From Beutenbergia cavernae DSM 12333 (lineage in GTDB: Bacteria; Actinomycetota; Actinomycetes; Actinomycetales; Beutenbergiaceae), in NCBI RefSeq assembly GCF_000023105.1, contig NC_012669.1, positions 2,481,025-2,545,024 of the forward strand: 64,000 bases of DNA, given 5' to 3'. A model generated the notes under the pieces. That model was not told the origin of the DNA. It ran no database searches and was given only the letters and a program-made list of their open reading frames with translations. Below, piece by piece: positions 1 to 64,000 of this stretch. The stretch's first letter is position 1. Each line of letters starts with the position of its first letter. The translations under genes and the position numbers were made by a program.

Positions 1-1
1 C

Positions 2-262
2 CTGCTCGGGCTCTACCTCAACGCGACGCGGTGGAACACCGGGACCACCCTGCTGCTGCTCATGTTCGCCGCCGTCACGCTCGGCGGGCTCGGCGCCGCC
101 ATGGGAGCGCTCGTGGGGTCCATCGCCATCGGGCTCGTCGTCGAGCTCTCCACCCTCGTCCTCCCGAGCGACATGCGCTACGCGAGCGCGCTCGTCATCC
201 TCATCCTCGTCCTGCTGTTCCGTCCGCAGGGCATCCTCGGCCGCGCGGAACGCGTGGGGTAG
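2..262 (+). CDS. livH: branched-chain amino acid ABC permease LivH, C-terminal fragment
   Basis: The window opens inside this gene; the last 86 residues are present, ending in TAG at 260-262. What remains is hydrophobic: two membrane segments joined by a short loop, ending in LFRPQGILG. This closing motif is typical of LivH/LivM-type permeases and is repeated at the end of the next gene. LivH and LivM form the membrane channel of the importer for leucine, isoleucine, valine and related amides. The gene lies 11 bases before livM in the same orientation, so it is part of the same operon. The family assignment rests on the C-terminal motif and on the livM-livG-livF order that follows. Confidence 0.85.
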   Translation: MLGLYLNATRWNTGTTLLLLMFAAVTLGGLGAAMGALVGSIAIGLVVELSTLVLPSDMRYASALVILILVLLFRPQGILGRAERVG

Positions 263-273
263 CGGAGGCATCC

Positions 274-1260
274 ATGGACTTCTCGGCTCTCGCCACCTCG
301 ATCGTCGCGGAGATGATCTCGCCGACCGCGGCGGCCTACGCGCTCGCCGCCATCGGCCTGAACATCCACTTCGGGCTGACCGGCCTCATCAACATGGGCC
401 AGGCGGGGTTCATGCTGGTCGGCGCGTACGGGTTCGGCATCTCGACGATCGCCGGCTGGCCGCTGTGGGCGGCCGTGCTCGTGGCCATCGGGTCCGGTGT
501 GGTGTTCGCGCTGATCCTCGGCCTGCCGACGCTCAAGCTCCGCGGCGACTACCTCGCCATCGTCACGATCGCGGCCGCCGAGATCGTGCGCCTCGTGGGC
601 CGGTCGACGGCGCTCGAGGACATCACCGGAGCGTCGAACGGCCTGCTCGGCAACTCGTTCAAGCACACGTTCCAGGGGGCGTCGCCGTTCCCGGACGAAC
701 GGTGGACGTTCCTGTTCCTCACCCTGCCCGTCAACGCGTCGAACAGCTGGTGGCTGCGCATCGTCGGATGGACGCTCGTGGCCCTCGCGTGCTTCCTCGT
801 GTACCTGCTGATCCGCAGCCCGTGGGGCCGCGTGCTCAAGGGCATCCGGGAGGACGAGGACGCCGTCCGCTCGCTCGGGAAGAACGTGTACAGCTACAAG
901 ATGCAGGCCCTCGTGCTCGGCGGTGGCCTCGGAGCGCTCGCCGGGATCATCTTCGTGCTGCCGGGCGCGATCCAACCGGACTCCCTCGGCCGACCGGTGA
1001 CGTTCTACACGTGGACGATCCTGCTGCTCGGAGGCGCCGCGACGGTGTTCGGACCCGTGCTGGGGTCGATGCTGTTCTGGGGGACGCTCGTGTTCGTGCG
1101 CGGCCTCATGCGAGGTGTCATCCCGGAACAGGTGATGTCGGTGATCGAGATCGAGCAGTTCGGGTGGGTGCTCGTGGGCATCACGCTCATGCTGCTCGTG
1201 ATCTTCAGACCACAGGGCATCCTCGGCGACAAGAAGGAGCTCGCGATCCATGACCGCTGA
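274..1260 (+). CDS. livM: branched-chain amino acid ABC permease LivM
   Basis: A 328-residue polytopic membrane protein, the second channel subunit of a LIV-type amino acid importer. The start is the ATG at 274, with GGAGG at 264-268 five bases upstream. The open frame extends further left, but that part overlaps livH and is charged, not membrane-like. The sequence contains the LivM signature regions: an early GLTGLINMGQAGFM loop, GLPTLKLRGDYLAIVTI, and a final FRPQGILG. Around nine hydrophobic segments can be counted. It overlaps the downstream livG by 11 bases, which implies coupled translation of channel and ATPase. The length is typical of the family. Confidence 0.93.
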   Translation: MDFSALATSIVAEMISPTAAAYALAAIGLNIHFGLTGLINMGQAGFMLVGAYGFGISTIAGWPLWAAVLVAIGSGVVFALILGLPTLKLRGDYLAIVTIAAAEIVRLVGRSTALEDITGASNGLLGNSFKHTFQGASPFPDERWTFLFLTLPVNASNSWWLRIVGWTLVALACFLVYLLIRSPWGRVLKGIREDEDAVRSLGKNVYSYKMQALVLGGGLGALAGIIFVLPGAIQPDSLGRPVTFYTWTILLLGGAATVFGPVLGSMLFWGTLVFVRGLMRGVIPEQVMSVIEIEQFGWVLVGITLMLLVIFRPQGILGDKKELAIHDR

Positions 1261-2182
1261 GTCCCCCGCCCACGCCGGCCAGGGTTTCGCCGGCGTCCCC
1301 CGGGTGCCCGGGTCCGCGAAGCCGGACCCGATCCTCGTGGCCGACGGCGTCACGCGCCAGTTCGGTGGCGTGCTCGCCGTCGACGTGGCCCACCTCGAGG
1401 TGCAGCGACACGCGATCACCGCGCTCATCGGGCCGAACGGCGCCGGGAAGACGACGTTCTTCAATCTCATGACGGGGTTCGACAAGGCCAACCACGGGAC
1501 GTGGTCCTTCGAGGGACGCACGCTCGCCGGCACCCCAGCGGCGCAGGTCGCGCGGCGCGGCATGGTGCGCACGTTCCAGCTCACCAAGGCGCTGAGCAGG
1601 ATGACGGTGCTCGACAACATGCGGCTCGGGGCGCGCGAGCAGCCGGGTGAGAACCTCTTCGTCTCGCTCGTGCGGCCCGCCTGGCGCTCGCGCGAGAGCG
1701 AGATCACCGACAAGGCGATGACGCTGCTCGAACGGTTCCGGCTCGAGGAGAAGGCGCAGGACTTCGCCGGCTCGCTCTCGGGTGGCCAGCGCAAGCTTCT
1801 CGAGATGGCGCGGGCCCTCATGAGCGATCCCGTCATGGTGATGCTCGACGAGCCGATGGCCGGGGTGAACCCGGCGCTGACCCAGTCGCTGCTCGGTCAC
1901 ATCACCGCGCTGCGCGACGACGGCATGACCGTCCTGTTCGTCGAGCACGACATGCACATGGTGCGGCACATCTCCGACTGGGTGGTGGTCATGGCGCAGG
2001 GCGAGATCGTCGCGGAGGGCCCACCGGCCGAGGTCATGGGCGACCGGGCGGTCGTCGACGCGTACCTCGGGGCGCACCACGACACCGACCTCGGCGACGA
2101 CGCCCTGCTGGAGGAGGACTCCCGCATCACGCGGGAGGCCGAGGCGGAGGCCGACGTCGGCCCCGGGGAGGACCGCTCATGA
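1250..2182 (+). CDS. livG: branched-chain amino acid ABC transporter ATP-binding protein LivG
   Basis: A 310-residue cytoplasmic ATPase that powers the LIV importer together with LivF. Walker A is GPNGAGKTT near residue 64. A LivG-type Q-loop segment (RTFQLTKAL) is present, then the signature LSGGQRKLLE, Walker B with the catalytic glutamate in VMLDEP, and the H-loop in FVEHDMHMV. The N-terminus carries about 25 extra residues rich in Pro and Ala before the ABC domain, and there is an acidic C-terminal tail. The start ATG at 1250 lies inside the end of livM, and the stop overlaps the start of livF in ATGA. Substrate specificity cannot be told from the ATPase. Confidence 0.93.
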   Translation: MTAESPAHAGQGFAGVPRVPGSAKPDPILVADGVTRQFGGVLAVDVAHLEVQRHAITALIGPNGAGKTTFFNLMTGFDKANHGTWSFEGRTLAGTPAAQVARRGMVRTFQLTKALSRMTVLDNMRLGAREQPGENLFVSLVRPAWRSRESEITDKAMTLLERFRLEEKAQDFAGSLSGGQRKLLEMARALMSDPVMVMLDEPMAGVNPALTQSLLGHITALRDDGMTVLFVEHDMHMVRHISDWVVVMAQGEIVAEGPPAEVMGDRAVVDAYLGAHHDTDLGDDALLEEDSRITREAEAEADVGPGEDRS

Positions 2183-2994
2183 CCACCGTCACCCGCACCA
2201 CCGACCCGCACCGCGGCGCCCCGGCGGGTGAACCGCTCCTGTTCGCCGACGACCTCACGGCCGGGTACCTGACCGGCGTCGACATCCTTCGCGGGTGCTC
2301 GTTGGTGCTGCACCCCGGCGAGCTCGTCGGCATCATCGGACCCAACGGTGCCGGCAAGTCCACGCTGCTCAAGGCCCTGTTCGGGCTCGTCTCCGTGCGG
2401 TCCGGACGCGTGACGCTCGCCGGAGCGGACATCACCAACGCGCGCGCCGACGACCTCGTCCGACGCGGCATCGGGTACGTGCCCCAGACGAACAACGTCT
2501 TCCCCTCGCTCACCATCGAGGAGAACCTGCAGATGGGGCTGTACCAGGCTCCGGCACGGTTCGCCGCCCGGCTCGAGGTGGTCCTCGGCCTGTTCCCCGA
2601 GCTGGGGCCCCGACGCCGGCTGCGTGCCGGCTCGCTGTCCGGCGGGGAGCGGCAGATGGTCGCCATGGCGCGCGCGCTCATGATGGAGCCGTCGGTGATC
2701 CTGCTCGACGAGCCGTCCGCGGGGCTGTCACCCGTGCGGCAGGACGAGACGTTCCTCCGCACCCGGCGCATCAACAAGGCCGGCGTGTCGGTGGTCATCG
2801 TCGAGCAGAACGCCCGGCGCTGCCTGCAGATCTGCGACCGGGCCTACGTGCTCGACCAGGGCACCAACGCCTACTCGGGCCCGGGCCGGCAGCTCATGCA
2901 CGACCCGAAGGTCGTGGAGCTCTATCTCGGCACGCTCGCCACCGACGTCGAGCGTGACTCCCCCACCGCCCACGACGACACCGCCGACGACTGA
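2179..2994 (+). CDS. livF: branched-chain amino acid ABC transporter ATP-binding protein LivF
   Basis: A 271-residue ATPase, the second nucleotide-binding subunit of the LIV importer. Walker A is GPNGAGKST, the Q-loop region is YVPQTNNVFP, the signature is LSGGERQMVAMA, and Walker B is VILLDEPSAGLSP, which is characteristic of LivF. The H-loop position reads VEQN, so the usual histidine is Gln, as is normal in LivF proteins. It starts within the ATGA overlap with livG. It is the last gene of the rightward liv operon; a strong hairpin follows at 3018-3056. Confidence 0.93.
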   Translation: MTTVTRTTDPHRGAPAGEPLLFADDLTAGYLTGVDILRGCSLVLHPGELVGIIGPNGAGKSTLLKALFGLVSVRSGRVTLAGADITNARADDLVRRGIGYVPQTNNVFPSLTIEENLQMGLYQAPARFAARLEVVLGLFPELGPRRRLRAGSLSGGERQMVAMARALMMEPSVILLDEPSAGLSPVRQDETFLRTRRINKAGVSVVIVEQNARRCLQICDRAYVLDQGTNAYSGPGRQLMHDPKVVELYLGTLATDVERDSPTAHDDTADD

Positions 2995-3017
2995 CCCGCA
3001 CGAACGTCGCACCCCAC

Positions 3018-3056
3018 GACGCGGCCCCCGGCGGATGATCCGCCGGGGGCCGCGTC
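3018..3056. terminator. bidirectional intrinsic terminator between livF and livK
   Basis: An inverted repeat pairs 3018-3035 with 3039-3056, a perfect 18-bp GC-rich stem with a 3-base loop. It sits between the convergent stops of livF (2994) and the binding-protein gene (3076). It can therefore end transcription from both sides. There is no clear U tract, as is common for actinobacterial terminators. Confidence 0.85.
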
Positions 3057-3075
3057 TCGTGCGTGCCGTGAGCCG

Positions 3076-4356
3076 TTACTCGGTGGGCACCTCGCCGAAC
3101 TCCGCCCGCTGGAACGAGTACATGTTCTCCGCGTCGAAGAGGTAGATGCCGATGTTGGCGGAGGACGGGTCGTTGTTCTCGTTGAACGGACCCGCGCCGG
3201 ACACCGCCTGGTACGCGATGTCCTCGCCGTCGTCGAGCAGGCCGGCGCACTCCTCGAAGCCGGTGCACTCGGTGCCGCCGTCGGCCCCGGAGACGGCCGC
3301 CATGTTCTCCTGGATCGTCGGGCCGTCGGTGCCGCCGCCGCGCACCGCCGCGAGAGCGGCGAGCATCGTGGCGTCGTAGGCCTCGGCGGCGTACGAGAAG
3401 TCGGTGAGCCCGTCATCGATCTCGAGCAGACGGGCCTGGAAGTCCTCGGTCGGGAACGCGCCGGGCAGCGTGCCCTGTGCGCCCTCGAGCGTGCCCGGCT
3501 CGAACTCGGTGCCGAACTGCGTGAGGTTGCCGTCGACGAAGTACGTGTTCGCCATGTCCCAGCCGGCGTTGACGAGCTCAGCGATGATGAGCGGCGTCTG
3601 CGTCGTGAACGCGAGGATCGTGATGGCGTCCGGGTTCGTCGCGAGCACCTCGCCGACGATGGCCGCGTAGTTCTGCTCGGTCGGCGAGAACTCCTGACCC
3701 GCCGTCCCGTACGTCACGGTTCCGCCGCCCTCCTCCACCACGCCCTGCACGACGTCGCGCAGGCCGGTCCCGTACGCCTCGTTGAACACGAGGATGCCGA
3801 GGTTGAGGTGCCCGTCACCGAGGATGAGGTTCCCCAGGGCGCTGCCCTGGACCGAGTCCGGCGGAGCGGTCCGGAAGAAGAACTCGCTGTACCCGGACAG
3901 GTCGGTCGCCGTGTTCGCCGGCGAGATCTGCACGACCTCCGCGCCGACGACGTCGTCGATGACGTTCAGCGTGACCTGGGAGGACGCCGCGCCGATGATG
4001 ACCGGCACGTTCGCCCCGAGCAGCGTCTGCACCGACTGCGTGGCAACGGCAGCGTTGTCCGCGTCGGAGGAGTCGGTGTGCTCCACGCTCACGTCCGCAC
4101 CGAGCACGCCGCCGGCGCCGTTGATCTCCTCGACCGCCAGGTCGACGCCGGCGATCTCCGGCGGGCCAAGCTGGGACAGGGACCCGGTCTGCGGCAGGAG
4201 CGTGCCGACGACCAGGGCCTCGGCGCTACCTTCGCCGTCGCCGTCGCCGGCCGTCTCCTCCCCGCCGCCGTCGCCACCGCCGCCGCACGCGGCCAGCACA
4301 AGTGCAACGGCGCCGGCCATGGCCGCCGTCTGCACGATCCGCAAGGATCGACTCAT
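3076..4356 (-). CDS. livK: branched-chain amino acid ABC transporter substrate-binding lipoprotein (LivK/LivJ type)
   Basis: A 426-residue secreted lipoprotein. The ATG at 4356 is preceded by GAAGGAGA at good spacing; an upstream ATG in frame (4449) would put about 30 charged residues before the signal peptide and was rejected. The signal peptide ends in a lipobox, LVLAAC, with the lipidated Cys at residue 24, followed by a Gly/Glu/Asp-rich linker. The body is a periplasmic-binding type I fold with LLPQTGSLSQLGPPEIAG, typical of Leu/Ile/Val-binding proteins. It faces the permease and ATPase genes convergently and has its own promoter, so receptor and translocator are expressed from different transcripts. 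The ligand is inferred from the neighbours. Confidence 0.9.
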   Translation of the reverse strand: MSRSLRIVQTAAMAGAVALVLAACGGGGDGGGEETAGDGDGEGSAEALVVGTLLPQTGSLSQLGPPEIAGVDLAVEEINGAGGVLGADVSVEHTDSSDADNAAVATQSVQTLLGANVPVIIGAASSQVTLNVIDDVVGAEVVQISPANTATDLSGYSEFFFRTAPPDSVQGSALGNLILGDGHLNLGILVFNEAYGTGLRDVVQGVVEEGGGTVTYGTAGQEFSPTEQNYAAIVGEVLATNPDAITILAFTTQTPLIIAELVNAGWDMANTYFVDGNLTQFGTEFEPGTLEGAQGTLPGAFPTEDFQARLLEIDDGLTDFSYAAEAYDATMLAALAAVRGGGTDGPTIQENMAAVSGADGGTECTGFEECAGLLDDGEDIAYQAVSGAGPFNENNDPSSANIGIYLFDAENMYSFQRAEFGEVPTE

Positions 4357-4377
4357 CGCAGGTCTCCTTCGTTCCGG

Positions 4378-4397
4378 CGCACCACCCTCGTGGTGCG
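4378..4397 (-). other. hairpin in the livK leader
   Basis: An 8-bp stem (4378-4385 with 4390-4397) around a 4-base loop lies in the predicted 5' leader of livK, about 20 bases before the start codon and just upstream of the ribosome binding site. It could influence mRNA stability or initiation, or it could end transcripts coming from pdtaR. No known riboswitch is recognisable. Confidence 0.45.
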
Positions 4398-4408
4398 GCG
4401 TGCCGGGA

Positions 4409-4414
4409 AACCTA
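4409..4414 (-). promoter_or_regulatory. -10 element (TAGGTT) of livK
   Basis: Reading leftward, TAGGTT fits the TANNNT pattern found before many genes in this window. A start point near 4402 would give a leader of about 45 bases containing the hairpin and the AGGAG-type ribosome binding site. No convincing -35 at standard spacing is visible. Confidence 0.4.
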
Positions 4415-4493
4415 GTCTCCGCGTGTGTCGCCCATGTGACAACCGACACGTCCGGGCGAGATGTTGCGAAGTTGTGACCTGCGACCAGCGGGA

Positions 4494-5156
4494 TCAGCTG
4501 GGTGAGCCGCCCGCACCCACCTGCTCGATGACGGCGTCCGCCACCTCACGCATCGTCAGCCGGCGGTCCATCGACGTCTTCTGGATCCACCGGAACGACT
4601 CGGGCTCCGTGAGGCCCATCTTCGTCATGAGGAGCCCCTTCGCGCGGTCCACCCGCTTGCGGGTCTCGAACCGCTCGGCGAGGTCGGCGACCTCGGACTC
4701 GAGCGCCACGATCTCGGAGTGCCGGTGCAGGGCGATCTCGATCGCGGGCAGCAGGTCGGCCTGCGTGAAGGGCTTGACGACGTACGCCATCGCGCCGGCG
4801 TCGCGCGCCCTCTCGACCAGCTCGGTCTGGGAGAACGCCGTCAGGAGCACCACCGGGGCGATGCGGTCCTTGCCGATGCGCTCGGCGGCGGAGATCCCGT
4901 CGAGGACGGGCATCTTCACGTCCATCACGACGAGGTCGGGCTTGAGGTCGGTGGCCAGCTGGACGGCGGTCTCGCCGTCGCCCGCCTCGCCGACGACGTC
5001 GAACCCGGCCTCGGTCAGGGTCTCGACGACATCGAGGCGGATCAGAGCCTCGTCCTCGGCGACGACGACGCGCCGGCCGCGGCCGATGCCGTCGGCCTGG
5101 GTCCCACCTGAGGTCTCGCTGTCTTCTGCGGGGGTCTGCGTCTCGTCCGTGCTCAC
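4494..5156 (-). CDS. pdtaR: ANTAR-domain response regulator, PdtaR-like
   Basis: A 220-residue two-domain protein. A receiver domain (residues about 28-140) carries the acidic pair in AEDEA, the phosphoryl acceptor Asp79 in VMDVKMP, and the conserved Lys128 in YVVKPF. It is followed by an ANTAR RNA-binding domain (about 145-210) with the hallmark RAKGLLMTKMGLTEPESF. ANTAR proteins act as antiterminators on paired RNA hairpins; the mycobacterial PdtaR works with the histidine kinase PdtaS. No kinase gene is adjacent, so the partner must lie elsewhere. The first 27 residues are acidic and poorly conserved. The GTG start at 5156 lies six bases after a TAGGCT element, consistent with a leaderless mRNA. 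Confidence 0.92.
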   Translation of the reverse strand: MSTDETQTPAEDSETSGGTQADGIGRGRRVVVAEDEALIRLDVVETLTEAGFDVVGEAGDGETAVQLATDLKPDLVVMDVKMPVLDGISAAERIGKDRIAPVVLLTAFSQTELVERARDAGAMAYVVKPFTQADLLPAIEIALHRHSEIVALESEVADLAERFETRKRVDRAKGLLMTKMGLTEPESFRWIQKTSMDRRLTMREVADAVIEQVGAGGSPS

Positions 5157-5160
5157 GGCG

Positions 5161-5169
5161 TTAGCCTAG
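5161..5169. promoter_or_regulatory. symmetric -10 element shared by pdtaR and tRNA-Leu
   Basis: The core TAGCCTA (5162-5168) reads TAGCCT on the + strand, toward the tRNA gene at 5180, and TAGGCT on the - strand, six bases before the GTG of pdtaR. One near-palindromic element can thus serve divergent promoters with start points roughly 18 bases apart. Assignment is by pattern only. Confidence 0.5.
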
Positions 5170-5179
5170 TGCTTCGTCC

Positions 5180-5253
5180 GCCCCGATAGCCCAACTGGCA
5201 GAGGCAGTCGGCTCAAACCCGGCACAGTGTGGGTTCGAATCCCACTCGGGGCA
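5180..5253 (+). tRNA. tRNA-Leu (anticodon CAA) with a short, class I variable loop
   Basis: A 74-base cloverleaf. The 7-bp acceptor stem pairs GCCCCGA with TCGGGGC. The D-arm has AACTGGCAGA in the loop. The anticodon stem is GTCGG/CCGGC with loop CTCAAAC, giving CAA at 5214-5216. The variable loop has only five bases (ACAGT). The T-arm is GTGGG-TTCGAAT-CCCAC and the discriminator is A. CCA is not encoded. CAA should read the rare Leu codon UUG. Bacterial tRNA-Leu normally has a long variable arm; this one does not. The D-loop and discriminator A are Leu-like, so charging with Leu is plausible but not proven. Confidence 0.85.
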
Positions 5254-5280
5254 CCGCGCGCGCTCAGGACCGTCGCGCCG

Positions 5281-6534
5281 TCATGTGACCGAACGCACGC
5301 CGGCCGCCGCCGCCCGGGCACGCAGGTAGCGCTGTTGCGCCGGGTGCATCGCCCGACCGGCCGCCACCTCGTACGCGGACCTCGCGGCGTCGAGGTCGCC
5401 GAGCTGCTCGAGCAGGTGCGCGCGCACCGCGAGCGGCCGGTGGTCCTGGGGCAGGGAGCCGGCCGCCTCGGCGAGGTCCAGCTGCGCGAGCCCCGCCGCC
5501 GGACCGTCGACCATGGCCACCGCGACGACGTGGCCGAGCGCTGCGACGGGGCTCGGCTCCATCTCCACCAGCACCTCGTACAGCGCGAGGATCTGCGGCC
5601 AGTCGGTGCTGTCCGCGTCCCGCGCCTCGTCGTGCAGGGCGGCGATCGCCGCCTGCACCTGGTAGGGACCGACCGGGCCTCGAGGCAGCGTCAGCGCCAC
5701 GAGCGCGACGCCTTCCGCGATCATCTCGGCGTCCCATCGCGACCGGTCCTGCTCGGCCATCGGGACGAGCCGCCCGACGTCGTCCGTGCGCGCCGCCCGC
5801 CGGGCGTGGGTGAGGAGCAGCAGGGCGAGCAGTCCCGCCGCCTCCGCGTGGTCGGGGACGGACCGGCGCACCAGCCGCGCCAACCGGATCGCCTCGGCCG
5901 CGAGCTCGGTGCGCTGCAGCGCCGGGCCTGTCGTCGCCGCGTAGCCCTCGCGGAAGACCAGGTAGACGACGTGGAGGACGGCGTCGAGCCGCCCGGGGAG
6001 CTCGTCCGGACCCGGCAGCGCGAACCGCGCCCCCCTGTCGCGGACCTGGGTCTTCGCCCGGCTGATCCGCCGCGTCATCGTCGCCTCGGGCACGAGGAAC
6101 GCCCGGGCGATCTCCGCCGTCGTGAGCCCGCCGACGGCGCGCAGCGTGAGGGCGATCTGCGACGCCGGCGTCAGGGCGGGATGGCAGCACATGAGCAGGA
6201 GAACGAGCGAGTCGTCCTCGTCCCCCGACGGTGCACCGCCGTCCGAGGGCGGGCCGGACTCCCCCGGCGCGGCCACGGTCCACGACGCCACGCGCTCCTC
6301 CCGGCGTCGACGCGCCTGGTCGCTCCTGAGCAGGTCGGTGAGCCGGCGCGAGGCGACCCGCACGAGCCAGGCGCTGGGATCCTCCGGCACCCCGTCGACC
6401 GGCCAGCGCGTCGCCGCGACGAGGAGCGCCTCCTGCACCGCGTCCTCGGCCGTGGCGAAGTTGCCGTACCGGCGCACGAGCGCGCCGAGAACCCGCGGCG
6501 TGAGGTCGCGCAGCAGGTCCTCGGCCTCGGGCAT
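5281..6534 (-). CDS. ECF sigma factor, ECF42 group (with C-terminal extension)
   Basis: A 417-residue sigma factor starting at ATG 6534, which overlaps the stop of the YCII gene by one base (TGATG). Region sigma-2 (residues about 10-75) includes YGNFATAEDAVQEAL and AWLVRVASRRLTDLLR. Sigma-4 (about 105-165) includes LTTAEIARAFLVPEATMTRRISRAK. A further ~240-residue helical, TPR-like C-terminal region follows. That extension, the absence of an anti-sigma gene and the coupling to a YCII/DGPF gene match the ECF42 group. In that group the sigma factor is known to transcribe DGPF genes from a conserved bipartite promoter. Such a sequence precedes this operon (6983-7009) and the second YCII gene (55434-55460). 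Confidence 0.9.
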   Translation of the reverse strand: MPEAEDLLRDLTPRVLGALVRRYGNFATAEDAVQEALLVAATRWPVDGVPEDPSAWLVRVASRRLTDLLRSDQARRRREERVASWTVAAPGESGPPSDGGAPSGDEDDSLVLLLMCCHPALTPASQIALTLRAVGGLTTAEIARAFLVPEATMTRRISRAKTQVRDRGARFALPGPDELPGRLDAVLHVVYLVFREGYAATTGPALQRTELAAEAIRLARLVRRSVPDHAEAAGLLALLLLTHARRAARTDDVGRLVPMAEQDRSRWDAEMIAEGVALVALTLPRGPVGPYQVQAAIAALHDEARDADSTDWPQILALYEVLVEMEPSPVAALGHVVAVAMVDGPAAGLAQLDLAEAAGSLPQDHRPLAVRAHLLEQLGDLDAARSAYEVAAGRAMHPAQQRYLRARAAAAGVRSVT

Positions 6535-6935
6535 CAGAGGTCCAGCTCGTCCGCACCCTCGGCGACCGGGCGGACGTCGACGTACTCGCCGTCGGCGTCG
6601 GGGTTGACGAACCTCGCGGCGATCTCGCACGCGCGGTCGAAGCTCGTGCAGTCCACGACGGTGAACCCGGCGAGCACCTCCTCCGTCTCCGCGTAGGGAC
6701 CGTCGGTGACGACCGGCGCACCGGCCCGCACCCGCACGCGCCGCGCGTGCACCGGGGCCGTCAGACCTCGGCCGTCGACGAGCTCGCCGGACGCCGCGAG
6801 CTCCTCGTGCAGGCGCCCCATGTAGGCGTGCATCGCGGCGACCTCCTCCTCGGACATCGCGGGCTTCTCCGTCGGCCTCCCACCGAGGACGTCGTAGTCC
6901 TGCTGCGAGCCGTACAGCATGATCATGTACTTCAC
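6534..6935 (-). CDS. YCII/DGPF-family protein, partner of the ECF42 sigma factor
   Basis: A 133-residue protein with the YCII-related fold. It begins VKYMIMLYG and contains the family mark VVTDGPYAETEEVLAGF, whose DGP core gives the DGPF name, and ends with a conserved strand EYVDVRPV. The start is taken as GTG 6935, preceded by GGAGGAG at correct spacing; the longer frame upstream is Arg-rich and unsupported. The biochemical role of DGPF proteins is unknown; a dimeric ferredoxin-like fold is expected. The gene is co-transcribed with, and translationally coupled to, the sigma gene, which suggests an autoregulated unit. A related protein is encoded at 55510-55857. Confidence 0.88.
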   Translation of the reverse strand: MKYMIMLYGSQQDYDVLGGRPTEKPAMSEEEVAAMHAYMGRLHEELAASGELVDGRGLTAPVHARRVRVRAGAPVVTDGPYAETEEVLAGFTVVDCTSFDRACEIAARFVNPDADGEYVDVRPVAEGADELDL

Positions 6936-6982
6936 GGTTCTCTCCTCCCGAGGGGCACCCGGCGGGCGCCGTTCACCGGGAT

Positions 6983-7009
6983 GTCGGTGCCGGCGACGCC
7001 GACCGGACA
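6983..7009 (-). promoter_or_regulatory. putative ECF42-dependent promoter of the YCII-sigma operon
   Basis: Reading leftward, TGTCCG (7009-7004) and CGAC (6986-6983) are separated by 17 bases. The second YCII gene has TGTCGA and CGTC with the same 17-base gap. My recollection of the published ECF42 promoter is TGTCGA at -35 and CGA/TC at -10, which both sites approximate. A start point near 6975 leaves a leader of about 40 bases with the ribosome binding site. Confidence 0.6.
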
Positions 7010-7030
7010 CGCGGGAGAGCCTACGCAGTG

Positions 7031-7045
7031 TTCGCCCTGGGCGAA
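7031..7045. promoter_or_regulatory. 15-base perfect palindrome between YCII and kinase genes
   Basis: TTCGCCC-T-GGGCGAA is a perfect 7+1+7 inverted repeat in the divergent region between the YCII-sigma operon and the protein-kinase gene. It lies at about the -35 region of a leftward TAGGCT element (7023-7018) and some 25 bases upstream of a rightward TAGGGT element (7072-7077). The position suits an operator acting on both directions. No regulator can be assigned. Confidence 0.5.
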
Positions 7046-7071
7046 CGCCCCTGGCCCGGCCCCAGGTGCCC

Positions 7072-7077
7072 TAGGGT
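7072..7077 (+). promoter_or_regulatory. -10 element (TAGGGT) of the Ser/Thr kinase gene
   Basis: TAGGGT lies 34 bases before the ATG, leaving room for a short leader that carries the GGAGG ribosome binding site. Assignment is by similarity to the other TANNNT elements in the window. Confidence 0.45.
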
Positions 7078-7111
7078 GGGGCGGGCACAGGCCCGGACTG
7101 GCGGAGGTGGG

Positions 7112-8539
7112 ATGAACGGCTCCACGCCCGCGGTCGGCGACTCCACCCCCGCCCCGCGCATTCCCGGCTTCGAGTTCATCCGCCTCGTCGGCACGGGCGG
7201 GTTCTCCGACGTCTACCTCTACCGGCAGGACCTCCCGCGCCGAGAGGTGGCCATCAAGGTGCTCCGCACGGAGTCCCTCACGGAGTCCACGCGCCGCCAG
7301 TTCACCGCCGAGGTGAACCTCATGGCGCGCCTGTCGAGCCACCCCACGATCGCCTCGATCCACTCCGCCGGCGTCACCGCAGACGGGCAGCCGTTCCTGG
7401 TCCTCGAGTACTACCCCGGGGGCAGCCTCGGGGCTGTCTACCGCAAGAACCCGCTCGACGTCCCACGCGTGCTCCAGATCGGCGTCAAGCTCGCCACCGC
7501 GCTGGAGACGGCGCACCGCGCGGGCATCGTGCACCGCGACATCAAGCCGGCCAACGTGCTCATCAGCGAATACGGGTCGGCGGTCCTCACGGACTTCGGC
7601 ATCTCCGCCGTGGACGAGGAGTTCCCCGAGGCGACGATGGCGAAGGCGAGCGTCTACGCCACGGCGTCGTCCCTCGAGGACATGGGCTCGGAGATCGGGC
7701 TGAGCCTGCCCTGGGCCGCGCCCGAGACGCTGCACACGCCACCGACGTCGGACTCCCGCAGCGACCGCTACGCGCTGGCCGCCACGCTGTACAGCCTGCT
7801 CCACGGGCGGTCCCCCCACGAGATGCCCGGGGAGCCGTCCCACGGCGTGGCGATGGTGCAGCGGATCCTCGCCGGCCGGATCGCTCCGTTCACCCGTCCC
7901 GACCTCCCGCCGCCGCTGGTCCGGGTGCTGCGCCAGGGCATGGCCATTGAGCGGACCCAGCGCTTCTCGTCGACGCTCGCGATGGCGCGGGCGCTGCAGT
8001 CGGTCGAGGTCGAGCTCGGACTCCCCCCGACGTCGATCGAGGTCGCGCCCGGACCGTCCGCCGAGGAAGTTTCCGCGGCGAAGCTGCGGCAGGACGCCCA
8101 CCACCCGGCGCAGGCGGCCGCCGCGCGGGCGCTGCACACGACGCCGGCCGGGCCCCCTCCCGCCGTCGAGCACCGCACGCCCTCGCGCGGCCACTACACC
8201 CCGCCGCCCGGCCACCACTCGCCGCCGCCCGGTCGTGCCGCTCCCCGGCCGGCGAGCCCCGGCCCCCAGGTCGGTCCTGGCACCCAGGTCGGCCCCGGCA
8301 CCCAGGCGCAGCCCGCGCCCGCCCGACCGGCCGCGGCGGCGCAGCAGTGGGCACCGGCACGACGTTCCTGGACGTCGGAGCAGCCCTGGTGGGTGCTCAC
8401 GCTCATCGGGCTCGTCGCGCTGCTCGTCGTCGTCATCATCGCCGGCCTCGTGGTCAACGCCGTCGCCGCGCCGCTCGACGCCTCCGCGCTGCCGAGCACG
8501 ACCGCGCGGCTGATCGGTGCGGCGCTCAGCCGAACCTGA
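7112..8539 (+). CDS. membrane-anchored Ser/Thr protein kinase (PknB-like kinase domain)
   Basis: A 475-residue protein starting at ATG 7112 behind GGAGGTGGG. The kinase domain covers roughly residues 20-290: Gly-rich loop GTGGFSDVYLY (27-37), catalytic Lys49 in VAIKV, HRDIKPANV (141-149) and DFG (161-163). The activation segment from DFG to APE is long, about 40 residues. A Pro/His/Gln-rich cytoplasmic linker of about 110 residues follows, with repeats such as QVGPGT and TPPPGHH. A single transmembrane helix lies near 425-452, and only about 23 residues are left outside, so there is no PASTA or other sensor domain. It converges on and overlaps the lipoprotein gene by 14 bases. Substrates are unknown. 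Confidence 0.92.
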   Translation: MNGSTPAVGDSTPAPRIPGFEFIRLVGTGGFSDVYLYRQDLPRREVAIKVLRTESLTESTRRQFTAEVNLMARLSSHPTIASIHSAGVTADGQPFLVLEYYPGGSLGAVYRKNPLDVPRVLQIGVKLATALETAHRAGIVHRDIKPANVLISEYGSAVLTDFGISAVDEEFPEATMAKASVYATASSLEDMGSEIGLSLPWAAPETLHTPPTSDSRSDRYALAATLYSLLHGRSPHEMPGEPSHGVAMVQRILAGRIAPFTRPDLPPPLVRVLRQGMAIERTQRFSSTLAMARALQSVEVELGLPPTSIEVAPGPSAEEVSAAKLRQDAHHPAQAAAARALHTTPAGPPPAVEHRTPSRGHYTPPPGHHSPPPGRAAPRPASPGPQVGPGTQVGPGTQAQPAPARPAAAAQQWAPARRSWTSEQPWWVLTLIGLVALLVVVIIAGLVVNAVAAPLDASALPSTTARLIGAALSRT

Positions 8540-9182
8540 TGCTCGCGACGAGGTCCACGCACGCGGCTTCGACGCGATCGCGGTGGTCCGTCCACTGGCA
8601 CACGACCTGCATCATCTGGTCCCGCCCGAAGATCCAGTAGGTCCGCCACGAGTAGTCGGGCAGCTCCAGGACCTCCATGACGGCCGGGAGCCCGGCGACC
8701 TCGGTCCGGTCGGGGCCCTCCAGCACCGTCGACGGCGCGATCTCGTGGTACTGCGCCAGGCGCGCATCGATGGCCTCGTCGCTGATCCTGCTGCACGCGT
8801 CCATGAGGGGACCGAGCTCGAGCTGCGGGTAGACGACGATCCCGAGCGCGTTGAGCGTGTCGATCCCGTCGTCGGGTCCCGCGTACAGACCGATGTAGTC
8901 GCCCTCGAGCGGGAACTCCTCCGAGTACGCGCTCGAGGAGACGAACCCCGACGGCACTGTCCACTGCACGTCGGCGAAGTCGACCTCGGGCAGATCGTGC
9001 TCGCCCTTGTCCGCGGTGTCGCACAGCTGGTTGGGCTTCGGCGTGCGGTGCTGCCCGTCCGAGGACGACGACGCCGACCCGGGACCGCCCGACGTCGGGT
9101 CGCCGGTGGGGTCGTCCGGGACGCACGCCGTCAGCGCGAGCAGGGCGAGGAACGCGCCGACGACGGCGGCCGTGCGTCTCAC
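8526..9182 (-). CDS. lipoprotein of unknown function, paralogue 1 of 3
   Basis: A 218-residue predicted lipoprotein beginning at GTG 9182, which overlaps the upstream stop (GTGA). The signal peptide ends LLALTAC with the lipidated Cys at residue 20, and a Ser/Gly/Asp-rich linker follows. The mature domain shares a clear pattern with the next two genes: a W-x-P-x-GF-x-x-S-x-x-Y segment, a VVYP strand, QYHEI, TEVAGLPAV-x-EV, YWIFGR and a C-terminal CQW...C-x-DLVAS-x-R. The conserved cysteines suggest disulphides outside the membrane. It is the last gene of a unit that starts at pyk. I do not recognise the family and offer no function. Confidence 0.8.
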   Translation of the reverse strand: MRRTAAVVGAFLALLALTACVPDDPTGDPTSGGPGSASSSSDGQHRTPKPNQLCDTADKGEHDLPEVDFADVQWTVPSGFVSSSAYSEEFPLEGDYIGLYAGPDDGIDTLNALGIVVYPQLELGPLMDACSRISDEAIDARLAQYHEIAPSTVLEGPDRTEVAGLPAVMEVLELPDYSWRTYWIFGRDQMMQVVCQWTDHRDRVEAACVDLVASIRFG

Positions 9183-9838
9183 GGCAACCGCACCGACGCG
9201 AGCAGGTCGTCGCACGCGTCCCGGATCAGGTCCTCGGAGTGCTCCCACTGGCACTCGAGGAGCAGCAGCTGGTCCCCGGACGGCACCCAGATCGCCTCGT
9301 ACCGGTACCCGCCCGGCTGATCGAGGACCTCCCAGACGGCCGGCAGGCCGGCGACCTCGGTCTCGACGGGTCCCTCGAGCACCGTGGCGTCCAGCGCGGC
9401 GTGGATCTCGTCCAGCGTCGGCGCCGCCTGCTCGGCGCACGTGATGCGGTCGGGCTGCTTCGCCGTCGGCTCCTGCGTGGGCACGTCCCCGTAGACGACG
9501 ACGGCGAGCACGTCGAGCGTGAGCTCGGACGCGTCGGGCACGGCCGTGCCGTACACCTGCTCGGTGCCGAGCGGCACGACCTGGCTGTATGCCGTCGACT
9601 CGGTGAATCCCGCGGGCCACTCCCACGCCACCTGGGTGAGGTCGACCCGTGGGTCGCCGCAGGGACCGGCGCCGGAAGCACCGGGCGGCTTGCCGGAGCT
9701 CGACGGCGCGCTGTCCGGCTCCGTGGACGCCGCGTCCGCGGGGTCGGGCGGCTCCGGGGTGTCCGGCACACACGCAGCGAGCAGCAGGGCGAGCGACGCG
9801 ACGACGGCGGCGACGACGGCACCCGTGCGCGCTCTCAT
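9179..9838 (-). CDS. lipoprotein of unknown function, paralogue 2 of 3
   Basis: A 219-residue predicted lipoprotein from ATG 9838, overlapping the upstream stop as ATGA. The signal peptide ends LALLLAAC with Cys23. A Pro/Asp/Ser-rich spacer precedes a domain like those of its neighbours: GF-x-x-S-x-x-Y, VVVY, TEVAGLPAVWEV, CQW and ACDDLLASVR. It is the most divergent of the three, lacking the WIFGR motif and the QYHEI motif. The tight overlaps on both sides indicate co-translation with its paralogues. Function is unknown. Confidence 0.8.
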   Translation of the reverse strand: MRARTGAVVAAVVASLALLLAACVPDTPEPPDPADAASTEPDSAPSSSGKPPGASGAGPCGDPRVDLTQVAWEWPAGFTESTAYSQVVPLGTEQVYGTAVPDASELTLDVLAVVVYGDVPTQEPTAKQPDRITCAEQAAPTLDEIHAALDATVLEGPVETEVAGLPAVWEVLDQPGGYRYEAIWVPSGDQLLLLECQWEHSEDLIRDACDDLLASVRLP

Positions 9839-10539
9839 GACACGCGCAGGGACGCGATCAGGTCGTCGCAGCCGCGCTCGATCGTGGCCTGGTCGACCAC
9901 CCACTGGCAGTACACGTGCGCGACCTGGCCGCGCCCGAAGATCCAGTAGCCACGGTAGGAGTAGCCGGAGTACCCGGAGTCCGGGAGGTGCACGACCTCG
10001 CGGACCGCCGGCAGCCCGGCCACCGTGACGAACTCCGACGACTCGATCACGTCGGCGCCGTTGATCTCGTGGTACTGCTCGATGCGTCGCTCGATCTCCG
10101 CCCGCGACACCTGGTCGCACGTGATCGTGAGCGGCCCGAGCTCCATCTGCGGATACACGACGATGTTGATGACGTCGAGGGTGTCCTGCTGCGTGGTGGG
10201 CACGAAGTAGAGGCCCGTCCACTCGCCCTCGACCGGGTTGTCCTCGTGGTAGCCGCCCGACTCCTCGAACCCGGGCGGCGGATCGGCCGTCATGTTGCGC
10301 AGGTCGACGTCGGCGACCAGCTCGCCGTCCTTCGGCTCCTCCTCGCCGCACTCCGCGAAGTTCGGCGGGATCGTGCGCTGCGGGCGGTCCGGATCAGGGG
10401 CGGCACCCGTCGGTGCGGGATCCTCCGGACCGCCGCCGAACGGGTTTCCGTCCGCTCCGCAGCCGGCGAGCACGAGCACGCCGAGGACGGCGGCAGCCAG
10501 CGCCGCCGCCGCACGACGGCCCGCCCCCGCGCGCCTCAT
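9835..10539 (-). CDS. lipoprotein of unknown function, paralogue 3 of 3
   Basis: A 234-residue predicted lipoprotein from ATG 10539, which overlaps the stop of pyk by one base (TGATG). The signal peptide has two Arg-rich patches and ends VLVLAGC with Cys27; a Pro/Asp-rich spacer follows. The mature domain resembles paralogue 1 most: GFEESGGYHED, VVYPQMELGPL, QYHEING, GLPAVREV, GYWIFGRGQ and YCQW...GCDDLIASLR. The coupling to a central glycolytic gene is unexpected and may only reflect shared transcription. I cannot name a function. Confidence 0.8.
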   Translation of the reverse strand: MRRAGAGRRAAAALAAAVLGVLVLAGCGADGNPFGGGPEDPAPTGAAPDPDRPQRTIPPNFAECGEEEPKDGELVADVDLRNMTADPPPGFEESGGYHEDNPVEGEWTGLYFVPTTQQDTLDVINIVVYPQMELGPLTITCDQVSRAEIERRIEQYHEINGADVIESSEFVTVAGLPAVREVVHLPDSGYSGYSYRGYWIFGRGQVAHVYCQWVVDQATIERGCDDLIASLRVS

Positions 10540-11963
10540 CAGCGGCGCTCGGAGTCCTCGCCGATGGCGTGCACGCGGATCGAGTTCGTGGTGCCGGGCT
10601 TGCCGGGGGGCGCCCCGGACACGATCACGACCCGGTCGCCCTGCTGCGCGAGGCCACCCGCGGCCAGCGTCGTGTCGACCTGTTCGACCATGTCGTCCGT
10701 GTGCGCGACCTCGGGCACCAGGTAGGTCTGGACCCCCCAGCTGAGGGCGAGCTGGCGGCGGACCTCGGGCATCGGCGTGAACGCGAGCAGCGGCAGCGAG
10801 GACCGCAGGCGCGACATGCGGCGGGCCGAGTCGCCGGACTGCGTGAACGTCACGAGGTACTTGACCCCGAGCGTCTCGCCGATCTCGTTGGCGGCGCGGG
10901 TGATGACGCCGCCGCGGGTGTGCGGCGTCCAGGTCGCCTTCGCCATGCGCTCGAGGCCGTGGTCCTCGGTGTTCTCGATGATGCGCGCCATCGTGCGCAC
11001 GCACTCGATCGGGTAGTCCCCCACGCTCGTCTCGCCGGACAGCATGACCGCGTCGGCGCCGTCGAGCACCGCGTTCGCGCAGTCCGACGTCTCGGCGCGC
11101 GTCGGGCGCGGCGAGCTGATCATGGAGTCCAGCACCTGCGTCGCGACGATGACCGGCTTCGCGTTGCGCCGAGCCAGGTCGATCGCGCTCTTCTGGACGA
11201 GCGGGACCTGCTCGAGCGGCAGCTCCACGCCGAGGTCGCCGCGCGCCACCATGATGCCGTCGAACGCGTCGACGATCTCCGTGAGGTTCTCGACCGCCTG
11301 CGGCTTCTCGATCTTGGCGATGACGGGGGCCCGGTAGCCCTCCTCGTCCATGATCCGGCTCACGTCGTCGTAGTCGGCGGCCGACCGCACGAACGAGAGC
11401 GCGATGAAGTCCGCCTTCAGGCGCAGGCCCCACCGCAGGTCCTCGATGTCCTTCTCGCTCATCGCCGGCACGCTCACGGCGACACCCGGCAGGTTGAGGC
11501 CCTTGTTGTTCGAGACCGGCCCCGGCACCTCGACGCGCGTGACGACGTCGGTCGCCGTCACCTCGACGACACGGACCGCGACGCGCCCGTCGTCGATGAG
11601 GATGACGTCGCCCGGCTTGCAGTCACCGGGCAGCCCCGGGTACGTCGTCGAGACGCGCTCCTTCGTACCGGGCACGTCGTCCGTGGTGATCGTGAACACG
11701 TCGCCCTCGGCGAGCTCGTGCTTCCCGTCCACGAAGCGGCCGAGGCGGATCTTCGGACCCTGGAGGTCGACGAGGATCGCGACGGCGCGGCCGGCGGCAG
11801 TGGCAGCGGCACGGACCCGCTCGATGACCCTGGCGTGCTCGTCGGCTTCCCCGTGACTCCGGTTGATGCGGGCCACGTCCATGCCCGCGTCGACGAGCGC
11901 CTGGACCATCTCGGGCGACTCCGTCGCTGGGCCGAGGGTGCAGACGATCTTGGCTCTACGCAT
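10539..11963 (-). CDS. pyk: pyruvate kinase
   Basis: A 474-residue cytoplasmic enzyme that converts phosphoenolpyruvate and ADP to pyruvate and ATP, the last step of glycolysis. The family pattern is complete: MRRAKIVCTLGPA at the start, INRSHG, the metal-binding IMVARGDLGVELP, and MLSGETSVGDYP. Length is normal. The start ATG lies seven bases after TAGGCT and has no Shine-Dalgarno sequence, consistent with a leaderless message. The stop overlaps the first of three lipoprotein genes. It stands after gltBD in the conserved actinobacterial order. Confidence 0.97.
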   Translation of the reverse strand: MRRAKIVCTLGPATESPEMVQALVDAGMDVARINRSHGEADEHARVIERVRAAATAAGRAVAILVDLQGPKIRLGRFVDGKHELAEGDVFTITTDDVPGTKERVSTTYPGLPGDCKPGDVILIDDGRVAVRVVEVTATDVVTRVEVPGPVSNNKGLNLPGVAVSVPAMSEKDIEDLRWGLRLKADFIALSFVRSAADYDDVSRIMDEEGYRAPVIAKIEKPQAVENLTEIVDAFDGIMVARGDLGVELPLEQVPLVQKSAIDLARRNAKPVIVATQVLDSMISSPRPTRAETSDCANAVLDGADAVMLSGETSVGDYPIECVRTMARIIENTEDHGLERMAKATWTPHTRGGVITRAANEIGETLGVKYLVTFTQSGDSARRMSRLRSSLPLLAFTPMPEVRRQLALSWGVQTYLVPEVAHTDDMVEQVDTTLAAGGLAQQGDRVVIVSGAPPGKPGTTNSIRVHAIGEDSERR

Positions 11964-11970
11964 GGGGCAC

Positions 11971-11976
11971 AGCCTA
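11971..11976 (-). promoter_or_regulatory. -10 element (TAGGCT) of pyk
   Basis: TAGGCT followed by seven bases and the ATG of pyk. With no ribosome binding site in between, the mRNA probably begins at or next to the start codon. Confidence 0.55.
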
Positions 11977-12050
11977 GTTGCCGTGAGCAGCCGATCACGC
12001 CGCCGGCCACCAGGCGGGCAGCGGCGGACCGCGCCTCCCGGCGTCGGGCC

Positions 12051-13509
12051 TCAGACGGCGATCGGCTGCGACGACGGGCGCACCGGCGCCGGCAGCTCGG
12101 TGCTGCCCGTGAGGTACGCGTCGACCTCGGCCGCGACCGCCCGGCCCTCGGCGATCGCCCACACGATGAGCGACTGGCCGCGGCCGGCGTCGCCCGCCAC
12201 GTACACCCCGGGGACCGTGGACCGGTACTGCTCGTCCCGCTCGAACGGCCCGCGCGGGGACACTCCGAGGCCGAGCTGCGCCGTCACGTCGGCCGTCTCC
12301 GGACCGGAGAACCCCATGGCGACGAGCACGAGGTCGGCGGGGATCTCCCGCTCGGTGCCCGGGCGGGGCACGCGCCGGCCGTCGTCGAGGTACTCGGTCT
12401 CGGCCACGCGCAGCATCGTCACGTGGCCGTCGGCGTCAGCGACGAGCTCCACCGTCGACGCGAGGAACTCACGCGTTCCGCCCTCCTCGTGCGAGGTCGA
12501 GACCTCGAACACGAGCGGCGTCGTCGGCCAGGGCTGGTGCGGCGGCCGCTCGTACGGCGGCTGCTTGCCGATCGCGAGGGTCGTGACCGATGCGGCACCG
12601 TGGCGCAGCGCGGTCCCCAGGCAGTCGGAGCCCGTGTCCCCGCCGCCGATGATGATGACGTGCTTGCCGCCGGCGTGGATCTGGTCCGGCACGTCCCGGC
12701 CGGCGACCACCGCGTTGGCCTGGTGGAGGTAGTCCATCGCGAGGACGACGCCGTCGAGCTCGCGGCCCGGCACGGGCAGCTCCCGCGCGAGGGACGCCCC
12801 GGTGGCCACGACGACGGCGTCGAAGCGGGTCCGCAGCTCGTCCCACGTGAGGTCCGAGCCGATCCGGGTGCCGGGGCGGAACCGCGTGCCCTCGGCCTCC
12901 ATCTGCGCGACCCGGCGGTCGATGTGGTGCTTCTCCAGCTTGAAGTCCGGCACGCCGTACCGCAGCAGGCCGCCGATCGCGTCGTCCTTCTCGAACACCA
13001 CGACCGTGTGGCCCGCGCGCGTGAGCTGCTGCGCGGCCGCCAGCCCGGCCGGTCCGGATCCGACGACGGCGACCGTGCTGCCCGTGAGCCGCTGCGGCAC
13101 CTGCGGCGTCACGAGCCCGCGGGCGAACGCCTCGTCGATGATCGAGACCTCGATGTTCTTGATCGTCACGGCCGGCTGGTTGATGCCGAGCACGCACGCG
13201 TTCTCGCACGGCGCCGGGCAGATGCGACCCGTGAACTCCGGAAAGTTGTTCGTGGCGTGGAGGCGCTCGCTCGCGTCGGCCCACTGGCCGCGCCACACGA
13301 GGTCGTTCCAGTCCGGGATGAGGTTGCCGAGCGGGCAGCCCTGGTGGCAGAACGGGATGCCGCAGTCCATGCAGCGCCCGGCCTGCCGCGTGAGCATCGG
13401 CGAGTCCTCCGCGCGGTGCGCGTGGACCTCCTGCCAGTCCATCAGCCGGATCGGCACCGGACGCGAGAGGGGGAGCTCCCGGTCGCGGACCTTGAGGAAA
13501 CCGCGGGGG

Positions 13510-13517
<8 letters not shown>
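12051..13517 (-). CDS. gltD: glutamate synthase small (beta) subunit
   Basis: A 488-residue FAD- and NADPH-binding subunit that feeds electrons to GltB for making glutamate from glutamine and 2-oxoglutarate. The N-terminus carries the cysteine clusters [14 protein letters not shown] and CPAPCENAC for iron-sulphur centres. [14 protein letters not shown] dinucleotide-binding motif, a second [12 protein letters not shown] motif and a closing GDAGRGQSL segment follow. ATG 13517 was chosen because it matches the usual MADPRGFL start and overlaps the end of gltB by eight bases. An open frame continuing upstream is antisense-like, Arg-rich noise. Confidence 0.96.
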
Positions 13518-18060
<4,543 letters not shown>

Positions 18061-18118
18061 CCAGCGACCGTCCTACTCGTGGGTGATCGGGACGCCGTCG
18101 GCCCTTCGTGTGGTGATG

Positions 18119-18124
18119 AGGATA
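18119..18124 (-). promoter_or_regulatory. -10 element (TATCCT) of gltBD
   Basis: TATCCT reading leftward, in the 86-base gap between lgt and gltB, would start a leader of about 50 bases. It is the best TANNNT match in that gap. No regulator site is recognisable. Confidence 0.4.
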
Positions 18125-18146
18125 CTCGTCGTTCACCCGCCCTTGG

Positions 18147-19211
18147 TCAGGTGCGGGGGGTCGAGTCCTGCTCGTCGGCGTCGGGGCCCAGGGTGGCGGG
18201 CGTCTCACGCTCTGTGCGTACGCGGTTCGTATCGCGAGACGAGTCTACAGCGACGTCGTCCGCCGGTTCGTCGTCCTCGACGCCGTCCGTCGGATCCTCG
18301 CCGTCGTGCCCTCGGTCGCGATCCTCCTCCGCTCGTTCCTCGCTGTCCGCGTCTCCCTGGTCCTCCGGCTCTCGCCCGGGCAGCCAGACGCTCTCCTCGC
18401 GGCCCGGGTACCGCCGTCCGAGGACGACGAAGATCACCAGCGCCACCAGGAGCACGAGGATCGACGTCCACACGTTGAGCCGGAGCCCGAGCACCTGCTC
18501 GGCCTCGTCGATGCGCAGCATCTCGATCCACGTCCGGCCGAGCGTGTAGAACACGACGTACAGCCAGAACACGCGCCCGTGGCCCAGGCGGAACCGCCGG
18601 TCCAGGTACACGAGGAGCGCTGCCGCGGCCAGGTTCCACACGAGCTCGTACAGGAACGTCGGGTGGAACAGCGTGCCCTCGGGGTAGTCCATGCCGAGCT
18701 CGCGCAACCGCTCGCCGGAGATCTGCAGGCCCCACGGCAGCGTCGTCGGCGTCCCGAACAGCTCCTGGTTGAACCAGTTCCCGAGCCGGCCGATCGCCTG
18801 GGCGACGAGCAGGCCCGGCGCGAGCGCGTCGGCGAACGGAGCGAGGCGCAGCCCGGCGCGCCGCAGCCCGATCCAGGCACCGACGGCGCCGAGCGCGATC
18901 GCGCCCCAGATCCCCAGCCCGCCGTTCCAGATGTACAGGGCCGCCACGGGGTTGCCGCCGGGACCGAAGTACGCGTCGGGCGAGGAGAACACGTGGTAGA
19001 GCCGCGCACCGACGATCCCGAAGGGGACCGCCCAGAACACGATGTCCAACACCTTGTCGCCCGGTCCGCCGCGTGCGACGTACCGCTTCGTCAGGATGAT
19101 CGCCGCGACGACCCCGCCGAGCAGGATCGCGAGCGCGTACGCGCGCAGCGGCAGCGGCCCCAGGTACCAGACACCCTGGGGTGGGCTCGGGATCCCCGCC
19201 GCCCCGATCAT
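18147..19211 (-). CDS. lgt: prolipoprotein diacylglyceryl transferase
   Basis: A 354-residue membrane enzyme that moves a diacylglyceryl group from phosphatidylglycerol to the lipobox cysteine of lipoproteins. Family marks include GARLYHV, the NGGLGIWGA loop and the Lgt signature GRLGNWFNQELFG, plus LHPTFLYE-like HPTFLYELVWN. Seven or so membrane segments are visible. The last ~75 residues form a highly acidic, disordered cytoplasmic tail that is absent from short Lgt proteins. The ATG at 19211 overlaps the trpA stop (ATGA). It is the likely modifier of the several lipoproteins encoded in this window. Confidence 0.96.
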   Translation of the reverse strand: MIGAAGIPSPPQGVWYLGPLPLRAYALAILLGGVVAAIILTKRYVARGGPGDKVLDIVFWAVPFGIVGARLYHVFSSPDAYFGPGGNPVAALYIWNGGLGIWGAIALGAVGAWIGLRRAGLRLAPFADALAPGLLVAQAIGRLGNWFNQELFGTPTTLPWGLQISGERLRELGMDYPEGTLFHPTFLYELVWNLAAAALLVYLDRRFRLGHGRVFWLYVVFYTLGRTWIEMLRIDEAEQVLGLRLNVWTSILVLLVALVIFVVLGRRYPGREESVWLPGREPEDQGDADSEERAEEDRDRGHDGEDPTDGVEDDEPADDVAVDSSRDTNRVRTERETPATLGPDADEQDSTPRT

Positions 19212-20017
19212 GCGCGCACCCCCGCGGCGAGCTCGCGAGTGAGGTCGGTCAACCGGGTGAGGTCGGGGTCGGCAGGATCGACACCGTCGAGCGCCCGGAC
19301 GAGCGCGGAGCCGACGATGACGCCGTCGGCGTAGGCGGCGATCTCGGCGGCCTGCGCCCCGTTGGACACGCCGAGCCCGACGCACACGCGTTCGGCTCCG
19401 GCTGCGCGCGTGTCGGCGACGAGCTGCTCGGCGCGCTCCCCCACCCTCGCGCGGGTCCCGGTGATCCCCATCGTCGACGCGGCGTACACGAAGCCACGGC
19501 TCGCGGCCGCCGTGATCGCCAGGCGTTCGGTGGACGAGCTCGGCGCCACGAGGAAGACGCGGTCCAGGTCATGGGCGTCGGACGCGGCGATCCACTCGTC
19601 CGCCTCGTCCGGGATGAGGTCCGGCGTGATGAGCCCGGCTCCCCCGGCGGCCGCGAGATCCGCGGCGAAGGCCTCGACGCCGTAGTGCAGCACCGGGTTC
19701 CAGTACGTCATGACCAGCACCTGAGCCCCGGTGTCGGCGATCGCCTCGACAGCGCCGAACAGGTCGCGCACCCGCACGCCGGCGCGCAGAGCAGCGTCGA
19801 CGGCGTCGGCCACGACCGGGCCGTCGATCACCGGATCCGTGTACGGCAGGCCGAGCTCGACGATGTCGACGCCGGCTCCCACCATGGCCCGGACGGCGTC
19901 CACGGACGCGTCGAGAGTCGGGTAGCCCAGCGGCAGGTACCCGACGAGCGCCGCACGCCCCTCGGCGCGCACCTCGTCGATCCGTGCCCCGACGCGGGCC
20001 GACACGCGAGTGCTCAT
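19208..20017 (-). CDS. trpA: tryptophan synthase alpha chain
   Basis: A 269-residue TIM-barrel subunit that cleaves indole-3-glycerol phosphate to indole and glyceraldehyde 3-phosphate. The catalytic acid pair is seen as Glu54 in [10 protein letters not shown] and Asp65 in VIDGP. The phosphate-binding end includes GVSNGAQA and GVIVGSALV. The start ATG 20017 overlaps the trpB stop as ATGA, and its own stop overlaps lgt the same way. It works in complex with TrpB, channelling indole. Confidence 0.96.
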
Positions 20018-21309
20018 CGCTCGCCCTCCTCGGCGTCGGCGGAGCCGCCGGCTCCTGACCCGTTCTCGTCCAGCAGCCCGAACCACCGGGCAGCTGTGTC
20101 CATGTCCTTGTCCCCGCGCCCCGAGAGGTTGACGAGGAGCACGGGTGCCTCGGCACCGGCGGGACGAGCCTCCGCGAGCCGCCGGCCCACGCGCAGCGCG
20201 CCAGCGAGCGCATGCGCGCTCTCGAGGGCAGGGATGATGCCCTCGGTGCGGCTGAGCAGGAGGAACGCCTCCATCGCCTCGTCGTCGGTGACGGGCTCGT
20301 ACGTCGCTCGACCGATGTCGTGCAGCCACGCGTGCTCCGGCCCGACGCTCGGGTAGTCCAGGCCGGCCGAGACGGAGTGGCTGGGCAGGGTCTGGCCGTC
20401 GTCGTCCTGGAGGAGGTACGAGCGTGCGCCGTGGAGCACGCCCGGCGACCCACCGCTGAAGCGCGCGGCGTGCCGGCCCGACGAGACCCCCGCACCGCCG
20501 GCCTCGAACCCGAACAGCGCCACGCCGTCGTCGTCCAGGAACGCGTTGAAGATCCCCATGGCGTTCGACCCGCCGCCCACGCACGCGGCGATCGCGTCCG
20601 GCAGGCGGCCCACGCGCTCGAGGATCTGCTCGCGTGCTTCCGCACCGATGATCCTGTGGAAGTCGCGCACCATCTCCGGGAACGGGTGCGGCCCGGTGAC
20701 GGTGCCGAGCAGGTAGTGCGTGCTGTCGACGTTCGTCACCCAGTCGCGCAGCGCCTCGTTGATCGCGTCCTTGAGCGTGCGCGTGCCGTGCGTGACCGGA
20801 ACCACCTCGGCCCCGAGGATCCGCATCCGGGCGACGTTGAGAGCCTGCCGCCGGGTGTCCTCCTCGCCCATGTACACGACGCACTCGAGCCCCATCAGCG
20901 CCGCGGCTGTCGCCGTCGCCACCCCGTGCTGGCCCGCGCCGGTCTCCGCGATCACGCGCGTCTTGCCCATCCGCTTCACGAGCAGCGCCTGGCCCAGCAC
21001 GTTGTTGATCTTGTGGGACCCCGTGTGGTTGAGGTCCTCGCGCTTGAGGAAGATCCGGGCCTCGCCCGGCGTGCCCGTGACGTGCTCGGCGAACCGGGGC
21101 ACCTCCGTCAGCGGGGAGGGACGGCCCGTGTACTCCCGGTGGAGGCGCGTGAGCTCCGCCTCGAACGTCGGGTCGGTGCGTGCCTTGTCGTACGCCGTCG
21201 ACAGCTCGTCGAGCGCCGCGATCAGCGCCTCCGGGACGAACCGCCCGCCGAACGCACCGAAGTACGGGCCGGTGACGTTCTCCAGCCGATCGGTACCGGC
21301 CTCGGGCAT
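20014..21309 (-). CDS. trpB: tryptophan synthase beta chain
   Basis: A 431-residue PLP enzyme that joins indole and serine to form tryptophan. The PLP lysine is Lys100 in HTGSHKINN, and the phosphate-binding loop is GGGSNAMG. The start at ATG 21309 has AGGAGG at good spacing; the frame extending left into trpC territory is not conserved. A 56-base gap separates it from trpC, while trpA overlaps it by four bases. The C-terminal ~20 residues are Gly/Asp/Glu-rich and unlikely to be structural. Confidence 0.97.
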
Positions 21310-21365
21310 CGACGTTCCTCCTCGTTGTGCCGGCACCGCCGGCTCGACCTCCTCGGCCACCGCGG

Positions 21366-22178
21366 CTAGTGCCGCACCGCGCGCAGAGCGGGATGCGCAC
21401 CGGCCGCGACGAGGTCGGCGACGGCGCCGCGCGGGTTGCCCTGCGTGACGAGCGACTCGCCGACGAGCACGGCGTCGGCTCCGGCGCGGGCGTACTCGAG
21501 CACGTCGTGCGGGCCACGGACCCCCGACTCGGCGACCTTGACGACGCCGTCGGGCACGACGCCCACGACCTCGGCGAACGTCGCGCGGTCCACCTCGAGC
21601 GTGTGCAGGTTGCGCGCATTGATGCCGAGCACGCGCGCGCCGGCGTCGATCGCCCGATGCGCCTCGCCGACGTCGTGCGCCTCGACGAGCGCCGTCATCC
21701 CGAGCGAGTGGACCCGCTCGACGAGTGACGTGAGCACCGTCTGCTCGAGCGCAGCGACGATGAGGAGCACGAGGTCGGCGCCGTGGGCGCGCGCCTCCCA
21801 CACCTGGTACGGGCTGACCACGAAGTCCTTGCGCAGCACCGGGACGTCGACGGCGGCCCGGACGGCGTCGAGGTCGGCGAGGCTGCCGCCGAACCTGCGC
21901 TGCTCCGTGAGGACGCTGACGACGCTGGCACCCCCCGCCTCGTAGTCGGCGGCCAGGCCGGCCGGGTCGGCGATGTCGGCCAGCGCACCCTTGCTCGGGC
22001 TCGACCGCTTGACCTCGGCGATCACCGCGATGGCGTCCTCACGGCGCAGGACGTCGACGGCGCTCTTCGCGCCCGCACGGGCCAGCGCCTGCTCCTTCAC
22101 GACGGCGAGCGGCGTCGCCGCCTCGCGGGTCGCGAGATCCTCGCGCACGCCGGCGACGATGTCCTCCAGGACTGTCAC
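21366..22178 (-). CDS. trpC: indole-3-glycerol phosphate synthase
   Basis: A 270-residue TIM-barrel enzyme that closes the indole ring from carboxyphenylamino-deoxyribulose phosphate. The catalytic segments [30 protein letters not shown] and GINARNLHT are intact. The start is the GTG at 22178, preceded by GGAGGGACCGGGAGCC. Further upstream in-frame starts would add an unconserved stretch. A short open frame (22175-22252) ends in a GTGA overlap with this start, and a hairpin lies just upstream, so translation may be coupled or regulated. Confidence 0.96.
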
Positions 22179-22252
22179 GGCTCCCGGTCCCTCCACTTGA
22201 CGACCACCACATCGTAGATGCGTCGCCCCGGTGGTCGTGACCGCCGCCACAT
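22175..22252 (-). other. possible leader ORF and hairpin upstream of trpC
   Basis: A 25-codon open frame from ATG 22252, with Trp at codons 2 and 20, ends in a TGA that overlaps the trpC start (GTGA). A 9-bp stem (22200-22208 with 22230-22238) with a smaller nested stem lies within it. No good ribosome binding site precedes the ATG and the Trp codons are not adjacent, so this is weaker than a classic trp leader peptide. It is recorded as a candidate only. Confidence 0.3.
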
Positions 22253-22290
22253 CCGGGCCGACCGTCGGGACGGGCGGGCGGGAGCGGGCC

Positions 22291-22743
22291 TCAGCCGACG
22301 GCCGCGGGGCCGAGATAGGACGCGAGGACCGGCACGTTGCGGAGCACCCAGAATGTGACGACCAGGACGGCCAGACCGACGATCGTCCGTGGCCCGGGCT
22401 GCCACGCGGCGCGTCGCCGGGCGACCCGCCACAGCCACACGAGCCAGAGCGCGATGGTGATCGGCACGAACACGACGACGAGCGGGTTCATCGCCCACGC
22501 CGCGGCGAGATCCAGGTGCACGAGGTCATGGACGGCCCGCAGGCCGCCGCAGCCCGGGCACGCGAACCCGGTGAGCGTGAGGAACGGGCAGGAGAGGTAG
22601 CTGCCCGGTTGGTGCGGGTCGTGCAGGGCGACGAGCAGCGTCGCTGCTGCCACCACGGCACCCGTCCCCAGCACCCCGCGCCAGCGCGGCCGCGGCTCCG
22701 GCGTCGACGTCGCGCCGGAGGAGAGGACGGGTGCCGTGGTCAC
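22291..22743 (-). CDS. DUF2752 family membrane protein
   Basis: A 150-residue protein with three or four membrane segments. The family signature [19 protein letters not shown] lies after the first segment; its paired cysteines are typical of DUF2752. The function is unknown. GTG 22743 starts three bases after the stop of the DUF4190 gene, so the two are co-expressed. In many actinobacteria this pair sits inside the trp cluster as here, but a role in tryptophan synthesis has not been shown. Confidence 0.88.
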
Positions 22744-22746
22744 CGG

Positions 22747-23274
22747 TCAGAAGATGTTGTCGAAGCCGCCGGTGCTGGCGTTGTAGATGACGCCGATGAT
22801 CCAGAGCACCATGGTCACGATCGAGACGATGAACGCCGCCTGGGCGAGCCCGCGGTTGTTCGCCTCGCCCCGGTCGGCGGCCGCCATGCCCTGACGGCCC
22901 AGCACGATGCCGACGATCGAGAGCGGCCCGCAGCACAGGCCGAGGATCCCGCAGACGAGCGCCCAGATGCCGAGGGAGTTCTTCTGCGTCCCGCCGCCGT
23001 AGCCGGCCGGGCCGCCCATGCCGCCACCGCCGTACGGGGGAACGCCGCCACCGCCGGAGTAGGGCGGGACGCCGCCGCCGCTGCCGCCGTAGGGCGGCAC
23101 GCCACCACCGGGCGGCGGTGCGCTCGGCGGCTGGGCGGGCGGGTTCGCACCGTAGGGCGGAGGGGCGCTCGGCGGCTGGGCCGGAGGGTTCGCGCCGTAC
23201 GGCGGAACCCCGCCCTGCGAACCACCGGACGTCGGGTCGTTGGGTCCGGGAGGCGGGGGTGGCGTGTACGACAT
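22747..23274 (-). CDS. DUF4190-type membrane protein with Pro/Gly-rich N-terminus
   Basis: A 175-residue protein. The first ~95 residues are low-complexity Pro/Gly/Tyr repeats (PPYG, NPPAQPPSAPP). The C-terminal ~75 residues hold two membrane helices around a GRQGMAAADRGE loop, the DUF4190 layout. AGGAG precedes the ATG at 23274. Proteins of this kind are common near trpC and DUF2752 in actinobacteria; their function is not known. The repeat region includes a tandem duplication (23121-23210). Confidence 0.85.
   Translation of the reverse strand: MSYTPPPPPGPNDPTSGGSQGGVPPYGANPPAQPPSAPPPYGANPPAQPPSAPPPGGGVPPYGGSGGGVPPYSGGGGVPPYGGGGMGGPAGYGGGTQKNSLGIWALVCGILGLCCGPLSIVGIVLGRQGMAAADRGEANNRGLAQAAFIVSIVTMVLWIIGVIYNASTGGFDNIF
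23121..23210. repeat. 45-bp tandem repeat, two copies, within the DUF4190 gene
   Basis: Two adjacent near-identical 45-bp units encode the 15-residue repeat that contains NPPAQPPSAPP. The period is a multiple of three, so copy changes would keep the frame. Confidence 0.75.
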
Positions 23275-23396
23275 CAGTACTCCTGTCGGTTCGGGTTGAC
23301 TGGCGCGGCCCGCGCGGCGGCGGCCCTGGCCGGAAACCCTATCGACTCCGGCCGCGCGGCACCCGGCGTGACCATGGGGAGGACTCCCCGCCGGCG

Positions 23397-23678
23397 TCAG
23401 CCGTCAGCGGGCTCCGCGGCCGGCGTGCGCCGCGGCTGGCCACGGCCGACCGCCTTGAGCAACGCCCCGATCAGGAGCGCGAGGACGATCACACCGCCCC
23501 CGACGTACACGAGGGTCATGGTCGGAAGGATCATGCCGACGCCGACGATCACGGCTCCGACGATGAGGAGCCAGTTCGTGGTCCAGCCGGCCACGGTCTT
23601 GCCCTCGTTGTGGTGCGCCGGCGCGGGCGGCAGGCGGTCCCCGCCGGGGCTCACGAGCCGCAGGTCGCGGTCCGTCAT
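23397..23678 (-). CDS. small membrane protein of the HGxxPAAW type
   Basis: A 93-residue protein with a short hydrophilic start, the segment HHNEGKTVAGWTTNW, which resembles the HGxxPAAW signature, and two hydrophobic helices. AGGAG before ATG 23678 decided the start; an in-frame ATG 12 codons upstream lacks a ribosome binding site. Members lie in the same position of actinobacterial trp operons, between the Trp-associated membrane protein and DUF4190. The motif is diverged here and the role is unknown. Confidence 0.75.
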   Translation of the reverse strand: MTDRDLRLVSPGGDRLPPAPAHHNEGKTVAGWTTNWLLIVGAVIVGVGMILPTMTLVYVGGGVIVLALLIGALLKAVGRGQPRRTPAAEPADG

Positions 23679-23724
23679 GTCGTCTCCTGGGTGCGCGGGG
23701 CGTCGTTCGGCCATGCCGGCGAGC

Positions 23725-24330
23725 CTATCGGTCGGCGGTCGGGTCCTCGCCCCGGCTGAGCGCGTCCCAGTCGTCCATCGCCTCTTCGCGGTCGCTCCGC
23801 GGGCGGTCGGCCTCCGGCTGCGGCGGGGTCGACGGCGCAGCCCCGGCACGCTCGTAGCGCCGGCTGCTCGTCCCCCACGACCGACGTGACGACAGCAGGG
23901 CGACGCCCAGTGCCGCCGTCGCCAGGCCGGCGACGGCGCACACCCACCCCCACGCCGTCGTCGTGACCGCGCCGGCGAGCTCCGGCACGCCCGTGAGCTC
24001 CGCCGCCGCAGACCGCAGCGCGGGCCCGGGGTCGCGCATCACCCCGACGGCGAGCACGACGACCGCGAGCCCGGCGGCGGCGAGGACGATGGCGACGACA
24101 CGGCGCAGCACGGGACCCGCGAGCGCCAGGGCGAGGGCGGAGGCGAGGGCGATGATCCCGAGCGCGGGGACCGCCGGCGCGGCGTCCGCACCGGACACGG
24201 TGACCCGGTCGTCGCCGACGAGCGACGCGACGGCCGCCGAGGCCCACGGCGTCGCGCTCGTCGCGAGCAGCACGCCGCCGGCGAGGCCCGACGCCAGCGC
24301 CGCACGGCCCCGGGACAGGACAGCGGTCAC
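23725..24330 (-). CDS. Trp-biosynthesis-associated membrane protein
   Basis: A 201-residue protein with four membrane helices and a hydrophilic Pro/Glu/Asp-rich C-terminus. An early ATSATPWA segment and the later TTTAWGWVCAVAGL helix match the family annotated as tryptophan-associated transmembrane protein. The GTG at 24330 overlaps the trpE stop (GTGA). Its conserved link with trpE suggests a role near anthranilate synthesis, but no activity is established. Confidence 0.85.
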   Translation of the reverse strand: MTAVLSRGRAALASGLAGGVLLATSATPWASAAVASLVGDDRVTVSGADAAPAVPALGIIALASALALALAGPVLRRVVAIVLAAAGLAVVVLAVGVMRDPGPALRSAAAELTGVPELAGAVTTTAWGWVCAVAGLATAALGVALLSSRRSWGTSSRRYERAGAAPSTPPQPEADRPRSDREEAMDDWDALSRGEDPTADR

Positions 24331-25889
24331 GGCGTACCCGCCGGGCGCAGCCGGGCCGCGAGCTGGACGGCGCGGATCGCCGCTGCCGCCTTGTTGCGCG
24401 ACTCCTCGTACTCGGACGTCGGCACCGAGTCCGCCACGATCCCCCCACCGGCCTGCACGCTCGCGGTCCGGCCGCGGATCAGCGCCGTCCGGATCGCGAT
24501 CGCCATGTCCATGTTGCCGTCGAAGTCGAAGTACCCGACGGTCCCCCCGTAGATCCCGCGCCGGGCGGGTTCGAGCTCGTCGATGAGCTGCACCGCGCGC
24601 GGCTTCGGCGCCCCGGACAGCGTGCCGGCGGGGAACGTGGCGGTGAGCGTCTCCAGCGCCGTCGCGTCCGGTCGCAGCTCACCGGTCACCGTCGAGCAGA
24701 TGTGCATGATGTGGCTGAACCGCCGCACGTCCATGAACTCCACCACGCGCACCGTCGCCGGGTCCGACACCTTCGCGAGGTCGTTCCTGGCGAGGTCGAC
24801 GAGCATGAGGTGCTCCGCCAGCTCCTTCGGGTCGGCGAGCAGCTCCGCCGTCAGCTCGGCGTCCTGGACGGCGTCCTTCCCCCGCGGACGCGACCCGGCG
24901 ATCGGGAAGCTCATGACCCGCCGGCCCTCGACCTTCACCAGCGTCTCCGGGCTGGATCCGACCACGGAGAACGCGCCGTCGGGCGCCTCGAGCGTCACGC
25001 AGTACATGTACGGGCTCGGGTTGAGCGTGCGCAGGACGCGGTAGACGTCGATCGGGTCCGCCGGGCAGTCCAGGTCGAACCGCTGCGACAGCACGACCTG
25101 GAACACCTCGCCGTCGCGGATCTCCCGCTTGCCCTGCTCGACGATCGCCTCGTACTCCTCCTGGGTGCTGCGGTGGTCGACCGCCGGTTCCGGCGCGTCG
25201 CCGAGCGTGAGGGGCGCGCCGGCGCGGGCAGCTGCGAGGCCGCGCTCCAGGGTGTCGAGCCTCGCGACGGCGTCGGCGTGCGCTTCGTCCACCCGGGCAT
25301 CCGTGTCGTCGAAGTTGATCGCGTTCGCGATCAGCCACACGGCGCCCTCGTGGTGGTCGACGACGATGAGGTCGCTCGCGAGGCACAGCGCCAGCTCGGG
25401 GATGCCGAGCTCGTCCGGCGACGTCGGCACGAGAGTCGGCTCCCAGTACCGGATCACGTCCCAGCCGAGCGCGCCGACGAGCCCGCCGGTGAACGGCGGC
25501 AGGCCCGGGATCGCCGTCGTGCGCAGCGCCTCGAGCGTGGCGCCGAGGACCTCGATCGGATCGCCCTCGGTCGGGACGCCCACGGGGACGTCGCCGAGCC
25601 AGACCGCGCGACCGTCACGAGCCGTGAGGGTCGCCCGGGACCTGACCCCGACGAACGAGTACCGGTCCCACGAGCCGTCTGCTGCCGCGGACTCGAGGAT
25701 GAACGTGCCGGGGCGGCCGCCGGCGAGCGCGCGGTACACGCCGACCGGCGTCAGCTCGTCGGCGAGCAGCCGCCGGACGACGGGGATCACGCGGCGCGCG
25801 GTCGCCAGGTCGCGGAACTCCCCGAGGCGCGGCCACGTCTGCCCCCAACCGACCTCCACCGCCGTCGGAGCGTCCGGAGCCGCGGTCAC
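24327..25889 (-). CDS. trpE: anthranilate synthase component I
   Basis: A 520-residue enzyme that converts chorismate to anthranilate, the first committed step to tryptophan. The chorismate-binding core includes [39 protein letters not shown] and [11 protein letters not shown]. The N-terminal [16 protein letters not shown] region resembles the tryptophan-feedback site (ESA..RYSF). GTG 25889 overlaps the hisI stop. No trpG is adjacent, so the glutaminase partner must be encoded elsewhere. No Trp-rich leader peptide is visible before hisI-trpE. Confidence 0.95.
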
Positions 25890-26257
25890 GGGGCGCTCCC
25901 GACGACCGCGGGCAGCGGTCCGCCGGCGTCGAAGCACGAGTGCGTGCCGGTGTGGCACGCGGGACCGACCTGCTCGACCTCGACCAGCAGCGCGTCGCCG
26001 TCGCAGTCGAGCGACACTCCCCGGACGTACTGGGCGTGACCCGAGGTGTCCCCCTTGCGCCAGTACTCACCGCGGGACCGGCTCCAGAACCAGACGCGAC
26101 CTGTGGTCAGCGTGCGGTGCAGCGCCTCGTCGTCCATCCAGCCGACCATGAGCACGTCACGCGTGGACGCCTCCTGGACGACGGCGCACACGAGGCCGTC
26201 GGCGTCGCGGCGCAGCCGCTCGCCGATCGCGGGATCGAGGTGGGACTCACGGGGCAC
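25886..26257 (-). CDS. hisI: phosphoribosyl-AMP cyclohydrolase
   Basis: A 123-residue enzyme that opens the purine ring of phosphoribosyl-AMP in histidine synthesis. The family sequence is clear: [35 protein letters not shown], then CDGD and [10 protein letters not shown], which supply the zinc cysteines. The start is GTG 26257 behind AAGGATGG. It overlaps trpE. Its usual companion hisF lies 7.8 kb away on the same strand, with unrelated genes in between. Confidence 0.95.
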
Positions 26258-26394
26258 CGGTCCATCCTTCCATCGCCGCGACCCTGCCCGGCGTCGGAGC
26301 CGCGAGACAGGACCGCAGGGGTCAGGTCGGAGGTCCGGACTCCTTCCTCGTCCGCGCGGCCCTCCCTCGGCGACGCTGCTGCGAGGATGGCGCC

Positions 26395-27018
26395 ATGCCG
26401 ACGCCGCGCGAGACCCTCGCTGACGCCCTGCTCGCTGCCGGACCCGACGCGCCCACGCTGTGCGAGGGCTGGCGCACGCGGCACCTTGCCGCGCACATCG
26501 TGCTGCGGGAACGGCGGCCCTGGACGATGGCCGGGGCGAGCGGAGGCCCGCTCGCGGACTGGACGGAGCGGCAGGTGCAGACGACCGGCGACGACGCTGC
26601 GCTGCCCGACGCGTACGCCGAGCTGGTCGGGCGGGTGGCCGCCGGGCCGGGCGCGATCCTGACCCGGCTGACGGACGGCGGGAACGTCCTGGAGTTCCTC
26701 GTGCACGCCGAGGACGTGCTGCGCGGGGAGCGCGTACCCGATGCGCCGCGCCTCCTCGACGACGAGCTCGAGTCACGCCTGTTCCGGTCCGTCAGCCGGT
26801 TCGGCCGCTTCACGTACCGACGGCGCGGGGTCGGCGTCATCATGCGAGTCCCCGACGGCCCCCGAGCGGTGGTGGTGCGCGGCGCCGAGAGCGTCGTGCT
26901 GACCGGGACGCCCGTCGAGCTCGCGCTGCACGCCACCGGCCGCGAACGCGCCGCCCTCGTCGACGTCGACGGACCCGCCGACGCCGTCGCCCGCTTCACC
27001 TCGCCCGCTGACGCCTGA
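26395..27018 (+). CDS. TIGR03085-type, DinB-like putative metal-binding protein
   Basis: A 207-residue protein of the mycothiol-dependent maleylpyruvate isomerase-like (DinB) superfamily. The N-terminal half has the typical opening with [21 protein letters not shown], whose His is a likely metal ligand, and [15 protein letters not shown] with a second candidate His. Function of this subfamily is not established. The gene is divergent from hisI and converges on the ABC exporter genes. A related fold is encoded at 54634-55416. Confidence 0.85.
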
Positions 27019-27047
27019 CGCCCTACGTACGTGCTCGGTGGGTGCGC

Positions 27048-28829
27048 TCAGGACGCGCTCTGCGCGACCCAGGAGGCGAACATCCGGGAGTAGACGCCGT
27101 CGGCGGCCAGCAGCTCGGCGTGCGGGCCCACACCGACGATGCGCCCGCCGTCGACGACCACCACGAGGTCGGCAGCCTGCGCCGTCGAGAGCCGGTGCGC
27201 GATCGTCACGGAGGTCCGCTGCCGCGTGAGCTCGGCGAACGCGCGGCTGATCCGCAGCTCCGTGGCCGGGTCGACGGCGGAGGTCGCCTCGTCGAGGACC
27301 AGCAGGTCGGCACCGGCGAGGTGGGCGCGTGCCAGCGCGACGAGCTGCCGTTCCCCGGCCGAGAGGGACTCCCCCCGCTGGCCCGCCGGGGTGTCGAGCC
27401 CCGCGTCGAACGCCGCGACCCAGTCGACCAGACCCAGGTCGACGACCGCCTGCTCGACCTCGGCGCGCGAGTGCGGCACCCGCCCGTAGGCGATGTTGTC
27501 GGCGAGCGTCGCGTCGAACAGGAACCCCTCCTGCGGGACGACGACGACGCGCGTCCGCAGGTCGGCCGGCGCGATCTCCCGCACGTCGACGCCGCCGAGC
27601 CGCACGGCCCCGGCGTCGGGGTCGGCGAGGCGCGCGACGAGCCGCGCGATCGTCGTCTTGCCGGATCCGGTGCGCCCGACGACGGCGACCCGCGCCCCCG
27701 CGGGCAGGCGCAGGTCGACGTCGTGGAGCACCCGCGGACCGCCGGGGTAGGAGAACGAGACGCCGTCGAGCTGCACGTCGAGGGCGCGCCGCTGTCCGAG
27801 ATCGACCGGGTCGGCCGGTGGGGCCACCTCGATCGGCGTCTCGACGAGGGAGAGCACCCGGCGCCAGCCGGCGACGGCGTTCTGCAGCTCGTTGAGCACC
27901 TCCGTCGCGCTCTGCACGGGTCCGGTGAACAGCTGGACGAGGAACAGGAAGGCGAGCAGGGTGCCGACCGTGATCTCGCCGGCGATCCCGAGGAACGTGC
28001 CGGCGACGACGACGGCGGCCAGCGCGACGCCGGAGCTCAGCACCCCGGCGGAGAACGCGACCGAGGCCAGCGTCTGCGCCCGCACGGCGGCGTCGCGGTG
28101 GTCGCGGACGGCGCCCTCGATGCGCGAGCCGGTCCGCGCGCCGGCGCCGTAGGCGCGGATCGTGTGCGCTCCGACGACCGCCTCGGACACGCTCGCGAGC
28201 ATGCTCCCGACCTTGTGCCGCACGAGCGCGTACGCCACGTTCAGCGCGCGCTGAGCACGCGGCGCCAGGATGAGCATCGGGACGAACGTCACCCAGACGA
28301 CGAGCGTCAGCTGCCACGAGTAGATCGCCATGGCGACGGTCGCCGCCGCGATCTGCAGCGTCGACAGGACGAGCATCAGCCCGCCCCACTGCACGAACAT
28401 CGAGATCGTGTCGACGTCGCTCGTCACGCGTGACACGAGCGAGCCGCGCCGCTCCGTGTGCTGGGTGAGGACGGCGAGGTCGTGCACGTGCCGGAACGCG
28501 CCCACCCGCAGCTGCGCCAGCCCAGCCTCGGTGGCGCTGAACAGCCGGACGTTGACCCAGGCGCTGCACGCGGTGGCCACGAGCAGCACGCCGAGGGCGG
28601 CCGCGGCGATGGTCGTGACGACCTCGACGTCGACGCCGCCCGGCGCGAGGATCCCGCGGTCGGTGGCCTGCTGGACGGCGACCGGGACGACGAGCCGCCC
28701 GGCGGTCGCGACGAGGGCGAGCACGAACGTCACGCCGAGCCCGCGCCGCATCGCCGGGGACATCGCGAGCCCCCGGCGCACCGTCGCGAAGACGCCGAGG
28801 TCGGACGCCGGGGCGATCGAGGCGCTCAT
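27048..28829 (-). CDS. ABC exporter half-transporter, subunit B (canonical Walker B)
   Basis: A 593-residue half-transporter: six membrane helices (about residues 25-315), then an ATPase domain. Walker A is GRTGSGKTT, Walker B is LLVLDEATSAVDP with the catalytic Glu, and the H-loop is TIAHRLST. The signature is LSAGE rather than LSGGQ. The ATG at 28829 overlaps the stop of the preceding subunit gene (ATGA), which argues for a heterodimer. The pair is of the multidrug or lipid exporter type; the substrate cannot be told. Confidence 0.92.
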   Translation of the reverse strand: MSASIAPASDLGVFATVRRGLAMSPAMRRGLGVTFVLALVATAGRLVVPVAVQQATDRGILAPGGVDVEVVTTIAAAALGVLLVATACSAWVNVRLFSATEAGLAQLRVGAFRHVHDLAVLTQHTERRGSLVSRVTSDVDTISMFVQWGGLMLVLSTLQIAAATVAMAIYSWQLTLVVWVTFVPMLILAPRAQRALNVAYALVRHKVGSMLASVSEAVVGAHTIRAYGAGARTGSRIEGAVRDHRDAAVRAQTLASVAFSAGVLSSGVALAAVVVAGTFLGIAGEITVGTLLAFLFLVQLFTGPVQSATEVLNELQNAVAGWRRVLSLVETPIEVAPPADPVDLGQRRALDVQLDGVSFSYPGGPRVLHDVDLRLPAGARVAVVGRTGSGKTTIARLVARLADPDAGAVRLGGVDVREIAPADLRTRVVVVPQEGFLFDATLADNIAYGRVPHSRAEVEQAVVDLGLVDWVAAFDAGLDTPAGQRGESLSAGERQLVALARAHLAGADLLVLDEATSAVDPATELRISRAFAELTRQRTSVTIAHRLSTAQAADLVVVVDGGRIVGVGPHAELLAADGVYSRMFASWVAQSAS

Positions 28830-30652
28830 CGGCCGACCTCCGCGCGGTGCCGCTCGTACGCCGTCACGAGGTCGACGAAGCCCGGGTCGGTGGCTCGGAG
28901 CTCGGCTGCGGTGCCGTGGGCGACGACCCGGCCTCGCTCGAGGTGCAGCACCTCGTCGGCGAGGGCGATCGTCGCCGGTCGGTAGGCGACGACGACGACC
29001 GTCACGTCGCGGCCCGCGGACCGCAGGCCCGCCAGGATCTCGCGTTCGACGACGGGGTCGAGCGCCGACGTGGCGTCGTCCAGCAGCAGCAGCCTGGGCC
29101 GGCGCACGAGGGCGCGGGCGATGGCGATCCGTTGCCGCTGGCCGCCCGACAGGCTCGTGCCGCGCTCCCCGATCACCGTGTCGAGGCCGTCGGGCAGCGC
29201 GTCCACGATCTCGTCCGCGCGGGCGAGCCGGAGCGCCTCCCACACCCGGTCGTCGTCGCCGCCGTCGGGGTCGCCGTCGTCGAGCAGCACGTTGCCGCGC
29301 ACCGTGTCCTCGAAGACGAACGCCTCCTGCGCCACGTACGCGACCTCGTGGGTGCGCTGCAGTGCGGGGACGTCGCGCGCGTCAGTCCCGTCGAACGAGA
29401 CGGTGCCGGCGGCCGCGGGGGTCAGCTGAGCGATGACGTCCACGAGGGTCGACTTCCCGGAGCCCGTGCGGCCGACGACGGCGAGCGTGCGGCCGGCTCG
29501 CAGGGTGAGCGACACGTCGTGGAGGAGCGGGACGTCGTCCTCGCCGCCCGGCGGCGGGGGGACGCGTACCGCGACACCGTCCAGGCGGACCTCGAGGGCG
29601 GCGCGCGGGGCGTCGAGCGCCGCACCGCCGGCGCCGCTCGGCGGCTCGTCACCGCCGGGCGCGTCGAGGACCCGGGAGATGCGGTCGTGCCCCACGAGCG
29701 AGCGCGGCAGGTCGCCGAGCACGAACCCGATCGCGCGGACCGGGAACGTCATCACCGTGAGCAGGTACGCGGCCGTGACGACGTCGCCCGGCCCTGCCGC
29801 ACCGCTCGCCACCTGCGACGCACCGACGACGAGGACGGCGAGCGTCGCCGCCGACGGCAGGAAGTCGATCACGGGGTCGAAGACGGACCGGATCCGCCCG
29901 ACCCCGACGTTCGCGGCACGCAGCCGGTCGGTGACCCGCGCGAACGTCTCTTCCTCGCGGTCGGCGGTGCCGAGCGACTTCACGAGGAGCGCCGCCTCGA
30001 AGCTCTCGTGGGCGGCGTCGGCGACCCGCGCCCGCTGTTCCTGCGCGTGGGTGATCGCCGGGGACATCCACCGCCGGTACACGGCGTTCACGACGAGCAC
30101 GAGCGGCAGCACCGTGAGCCCGATGAGGCCGAGCAACGGGTCTGCGGCGAACATGGCGGCGCACGCGACGACGATCATCACGACGACGCCGAGCGCGAAC
30201 GGCAGCGGCACGAACACCATGCCGGCGGCCTCGGCGTCCGAGCTGGCGTTGGACAGGAGCTGCCCCGCGGGGTGGCGGCGGTGCCAGGACAACGGGAGGC
30301 GCAGGTACTGGCGCGTCACCGCGCGCCGGTGGCCGGCCTGGACGTCGAGCGCGGCGATCCCGGCGAACACCCGCCGGAACGCCACGGCGACGGCGGTCAC
30401 GGCGCCGATGAGCACGAGGGCGGCGCCCGCCCACCAGATGGCTGACGGCTCCACCCCGTCTCCGCCGAGCGCCGGCGCCACGACCCGGTCGGTGACCTGG
30501 CCGAGCGCCCACCCGGAGGCCACGACGCCGACGCCGTACAGAGCGGATGCACCGATCGCGACGGCGAACGCGCGGGGCTCGGCCCGCAGGCCGCGCACGA
30601 CGAGGTCCCAGGACCGCCGCGCGGGCCCACCGGTGAGAGCGTGGGGCGGCAC
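28826..30652 (-). CDS. ABC exporter half-transporter, subunit A (degenerate ATP site)
   Basis: A 608-residue half-transporter with six membrane helices and an ATPase domain. Walker A GRTGSGKST and the signature LSGGQRQR are normal. Walker B ends LLLLDDATSALD, so the catalytic Glu is Asp, and the H-loop His is replaced by Tyr in VVAYRPAT. These changes mark the catalytically impaired site found in heterodimeric exporters. The GTG start at 30652 has AAGGAG ten bases upstream. It precedes and overlaps subunit B. Confidence 0.92.
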   Translation of the reverse strand: MPPHALTGGPARRSWDLVVRGLRAEPRAFAVAIGASALYGVGVVASGWALGQVTDRVVAPALGGDGVEPSAIWWAGAALVLIGAVTAVAVAFRRVFAGIAALDVQAGHRRAVTRQYLRLPLSWHRRHPAGQLLSNASSDAEAAGMVFVPLPFALGVVVMIVVACAAMFAADPLLGLIGLTVLPLVLVVNAVYRRWMSPAITHAQEQRARVADAAHESFEAALLVKSLGTADREEETFARVTDRLRAANVGVGRIRSVFDPVIDFLPSAATLAVLVVGASQVASGAAGPGDVVTAAYLLTVMTFPVRAIGFVLGDLPRSLVGHDRISRVLDAPGGDEPPSGAGGAALDAPRAALEVRLDGVAVRVPPPPGGEDDVPLLHDVSLTLRAGRTLAVVGRTGSGKSTLVDVIAQLTPAAAGTVSFDGTDARDVPALQRTHEVAYVAQEAFVFEDTVRGNVLLDDGDPDGGDDDRVWEALRLARADEIVDALPDGLDTVIGERGTSLSGGQRQRIAIARALVRRPRLLLLDDATSALDPVVEREILAGLRSAGRDVTVVVVAYRPATIALADEVLHLERGRVVAHGTAAELRATDPGFVDLVTAYERHRAEVGR

Positions 30653-30728
30653 GGCTCCAGGACTCCTTCACGAGGGGGAAGGCCGCGAGACGGCGGCCCT
30701 GGGCATCCTCGCACATGGCCCCGTCTGG

Positions 30729-31187
30729 CTACACCTCGGACCCCACCGGGTCGACGGCGGCCGCCAGTCTCGCCGTGACGGTGATCTCCGCGACGCCGGC
30801 GAGCGCCCGAGAGACCGCGCAGCCCTCCTTCGCGGTGTCCGCGAGCTCCTGCAGCCGTGCGCCGTCGAGCCCCTCCGCCACGACAGCCGTGCTGAGGTCG
30901 ATGCGGGCGATCGTCGGCGTGCCGGACACCATGCGCAGTGCGACGTGTGCGCTCGTGGAGACCTCCTGCGGAGTGACGCCGGCGGCTTCGAGCACGTGAG
31001 TGAGCGCCATCGTGAAGCAGCCCGCGTGGGCGGTCGCGAGCAGCTCCTCGGGGTTGGTGCCGGGTCCGTCGGCGAAGCGTGAGCCGAACGAGTACGGACT
31101 CGTCCACGCACGCTCACCTACCGTGACAGTGCCGCTGCCCTCGCGCAGCGCTCCGCGCCAGCTCGCTCGTCCGATGCGTGGTGCCAT
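30729..31187 (-). CDS. OsmC/Ohr-family peroxiredoxin
   Basis: A 152-residue OsmC-fold protein. The two catalytic cysteines are Cys57 in TAHAGCFTMAL and Cys123 in AKEGCAVSRAL, and the NPEELLATAHAGC segment is typical of the OsmC subgroup. Such enzymes reduce organic hydroperoxides in the cytoplasm. It starts 31 bases after the stop of the quinone-reductase-like gene and is followed by the ABC exporter pair, suggesting a detoxification unit, though the common role is an inference. Confidence 0.92.
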   Translation of the reverse strand: MAPRIGRASWRGALREGSGTVTVGERAWTSPYSFGSRFADGPGTNPEELLATAHAGCFTMALTHVLEAAGVTPQEVSTSAHVALRMVSGTPTIARIDLSTAVVAEGLDGARLQELADTAKEGCAVSRALAGVAEITVTARLAAAVDPVGSEV

Positions 31188-31218
31188 GGTGGTGGGGTTC
31201 CTCTCCGTCTCGGCGCGC

Positions 31219-32277
31219 TCATCCGAGCGCGATCACGACCTTGCCGAACGGTTGCTCGGTCTCGTAGTGGCGGTACGCGGCGATCGCGTCGACGAACGCG
31301 AAGACGGCCTCGACGACGGGTTCGATCGCGCGCGCCTCGATCAGGCGGTTCATCGCCGCGAACTGGGCTCGGCTGCCGACGGCGAGAGTCCGCACGACGG
31401 CGCCGGAGGCGAACAGTCGGCGCGCGTCGATCGCTGGCGCGTCGCCGACGTCGGACAGTGTGCCGACGAACGCGATCTCGCCCTCGATCGCCACAGCGCT
31501 CAGCTCCTGCTCGCCGATGCCGGCGACGGCGACGACGTGGTCGGCGCCGCGGCCCCCGGTCAGCGCCCGCACGCGCTCGCCCCAGGCTGGCTCGGCGCTG
31601 CGGTCGATGGTCTCGACGGCGCCGAGCTCGCGAAGCCGCGCCGCCTTCGCGGCGCTGCCGGCGACGGCGATCACGCTCGCGCCCGCGGCTTCAGCCAGCC
31701 GTGCGGCGAGCAACGAGACGCCGCCGGACCCGACCGTCACGACCGTCTCGCCCGCGCGCAGTCCCCGGCCACCGGTCAGCGCGTTCCATGCGGTGACGCC
31801 CGCGCACGGCAGGCAGGCCGCCTGCTCGAAGGAGAGTCCGGCGGGGACGGGCAGGAGCGCCCCCGCGGGCAGCAGCGCGTACTCGGTCAGCATGCCGTCG
31901 AGCGAGCCGCCGAGCTGATCGGCGACGTCGCGCGTGAACGGACCGTCGAGCCAACGCGGGAAGATCGCGGCCGTGACGCGGTCACCGACGGCGACACGCC
32001 CGACGTCGTCGCCGACAGCGACCACCTCGCCGGCTCCGTCGGACACGGGGATCAGGTCGTCCTTGACCGGCAGCGGGTAAGCGCCACGCAGGATCATCAG
32101 CTCCCGGAAACCGAGCGAGACGGCGCGCACGCGCACCAGCACCTCCCGCGGCCCTGGTTCGGGCGTCGGCTCGGTGCGTGCCGTCAGGCCGTCGATCCCG
32201 GCGCCGAGATGGGCGCGATACGTCGTCGTCAGGGCTGGGATGGCGGGGCGGTGCACGGCGGGTGCGGTCGTCGTCAT
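31219..32277 (-). CDS. NAD(P)H:quinone-reductase-like MDR-family oxidoreductase
   Basis: A 352-residue medium-chain dehydrogenase/reductase. The N-terminal GroES-like domain has VRAVSLGFRELMILRGAYP and GDRVTAAIFPRW; the cofactor domain has AWNALTGGRGLRAGETVVTVGSGGVS-type sequence with a GSGGVS turn. The catalytic zinc cysteines of alcohol dehydrogenases are absent, as in quinone reductases. ATG 32277 gives the expected start. It is divergent from an XRE-type regulator 87 bases away, which probably controls it. Confidence 0.9.
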   Translation of the reverse strand: MTTTAPAVHRPAIPALTTTYRAHLGAGIDGLTARTEPTPEPGPREVLVRVRAVSLGFRELMILRGAYPLPVKDDLIPVSDGAGEVVAVGDDVGRVAVGDRVTAAIFPRWLDGPFTRDVADQLGGSLDGMLTEYALLPAGALLPVPAGLSFEQAACLPCAGVTAWNALTGGRGLRAGETVVTVGSGGVSLLAARLAEAAGASVIAVAGSAAKAARLRELGAVETIDRSAEPAWGERVRALTGGRGADHVVAVAGIGEQELSAVAIEGEIAFVGTLSDVGDAPAIDARRLFASGAVVRTLAVGSRAQFAAMNRLIEARAIEPVVEAVFAFVDAIAAYRHYETEQPFGKVVIALG

Positions 32278-32350
32278 GCCCGTCAGGGTGGGCGCGCCGG
32301 AACAGGCGGGCAATACCCGGGAGGGAATGGGACCGACGTCGCGCAACGGA

Positions 32351-32356
32351 TACGCT
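32351..32356 (+). promoter_or_regulatory. -10 element (TACGCT) of the XRE regulator
   Basis: TACGCT lies eight bases before the ATG, with no ribosome binding site between them; a leaderless transcript is likely. Confidence 0.45.
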
Positions 32357-32364
32357 CCCCGCAC

Positions 32365-33210
32365 ATGAGCGCCGTCTCTACGCCGACCCCGTTCGCGCGC
32401 GAGCTGCGCCGCTGGCGCGGGATGCGCCACGTCAGCCAGCTGGAGCTGTCCCTGCGCGCCGGCACGACCCAACGCCACGTCAGCTTCATCGAGCAGGGCC
32501 GTTCGCGGCCGGGCCGCACCATGGTCGTGCGGCTCGCGGAGTCGCTCGAGCTACCGCTGCGCGAGCGGAACGCCCTGCTGCTGGCAGCCGGCTACGCACC
32601 GCTGTTCACGGAGTCGCCGCTCCACGACGAGTCGCTCGCGCCGGCGCGTGCCGCGCTCGACGTCATTCTCGCCGGCCACCTCCCCTACCCGGCCGCCGTC
32701 GTCGGCCCGGCGGGTGAGCTCGTCGCCTCCAACGCCGCGCTGGACCTGCTGCTCGAGGACGCCGCGCCCGAGCTGCTCGTGCCGCCGGTGAACCTGCTGC
32801 GGCTGGCTGTCAGTCCCGACGGGTTGGGCGGACGCGTCATCAACCTCGCGGCGTGGGGTCACCACGTGCTCGACAGCCTGCGAGCACGCACCGCGCGCGC
32901 GCCGGACGCCCGCCTCGACGCGCTCCTGGTCGAGCTCGAGCAGCTGGTGCCCCCGTTCGTGCCGGACCCGGACCACGTCGGCTTCGCGGTCCCGATGCGG
33001 CTGCGCAGCGCCGACGGGGAGGTGCGACTCATGACCACGCTGACGTCGTTCGCGACCGCCACCGACGTGACGCTCGCGGAGCTGCACCTGGAGGCGTTCC
33101 TGCCCGCCGACGCCGAGAGTGCGGCGATCCTGCGCGCGCGGGCCGCGTCCCGCGGGCACGTGGCCGGGAGCGACGGTGCCACCACCTGGGCCGACGGCGC
33201 CTGGGGCTGA
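32365..33210 (+). CDS. XRE-family regulator with MmyB-like ligand-binding domain
   Basis: A 281-residue transcription factor. The N-terminal HTH (residues about 9-65) reads LRRWRGMRHVSQLELSLRAG...RHVSFIEQGRSRPGR. The remaining ~190 residues match the MmyB-like sensor domain, with NAALDLLLEDAAPELL and MTTLTSFATATDVTLAEL-type segments. Members often stand next to a short-chain or quinone oxidoreductase gene and repress it; the divergent neighbour here fits this. The inducing ligand is unknown. Confidence 0.9.
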   Translation: MSAVSTPTPFARELRRWRGMRHVSQLELSLRAGTTQRHVSFIEQGRSRPGRTMVVRLAESLELPLRERNALLLAAGYAPLFTESPLHDESLAPARAALDVILAGHLPYPAAVVGPAGELVASNAALDLLLEDAAPELLVPPVNLLRLAVSPDGLGGRVINLAAWGHHVLDSLRARTARAPDARLDALLVELEQLVPPFVPDPDHVGFAVPMRLRSADGEVRLMTTLTSFATATDVTLAELHLEAFLPADAESAAILRARAASRGHVAGSDGATTWADGAWG

Positions 33211-33248
33211 CGCGGCGCGTCGCCGACCGAGGAGTCTGACGCGCGGCG
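33211..33248. terminator. weak bidirectional hairpin between XRE gene and hisF
   Basis: GCGCGTC (33215-33221) pairs with GACGCGC (33238-33244); three more pairs form beyond one mismatch. The 16-base loop is long. It fills the 40-base gap between two converging stops. Confidence 0.4.
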
Positions 33249-33250
33249 CC

Positions 33251-34021
33251 TCAGCGCACCTCGAAGCCGGCGTCCCGCAGAGCGGCCTTGACCTCGCTGA
33301 TCGTGAGCGTTCCGTAGTGGAACACGCTCGCGGCGAGCACGGCGTCGGCACCCGCCCGGGCCGCCGCCACGAAGTCCTCCACCGTGCCCGCGCCGCCGCT
33401 CGCGACGAGCGGCGTGTCGACGACGGCGCGCACCGCCTCGATCATCTCGACGTCGAACCCGGCGGTGGTGCCGTCGGCGTCGATCGAGTTGAGCAGGACC
33501 TCGCCGGCGCCGCGGCTCGTGGCCTCCGCCGCCCACTCGACGGCGTCGATCCCGGTCCCGGTGCGCCCGCCGTGCGTGGTGACCTCGAAGCCGGAGTCGG
33601 TGACCACGCCGTCCGGGCAGCGCCGCGCGTCCACCGACAGCACGAGCACCTGGTTCCCGTAGTGCTGCGCGATCTCGGTGAGAAGCTCCGGACGCGCGAT
33701 CGCGGCGGTGTTCACGCCGACCTTGTCGGCACCCGCGCGCAGGAGCGCCTCCACGTCGGCGACGGCGCGCACCCCGCCGCCCACCGTCAGCGGGACGAAG
33801 ACCTGCTCGGCCGTCGCCGAGACCATCTCCAGCGTCGTCGCCCGGCCCTGGGTGGACGCGCTCACGTCCAGGAACGTGATCTCGTCGGCGCCGTCGGCGT
33901 CGTAGCGACGGGCGAGCTCCACCGGGTCCCCCGCGTCGCGCAGGTCGAGGAAGTTCACGCCCTTCACGACCCGACCGCCGTCGACGTCGAGGCATGGCAC
34001 GACCCGCAGAGCGACAGGCAT
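33251..34021 (-). CDS. hisF: imidazole glycerol phosphate synthase, cyclase subunit
   Basis: A 256-residue TIM barrel that makes imidazole glycerol phosphate and AICAR from PRFAR with ammonia supplied by HisH. The catalytic Asp12 lies in [15 protein letters not shown] and the second Asp in VLSVDAR. Length is standard. The ATG lies six bases after TAGCCT without a ribosome binding site, so the mRNA is probably leaderless, even though the pafA-FKBP genes end only 20 bases upstream. Confidence 0.96.
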
Positions 34022-34027
34022 GGGAGC

Positions 34028-34033
34028 AGGCTA
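34028..34033 (-). promoter_or_regulatory. -10 element (TAGCCT) of hisF
   Basis: TAGCCT followed by six bases and ATG. It lies in the 19-base gap between the FKBP gene and hisF, giving hisF its own promoter within a same-strand gene series. Confidence 0.55.
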
Positions 34034-34040
34034 GCGCTCG

Positions 34041-34967
34041 TCAGCCCGACGGGGAGTCGGTGGGCGTCGGGGTGGGTTCGGGCGACTCGCCGCCGCCGCC
34101 GGCATCGGTCCCGGACAGGTCCGGCGGGACGTCGTCCGCCACCGCGAGGATGTCGACCACGTACACGAGGGTGTCGACGCCGTTGCCGAGCTCCGGCGGG
34201 ATGACCATCAGCACCTGCGACCCCACCGTCTGGTCCACGATGCCCGTGCGCCACCCGGGCAGCGCGTCGTCCAGGCGCTTGGCCTGCGGCGGCCCCCCGG
34301 ACTCCCACGTGGAGTCGAAGACGGAGCCGTCGCTCCAGCGCACCGCCGTGAACTGCACGGACACCGACTGGCCGGTGGCGACCTGGGGACCGGACCCCCG
34401 GATGAGCGTCGCCGTCGTCAGGGACGACGGCGGCGTGGCGCCGTCCGGGATGGTGATCGTGGGTGCGCCGACGTCGTCGAGGGCCACGGTCGGCAGGCCG
34501 GCGGGCGGCTCGACCGGCTCCCCGACGGCACGGGTCGGGAGGATGTCGACCACGAGCACGACGGGGTCGGGCTTCCCGACCGTCCCGACCTCCTGACGTA
34601 GCACCCGCGACCCCTCACGGACGCCGACGATCGTGTCGTACAGGTCCGCCCCCAGCTCGTCCTCCGTCGCCAGGCGGGCGTCCGGGAGCGTGCTGTAGGA
34701 ATCGGCCAGGGTCTCGCCGGTGGTCGCGTCGAGGCCGAGATACGAGAAGAGGACGCCGCGCCCGTCCTCCACCTGCGCGCCGTCACCCATGACGATCGTC
34801 TCGGTGGTCGTCTCGGTCACCGGGTGCGGCACGTCGAAGTGCACCTGGGGGCGCTGGCCCACGTCGCCGCCGACCTCGACCTGCGGCGCCTCGGGCTCCG
34901 GCGCGCACGCCGCCCCGGCCGCGAGCACGACCGCGGCGAGCACAGCACCGAGCACATGACGACGCAT
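34041..34967 (-). CDS. FKBP-type peptidyl-prolyl isomerase lipoprotein
   Basis: A 308-residue lipoprotein. The signal peptide ends AAGAAC with lipidated Cys21. Two FKBP-like modules follow: a diverged one (about 60-150) with EVGTVGKPDPVVLVVDIL, and a better conserved C-terminal one with VQFTAVRWSDGSVFDSTW, LPGWRTGIVDQTVGSQVLMVIPP-type sequence. The tail is Pro/Thr/Ser-rich. It assists folding of exported proteins. One base separates it from the pafA stop, so it ends the proteasome operon, as in many actinobacteria. Confidence 0.9.
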   Translation of the reverse strand: MRRHVLGAVLAAVVLAAGAACAPEPEAPQVEVGGDVGQRPQVHFDVPHPVTETTTETIVMGDGAQVEDGRGVLFSYLGLDATTGETLADSYSTLPDARLATEDELGADLYDTIVGVREGSRVLRQEVGTVGKPDPVVLVVDILPTRAVGEPVEPPAGLPTVALDDVGAPTITIPDGATPPSSLTTATLIRGSGPQVATGQSVSVQFTAVRWSDGSVFDSTWESGGPPQAKRLDDALPGWRTGIVDQTVGSQVLMVIPPELGNGVDTLVYVVDILAVADDVPPDLSGTDAGGGGESPEPTPTPTDSPSG

Positions 34968-34968
34968 C

Positions 34969-36339
34969 TCAGCCGTCCATCGACGCGATCAGCCGCGTCA
35001 CGCGCTCGTCGCTGCTGCGGAACGGGTCCTTGCACAGCACCGTCCGCTGCGCCTGGTCGTTGAGCTTGAGGTGCACCCAGTCCACCGTGTAGTCGCGCCG
35101 GTGCTCCTGCGCCGCCCGCACGAAGTCCCCCCGCAGCTTCGCCCGGGTCGTCGCCGGCGGGCGGGACGTCGCCTCGAACACCTCCACGTCGGTGCTGACC
35201 CGCGCGGCGAGTCCCCGTTCCGTCAACCGGTGGAAGAGCCCGTCCGTGCGCGAGATGTCGTGGTACGCCAACGTCAGTCGCTGGATCCGGGCGTCGCCCA
35301 GCGGGACGTCGTGCGTCGCCCGGTAGCGGTCGACGAGACGCTCCTTGATCGCCCAGTCCAGCTCGCGGTCGACCAGGCCGTGGTCCCCGGTCGCGACGGC
35401 GTGCAGCCCGCGCTCCCACAGCTCGAGCACGCGCGCCGTCGTCGGGCGGTCGTCGTCGGCCGCGGCCGCCTTGGCGCGGGTGAGGAACTCCTCCTGCACG
35501 TCCAGCGCCGTCACGGTCGTCCCCCGCGCCGTCGTCACCTTCGCGCGGCCGGTGATGTCGTGCGAGATGTCGCGGATCGCGCGGACCGGGTTCTCCAGGG
35601 CGAGGTCGCGGAACGTCTCCCCGTCCTCGAGCATGCGCAGCACGAGGTCGGTCATGCCGACCTTGAGCATCGTCGTGGTCTCCGACATCGACGAGTCGCC
35701 GACGATGACGTGGAGACGGCGGAACGCGTCGGCGTCGGCGTGCGGCTCGTCCCGCGTGTTGATGATCGGCCGGGACCGCGTCGTCGCCGACGACACCGCC
35801 TCCCAGATGTGGTCCGCGCGCTGCGAGAAGCAGTACAGCGGGCCGCGCGGTGTCGTCAGCACGTGGCCGGCGCCGGTGAGGATCTGCCGCGTGATGAAGA
35901 ACGGCACGAGCACGTCGGCCATGCGAGAGAAGTCCCCACGGCGCCGGATGAGGTAGTTCTCGTGGCAGCCGTAGGAGTTGCCGGCGGAGTCGACGTTGTT
36001 CTTGAAGAGGTGGATGCGGCCGGGCAGACCCTCGGAGGAGAGCCGCCGCTGCGCGTCGTCGACGAGTCCCTCGAGGATGTGCATGCCCGCGGCGTCCTGC
36101 ACCACGAGCTCACGCACGTCGTCGCACTCGGCCGTCGCGTACTCCGGGTGCGACCCGACGTCGAGATACAGCCGGGCACCGTTGCGCAGGAAGACGTTGC
36201 TCGACCGACCCCACGCGACGACCTTGCGGAACAGGTAGCGCGCCACCTCGTCGGCGGAGAGCCCGCGGCCGTCCGGCGTCGCGCACGTGACGCCGTACTC
36301 GGTCTCGATCCCGAAGATCCGGCGCCGCTGCTCGGTCAC
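34969..36339 (-). CDS. pafA: Pup--protein ligase PafA
   Basis: A 456-residue ligase that attaches the C-terminal Glu of Pup to lysines of target proteins, marking them for the proteasome. It belongs to the carboxylate-amine ligase superfamily and starts with the diagnostic [10 protein letters not shown]. Other conserved parts are [32 protein letters not shown] and [23 protein letters not shown] 36339 overlaps the prcA stop in GTGA. Because of a one-base frameshift in prcA, the start of prcA now lies in the same frame as pafA with no stop between them. Confidence 0.95.
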
Positions 36340-37041
36340 GTCGCGTTCGCCCCGCCCACGAGACCGGCGAAGTCGTCCGGTGCGAGCCGGCGGAACGCGC
36401 GACGGGGCCGGGTGCGGTCGAGGACGGCGACCTCGAGGCTCCCGGGGTCGAGCGTCGCGGCCGGCTCGTCGCCGCGGTTCGCGAGCGCGTCGAAGGCGAT
36501 CCGGAGCGCGTCGGCCAGGCCGAGGCCCGGACGCCACTGCTGCGCGACGAGGTCGGAGAGGTGCTCGGCGGCGCCGCCCCATGACGACGTGGCCGACCTC
36601 CTCGACGACCGAGCCGTCGTAGCTGAGCCGGTAGATCTGGTCGGTGTCCTGCGACGTCCCGATCTCCGCCACGGCGATCTCCACCTCGAGCGGCTTCTGC
36701 TCGGTGGTGAACACGGAGCCCAGCGTCTGGGCGTAGGCGTTGGCGAGGCCCCGGACGGTGACGTCGGTCCGGTCGTAGGAGTACCCGCGCAGGTCGGCGT
36801 ACCGGATCCCGGCGACCCGCAGCGACTCGAACTCGTTGTACTTCCCGACGGCGGCGAACGCGATCCGGTCGTAGATCTCGCTGACCTTGTGCAGCGCGCG
36901 CGACCGGTTCTCCGTCGCGAACGCGACGCCGTCGTCGTAGCCGACGACGACGACGGACCGGCCGCGGGCGATGCCCTTGCGTGCGTAGTCGGCCCGGTCC
37001 TTCATGACCTGCTCGGGCGAGACGTAGAACGGCATGCTCAT
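36336..37041 (-). pseudogene. prcA: proteasome subunit alpha, single-base frameshift
   Basis: The start [20 protein letters not shown] and 155 residues in total match PrcA up to HVVMG. There the frame breaks: the run of four G (36577-36580) has one base more than the expected ATG-GGC-GGC reading. In the +1 frame the missing C-terminal 79 residues follow at once ([14 protein letters not shown] to LVGGANAT) and end in TGA 36336-36338, overlapping pafA. The repaired protein would be 234 residues, normal for PrcA. As read, translation runs on into pafA. The cause could be a base-calling error, a real mutation, or less likely programmed frameshifting. The alpha ring gates the 20S chamber and binds the Mpa ring. 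Confidence 0.85.
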
Positions 37042-37856
37042 CGCGTGTCCCCCTCCCGGGCCTGGGCCCGTGCGGCGTCGATCTCCGCGACGAGGCCGGC
37101 CAGCTCGCCCTCGGCGATCCGCCGGTAGCCCTCCGCGGTGACGGTGGCCACCACGGGGAATATCCCCCGGAGCGCGTCCGGGCCGCCCGTCGCGGAGTCG
37201 TCGTCCGCGGCGTCCACGAGCGCGGCGAGGGCGACGGCGATCGCGTCGCGGTCACCGAGGCCGGGGCGCCACAGCTTCTTGAGCGACCCGCGCGCGAACA
37301 TGCCGCCCGAGCCGATGCTGTGGTGGTTGCGCTCCTCGTAGCGGCCGCCGGTGACGTCGTAGGAGAAGATCCGGCCCGCCGCGCGGTCGAGGTCGTACCC
37401 GCCGAACAGCGGGACCGCCGCGAGTCCCTGCAGCGCGAGCCCGAGGTTGCCCCTCAGGAGCGTGGTGAGGCGGTTCGCCTTGCCCTCGAGCGACAGCATC
37501 GCGCCCTCGATCTTCTCGAAGTGCTCGAGCTCCAGCTGGAACAGGCGCACGAGCTCGACACCGATCCCGGCGGTGCCCGCGATGCCGATCGCGGAGTACT
37601 CGTCGCCCGGGAAGACCTTCTCGATCTCGCGGTGCGCGATGAACGAGCCCATCGTGGCGCGCCGGTCGCCCGCCATGACGATGCCGCCGGCGAAGCTCAG
37701 CGCGACGATCGTGGTCGCGTGCACCACGTCGCCGGCGCCGGCAGGCCGCGCGTGCTCGGGGTGGGACTGCGGGGCGACCTCGCGCAGGAACTCGACGAAC
37801 GACGAGCTCCCGGGCCGCAGGAACGCCTCGGGGAGCCGATCGCCCCCCGTGCTCAC
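37038..37856 (-). CDS. prcB: proteasome subunit beta
   Basis: A 272-residue precursor of the catalytic proteasome subunit. A 47-residue propeptide precedes the active-site Thr48 in [13 protein letters not shown]; the residue before it is Ala where Gly is common. Downstream GDRRATMG and [17 protein letters not shown] are typical. GTG 37856 overlaps the pup stop (GTGA) and its own stop overlaps prcA (ATGA). The gene appears intact. Confidence 0.95.
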
Positions 37857-38041
37857 TGGCCGCCCTTCTGCACGAACCCGCGCACGAAGGACTCGGCGTT
37901 CGTCTCCAGCACGTCGTCGATCTCGCTGAGCAGCTCGTCCACGCCCTCGGTGCTCGCCCGGGCCGCGGGCGCGGCGGGCGGTGGTGGCTGCTCGTCGTCC
38001 CCACCCGGGTGGGTGGGGCGGACCTGGTCCTGTCCTGCCAC
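37853..38041 (-). CDS. pup: prokaryotic ubiquitin-like protein Pup
   Basis: A 62-residue, largely disordered tag. The C-terminal half has the Mpa-binding helix region ([20 protein letters not shown]) and ends GGQ, so the terminal Gln must be deamidated by Dop before ligation. The GTG start at 38041 has AGGAGG upstream at good spacing. It lies 38 bases after dop and overlaps prcB. Confidence 0.95.
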
Positions 38042-38079
38042 GTCGACCTCCTGTCGTGGTGCCTGCTTCTCACTCGATC

Positions 38080-39684
38080 CTAAGTGGGCGCGAGCAGGGC
38101 TGCGAGGAGCGCCCCCGCGTCCGGGCTGGCGTCGAGCAGCGCACCGACGTGCGCGCGCGTCCCCCGTTCGGGTTCCAGCATGGGGACCCGGCGCAGTGCC
38201 GACTCGGAGGCGACGTCCAGGATCACGCAGTCCCAGTTCGCCGCCGCCACCTGGTCCGGGTAGCGCCGCACCACCTCGCCGCGGAAGTACGCGCGGGTGT
38301 CGGACGGCGGACGCACGGCCGCGCGGGCGACGTCGTCGTCCGTGACGAGGGTCTCGACCGCCCCGGACGCCCGCAGGCGCGCGTAGATCCCCCGCTCCGG
38401 GCGCACGTCCGACCACTGCAGGTCGAGCGCGGCGAGCTTGGGGTGGTCCCACGCGAGGTGGTCGCGCCGCCGCATCGCCTCCAGCACGCGCAGCTTCGCG
38501 AGCCACTCGACCTCGCGGGCGCACGTCGACGGGTCGTCGTCGAGCCGGGCCAGGAGCGAGCTCCACCTGGCGAGCACGTCCAGCGTCGCCTCGTCCGTCG
38601 CCTCCCCGCTCTCGCGGGCGGCGTCCGCGACGGCGGCGGCGATCCCGGCGCTGTACACCCGCTGGATCTCGAGCGCCGTGAGCTCGCGGCCGTCCGCCGT
38701 CGTCAGCCGGTGGGTCAGCGTCAGGTCGTGGCTGACGGCGTGGAACTCCGCCACCGGGTCGGCGAGCGCCAGCGCCTCCCACGCGAGGGGCACGCGCCCG
38801 GTCTCGAGCATCCACAGCACCAGCGCGCACGTCCCGAGCTTGAGGTACGTGGCCACCTCGAGGCAGTTCGCGTCGCCCACGATGACGTGCAGGCGGCGGT
38901 ACTTCTCCGGGTCTGCGTGCGGCTCGTCGCGCGTGTTGACGATCGGCCGGCGCAGGGTCGTCTCGAGGCCGACCTCCGCCTCGATGTAGTCGGCCCGCTG
39001 GGAGAGCTGGAACCCGGGGACCTGGCCGGCGGGGCCGATGCCCACGCGTCCGGAGCCGGTGAAGACCTGGCGGGTGACGAGGAACGGCGTCAGGTAGCGC
39101 ACCACGTCGCCGAACGGCACGGACCGGTCCATGAGGTAGTTCTCGTGGGTCCCGTACGTCGCGCCCTTGCCGTCGACGTTGTTCTTGTAGAGCGCGACGT
39201 CGGGCAGCGCCGGTGACGTGGTGAGCGAGCGGACGGCGTCGAGCATGACGCGTTCGCCGGCGCGGTCCCAGAGGACGCCGTCGAGCGGGTTCGTGACCTC
39301 GGGGCTCGAGTACTCGGGGTGCGCGTGGTCGACGTACAGCCGGGCGCCGTTGGTGAGGATGACGTTCGCGGCCGCCGGGTCCTCGCGCTCGCCGTCGCCC
39401 GGGCGGCGGCGGTGGGTGACGGCGTTCGGGCCGGACGGCGCCGCGACCGCCGGACGGTCGGTCAGCTGGCTGGGGTGCGCGCTGGCCCGGTCGAGGCGCC
39501 AGCCCCGCGCGTCGCGGAGCGGGTCCTCGTCCTCGTAGCTCCACCGGGTGCGTCCCGCACGCCGGGTGCGGTCGGCGTAGGCCGCGACGACGATCGCTGA
39601 CAGCGCCATCGGACCCTGCCGGACGCCGTCGCCGCCGAGGATCCCGTACTCGGTCTCGATCCCCATGATCCGGCGCACGCTCAC
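38080..39684 (-). CDS. dop: Pup deamidase/depupylase Dop
   Basis: A 534-residue enzyme that converts the Gln end of Pup to Glu and can remove Pup from proteins. It shares the fold of PafA: RRIMGIETEYGILG at the start, TNGARLYVDHAHPEYSSPE, YKNNVDGKGATYGTHENYL and [24 protein letters not shown]. The GTG at 39684 was chosen because it gives the usual xxVRRIMG start and lies seven bases after TAGGGT; a GTG two codons later is possible. It begins the leftward dop-pup-prcB-prcA-pafA operon. Confidence 0.94.
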   Translation of the reverse strand: MSVRRIMGIETEYGILGGDGVRQGPMALSAIVVAAYADRTRRAGRTRWSYEDEDPLRDARGWRLDRASAHPSQLTDRPAVAAPSGPNAVTHRRRPGDGEREDPAAANVILTNGARLYVDHAHPEYSSPEVTNPLDGVLWDRAGERVMLDAVRSLTTSPALPDVALYKNNVDGKGATYGTHENYLMDRSVPFGDVVRYLTPFLVTRQVFTGSGRVGIGPAGQVPGFQLSQRADYIEAEVGLETTLRRPIVNTRDEPHADPEKYRRLHVIVGDANCLEVATYLKLGTCALVLWMLETGRVPLAWEALALADPVAEFHAVSHDLTLTHRLTTADGRELTALEIQRVYSAGIAAAVADAARESGEATDEATLDVLARWSSLLARLDDDPSTCAREVEWLAKLRVLEAMRRRDHLAWDHPKLAALDLQWSDVRPERGIYARLRASGAVETLVTDDDVARAAVRPPSDTRAYFRGEVVRRYPDQVAAANWDCVILDVASESALRRVPMLEPERGTRAHVGALLDASPDAGALLAALLAPT

Positions 39685-39691
39685 GCGGCCC

Positions 39692-39697
39692 ACCCTA
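39692..39697 (-). promoter_or_regulatory. -10 element (TAGGGT) of the dop-pup-proteasome operon
   Basis: TAGGGT seven bases before the GTG of dop; no ribosome binding site in between. It is the probable leaderless promoter for the whole pup-proteasome operon. Confidence 0.5.
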
Positions 39698-39973
39698 CGG
39701 TCGGGACCGCGTGTCGAGGTCACGGCGGCCTCGACCCGGAGCTTCGGCGGCCGGTCGGGGACGGCTCTTGCGCCACGAGGTCGCCCCGGGGAAGACTGTG
39801 GTGCAGTGGCGTTCGCTCAGCGCCCAGTCGATGCGTCGGCCCCAGCCCGGTCGCATCAGAGGACGAAGGGGAGCACATCCTCGAGCCATCCGTCGTCATG
39901 AGTCGTTCCAGTCCTTCGCGGGTCGACCTGGTGCGCGCTGGGGTCGCAGCAGACCGGCCTTGAGGAGACTGCC

Positions 39974-40462
39974 ATGACCGAAGACTCTGACTTCAAGCGC
40001 CTCGTCCGCCGCCGGATGGTCGAGACCGGGGAGAACTACACCGCGGCGCGGGCTGCGCTGCGGCCGCAGGCGGCTACCGCTCCGCCCGCCGCTGGTTCGA
40101 CGGATGCAGCCCCGAACCGGGCGTCCGGGGTGGCGGCCTACCGAGCCGTCGACCCCTCGCTCACCTCCGACGACCTCCTCATGCTGGCCACGATGGGCCT
40201 CACGCCCGCCGCGTTCGCGGCGCTGCGCGGCGTGCTTCCGGACGAGGAGATCGACACGCTGGTGGGTGCCCACGTGATGGAGCTGTCTGCCGACACGATC
40301 CGGGCCTGGCGCGCGATCGACCACCAGATGGACCTGGACACGATGCTCGGGTCCCACACCATGGAGCTGACGCCGGAGCGTTACCGGGAGTACCTCGCGA
40401 GCTCTCCCGGCGTCACCGTGGAGCAAGCCTGGGAGTGGGTCTCAGCCGGCCTCGAGCCCTGA
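39974..40462 (+). CDS. hypothetical protein inserted between mpa and dop
   Basis: A 162-residue soluble protein with GAGGAG six bases before the ATG. The N-terminus (DFKRLVRRRMVETGENYTAA) resembles a short basic motif seen at the start of various small actinobacterial proteins; a Pro/Ala linker follows. The C-terminal half is helical and acidic, with related stretches VGAHVMELSADTIR and LGSHTMELTPERYR, probably an internal repeat. It stands on the opposite strand between mpa and dop, which are usually adjacent. About 290 bases upstream (39685-39973) hold no other gene; a strong hairpin follows it. I do not recognise the family. Confidence 0.7.
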   Translation: MTEDSDFKRLVRRRMVETGENYTAARAALRPQAATAPPAAGSTDAAPNRASGVAAYRAVDPSLTSDDLLMLATMGLTPAAFAALRGVLPDEEIDTLVGAHVMELSADTIRAWRAIDHQMDLDTMLGSHTMELTPERYREYLASSPGVTVEQAWEWVSAGLEP

Positions 40463-40531
40463 TCCGTGCTCACGCGTCGAGGTGGCGGGACCTGTCGGGG
40501 CGGCAGGTCGCGCCGCCTAAGCCCGCGCCCG

Positions 40532-40594
40532 GCCTCGACCGTGTCATCGGGGTCCAGATCCGGCGAGTGAGGACCCTCATGACACGGTCGGGGT
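40532..40594. terminator. long imperfect hairpin between the inserted gene and mpa
   Basis: CGACCGTGTCAT (40536-40547) pairs perfectly with ATGACACGGTCG (40579-40590). Inside, after one mismatch and one wobble pair, GGGTCC pairs with GGACCC (40550-40555, 40571-40576), with a 15-base loop. Four further pairs, two of them wobble, extend the base. The total is about 23 pairs. It lies between converging stops, so a bidirectional terminator is the simplest reading. Confidence 0.7.
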
Positions 40595-40626
40595 GCGAGC
40601 CGCCGCGCGCCGCTCGAGGCCAGCGA

Positions 40627-42309
40627 CTAGAGGTACTGCCCCGGCGTCGCGACGTTCTCGACCGCCCGCGCCACCGAGCCCACGGTCTCGCCCGACTTCT
40701 TCTGGACGATCGTCCGGATGAAGACGATGCGCTCGCCCTTCTTGCCGGAGATCCGCGCCCAGTCGTCCGGGTTCGTGGTGTTGGGCAGGTCCTCGTTCTC
40801 CTTGAACTCCGTGACGCACGCCTCGAGCACGTGGTCGACCCGGATGCCGCGCCTGCCGCCGGCGAGCAGGTCCTTGATCGCGTGCTTCTTGGCCCGGTCG
40901 ACGATGTTCTGGATCATCGCGCCGGAGTTGAAGTCCTTGAAGTACAGGACCTCCTTGTCCCCGGACGCATAGGTCACCTCGAGGAACTCGTTCTCGGGCG
41001 CCGTCGAGTACATGCGCCCGACGGCGCGGTCGATCATCGCGGCGACGGTCGTGGCCGCGTCGTTCCCGTACTCCGCGAGGTCGTCCGGGTGGATCGGCAG
41101 GTCGGCCACGAGGTACTTGGAGAAGATGTCGCGCGCCGCCTCGGCGTCGGGCCGCTCGACCTTGATCTTCACGTCGAGGCGCCCGGGCCGCAGGATGGCC
41201 GGGTCGATCATGTCCTCGCGGTTCGAGGCGCCGATGACGATCACGTTGTCGAGCCGTTCGACGCCGTCGATCTCGGCGAGCAGCTGCGGCACGATCGTCG
41301 TCTCGACGTCGCTGGACACGCCGGTGCCGCGGGTGCGGAACAGCGACTCCATCTCGTCGAAGAAGACGACGACGGGGATCCCCTGCGAGGCCCGTTCGCG
41401 GGCTCGCGCGAAGATCAGCCGGATGTGCCGCTCCGTCTCGCCGACGAACTTGTTGAGCAGCTCGGGGCCCTTGACGTTGAGGAAGTAGCTGCGCGCCGCG
41501 CCGTCCGGCAGCTCCGCGGGCTCGCCGTCGGCGTCCCGCCGTGCGGCGGTGTGCGCCAGCGACGTCGCGACCGCCTTCGCGATGAGCGTCTTGCCGCACC
41601 CGGGCGGCCCGTACAGCAGCAGGCCCTTCGGCGGCTTCAGGCCGTGCTCGCGGAACAGGTCGGGGTGCAGGAAGGGCAGCTCGACGGCGTCCCGGATCGC
41701 CTCGATCTGCGAGGAGAGGCCGCCGATGTCGGCGTACGCGACGTCGGGCACCTCCTCGAGCACGAGGTCCTCGACCTCGGAGCGCGGGATCCGCTCGAAC
41801 ACGAACCCGGTGCGGGGCTCGATGGTCAGCGCGTCGCCGACCCGGACGTTCTCACCGATGAGCCGGCCCGCGAGGCGCACGACGCGCTCCTCGTCGGCGC
41901 GGCCGACCACGAGCGCGCGGTCCGACCCGATGAGCTCCTTGACGGTGACGACCTCGCCGACCGGCTCGTACCCTCCGGCGGCCACGACCGTCATCGCCTC
42001 GTTGAGCTGGACCTCCTGGCCCGGACGCAGGCTCGCCAGCGGCACGCTGGGCGCGACACCGAGCCTGAGCTTGCGGCCGGCCGAGTACACGTCGGCCGTG
42101 CCGTCGGCGTGCGCGGCCGCGAAGTAGGCGTAGCTGCCCGGCGGCTTCGAGACCTCCTCGAGCTGCGCCTTCATCTCGACGAGCTGCGCGCGAGCGGCGG
42201 TCAGCGCCGCCGTCAGCCGCTCGTTCTTCTCCGCGAGCGAGGTGGCCTGCCGTGCCAGGTCGCGGTCCGCCGTGTCAGGCGGCCGGCGATCGTCGTGCTG
42301 CTGGCTCAT
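40627..42309 (-). CDS. mpa: proteasome-associated AAA ATPase (Mpa/ARC)
   Basis: A 560-residue ring ATPase that binds Pup, unfolds tagged proteins and threads them into the 20S core. An N-terminal coiled coil (about 15-55) captures Pup; two OB-type beta domains follow, then an AAA domain with Walker A GPPGCGKT, Walker [12 protein letters not shown] and [18 protein letters not shown]. The C-terminus ends GQYL, the motif that docks on the alpha ring. AGGAGGAG precedes ATG 42309. It is separated from dop by the inserted gene at 39974-40462. Confidence 0.96.
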
Positions 42310-42397
42310 CGACTCCTCCTGAGGCCGGGGTCTCCAGCGTAAGCCGGTCGGGCGATGCCGCTCGCGCGGGTCTCAGCCCGTGGCGGCGTCGCCCGCC

Positions 42398-44557
<2,160 letters not shown>

Positions 44558-44561
<4 letters not shown>

Positions 44562-45322
44562 GGCCGGGCGGGATCGACGGCGGCGCGGGGTTCCGGGCCG
44601 ACGGTGTCGATGACCTCGCCCGCGGCGACCCTCGCGAGGAGCGCCGGGCCGACGCCGTCGAGCGTGGCGAGCCGGCTCCGGCCGGGAGCCGCCGGCACCG
44701 CCACCTGCATCGGGACCGCGATGGTCCGGGCGCCGGCCGCCTCCGCCGACGCGACGCCGGGCACCGAGTCCTCGACGGCCACGGTGTCGGCCACGTCGAC
44801 GCCCAGCAGGCGCGCGGCCGTGAGGTACGGCTCGGGGTGCGGCTTGCCGTGCGTGACGACGTCGCCCGTCACCACCGCGTCGAACGTGCCGTCCGGCAGG
44901 GCCGCCAGGACGACGTCGGCGAGCTCTCGGTAGGACATGGTCACCAGGGCCATGGGCACGCCGGCGGCCCGCAGCTCGGCGAGCAGCTCGCGGGCGCCGG
45001 GACGCCACGGCGCGCCCTCGTCGCGGACCCGGCCGACGACCCGCTCGAGCAGCGTCGTCACGATCTCCTCGTCGGTCCCGACCACGCCGCCCTTGCTGCG
45101 CAGCACGGCCGCGGACTCGACGAGCGGCTGCCCGACGATCGCGACGGCGTCCTCGTGCGTCCAGGTGCCGCCCGCCGCCGCCACCAGCTCGAACTCGGCG
45201 GACATCCAGTACGGCTCGGTGTCCACGAGCGTGCCGTCCATGTCCCACAGCACGGCCGCGGGCAGGGGCCGAGCCTCGGCGTCGGCGGCGTTCGGGAGCA
45301 CGGCGGGTAGCGTCGGATTCAG
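44558..45322 (-). CDS. HAD-family hydrolase (beta-phosphoglucomutase/phosphatase-like)
   Basis: A 254-residue cytoplasmic HAD enzyme. Motif I is LWDMDGTLVDTEP with the nucleophile Asp, motif II is VTMSYREL, and motifs III/IV are GKPHPEPYL and AVEDSVPGV. It dephosphorylates or isomerises a small phosphorylated metabolite; which one is not clear. The start is uncertain. A CTG at 45322 has GAGGAG at ideal spacing, while the first ATG/GTG option with any support is GTG 45301, without a ribosome binding site. I prefer CTG. The stop overlaps the M50 gene. Confidence 0.85.
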
Positions 45323-45374
45323 GGGGTGTCTCCTCGCGTGGCGCGCGCCTCGTGGCGCGGGACGGCCAGCATCC

Positions 45375-45380
45375 AGGGTA
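45375..45380 (-). promoter_or_regulatory. -10 element (TACCCT) of the HAD-M50 unit
   Basis: TACCCT would start mRNA near 45368 and leave a 45-base leader ending in GAGGAG before CTG 45322. It excludes a start codon further upstream. Confidence 0.4.
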
Positions 45381-45437
45381 CCGGGCCGGCGAGCCTCGGC
45401 CACGACGCCACCGGAGGGTCGGGGCGGGGTGTGCGCC

Positions 45438-45443
45438 TAGGGT
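45438..45443 (+). promoter_or_regulatory. -10 element (TAGGGT) of the PAC2 gene
   Basis: TAGGGT followed by six bases and GTG, no ribosome binding site: leaderless type. Confidence 0.55.
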
Positions 45444-45449
45444 AGAGCC

Positions 45450-46301
45450 GTGGACATCGAGAACGAGGAGCACCCCGCGCTCCTTCTCGCAGCCTTCGAG
45501 GGCTGGAACGACGCCGGCAGCGCGGCGAGCGAGGCCGTGAGCGGCATCGCCACCGCGTGGGAGGCGCGCACCACCCACGAGCTCGATCCCGAGGACTACT
45601 ACGACTTCCAGGTGAATCGCCCGGTCATCTCCGTGGAGGGGCCGGGCGCGCGCGGGCTGACGTGGCCGCGCACGAGCGTCTCCGTGGCGACGAGCCCGTC
45701 CGCGGGTCGCACCGTCGTCTTCGTGCAGGGCGTGGAACCGTCGATGCGCTGGCGGTCGTACTCCGAGGAGATCCTCGACGTCGCTCAGCGGCTCGGCGTC
45801 GGCACGGTCATCTGCGTCGGTGCGCTGCTCGCGGACGTGCCGCACACGCGCCCGATCCCGGTCCAGACGACGTCCGAGGACGCCCGGGTCCAGGCCCTGC
45901 TCGGCGTCGAGGGCAGCGACTACGAGGGCCCGGTCGGGATCGTCGGCGTGCTCGCGCACGAGGCGCAGCGCCGCGGCCTGCACGCGATGTCGCTGTGGGC
46001 GGCCGTGCCCCACTACGTCTCGCAGCCGCCGTCGCCGAAGGCGACCCTCGCGCTCCTCACGAGCCTCGAGGAGCTGGTCGGGGAGCCGGTCCCGCTGGGG
46101 GATCTCGCCGAGGACTCGCGGGCGTGGCAGCGCGGCGTCGACCAGCTCGCGGAGGAGGACCCCGAGATCGCCGAGTACGTGCGCCAGCTCGAGGAGGCGA
46201 AGGACACGGCCGAGCTGCCCGAGGCCAGCGGTGAGGCGATCGCCCGCGAGTTCGAGCGCTACCTGCGCCGCCGGGACACGGGCGGCTCCGCCGGCCGCTG
46301 A
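45450..46301 (+). CDS. PAC2 family protein
   Basis: A 283-residue protein of the PAC2 (proteasome assembly chaperone 2-like) family, common in actinobacteria near the proteasome genes. Typical stretches are AAFEGWNDAGSAASEAV at the start, PVQTTSEDARVQ, and SLWAAVPHYVSQPPSPKATLALL. The C-terminus is a charged helix. Bacterial function is not settled; a link to proteasome assembly is suggested by homology and by this location but is unproven. GTG start follows a leaderless-type -10 element. Confidence 0.9.
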   Translation: MDIENEEHPALLLAAFEGWNDAGSAASEAVSGIATAWEARTTHELDPEDYYDFQVNRPVISVEGPGARGLTWPRTSVSVATSPSAGRTVVFVQGVEPSMRWRSYSEEILDVAQRLGVGTVICVGALLADVPHTRPIPVQTTSEDARVQALLGVEGSDYEGPVGIVGVLAHEAQRRGLHAMSLWAAVPHYVSQPPSPKATLALLTSLEELVGEPVPLGDLAEDSRAWQRGVDQLAEEDPEIAEYVRQLEEAKDTAELPEASGEAIAREFERYLRRRDTGGSAGR

Positions 46302-46329
46302 GAAGCCGCCCTCGCCGTCCCGTCGACGG

Positions 46330-47592
46330 TCAGAGAGCCACGCCGAGCAGGGCGTCCACGGCTCGCGCGACCGTCGCCCCGGCGGCGGCGTCGTCGCCCG
46401 ACCCGGCGATCGCCGCAGCGGCCCAGTCGTCGACGACGGCGACGGCGCCGGGTGCGTCGAGATCGTTCGCCAGGGCGGCGCGGACGCCCGCCACGACGTC
46501 GGCGCCGCTCGGTCCGGACCCCTGGGCGAGAGCCGCCCGCCACGTCGCCAGCCGCTCCTCAGCGAGGCCGAGCGCGCCCGCCTCGTACTCCCAGTCCTCG
46601 GCGTAGTGGTGGGCGAGGATCACGAGGCGCACCGCCATCGGGTCGACGCCCGACGCGACGAGCTCGCTGACGAACACGAGGTTCCCGCGCGACTTGCTCA
46701 TCTTGTGGCCCTGGTACGCCACCATGCCGCCGTGCACGTGGGCTCGGGCGGGGTGCGCCGTCGCCGTCAGCACCCGCAGGTGGCTCTCGCTCATCTCGTG
46801 GTGCGGGAACTCGAGGTCGGTCCCGCCGCCCTGCACGTCGAACGGCACGCCCAGGAACCGGGCCGCGATCGTCGCGCACTCGATGTGCCACCCCGGGCGA
46901 CCCCGGCCGAGCGACTCCCCCGGCCAGCTGGGCTCCTCCTCGCGCTCGACACGCCACAGCAGGGGGTCGAGCGGCGCCTGCTTGCCGAGTCGGTCGGGGT
47001 CGCCGCCCCGCTCCCCGAACAGCTCGAGCATCTCGGCCTCGTCGAGGCTGCCCAGCGAGCCGAACCGCGGGTCGGCCGACAGCGCGGCGTAGACGTCGCC
47101 GTCACCGGCGCCGTCGGCGGCCGCACCCACCCGGTAGGCGGCCCGGTCCGCGAGCATCCGCTCGACCGCGCGCACGACGTCGGGCACCGACTCGACGGCG
47201 CCGATGTAGTGCTCGGGCGCCACGACCCGGAGCGCGACCATGTCGTGGTGGAACAGCTCGATCTGGTCGGCGGCGAGCTGCCGCCAGTCCACGCCCGTGG
47301 CCGCGGCGCGCTCGAGCAGCGGGTCGTCCACGTCGGTCACGTTCTGCACGTACGTGACGGCGAGCCCCGCGTCCCGCCACGCCCGCACCAGCAGGTCGAA
47401 GGACACGTAGGTGTTCGCGTGCCCCAGGTGCGTCGAGTCGTACGGCGTGATGCCGCACACGTACATCGACGCACGGCCGTCGTGGCCCGCCGGTGTCAGC
47501 TCGCCGGTCGCCGTGTCACGGACCCGGACCTCCCGCGGACACTCGCCCGGGTCGTCGAGGGAGGGGACGTCGGGTGAGGACCAGGCAAGCAC
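46330..47592 (-). CDS. mshC: cysteine--1D-myo-inosityl glucosaminide ligase (mycothiol synthesis)
   Basis: A 420-residue class I aminoacyl-tRNA-synthetase-like enzyme that joins cysteine to GlcN-inositol using ATP, the third step to mycothiol. The HIGH-type motif is STHLGHANTY and the KMSKS motif is KMSKSRGNL; a CysRS-like zinc site includes CGITPYD and GGGTDLEFPHHEMSE. It starts MLAWSSPDVP, as MshC proteins do. GTG 47592 lies six bases after TAGGCT. The gene explains the presence of mycothiol-dependent-type enzymes elsewhere in the window. Confidence 0.95.
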   Translation of the reverse strand: MLAWSSPDVPSLDDPGECPREVRVRDTATGELTPAGHDGRASMYVCGITPYDSTHLGHANTYVSFDLLVRAWRDAGLAVTYVQNVTDVDDPLLERAAATGVDWRQLAADQIELFHHDMVALRVVAPEHYIGAVESVPDVVRAVERMLADRAAYRVGAAADGAGDGDVYAALSADPRFGSLGSLDEAEMLELFGERGGDPDRLGKQAPLDPLLWRVEREEEPSWPGESLGRGRPGWHIECATIAARFLGVPFDVQGGGTDLEFPHHEMSESHLRVLTATAHPARAHVHGGMVAYQGHKMSKSRGNLVFVSELVASGVDPMAVRLVILAHHYAEDWEYEAGALGLAEERLATWRAALAQGSGPSGADVVAGVRAALANDLDAPGAVAVVDDWAAAAIAGSGDDAAAGATVARAVDALLGVAL

Positions 47593-47598
47593 CTGCGC

Positions 47599-47604
47599 AG
47601 CCTA
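47599..47604 (-). promoter_or_regulatory. -10 element (TAGGCT) of mshC
   Basis: TAGGCT, then six bases, then the GTG of mshC, within a 21-base divergent gap to the CorA gene. Confidence 0.55.
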
Positions 47605-47613
47605 GCGAGCAGA

Positions 47614-48603
47614 ATGCCGAGCATGAGACACGCGTTCGCGCTGACGCCCGGGGGCGTCGACGCCGTCGACGGCGACGACTCCGCCGTGCCCGGCAACGGC
47701 GGCGCCGGCCGCTGGACCACCCTCGTCCTCCCGTCGGACCCGGAGCTGGCCCCGCGTGAGCTCACCGCCGCGCTCGAGGACGCCGGCCTCCCGGACGCCG
47801 CCGATCTCGCCGCACGGACGCTGGATCCGCGTCAGCACGCGACGTCCGGGACGAGCGACGTCATCGTCCTGCACGTCCCGATGCTGACGTACGACTCGAG
47901 TCACGACGAGATCCGCGCCGAGAAGGTCGTGGTGATCTGCTCGCGGGACGCCGTCGTGACGGCGAGCCGGTCCGCGGCGATCCTCGACGACGTCGTCGAC
48001 CAGGTGTGTGACGCGCCGGCTCCGAACGGTGCGGGACCGTACTGGGTGCTGCGGCACGTCCTCGCGATCGCCGCTGACACCGCCTCGGGCGCCGAGGAGG
48101 ACGTGGACGCCCGGACGGCGGCGCTCGAGCGGCTCGTGTTCTCCCAGGAGCACGCCGACCCGGTGGCGGCGCTCTACCGCGTCAAACGGGCGATCGCCAC
48201 CGCGCGTCGATCGCTGGACCCCCTCGTCACCCGGATCGAGCTCGTGGTGGACGACGAGGACCTGGTCGATCGACTCCCCGAGGGTGCCGAACAGGGGCTG
48301 CGCCGCCTCGGCGCCGCCCTCGACCGCGTCAACCGCGCCCTCGAGAGCGACGACCGCCTGCTCGGCGACATGCTCACCGCGCACCTCACGCTGGTCCAGG
48401 TGCAGCAGAACGAGGACATGCGGAAGATCTCCGCGTACGCCGCGCTCATCACCGTGCCGACGCTCATCGCCGGCATCTACGGCATGAACTTCGACCACAT
48501 GCCGGAGCTGACGTGGACCTTCGGCTACCCGCTCGCCGTCGCCCTCATGGTCGCCGTCGTGCTCGGACTGCGCCGCTGGTTCCGGCGGTCCGGCTGGCTC
48601 TAG
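47614..48603 (+). CDS. CorA-family magnesium transporter
   Basis: A 329-residue inner-membrane ion channel. A long N-terminal cytoplasmic domain of about 265 residues leads to two C-terminal helices; the pore signature GMN is seen in AGIYGMNFDHMPEL, followed by FGYPLAVALMVAVV. The end is basic (RRWFRRSGWL), as in CorA. Magnesium is the usual substrate, cobalt or nickel also possible. The ATG at 47614 or 47623 could be used; no ribosome binding site separates them. It diverges from mshC and ends three bases before the uppP stop. Confidence 0.9.
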   Translation: MPSMRHAFALTPGGVDAVDGDDSAVPGNGGAGRWTTLVLPSDPELAPRELTAALEDAGLPDAADLAARTLDPRQHATSGTSDVIVLHVPMLTYDSSHDEIRAEKVVVICSRDAVVTASRSAAILDDVVDQVCDAPAPNGAGPYWVLRHVLAIAADTASGAEEDVDARTAALERLVFSQEHADPVAALYRVKRAIATARRSLDPLVTRIELVVDDEDLVDRLPEGAEQGLRRLGAALDRVNRALESDDRLLGDMLTAHLTLVQVQQNEDMRKISAYAALITVPTLIAGIYGMNFDHMPELTWTFGYPLAVALMVAVVLGLRRWFRRSGWL

Positions 48604-48606
48604 GCG

Positions 48607-49479
48607 TCAGGAGATCGGCTCGAGGACCCCTGTCGCGAGCAGCACGAGGACCAGCGCCGCGAGCGCGAACCGGTAGACCACGAACACGCCGTAGCCCCGG
48701 GTCGTCACGTAGCGCAGGAACCAGACGATCACCGCGAAGCCGACGACGAACGCGACGGCCGTCGCGAGCACGATCGATCCCACGCCCACGGCCACCCCGC
48801 CCTGCTCGTGCCCGGCGGCGGCGCGGACCGCCTCGTACACACCGGAACCCAGCACCGCCGGGATCGCCAGCAGGAACGAGTACCGGGCCGCGGCCTCACG
48901 CGTGTAGCCCATCGCGAGCCCGGCGGTGATCGTGCCCCCGGACCGCGAGACGCCGGGGATCAGCGCCATCGCCTGGGCGAGGCCGAACGCCACGCCGTGG
49001 CGGGCCGTCAACCGGTCGAGCTCGCGCTCCTTGCGCCCGTACCGGTCGGCGAGGCCGAGCAGCACGGCGAAGATCACGAGCGTCGCCGCCGTCCACCGCA
49101 GGTCCCGGAGCGCTCCCTCGATCGCCTCGGTGAACAGCACGCCGAGCAGGACGATCGGCACGGAGCCCAGGATGATGAGCCACCCCATCCGCGCGTCCGG
49201 ATCGGGGAGCGAGAACGGGTTGCGCCAACCGCCGTCCGGACGGCGCAGCGCCCGCAGCGAACGCCACCACGCCGCGATGATGCGCGCGATGTCGTGCCGG
49301 AAGTAGACGAGCACCGCGAGCTCGGTCCCGATCTGGATGACGGCGGTGAACATCGCGCCGACGTCCGCCCCGTCCAGCAGGAGCGAGCCGACGATGCGCA
49401 CGTGCGCGCTCGAGGAGATCGGGAGGAACTCGGTGAGCGCCTGCACGAGGCCGAGGACTATCGCTTCCCACCAGGTCAC
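48607..49479 (-). CDS. uppP: undecaprenyl-diphosphatase UppP (BacA)
   Basis: A 290-residue membrane enzyme that recycles undecaprenyl diphosphate to the monophosphate carrier for cell-wall synthesis; it also gives low-level bacitracin resistance. The two family motifs are present: LTEFLPISSSAHV near residue 18 and PGVSRSGGTITAGL in the second half. About eight membrane segments. GTG 49479 lies eight bases after TAGGCT without a ribosome binding site. The neighbouring aldo/keto reductase gene diverges from it. Confidence 0.94.
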   Translation of the reverse strand: MTWWEAIVLGLVQALTEFLPISSSAHVRIVGSLLLDGADVGAMFTAVIQIGTELAVLVYFRHDIARIIAAWWRSLRALRRPDGGWRNPFSLPDPDARMGWLIILGSVPIVLLGVLFTEAIEGALRDLRWTAATLVIFAVLLGLADRYGRKERELDRLTARHGVAFGLAQAMALIPGVSRSGGTITAGLAMGYTREAAARYSFLLAIPAVLGSGVYEAVRAAAGHEQGGVAVGVGSIVLATAVAFVVGFAVIVWFLRYVTTRGYGVFVVYRFALAALVLVLLATGVLEPIS

Positions 49480-49487
49480 GGTCGACC

Positions 49488-49493
49488 AGCCTA
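49488..49493 (-). promoter_or_regulatory. -10 element (TAGGCT) of uppP
   Basis: TAGGCT eight bases before GTG; leaderless type. It lies 15 bases from the divergent element of the aldo/keto reductase gene. Confidence 0.5.
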
Positions 49494-49508
49494 AGCGCGC
49501 CCGGGCGA

Positions 49509-49514
49509 TAACCT
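49509..49514 (+). promoter_or_regulatory. -10 element (TAACCT) of the aldo/keto reductase gene
   Basis: TAACCT seven bases before ATG; leaderless type. The 42-base intergenic space must hold both divergent promoters, so they may compete. Confidence 0.5.
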
Positions 49515-49521
49515 GCCGCAC

Positions 49522-50487
49522 ATGCAGCTGCGTCGCCTCGGGTCCTCGGGCCTGCGCACCTCCGCCCTCGGTCTCGGCACGATGACGTGGGGTCGCGACA
49601 CCGACGCGCTGGAGGCCGCCGACTCGCTCCGCGCGTTCGTCGAGGCCGGTGGAACGCTGCTGGACACGGCCGCCTCGTACGGCGACGGCGCCGCCGAGGA
49701 GGTCATCGGCGGACTGCTCCGCGACGTCGTCGCGCGCGACGAGGTCGTGCTGTGCACGAAGGCGGGAGCCCGCCGCGGGCCCGACGGCGTCCGCGTCGAC
49801 GCCGGGCGCGGCGCGCTCCTCGACACGCTCGACGCGTCCCTGCGCCGGCTCGGCACCGACCACGTCGACCTGTGGCTCGTGCAGGCCCCCGACTCCGGCA
49901 CGACGATGGCGGAGACCGTCTCAGCGCTCGACGTCGCCGTCCGGACGGGCCGCACGCGGTACGCGGGACTCGCGAACCATCCGGGCTGGAGCACCGCGCA
50001 CGCCGCCACCCTGGCGGCCGCCGCGGGCGTCCCCCTGGCGGCGGCGCAGGTGGAGTACTCCCTGCTCGAGCGCGGGATCGAGCGGGAGCTCGTGCCCGCC
50101 GCGCACGAGCTCGGGCTGGGCGTCATGGCGTGGTCGCCGCTCGGGCGCGGCGTGCTCACCGGAAAGTACCGACGGTCCGTGCCCGCCGACTCCCGGGCCG
50201 CGTCGCCCCACCTGCGGGGCTTCGTCGAGCCGTATCTGACCGACGACGCACGGTCCGTGGTCGAGGCTCTCGTCACGGCCGCGGACGGCCTCGGGCGTGC
50301 CCCGCTGGAGGTGGCCCTGGCGTGGGTGCGCGACGCTCCCGGGGTGGGCTGCGCCGTCGTCGGCGCCCGGACGACAGCTCAGCTGCGCGGCTCCCTCGCC
50401 GCCGACGACCTCGAGCTGCCCGAGCAGATCCGTGCCGTCCTCGACGAGATCACGGCGCCCGAGCTCGGCTACCCCGAGCGGCGCTGA
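49522..50487 (+). CDS. aldo/keto reductase with altered catalytic tetrad
   Basis: A 321-residue TIM-barrel oxidoreductase that would use NADPH on carbonyl substrates. It starts MQLRRLGSSGLRTSALGLG. Of the catalytic tetrad, Asp48, Tyr53 (DTAASYGDG) and Lys80 (CTKAG) are present, but the expected His reads Gln121 in DLWLVQAPD. The cofactor end has GARTTAQL. The change may alter substrate or reaction, as His replacements do in some members. A full-length normal frame argues against decay. Confidence 0.88.
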   Translation: MQLRRLGSSGLRTSALGLGTMTWGRDTDALEAADSLRAFVEAGGTLLDTAASYGDGAAEEVIGGLLRDVVARDEVVLCTKAGARRGPDGVRVDAGRGALLDTLDASLRRLGTDHVDLWLVQAPDSGTTMAETVSALDVAVRTGRTRYAGLANHPGWSTAHAATLAAAAGVPLAAAQVEYSLLERGIERELVPAAHELGLGVMAWSPLGRGVLTGKYRRSVPADSRAASPHLRGFVEPYLTDDARSVVEALVTAADGLGRAPLEVALAWVRDAPGVGCAVVGARTTAQLRGSLAADDLELPEQIRAVLDEITAPELGYPERR

Positions 50488-50502
50488 GGCGAGCTGGGCC
50501 GG

Positions 50503-50781
50503 TCAGGCCTCGTCGACGTCGTCGAACGACTCGAGGTCGTCGTCGTCCTCGTCCTCGTCGAGGTCGTCGTCCTCGTCGTCGTCCTCGTAGATGTCGAACG
50601 GCGTGTCGACGCCGTAGCTGCGGAAGAGGGCGTCGTCGTACGTGTCGAACGCGTCGGCGAGCGCGGCCTGCGCCGAGAGCACCACCGGCGCGTCCGCGTC
50701 CCGAGCGGCGCGCGCCGCGTCGAGGTGCGCCTCGAAGGCGGCGAACAGACGGTCGAGCGCGGCACGCGGGTCAGTCGCCAT
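50503..50781 (-). CDS. small protein with extremely acidic tail
   Basis: A 92-residue protein. The N-terminal ~60 residues form an Ala-rich helical domain (ALDRLFAAFEAHLDAARA); the last ~30 are almost only Asp and Glu. The DNA of the tail is a GTC/CTC-type trinucleotide run prone to slippage. The ATG at 50781 follows TACGGT by seven bases. Similar proteins occur beside DUF5703 in actinobacteria, to my recollection. Function is unknown. Confidence 0.78.
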   Translation of the reverse strand: MATDPRAALDRLFAAFEAHLDAARAARDADAPVVLSAQAALADAFDTYDDALFRSYGVDTPFDIYEDDDEDDDLDEDEDDDDLESFDDVDEA

Positions 50782-50788
50782 ACCCCGA

Positions 50789-50794
50789 ACCGTA
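50789..50794 (-). promoter_or_regulatory. -10 element (TACGGT) of the acidic protein gene
   Basis: TACGGT seven bases before ATG; leaderless type. Confidence 0.5.
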
Positions 50795-50866
50795 GCGCGG
50801 CATGGGGCACAATGACACGGCAAAAGCAGCGCTCCGGCGCGGCGACGAACACCAGGAGGGAGCCCG

Positions 50867-51076
50867 ATGCCGACGGCGACCGCTCACCGCCCCGCACAGT
50901 ACGAGTTCCGTGTCCTGACCCTGCCGGGGACGGCGAGCCGAGGGTCCGTCCGCCAGATGCTCACCGACGAGGCCGAGTACGGCCGCTGGGAGCTTGCGCG
51001 GACCCGCGTGTACGTCGGCGGGCACCGCCGGGTCTGGTTGCGCCGCAAGGTCGTGAGGGTCACCAGCACTCTCTGA
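50867..51076 (+). CDS. DUF5703 family protein
   Basis: A 69-residue protein that matches the small actinobacterial DUF5703 family: QYEFRVLTLPGTASRGSVRQ, ADEAEYGRWELARTRVY-like DEAEYGRWELARTRVY, and RRVWLRRKVVR. AGGAGGGAG precedes the ATG. It is an all-positive, compact protein with no known function. It converges on the M20 peptidase gene. Confidence 0.9.
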   Translation: MPTATAHRPAQYEFRVLTLPGTASRGSVRQMLTDEAEYGRWELARTRVYVGGHRRVWLRRKVVRVTSTL

Positions 51077-51094
51077 GCTGCGCCGGCCGGTCGC

Positions 51095-52420
51095 TCAGCA
51101 GGTCCGCAGAAGTCGGGAGAGCACGCGCACCCCGAACTGCAGCGCGTCCACGGGCACGCGCTCGTCCACGCCGTGGAACATGCCGGCGAAGTCCAGGTCG
51201 GCGGGCAGCCGCAGCGGCGCGAAGCCGTAGCCGGTGATGCCGAGCCGCGACAGCGACTTGTTGTCGGTGCCGCCGGAGAGCATGTACGGGAGGACGACGG
51301 CGCCGGGGTCCTCCGCGTCGAGCGAGGCCACCATCGCGTCGACGAGGCCTCCCGCGAAGGGCACCTCGAGGGCGACGTCGCGGTGGATGTCCTGAAGCCG
51401 GACGTGCGGCCCCGCGAGCTCCCGGACCGCGTCGAGCGTCGCCTGTTCCTGGCCGGGGAGGAACCGCACGTCGATCGCCGCGCTGGCGCTGCCCGGCACG
51501 ACGTTCGCCTTGTACCCGGCGTCGAGCTGCGTGGGGTTCGCGTTCGCACCGAGCGTCGCCCCGACGAACTTGCGGACCGGGCCGAGCGCGTCCACGAGCG
51601 CCGTCACGCTCGCCGGGTCGTCCTCGCTCCACGACGTCCCCGTCAGGTCCGCCACGCCGTCGAGCAGGCCCCGCACCGTCGGCGTGAGGTGCCGTGGCCA
51701 GGCGTGCGCGCCGATGCGCGCGACGGCGCCAGCGAGCCGGGTGACGGCGTTGTCCGTGTTCACCTGAGAGCCGTGGCCGGCGGTGCCGTCGGCCACCAGC
51801 CGCAGCCACGCGATGCCCTTCTCCGCCGTCTGCAGCAGGTAGGCCCGGCGGCCGTCGACCTCCACGGAGAAGCCCCCGACCTCGCTGATCGCCTCCGTGG
51901 CCCCCTCGAACACCTCCGGCCGGTTGTCGACCACCCAGCGGGCCCCGAGCGCCCCGCCCGCCTCCTCGTCGGCGAAGAACGCGATGACGAGGTCCCGCGG
52001 CGGGCGCCAGCCGGTGCGCGCCATGTCCCGCAGGACGGCGAGGATCATCGCGTCCATGTCCTTCATGTCGACGGCGCCGCGGCCCCACACGAGACCGTCC
52101 ATCTCGTCGCCGCCGAACGGGTCGACCTTCCAGTCGGACGCCTCGGCCGGGACGACGTCGGTGTGGCCGTGCACCACGAGGGCCGGACGGGTGGGATCCG
52201 TCCCCGGGATCCGCAGCAGCACGCTCGAGCGGCGCGGCGCCGACTCCACGATCTCCGGGTCGTAGCCGACCTCGGTGAGCTGCTCCATCACGTACTCGGC
52301 GGCGGCGCGCTCCCCCGGGCCGGAGTCGTCTCCGTAGTTCGACGTGTCGAACCGGATCAGCTCGCGGCAGATCCGGACGACCTCGTCCTCGGGCCTGGGG
52401 GCCGTGCTGGGCGTGGTCAT
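51095..52420 (-). CDS. M20 family zinc peptidase
   Basis: A 441-residue metal-dependent amidohydrolase of the M20 dipeptidase/deacylase type. Metal ligands are in HGHTDVVP, AVDMKDMDA and ADEEAGG; the lid domain contains GTAGHGSQVN and the end has MLSGGTDNKSL. AGGAGGAGG precedes ATG 52420. It cleaves small peptides or acyl-amino acids in the cytoplasm; the substrate is unknown. It lies 13 bases after the M3 peptidase gene on the same strand, so the two may form a peptide-degradation unit. Confidence 0.93.
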   Translation of the reverse strand: MTTPSTAPRPEDEVVRICRELIRFDTSNYGDDSGPGERAAAEYVMEQLTEVGYDPEIVESAPRRSSVLLRIPGTDPTRPALVVHGHTDVVPAEASDWKVDPFGGDEMDGLVWGRGAVDMKDMDAMILAVLRDMARTGWRPPRDLVIAFFADEEAGGALGARWVVDNRPEVFEGATEAISEVGGFSVEVDGRRAYLLQTAEKGIAWLRLVADGTAGHGSQVNTDNAVTRLAGAVARIGAHAWPRHLTPTVRGLLDGVADLTGTSWSEDDPASVTALVDALGPVRKFVGATLGANANPTQLDAGYKANVVPGSASAAIDVRFLPGQEQATLDAVRELAGPHVRLQDIHRDVALEVPFAGGLVDAMVASLDAEDPGAVVLPYMLSGGTDNKSLSRLGITGYGFAPLRLPADLDFAGMFHGVDERVPVDALQFGVRVLSRLLRTC

Positions 52421-52433
52421 CGTGTCCTCCTCC

Positions 52434-54560
52434 TCAGCCCGTGAGCCCGCGGCGGACGAGCAGCGGCGTGATGTCGGCGTCCCGGCCGCGCAGCTCGCGG
52501 TAGAAGCCGAGCGGGTCCCCCGCGTGCCCGCGGGACAGCAGCGCCTCCCGGAACCGCTGACCCCGTTCGCGTGTGAGGCCACCGTGCTCGCCCTCACGGA
52601 ACCACTCCACGGTGTCGGCGTCGAGCACCTCCGACCAGATGTACGAGTAGTACCCGGCGTCGTACCCGCCGCCGAACGTGTGGTTGAAGTACGTCGAGCG
52701 GTACCGCGGCGGCACGAGCGGCACCGCGACGCCGAGGCGCTCCAGAGCGGCGTCCTCGAAGGTGACGACGTCGTCCGGTTCCGCGGGGACGTCGCCGACG
52801 GCGAGCTGGTGCCACGCCTGGTCGAGGAGGGCGGCACCGAGGTACTCGGTGGTCGCGAACCCCTCGCCGTACTGCTGCGACGCCCGCAGGCGCTCCACGA
52901 GGTCCGCGTCGAGAGGCTCCCCGGTCTCGTGGTGGCGGGCGTACCGCGCGAGGACCTCGGGGTGCCACGCCCACATCTCGTTGACCTGGGACGGGTACTC
53001 GACGAAGTCGCGCGGCACCGACGTGCCGGACAACGTGGGGTACCGCACGTCGGAGAACAGCCCGTGCAGGGCGTGCCCGAACTCGTGGAACGCGGTGATG
53101 ACCTCGTCCCACGTCAGCAGCGCCGGCTCGCCCGCTGGCGGGCGCGTGACGTTGAGGTTGTTGAGCACCACGGGCTGCTCGCCGAGCAGGTGCGACTGCT
53201 CGACGAAGCTGTTCATCCATGCGCCGCCACGCTTGTGCTCCCGGGCGTAGTAGTCGCCGACGAACAGTCCGAGCCCGGTGCCGTCCTCCTCACGCACCTC
53301 CCACACGCGGACGCCGTCGGCGTACCCCGCCAGGTCGGGGCGCTCCGTGAACGTCAGCCCGTACAACCGGTTCGCCGCGAAGAACACGCCGTCGCGCAGC
53401 ACGCGGTCGAGCTCGAGGTACGGGCGGAGCGTGGCCTGGTCGAACGCGAACTGCTCCGCCCGGACCCGGTCGGCCAGGAGCGGCCAGTCCGACGGCGCGA
53501 GCTCGGCACCGGGGTCCGTGGCCGCCAGGGCGGTGCGCAGCTCGTCCGCCTCCGCGCCGGCGTTGCGGACGGCGGGCGGGGCGAGCCGCCCGAGCATCGC
53601 CATGACCGCCTCGGTCGTCTTCGCCGTGCCGTCCTCGGCCACGTAGGCCGCGTGGTGCGGGTATCCGAGGAGGGCTGCGCGCTCCGCGCGGAGGCGCACG
53701 ATCTCGAGGAGCGTCGCGCGCGTGTCGGAGTCGGCGTCACCGCCGGTGCCTCGTGCCGTCGACGCCGCGTGCACGCGCGCCCGCAGGTCGCGGTTCGTCG
53801 CGCTCGTGAGGATGGGCTGCGACGTGGGCAGGATCATCGTCACGAGGTAGCCGTCCCGGCCGCGGTCCGCGGCGGTCTGCGCGAGCGCCGCGATCTCGTC
53901 GGCCCCGAGGCCGGCGAGCTCGTCGGCGTCGGTCACCTCCACGGCGGCCGCCTGCATCCCGGCGACGACGCGCTGGCCGAAGTCCGTCTGCAGTGACGTG
54001 AGACGGGCGTTGAGCTCGCGCAGACGCTCCTGCTCCGCCTCCGGGAGCCGGACGCCGGCCCGGACGGCGTCGGTGCGCAGCCGCTGCAGCAGCCAGGCGG
54101 TCTCGTCGTCCAGCTCGACGCCGTCCGCTCCGCCCGCCGTCGCGCCGGCCTCGATCGTCTCGTACCGGGCGAACAGCCGGGCGTCGAGCACGAACGCGTC
54201 GTGGTGCGCGCTCAGCTCCGGTGCCACGTCGGCGGCGATGGCGTCGATCTCGTCGCCGCCGACAGCGCTGGCGTACGTGAAGAAGACGCGGAGCACGCGA
54301 CCCAGGAGCCGGCCCGAACGCTCGAGCGGCTCGATCGTGTTCGCCGGCGTCGGCGCGTCGCCGCTCGCGTCGGTCGCCACCGCCTCCCACTCCGCCCGCT
54401 GCTGTGCGAGACCGGCGGCGATCGCGGGCCGGAAGTGCTCGATGCGGACAGCGGCGAGGTCCGGCAGCCCGTACGGCAGCGCGGAGGGTGCGGCGAACGG
54501 GTTGTCGGCGGGGAGGTCGACGGCGTCAGGGCCCGGGGTGGTGGCAGTCACAGTCCCCAT
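52434..54560 (-). CDS. M3 family oligopeptidase (Dcp/OpdA-like)
   Basis: A 708-residue zinc peptidase that degrades short peptides. The zinc site is HEFGH (His492, Glu493, His496) with the third ligand in the following helix. Typical of the M3A group are MNSFVEQSHLLGEQPVV, FSDVRYPTLSGTSVPRDFVEYPSQ-type sequence and FNHTFGGGYDAGYYSYIW. The lack of a signal peptide places it in the cytoplasm. ATG 54560 gives a plausible start; a GTG three codons later is possible. It probably completes the digestion of proteasome products, an inference from function and place. Confidence 0.94.
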   Translation of the reverse strand: MGTVTATTPGPDAVDLPADNPFAAPSALPYGLPDLAAVRIEHFRPAIAAGLAQQRAEWEAVATDASGDAPTPANTIEPLERSGRLLGRVLRVFFTYASAVGGDEIDAIAADVAPELSAHHDAFVLDARLFARYETIEAGATAGGADGVELDDETAWLLQRLRTDAVRAGVRLPEAEQERLRELNARLTSLQTDFGQRVVAGMQAAAVEVTDADELAGLGADEIAALAQTAADRGRDGYLVTMILPTSQPILTSATNRDLRARVHAASTARGTGGDADSDTRATLLEIVRLRAERAALLGYPHHAAYVAEDGTAKTTEAVMAMLGRLAPPAVRNAGAEADELRTALAATDPGAELAPSDWPLLADRVRAEQFAFDQATLRPYLELDRVLRDGVFFAANRLYGLTFTERPDLAGYADGVRVWEVREEDGTGLGLFVGDYYAREHKRGGAWMNSFVEQSHLLGEQPVVLNNLNVTRPPAGEPALLTWDEVITAFHEFGHALHGLFSDVRYPTLSGTSVPRDFVEYPSQVNEMWAWHPEVLARYARHHETGEPLDADLVERLRASQQYGEGFATTEYLGAALLDQAWHQLAVGDVPAEPDDVVTFEDAALERLGVAVPLVPPRYRSTYFNHTFGGGYDAGYYSYIWSEVLDADTVEWFREGEHGGLTRERGQRFREALLSRGHAGDPLGFYRELRGRDADITPLLVRRGLTG

Positions 54561-54633
54561 TCATACCGCAGCGGGAAGCCTCGCCTGCTCCAGCTCACAG
54601 CCGGATATCGACGACGTGCGCCACACTCTGCGC

Positions 54634-55416
54634 ATGGCCACGACGTTGGCGATCGAGCAGCACCTCGCAGCACTGGCGCGAGCCGGGTCCGCGCTCGTCG
54701 AGCACGTCGAACGTGCTGGTGACGGAGCCACGGTCCCGACGTGTCCGGCCTGGACGGCGCGACACCTGCTCGCGCACCAGGCCACCATCCATCGGTGGGC
54801 GACGTCACACGTGCGCGGCGACGACCCTGCAGAGCCGTCCGAGGAGTCGCTCGCCGCCGGGCAGACCGACCTGCCGGGCTACTACCGCTCCGGCCTCGAC
54901 GCGCTGCTCGAGGCGCTCGAGGCCGCCCCGGTCGACCTGCAGGCCGTGACGTTCCTCAACGACGCTCCGCCCCCTCGGGCGTTCTGGGCCCGACGGCAGG
55001 CGCACGAGACGACCATCCACGCCGTCGACGCCGTCGCGGCGGTGCTCGGGCGCACTCCGAGCTCCGCGGAGGCGGCAGAGGCGGCCGGGATCGACGCCGA
55101 GCTCGCGCTGGACGGGATCGACGAGCTCCTCGCCGGGTTCCTCACCCGGAACCGCTATCCGCGGCTCGCCGCGCAGGATCGCCTGAGCCTCGCCGTGTCA
55201 CCGACGGACGCCGCCGAGGTGTGGCTGGTCGACGCCGATGAGCACCTCGCCGCGGTCCGTGTGTCGTCCGCGACGGTTCCATCGCGCGCCGACGCCGAGA
55301 TCTCCGGCACCGCGGTCCAGCTGTACCTCGGCCTGTGGAACCGCGGCACGGAGATCTCGGCCGGTGACCGTCCGGACGTCATCGACCTGTGGCGCGGCAC
55401 GCAGAGGGTGCGATGA
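54634..55416 (+). CDS. maleylpyruvate isomerase-like mycothiol-dependent family protein
   Basis: A 260-residue protein of the MDMPI/DinB superfamily. The N-terminal four-helix domain contains VPTCPAWTARHLLAHQATIHRW and ARRQAHETTIHAVDA, whose histidines are likely metal ligands. The C-terminal domain ends with GTAVQLYLGLWNRG, typical of the MDMPI C-terminal module. Members use mycothiol, made here by MshC. The substrate is unknown. The ATG 54634 is divergent from the M3 peptidase. Confidence 0.88.
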   Translation: MATTLAIEQHLAALARAGSALVEHVERAGDGATVPTCPAWTARHLLAHQATIHRWATSHVRGDDPAEPSEESLAAGQTDLPGYYRSGLDALLEALEAAPVDLQAVTFLNDAPPPRAFWARRQAHETTIHAVDAVAAVLGRTPSSAEAAEAAGIDAELALDGIDELLAGFLTRNRYPRLAAQDRLSLAVSPTDAAEVWLVDADEHLAAVRVSSATVPSRADAEISGTAVQLYLGLWNRGTEISAGDRPDVIDLWRGTQRVR

Positions 55417-55433
55417 CGACGCCGCGCCCGTCG

Positions 55434-55460
55434 TGTCGATTCCGGGCCCCGGCGGGCGTC
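55434..55460 (+). promoter_or_regulatory. putative ECF42-dependent promoter of the second YCII gene
   Basis: TGTCGA (55434-55439), a 17-base gap, then CGTC (55457-55460). The spacing equals that of the site before the YCII-sigma operon (6983-7009). A start near 55468 leaves a leader with the AGGAGG ribosome binding site. Confidence 0.65.
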
Positions 55461-55509
55461 ATCCGCACGAAGCGACGCCGGCGGCTCGCACGAACACAGG
55501 AGGAACCCC

Positions 55510-55857
55510 ATGCGGTACATGCTGTTCATCTGCACCGACCCCGACGGCGAGCCGTACTCCCCGGAGAAGGACGACATCGCCGAGTGGGTCGCCGAGAACA
55601 CCCGTCGCGGGATCTCGCTGCACGGCGACCGCCTGCGCGACGTCGAGGACGCCACGACCGTGCGGGTGCGCCGCGGGGAGACGCTCGTGACCGACGGGCC
55701 GTTCGCCGAGACGCGGGAGCGCATCGCCGGCTACGACGTGATCGAGGTGCGTTCGCTCGACGAGGCGATCGAGGTCGCGTCACGACACCCGATGGCCCGC
55801 TTCGGGCGGGTCGAGGTCCGACCGGTGTGGCCGCTCGACCTGGACGCGCCGAGCTGA
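55510..55857 (+). CDS. YCII/DGPF-family protein (stand-alone)
   Basis: A 115-residue protein starting MRYMLFICTDPDGEPYSPE with the family mark LVTDGPFAETRERIAGYDV, a full DGPF motif, and a final VEVRPVWPL strand. AGGAGG lies seven bases before the ATG. It has no sigma gene beside it, but its promoter resembles the one before the ECF42 operon, so it is a likely distant regulon member. The molecular function of DGPF proteins is unknown. Confidence 0.9.
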   Translation: MRYMLFICTDPDGEPYSPEKDDIAEWVAENTRRGISLHGDRLRDVEDATTVRVRRGETLVTDGPFAETRERIAGYDVIEVRSLDEAIEVASRHPMARFGRVEVRPVWPLDLDAPS

Positions 55858-55903
55858 CGTCGGCGAGCTGAGACTCCCGTCGTAGGCCTCGCCGCGCACG
55901 CCC

Positions 55904-57466
55904 TCACTCACGCATCTCGAGGAGGGCGTGCGCCGCGTGGTGACCACCGAGCCCGCTCACCGCTCCCCCTCGTCGCGCGCCGCTCCCGCACACGAGGACC
56001 CGTTCGTGGCCGGTCGCGACACCCCATCGCTGCGCCGGCGACCCGGCGCGCTCGCCGTCGTCGAGCCACGGCCAGGCGAGGTCGCCGTGGAAGATGTGCC
56101 CGCCCGGCATGCCGAGCTCGCGCTCCAGGTCGGACGGGAGCACGACCTCGACGCACGGACGGCCGTCGGCGTCCCTCGCGAGGAGGTCGTCGAGCGGCTC
56201 CGCGAGGTGCGCCTGGAGCGCGCTCGCAACCTCCCGCCACGCGCGCTCGTGCGCCCCGGCGTCGGTGAGCGTCTCCGGCGGCGCGTGCAGGCCGAAGTAG
56301 GTGAGGGTCTGGGCGCCGGAGTCCCGGAGCGGCGGCCCGAGGATGGTCCGGTCGGTGAGCGTGTGGCAGTACAGCTCGCCGACGGGCCAGGGCGCACCCG
56401 GTTCCCGGGCGGCCGCCGCTGCGTACGCCCCCTCGAGGCGGGACAGCTGCTCGTCGACGTGGAACGTCCCCGCGAACGCGACCGCCGGGTCCGCCCCCGA
56501 GGCCAGTCGCGGGAGGCGGTCCACGAGCAGGTTGATCTTGACCTGCGCCCCGCGCGGCGCGGGCGGGACGTCGCCCCTCGCGTCCCGCACGCCCAGCCGT
56601 GCCAGGACGGACGGCGCCACCCCGCTCAGCACGTGGGGTGCCTCGATGGCGCGGCCGTCCGCGAGGACGACGGCCACGCCGCCCCCGCCCGCGTCGACGG
56701 CGTGCACGTCGGCGCCCGTGACGAGGCGCGCACCCGCCTCGCGCGCGACCCGCTCGAGCTCGGCCGTCACCGCGCCCATGCCGCCGACCGGCACGCGCCA
56801 CCGGCCCGTCCCGTTCCCGACGACGTGGTACAGAAAGCACCGGTTCGCGAGCAGCGAGGGGTCGAAGAGCGACGTGAACGTCCCGATCAGCGCGTCGGTC
56901 GCGACCACGCCGCGCACGAGGTCGTGGGCGAACCGGCGCTCGATCGCGGCACCGATCGGCCGCAGGACGACGTCCTCCCAGATGCCGGGGTCGACGGCGT
57001 CGCGCACGTCGGCGACGTCGGGCAGCGGCCCGAGCAGGGTCGGCGCGACGGCCGCGGCGAGCTCGCCCAGCCCGTCCGCGAGGCTGCGCCACGCCGCGTA
57101 CTCGTCGTCGGCACCCGTGAGCGCGCGGAACGAGGCACGGGTGGCCTCGCCCTCCTCCGACTCGACGAGCAGACCACCGCCCGGGTACGGGGTGTACGAC
57201 GCCGTAGCGCGGTCGCGGAGCTGCACCCGGAGCCCGAGGTCGGCGGCGAGCGCGTCCGGCAGCAGGCTCACGAGGTACGAGTACCGGGACAGCCGGGCGT
57301 CGAGTCCCGGCCACGGCCGCTCGCTGACCGCGGCGCCGCCGACGTGGTCGAGCCGTTCGAGGACGACGACGTCGAGCCCTTCCCGTGCGAGGTAGGCGGC
57401 GGCCACGAGGGCGTTGTGCCCACCGCCGAGGATGACGACGTCGGCCCGGGCGGGGAGCGTGAGCAT
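55904..57466 (-). CDS. phytoene desaturase-like NAD(P)/FAD-dependent oxidoreductase
   Basis: A 520-residue flavoprotein. The dinucleotide-binding motif is GGGHNALVAAAYLAREG, followed by VVVLERLDHVGGAAVSE; the C-terminal FAD-binding end has CGSGARRGGAVSGLGGHHAA. The architecture is that of the carotenoid desaturase/amine oxidase superfamily, close to the CrtI-like group of unknown function (pyridine nucleotide-disulphide oxidoreductase domain 2 type). No carotenoid gene is nearby. The substrate is unknown. The MFS gene ends 27 bases upstream on the same strand. Confidence 0.88.
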   Translation of the reverse strand: MLTLPARADVVILGGGHNALVAAAYLAREGLDVVVLERLDHVGGAAVSERPWPGLDARLSRYSYLVSLLPDALAADLGLRVQLRDRATASYTPYPGGGLLVESEEGEATRASFRALTGADDEYAAWRSLADGLGELAAAVAPTLLGPLPDVADVRDAVDPGIWEDVVLRPIGAAIERRFAHDLVRGVVATDALIGTFTSLFDPSLLANRCFLYHVVGNGTGRWRVPVGGMGAVTAELERVAREAGARLVTGADVHAVDAGGGGVAVVLADGRAIEAPHVLSGVAPSVLARLGVRDARGDVPPAPRGAQVKINLLVDRLPRLASGADPAVAFAGTFHVDEQLSRLEGAYAAAAAREPGAPWPVGELYCHTLTDRTILGPPLRDSGAQTLTYFGLHAPPETLTDAGAHERAWREVASALQAHLAEPLDDLLARDADGRPCVEVVLPSDLERELGMPGGHIFHGDLAWPWLDDGERAGSPAQRWGVATGHERVLVCGSGARRGGAVSGLGGHHAAHALLEMRE

Positions 57467-57493
57467 CGCCCCATCATCGCGGCTCGTCCCGCG

Positions 57494-58759
57494 TCACGCC
57501 CCCGCCGGCCCCGGCCGCCCCGCGGGCTGCTCGGGCCGTGGTGCCGGCGGCGGCACGGCCACCGCGCCGACGACGGCGATGACCGCCACGACCACGAGCG
57601 CGAGCGCGCGCCCTCCGGTCGCCTCGGTCACGAGACCGGCTCCGACGGGTCCGAGCGCCGACCCGATGCCGCGCACGAGCGAGTAGGCGCCCAGCACCGT
57701 CCCGAGCATCGACGCCGTGACGATCTCGGCCGCGTAGATGCTCTCGAGCGTGGTGAGGGCGCCGACGGCCGTGCCCACGACGACGGCGAACGTGAGCGCG
57801 ACCACGAGGTTGCCGGACGCGAGGAGGAGCAGGGAGCCGACCCCCATCGCGGCGATGCTCGCGCGGAACAGCGGCCGCGCCCCGACCCGGCGGACCGCCC
57901 ACGGCAGCGGCAGCCGGCCGGCGAGCTGGAACAGGCCGCGCAGGCCGGCGAGCGCGGAGGCGGTGCCGAGCGCGAGCCCCGCCGTCACCATCGCCGGCAC
58001 CTGGTACAGGAACATCACCGACGACGCCGCGCCGCCGCAGAGCGCGACCACGAGGAGCCGCCGCGTGAGCGGGGAACGGACGGCGTGCGCCAGGTCGCCC
58101 GCGAGGCTGCGGGGTGAGGGCGACGCCGGCGGCATCGGCGGGACCAGCGCGGCCGCCAGGGCGAACGCCGCGACGACCGTCGCTCCGACGATCGCGATGG
58201 CCGCACGCCAGCCGACCCCGAGCACGAGCCACGCCACGAGCGGCAGGAAGACCGGGCTCGCGAACGCGCCCCACAGCGTGTTCGTCGTGATCGCGCGCAC
58301 CCGCGCGGCGGGGACCAGCCGCGAGATCGTCGCGTGCACGGCCGCGTAGTACCCGGCCCCGCCGACGCACGTCTGCGTGAGCACGGCTGCGACGACGAAC
58401 ACGGGCGCTGAGGGCGCCAGCGCGACGACGACCGTGCCGACGAGGGTCCCGGCGGCCCCGCCGAGGAACACGGGCCGCCCGCCCCACCGGTCGACCACCC
58501 GGCCGGCCACGACGGCGCCGACCCCGACGCCGAGCAACCCGATCCCGTACGCGGACGAGAGCGCGGACTCGCTCCATCCGGTCTCGCGCACGATGGGCTC
58601 GACGAGCACGCCGTACCCGTAGAACCACGACCCGAACGCGACGACCACGACGAGCCCGAACGCGACGGTGAGGCCGCGGGGCAGTCGCGCGGGACCACCC
58701 GGTGGACCCGGATCGTGACCGGCACCGCCGCCGCCCGCGCCGCCGTCGTCCACCCGCAC
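57494..58759 (-). CDS. MFS transporter
   Basis: A 421-residue transporter with 12 membrane helices. The conserved loop between helices 2 and 3 reads GRVVDRWGGRPV. The monocarboxylate-like start (AFGLVVVVAFGSWFYGYGVL) suggests the family of oxalate/formate- or monocarboxylate-like carriers, but the substrate is open. GTG 58759 lies eight bases after TAGGCT, whose TAG is also the stop codon of the upstream symporter gene. Confidence 0.9.
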   Translation of the reverse strand: MRVDDGGAGGGGAGHDPGPPGGPARLPRGLTVAFGLVVVVAFGSWFYGYGVLVEPIVRETGWSESALSSAYGIGLLGVGVGAVVAGRVVDRWGGRPVFLGGAAGTLVGTVVVALAPSAPVFVVAAVLTQTCVGGAGYYAAVHATISRLVPAARVRAITTNTLWGAFASPVFLPLVAWLVLGVGWRAAIAIVGATVVAAFALAAALVPPMPPASPSPRSLAGDLAHAVRSPLTRRLLVVALCGGAASSVMFLYQVPAMVTAGLALGTASALAGLRGLFQLAGRLPLPWAVRRVGARPLFRASIAAMGVGSLLLLASGNLVVALTFAVVVGTAVGALTTLESIYAAEIVTASMLGTVLGAYSLVRGIGSALGPVGAGLVTEATGGRALALVVVAVIAVVGAVAVPPPAPRPEQPAGRPGPAGA

Positions 58760-58767
58760 GACGCACG

Positions 58768-58773
58768 AGCCTA
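58768..58773 (-). promoter_or_regulatory. -10 element (TAGGCT) of the MFS gene, overlapping a stop codon
   Basis: The first three bases are the TAG stop of the upstream symporter gene; the GTG of the MFS gene follows eight bases later. Confidence 0.5.
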
Positions 58774-60246
58774 CGGGGCGGCGGGATCTCCGGCGCCGGG
58801 ACCCGGGGCGGCGGACGGCGCCGGCGTGGGCTGCACCGCCTCGGTACGGCGAGCGAGGCTGAACTCCGAGAGCTCACGCTCCTTCTCGCGCCCGTACGGG
58901 AAGAACACCAGCGGCACGAGACCGAGCAGGCAGAACGCGATCGGCACGAGCGCCGTCGCGACCCGGATCCCGAGCACGGCCCCGGCTGACTGCTCGGGGG
59001 CCGTGCCGTCGTACCCGAACGCACCGATGATCGCCATGAAGATCGCGAGCTGAGCGCCCGCCACCGGCGCCGAGAGCAGCGCGCGGACCGAGGCGAACAG
59101 GCCGGTCTTGCGCGTGCCGGTCAGCATCTCGTTCTCGTCGATGAGAGCTGCCTCGAGCGGGGCGCCGGCGGTCGACATCGTGTACCGCCCGAACATGATG
59201 AGGAGGTAGCACAGGCCGACGTGCCACCACGCCGTCGCGAGCCAGAACAGCGCGGCGAACCCGGCGACGTACGGCACGGAACCGAGGAATATCGACCGCT
59301 TCCCGCCGATTCGCTTCACCGCGTTCGCGACGAACGGGAGCGCGGCCAGGACGAGGATCATCGGCGCCGTGTCGGCGATCGTCGCCTCGAACCCCTGGGA
59401 GCGCACGACGTGGTCCATGAAGTAGAGGAACGCCGTGAAGTACACGCCCATCGGCGCCTGGGCGAGCAGCCCGTACCCGAACCACGTCCAGAACGCGCGC
59501 ATCCGCAGGATGCTCAGCACGTCGCGGCGCAGCTCGGGCCACGTCGGTCGGCCCTCCGCGTTGCCGCGCGCGTACAGCTCCGGCGGGTCCTTGAGGTTCG
59601 CGAGCGCGACGGCGTAGATCGCCCCGTTCACGAGCGCGACACCCATGAGCAGGAGCGCCATGGTCGTGTGCTCCGTCACCAGGTCGCCGACGAGCAGCTG
59701 GGTGGCGACGACCGTCGCGAGGAAGCTGAAGCCGTTGCTCAGCCAGGACCGCACGACGTCGACGTCGAGACGCTGCTCGCGCGTGGGCGCGGCGACGTAG
59801 CCGTAGCTCGTGGCGGAGATCGTGAAGAACGTCGCGGCGACGTCGAACAGGAACAGCTGGGCGAGGAAGACGACGAAGAGCGTCGCCTGCGACCAGGTCG
59901 GCTGCGCCCACGCCATCGCGACGAGGCCGAGCACCATGAACGGCGCCGTCACGCGCATGACGCGCAGGAACTTGCCCTTGCCCGTGCGGTACGACATCCG
60001 GTCGATGACGACGCCGAACACCGGGTCGTTGAGGACGTTCCAGATGTTGAACGCGAGGTACACCCAACCGACGTACTGCGGCTCGAGCCCGATGACGTCC
60101 GTGTAGAACTTCACGTACACGTTGTGGATGAGGACGCTGCTCATCATCGCCGCGGGCAGCGGCATGGCGATGAGCACCTTCTCCCGGAACGTCAGGCCGG
60201 GCGCGTCGAGCCGGTAGTGCCTCCGCCACGCCGCGAGGGCGCTCAT
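58771..60246 (-). CDS. GPH-family glycoside:cation symporter (MelB type)
   Basis: A 491-residue transporter with 12 membrane segments. The MelB-type signature is clear: VYLAFNIWNVLNDPVFGVVIDR and TGKGKFLRVMRV, plus GTRKTGLFASVRAL in the central loop. Members import sugars, glycosides or glucuronides with a cation. ATG 60246 overlaps the stop of the GH5 gene (ATGA), so transporter and intracellular hydrolase are made together. The substrate is probably the glycoside cleaved by that enzyme, an inference. Confidence 0.92.
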   Translation of the reverse strand: MSALAAWRRHYRLDAPGLTFREKVLIAMPLPAAMMSSVLIHNVYVKFYTDVIGLEPQYVGWVYLAFNIWNVLNDPVFGVVIDRMSYRTGKGKFLRVMRVTAPFMVLGLVAMAWAQPTWSQATLFVVFLAQLFLFDVAATFFTISATSYGYVAAPTREQRLDVDVVRSWLSNGFSFLATVVATQLLVGDLVTEHTTMALLLMGVALVNGAIYAVALANLKDPPELYARGNAEGRPTWPELRRDVLSILRMRAFWTWFGYGLLAQAPMGVYFTAFLYFMDHVVRSQGFEATIADTAPMILVLAALPFVANAVKRIGGKRSIFLGSVPYVAGFAALFWLATAWWHVGLCYLLIMFGRYTMSTAGAPLEAALIDENEMLTGTRKTGLFASVRALLSAPVAGAQLAIFMAIIGAFGYDGTAPEQSAGAVLGIRVATALVPIAFCLLGLVPLVFFPYGREKERELSEFSLARRTEAVQPTPAPSAAPGPGAGDPAAP

Positions 60247-61442
60247 CGCCGGCGGAGCAGCGCCCCGGCCTCGGTCTCGAAGAGGCCGGGCTCCCAGCAC
60301 CAGTAGGCGTGGCTCCAGCCGTAGGAGGCGAACAGGTCGAGGAGGAACCTCCCGTGGGCGCGCACGCCCTCGTGCCTGCCGAACGCGCCCCACTCCCCCA
60401 CGATCACCGGCACGCCGAGCCGCTCCTGGGTCTCGCGGTGCCGTTCGAAGATGACGGCGACGCGTTCGTCGCTGGCGAGCGGGACGGCGTCGGTGTCGAC
60501 CACGAGGTCGTACCCGTGCGGCGCGTACGCGCCCGGGGCGACGTTCGCCGCGCACGGCACGCCCATGTTCGAGAAATAGCCGTTCCCCCGGAGGACGACG
60601 ACGCCGGGCGCTGCTTCGGAGAGCGCCGCCGCGAGGCGTGCGTAGAACGGGTCGAGCACGTCCGTCTCGAACGGGGCCGCGATCGGGGCGGCGGCGTCGC
60701 CGAGGGCGCGGTACAGGTCGGCGTCCGTGAGGTGGTCGAGCGCCGCGAGCTTGCGGGCCGGGTCGGCGAACGCGGCCGCCATCTGCGTGGCGTCGCCGAG
60801 CCCGGTGAGCTCGCCGAACGTGCCGAGCAGGTACCCGAAGATCTCGGGTGCACCGGATCCTGGCACGGGCTCGTTGAGGACGTCGAAGCCGAGCACCGCC
60901 TCGCGCCCCCCGAGGCGCGCGCCGACCGTCCGCCACATGGCGACGAACCGGTCCTGGATCCCGACGCCGCCGGGTCCGGGCCGGTTCGCCCAGAACGCGT
61001 CCCACGCCTCGTGCACCGCCGGTGAGGTCAGGTAGGCGTCGCTCCACAGCTCGGTGGGCTCGAACGGCTGCTCCGTGAGCGTCGCCCACGCCGGGGCGCC
61101 GTCGCCGAACGCATCCGAGTAGAGGTCCTGATGAGCGTCCAGGATGACGTGGAAGCCGCGTGCCGCGAGCAGGTCGACCTGCTCTTCGAGCCACGCCAGG
61201 TAGGACTCGTCGTACCTGCCTGGCTCCGGCTCGACGGCGGCCCAGACGAACCCGAGCCGCGCCAGGTCGAACCCGGCGTCGGCGAGGTCGTCGAGGTCCG
61301 CAGGGGTCCACACGCCGCGATAGGTGCGCGTGCCGGAGCCGTCGTCGTGCCCCTTCTCGACGAGGTTGATGCCATGGAAGATGCGCTCGCGGCCGGCCTC
61401 GTCGACGAAGCTCGTGCCGCGCGCCACGATGCGGTGCGCCAT
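60243..61442 (-). CDS. intracellular GH5 glycoside hydrolase (endoglycoceramidase-like)
   Basis: A 399-residue TIM-barrel hydrolase without signal peptide. The acid/base is Glu191 in FDVLNEPVPG and the nucleophile Glu350 in VIVGEWGAFG. The segment VILDAHQDLYSD with HQD is typical of the endoglycoceramidase-like part of GH5, as is FHGINLVEKG at the start. The enzyme presumably cleaves a beta-glycoside in the cytoplasm after import by the coupled GPH symporter. The natural substrate cannot be told. ATG 61442 lies six bases after TACGTT. Confidence 0.9.
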   Translation of the reverse strand: MAHRIVARGTSFVDEAGRERIFHGINLVEKGHDDGSGTRTYRGVWTPADLDDLADAGFDLARLGFVWAAVEPEPGRYDESYLAWLEEQVDLLAARGFHVILDAHQDLYSDAFGDGAPAWATLTEQPFEPTELWSDAYLTSPAVHEAWDAFWANRPGPGGVGIQDRFVAMWRTVGARLGGREAVLGFDVLNEPVPGSGAPEIFGYLLGTFGELTGLGDATQMAAAFADPARKLAALDHLTDADLYRALGDAAAPIAAPFETDVLDPFYARLAAALSEAAPGVVVLRGNGYFSNMGVPCAANVAPGAYAPHGYDLVVDTDAVPLASDERVAVIFERHRETQERLGVPVIVGEWGAFGRHEGVRAHGRFLLDLFASYGWSHAYWCWEPGLFETEAGALLRRR

Positions 61443-61448
61443 CGTCGG

Positions 61449-61454
61449 AACGTA
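61449..61454 (-). promoter_or_regulatory. -10 element (TACGTT) of the GH5-symporter operon
   Basis: TACGTT six bases before the ATG; leaderless type. Confidence 0.5.
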
Positions 61455-61512
61455 GCGCAGGGTCGTGGCGCGCACGGCGCGTTTCGGCCAGCGGTCGTGC
61501 CAGGCTGTCGGG

Positions 61513-62001
61513 ATGGACGTGGTGGTGCGCGGCGCCGGCGTCGAGGATGCCGCGGACGTGGCGCGGATCTACGTCGAGTCCTGGAACGCCGGCTTCGGGC
61601 ACCTGCTGCACACCCGCACCCTGGGCGACGACGACCGTGTGCGCTGGCGCCGAGCCCTCGCCGACGGGGTCGTGACGTGGCAGGTGGCGGAGCGGGGCGG
61701 CGTCGTCGTCGGCTTCGTCGGCACTGGACCGAGCCGTGACCCGGCCGATGGCGACCTCGGCGAGCTGGACACGATCGCCGTCGACCCGGGGCACTGGCGG
61801 AGCGGGGTCGGGTCGGCGCTGATGGCAGCCGCGCTCGCCGACCTGCGCGCCGCCGGGTACCCCCGCGCGGTGCTGTGGACAGTGGCCGGCTACGAGCGCG
61901 GCCTCGCCTTCTACACCCAGGCGGGATGGGTGCTCACGGGCGCCGTCCGAGACGACGGACACCAGGTCGCGCTCGCCCTGGATCTGGCGCCACAGATGTG
62001 A
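61513..62001 (+). CDS. GNAT-family N-acetyltransferase
   Basis: A 162-residue acetyl-CoA-dependent acyltransferase. The GNAT core is complete: VRGAGVEDAADVARIYVESWNAG at the start, LDTIAVDPGHWRSGVGSALM with the acetyl-CoA loop, and ERGLAFYTQAGWVLTG. Target unknown. It is divergent from the GH5 gene. A CAGGCT sequence six bases before the ATG resembles the leaderless -10 elements but lacks the first T. Confidence 0.9.
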   Translation: MDVVVRGAGVEDAADVARIYVESWNAGFGHLLHTRTLGDDDRVRWRRALADGVVTWQVAERGGVVVGFVGTGPSRDPADGDLGELDTIAVDPGHWRSGVGSALMAAALADLRAAGYPRAVLWTVAGYERGLAFYTQAGWVLTGAVRDDGHQVALALDLAPQM

Positions 62002-62071
62002 TTCAGCCCCACCCCACGTGGTATGTTGACGGCCGTCGCCAGGCGCCTGAGAGGGGTCTGCGGCACACCCC

Positions 62072-62159
62072 GTCCGGGTGGCGGAATTGGCAGACGCGCT
62101 AGCTTGAGGTGCTAGTGCCCGTATAGGGCGTGGGGGTTCAAGTCCCCCCTCGGACACCA
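62072..62159 (+). tRNA. tRNA-Leu (anticodon GAG)
   Basis: A class II cloverleaf with encoded CCA (62157-62159). Acceptor GTCCGGG pairs with CTCGGAC (one G-U pair); the D-arm contains GGAATTGGCAGA; the anticodon stem CTAGC/GCTAG holds loop TTGAGGT with GAG at 62106-62108; a long variable arm (TGCCCGTATAGGGCG) and a GGGGG-TTCAAGT-CCCCC T-arm follow. It reads CUC/CUU Leu codons. A strong hairpin terminates it. Confidence 0.97.
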
Positions 62160-62161
62160 CG

Positions 62162-62195
62162 CGAACGGCGGGACCCGGTCGGGTCCCGCCGTTCG
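62162..62195 (+). terminator. intrinsic terminator of tRNA-Leu(GAG)
   Basis: A perfect 15-bp stem (62162-62176 with 62181-62195) and a four-base loop begin two bases after the CCA end of the tRNA. Confidence 0.88.
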
Positions 62196-62226
62196 TCGTC
62201 TCCGCACGAGCGGATGGAGGGTCGCG

Positions 62227-63237
62227 ATGGCCGTGAGCATGAACGACGTGGCACGCCACGCCGGAGTCTCGCAACGGACGGTCTCGAACGTCGTCACCGG
62301 CAGCGTGAACGTCGCCCCTGCGACCCGGGAGAAGGTGCTCGCGAGCATCGAGGCGCTCGGCTACCGGCCGAACGTCGCGGCGCAGCGCCTTCGACGTGGC
62401 CGGACGGCGACCGTCACGCTCGCGGTGCCCAGCCTCCACGAGCGCTACTTCGCTGACCTCGCGGCCGCCGTCGTCGCGGAGGCCGACCGCCGTGATCTCA
62501 AGGTGCTGGTCGAGACGACGGACGGGGATCGCGAGAACGAGCTGGCGCTGCTGCGCGGCGGCGACCTCCTCACTGACGGCGTCATCATGAGCGCCGTCGC
62601 GCTGACGGCGCGGGACGAGGCGATCCGCCACCCGGACTACCCCCTCGTGCTGGTCGGTGACCGAGAGCTGTACAGCCAGCTCGACCACGTCGGCACGGAC
62701 AACCGTGGGGCGGCGCACGCCGCGGTGACGCACCTCCTCGAGCTGGGCCGCCGGCGGATCGTGCTCCTCGGGGGCCGGACCGGCCCGTCCCGCACGCTCG
62801 AGCTGCGCATGGCCGGCTACCGAGACGCGCTCGCCGAGCATCAGGTGGCGTACGACCCCGACCTCGTCGTGGCGTGCTCCTGGTCGCACGCCGCGGGCGA
62901 GCAGGCCGTGCGGGCGCTCCTCGAGCAGCCCGGCATCGCGTTCGACGCGCTCTTCGCGATGAACGACTCGGCGGCGCTCGGCGCCATCCGTGCGCTGGTC
63001 CGCGCGGGTAGGACTGTGCCCGCGGACGTGGCCGTCATCGGGTTCGACGACATCAAGGAGGCCCAGTTCTCCGTGCCGTCGCTGACCTCCGTCGGACCGG
63101 CGGCCGACGACCTCGCGGCGGCGGCGCTCGATCTCCTGGCCGCCCAGCTCGACGGCTCGCAGCGCGTCCCGGCTCACCACCGCACGCCGTTCCACCTGCA
63201 CGTCCGCGAGAGCACCGGCACGCCCGCGACCGCCTGA
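62227..63237 (+). CDS. LacI-family transcriptional regulator
   Basis: A 336-residue repressor. The HTH reads SMNDVARHAGVSQRTVSNVVTG (split over residues 4-25), with the hinge helix NVAAQRLRRGRT. The sensor domain is of the sugar-binding type: DGVIMSAVAL, FDALFAMNDSAALGAIRAL, VAVIGFDDIKEAQF. GGAGG precedes the ATG. Two palindromes in the following intergenic region (63276-63287 and 63319-63332) are likely its operators, so it should control the adjoining sugar ABC operon in response to its substrate. Confidence 0.93.
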   Translation: MAVSMNDVARHAGVSQRTVSNVVTGSVNVAPATREKVLASIEALGYRPNVAAQRLRRGRTATVTLAVPSLHERYFADLAAAVVAEADRRDLKVLVETTDGDRENELALLRGGDLLTDGVIMSAVALTARDEAIRHPDYPLVLVGDRELYSQLDHVGTDNRGAAHAAVTHLLELGRRRIVLLGGRTGPSRTLELRMAGYRDALAEHQVAYDPDLVVACSWSHAAGEQAVRALLEQPGIAFDALFAMNDSAALGAIRALVRAGRTVPADVAVIGFDDIKEAQFSVPSLTSVGPAADDLAAAALDLLAAQLDGSQRVPAHHRTPFHLHVRESTGTPATA

Positions 63238-63275
63238 CCTCTCCGCAACCGGCTCGACTCTCGATCACCCTCTTG

Positions 63276-63287
63276 TGCTACGTAGCA
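63276..63287. promoter_or_regulatory. LacI-type operator 1
   Basis: TGCTACGTAGCA is a perfect 12-base palindrome with a central CG, typical for LacI-family sites. Operator 2 has the same core; the centres are 44 bases apart. Confidence 0.65.
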
Positions 63288-63318
63288 ACGCTGTGCTTCC
63301 ATACCGCTCGACAGTGAG

Positions 63319-63332
63319 TTGCTACGAAGCAA
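63319..63332. promoter_or_regulatory. LacI-type operator 2
   Basis: TTGCTACGAAGCAA has TTGCT/AGCAA arms around a central CG and differs from operator 1 by one base in the shared core. It ends 18 bases before the binding-protein ATG, so bound repressor would block initiation. Confidence 0.65.
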
Positions 63333-63350
63333 TGACCACGAGGAGGTGGC

Positions 63351-64000
63351 ATGGTGAAGCGAACAGGACCCCCGACGCTCGACCGGAGGACACTCCTGCG
63401 CGCCGGGCTCGCCGGGGGTGCGGGGCTCGGGATCGGTGCACTGGGCGCGTGCGCGGCACCCGGGTCGACGACGGCTGCGGAGCTCGCGTTCTGGCACCTG
63501 ATGGGTGGCGGCGACGGCATCCGGATGGACGAGATCCTGCACGAGATGGCCGGTGAGCTCTCCGGTGCCCGGATCAAGCAGACGGTGCTCGCGTGGGGGA
63601 CGCCGTACTACACGAAGCTCGCCATGGCCTCAGCCGGAGGGCGCGCCCCCGATCTCGCCGTCGTGCACCTCTCCCGGCTGGCCGGGTACGCGCCCGGCGG
63701 CCTGCTCGACGAGTGGGACATCGCCCGCTTCGAGCCGTACGGCGTCTCGGAGGAGACGTTCGCCGCGCCGATCTTCGAGCGTATGCAGGTCGACGGGAAG
63801 CTGTTCGCCATCTCGCTCGACTCCCACGCGTTCGTGAGGTTCTTCAACCCGGACGTGGCCGACGCCGCCGGGCTCCTGGACGCCGACGGCACGATCCCCG
63901 CGGCGTCCGACGTCGAGGAGTTCGTCGACCAGGCCCGGGCGATGGCCGACGTCACCGGCGACCTCGGCATCTGCTACGGCTGGCTCGGCGACTCCGCCCA
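63351..64000 (+). CDS. sugar ABC transporter substrate-binding lipoprotein, N-terminal part
   Basis: The gene runs off the right edge; 216 full codons are present. AGGAGG precedes ATG 63351. The signal peptide has a twin-arginine pair in LDRRTLLRAG and ends GALGAC with lipidated Cys34, so Tat export of a lipoprotein is possible. The mature part, FWHLMGGGDGIRMDEI and PDLAVVHLSRLAGYAPGG, fits family 1 extracellular solute-binding proteins for sugars. It stands behind two LacI-type operators and probably starts a carbohydrate uptake operon whose permeases lie outside the window. Confidence 0.88.
   Translation, partial: MVKRTGPPTLDRRTLLRAGLAGGAGLGIGALGACAAPGSTTAAELAFWHLMGGGDGIRMDEILHEMAGELSGARIKQTVLAWGTPYYTKLAMASAGGRAPDLAVVHLSRLAGYAPGGLLDEWDIARFEPYGVSEETFAAPIFERMQVDGKLFAISLDSHAFVRFFNPDVADAAGLLDADGTIPAASDVEEFVDQARAMADVTGDLGICYGWLGDSA

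Follow-up and report, generated by a model that had tools for sequence, protein, structure and literature searches.

How can a tRNA gene of Beutenbergia cavernae have a leucine anticodon but only five nucleotides in its variable loop? A long arm is expected at this site in bacterial tRNA-Leu. The preliminary description of the window, the whole stretch of 64,000 nucleotides that was analysed, offered a specialised UUG reader, a non-translational role, or charging with an unexpected amino acid. The explanation favored here, which is very probably correct, is that the gene encodes a functional UUG-reading tRNA-Leu, in which a short-armed (class I) form has replaced the long-armed (class II) form, and which is charged by a standard leucyl-tRNA synthetase (LeuRS) without the arm.

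Structure of the gene and the tRNA set of the genome

The gene, its parts and a comparison gene are located as follows.

5180-5253, + strand: tRNA-Leu(CAA), class I, with an intact body (positions 1-73) of 74 nt and a 5-nt variable loop (ARAGORN, RF00005, parse and fold)
5193-5201, + strand: D-loop AACTGGCAG, with A14, A15, G18, G19 and A20a (parse; E. coli leucine determinants as given in the relevant passages of PMC9976931)
5214-5216, + strand: anticodon CAA, C34A35A36 (ARAGORN, position 35 of the gene)
5224-5228, + strand: variable loop ACAGT (ACAGU in the RNA), 5 nt, with U48 opposite A15 (RF00005 and parse)
5253, + strand: discriminator A73 (parse)
62072-62156, + strand: tRNA-Leu(GAG), class II, for comparison (ARAGORN and RF00005)

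ARAGORN places tRNA-Leu(CAA) at 5180-5255. The Rfam covariance model RF00005, a general rather than an isotype-specific tRNA model, matches 5180-5253 over its full length, with 55.0 bits (gathering threshold 29) and an E value of 4.2e-9, which rules out a chance match. The acceptor stem has 7 base pairs, and the D stem has 3 together with a C13*A22 mismatch. The D-loop of the RNA is AACUGGCAG, and the anticodon and T loops are CUCAAAC and UUCGAAU, respectively. The minimum free energy fold nearly reproduces the cloverleaf (z -2.19), with 6 of 200 shuffled sequences equally stable. All the stems are intact. The variable loop is shorter than the arm of at least 10 nt that defines class II, while tRNA-Leu(GAG) is long-armed. 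The preliminary description was accurate on both of these genes, including the CAA anticodon, the leucine-like D-loop, A73 and the reading of UUG. Its statement that CCA is not encoded holds for the final A, but CC directly follows A73 (5254-5255).

There are 45 tRNA matches in the genome (4.67 Mb, one contig), which were typed with ARAGORN together with the GAG gene of the window. The class II tRNAs are four tRNA-Ser, tRNA-Tyr, and the GAG, UAG and CAG forms of tRNA-Leu. The class I leucine tRNAs are UAA (G000:C1:1174457-1174530) and CAA. These two are the only UUR readers of the genome and both are short, whereas the three CUN readers are all long. No second CAA gene, long-armed or other, is present among the typed tRNAs. 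Within the genome, the tRNA most similar to tRNA-Leu(CAA) is Leu(UAA), identical at 60 of 74 positions, followed by Met (57) and Arg(UCU) (54), with Phe at 51. UUG would be decoded by Watson-Crick pairing with C34. A specialised UUG reader is therefore correct as to the codon but not as to the specialisation, as the UUA reader, other genomes and phages share the same architecture.

Charging of the tRNA and the amino acid at UUG

The passages on tRNALeu in PMC9976931 report that E. coli LeuRS needs A73, A15-U48, G18G19 and A20a, and does not need the variable arm. All of these determinants, as well as a leucine-codon anticodon, are present in tRNA-Leu(CAA). The same elements are probably used in B. 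cavernae, where the standard LeuRS would recognise A73 and the D-loop and tertiary core (A14, A15-U48, G18G19, A20a). With charging through A73 and the core, the long arm would be dispensable.

Two LeuRS genes score above the family cut-off in the genome, with 39% sequence identity to each other.

G000:C1:1977247-1980063, + strand: LeuRS1, a 1007-residue open frame with HVGH and KMGKS (L230)
G000:C1:4521750-4524233, - strand: LeuRS2, 846 aa, with HMGH and AMSKS (L231)

LeuRS1 is matched by solved bacterial LeuRS structures, among them 2byt and 4aq7, which we take to be LeuRS-tRNA complexes. The presence of LeuRS2 counts against a standard LeuRS as the charging enzyme, and a division of labour is possible in this organism. 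The low identity and the different motifs of the two enzymes would suit a LeuRS2 that is dedicated to the class I UUR tRNAs, but this is very unlikely in view of the other genomes. Only one LeuRS locus is found in 34 of 39 genomes (counted by hand with the present genome included, and with G001 and G035 among the 34 being fragmentary assemblies), and in 30 of the 34 a class I leucine tRNA was typed (G026, G030, G033 and G037 are untyped). A second LeuRS is thus not needed, and in those genomes one enzyme must serve both tRNA shapes, unless a LeuRS outside the model was missed. Moreover, the LeuRS2 type shares 57-58% identity with the enzyme that is the sole LeuRS of G006 and G007, and either type by itself can be found together with class I tRNAs (type A in G004, type B in G007). 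Two LeuRS genes are also found in 4 of the 38 other genomes (G012, G020, G022 and G023). The two types are in tandem in G012.

Another amino acid could in principle be attached to this tRNA, making UUG recoded or ambiguous. The nearest candidate is phenylalanine, with A35, A36 and A73 in common, and the class I shape would fit it. Open frames were aligned to relatives, with a GC3 filter on the frames. UUG is rare, as had been described, with 40 of 1379 leucine codons in 40 aligned open frames. Leucine accounts for 150 of the 206 residues aligned to these codons. After relatives that also use UUR are dropped, 75 of 131 residues are leucine, followed by Phe (22), Val (10), Arg (8) and Met (6). 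Phenylalanine is therefore the commonest other residue, but the leucine share is similar to that of the CUG control with CUG users dropped (916 of 1684), which disfavors non-leucine charging. Of 19 strongly conserved UUG columns, 17 are leucine (Phe 1, Val 1), and by sequence the gene is closer to Leu(UAA) than to tRNA-Phe. The alignments indicate that UUG is read as leucine in this genome. Charging with another amino acid, phenylalanine included, is highly improbable, and the earlier suggestion of an unexpected amino acid is not borne out. No UUA codon passed the filters, and a looser run with only 3 UUA codons gave 5 aligned residues, 1 of them leucine.

The pdtaR locus and the distribution of the short form

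Two features lie directly upstream of tRNA-Leu(CAA).

4494-5156, - strand: pdtaR-like response regulator, divergent from the tRNA, the syntenic anchor (receiver-domain families; the name pdtaR is from the preliminary description)
5162-5167, + strand: -10-like TAGCCT, symmetrical, 12 nt before the tRNA (upstream comparison; putative function)

At about 12 nt upstream, 6 of the 7 rows shown have TAGCCT and 1 has TAGCGT (genera g1, g5, g6, g9 and g10). This conservation in five genera was counted in favor of a functional tRNA, which is probably transcribed. The pdtaR frame starts with GTG, just 23 bp from the tRNA (5156-5180). The symmetrical TAGCCTA between the two genes may serve both divergent promoters.

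The comparison of the locus that the preliminary description had proposed is informative. pdtaR is present at every CAA locus fetched from the same family, class I or class II, and at most other CAA loci, including those in genomes of other orders. The CAA gene is conserved beside pdtaR in many families, in either arm form. This position, the status of the gene as one of two sole UUR readers and the leucine at UUG argue against a non-translational role. On the other hand, pdtaR was not found beside UAA genes among the UAA loci examined, at the distant-family class II loci L090, L094, L097, L099, L104, L105 and L117, or at the short class I locus L119. Mapped onto a tree of 52 pdtaR proteins, the arm class must switch at least 9 times, with 4 of these changes forced by well-supported branches, so that one form repeatedly replaced the other at this locus.

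It is also highly improbable that the gene is a decayed copy, or a foreign one from a prophage, with no role: similar class I leucine tRNAs are borne by phages, but every stem is intact, this is the sole CAA gene of the genome with no intact duplicate elsewhere, its site adjoining pdtaR is kept in relatives of many families, and the gene stands single, outside any phage, prophage or tRNA array.

BLAST with tRNA-Leu(CAA) gives matches in 39 of 39 genomes (the present one included, E up to 0.001), that in G026 spanning 27 nt only. The family was surveyed in 22 genomes at least 95% complete, again including the present one, with a pattern that accepts either arm length. The CAA gene is class I in 15 of them, class II in 7 and both in none. 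The 7 class II genomes all belong to genus g7. The UAA gene is class I in the 20 family genomes with a pattern match, and ARAGORN finds a class I UAA gene in G005 and G009 as well. In genus g7 (L176-L183), the class II CAA gene is in the opposite orientation relative to pdtaR. GCCCCG is common to it and the B. cavernae class I gene in 8 of 8 genomes, and in 6 of these the complete 17-nt anticodon arm is shared, which makes a chimera or conversion possible.

At larger scales, one fixed class I pattern has matches in 64 of 298 genomes of Actinomycetota and 2 of 299 of Pseudomonadota, both counts being lower bounds because the pattern misses variants. The two Pseudomonadota matches are the centre genome, picked for having one, and one that is not tRNA-like. 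A scan of genome contigs, using a pattern from which C2-bearing acceptor stems are excluded, finds at least 118 stretches with a class I leucine tRNA pattern: at least 92 in Actinomycetota, 12 in Planctomycetota, 8 in Pseudomonadota, 2 in Acidobacteriota, 1 in Thermodesulfobacteriota, 1 in Saccharimonadota and 2 unplaced. The tRNA-Leu(UAA) of a Saccharibacteria assembly (L280) is identical to an Acidimicrobiia copy (L292), and its contig is probably mis-binned. Hosts among the matches listed include Micromonospora, Salinispora, Actinoplanes, Glycomyces, Paracoccus sediminis and Rhodobacter sp. KR11. Mixed pairs of both kinds, class I UAA with class II CAA and the reverse, occur among the listed matches of the class (78 genomes) and the phylum (296 genomes). 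Among the genes found, Paracoccus and Rhodobacter pair a class I UAA gene with a class II CAA gene, and Glycomyces artemisiae and Micromonospora phaseoli show the reverse, with UAA of class II and CAA of class I. For 6 of the 11 genomes of family f19 (G060, G140, G159, G258, G311 and G321), no UAA or CAA match is among those listed with a pattern in which GGNAG is required in the D-loop and TTCGA in the T loop. Changes in one of these loops may be present in their UUR leucine tRNAs. Overall, many actinobacteria appear to have a class I tRNA-Leu(UUR) in place of the class II one.

Many class I leucine tRNAs are also among the matches listed for viral contigs, and they are borne by phages of Mycobacterium and E. 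coli. Escherichia phage wV8 (L035) encodes a tRNA-Leu(CAA) of class I and a tRNA-Leu(UAA) that is probably of class I too. The leucine tRNAs of E. coli itself are class II.

The class I core and comparison with known systems

Core signatures were counted among distinct copies from L001-L195 (81 class I, 36 class II), with phage loci and rows of fewer than 19 paired positions left out. Bases 9, 12, 13, 22, 23 and 73 were not imposed by the search patterns of this set. The loci from the genome-contig and viral-contig scans were kept out because those patterns fix bases 8, 9, 14, 15, 18, 19, 20a, 21-23 and 47-48. A73 is found in 81 of 81 class I and 36 of 36 class II copies. A15-U48 is found in 80 of 81 and 35 of 36, with A15 partly imposed, as some rows came from patterns imposing G18G19, A20a and G21, one of them also A14 and A15. 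The pair 12-23 is C-G in all 81 class I and G-C in all 36 class II copies. At base 9, 74 of 81 class I copies have A and 36 of 36 class II copies have G, and 13*22 is C*A in all 81 class I copies. Such a uniform core identifies the class I tRNAs as a coherent remodelled type and not decayed genes. The core has probably been rebuilt to fit the short loop, by replacing G12-C23 with C12-G23 and, in most copies, G9 with A9.

The common core (pair 12-23, base 9 and loop NCAGU) by itself suggests a single origin of the class I body. In the acceptor and T arms, however, the mean identity of class I CAA to class I UAA (0.786) is close to that to class II CAA (0.784) and class II UAA (0.807). Outside the core, class I CAA is therefore no closer to class I UAA, and besides a single origin, convergence or exchange of the central part alone is possible. 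A more speculative and rather doubtful idea is that the short-armed body is swapped between phages and bacteria, repeatedly ousting long UUR tRNAs, as it would evade host or phage defence toxins and nucleases that grip the arm or the class II core.

The 2023 review PMC9976931, in its passages on tRNALeu, gives a long arm everywhere except in animal mitochondria. The genomes with a short UUR tRNA-Leu contradict this rule. Among the open-access PMC titles, abstracts and passages searched, including the relevant passages of PMC8450103, PMC7609411, PMC6297222, PMC12803027 and PMC9437257, no description was found of bacteria whose chromosomal UUR reader is a class I tRNA-Leu. Related hints are found in the pertinent passages of two other papers: PMC11541572 lists M. 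tuberculosis tRNALeu-2, 3 and 5 with long loops, implying short loops in the others, and the global tree of PMC2474678 marks some leucine tRNAs as short-armed.

The surprise is the breadth of the short form rather than this gene alone. In whole lineages, UUR leucine codons depend on short tRNAs and CUN codons on long ones, mostly with one LeuRS. This provides a natural test of whether LeuRS can do without the arm, as claimed from in vitro work, and cautions against discarding short-armed leucine genes as mis-annotated. Compact leucine tRNAs, including those of phages, are also material for studying tRNA-targeting defence.

tRNA-Leu(CAA) resembles the bacterial class II tRNA-Leu in its anticodon, A73, A14, A15-U48, G18G19, A20a and mismatched 13*22, and in its locus beside pdtaR in other genomes. 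It differs in the pair 12-23 and base 9, and in having 5 nt in the loop, against the 13-15 nt of the parsed class II CAA copies. The animal mitochondrial tRNA-Leu, as treated in PMC9976931, also has a short loop and is charged by LeuRS through A73 and A14. There, however, LeuRS also contacts the anticodon stem of a floppy transcript, in contrast to the GC-rich bacterial cloverleaf here. The tRNA-Leu(UAG) of a mycobacterial tRNA cluster, described in part of PMC6582537, is likewise a short-loop form from an actinobacterium. That tRNA belongs to an extra cluster and is redundant with a normal long-arm isoacceptor, whereas tRNA-Leu(CAA) is a single-copy chromosomal gene without a long-arm CAA or UAA partner.
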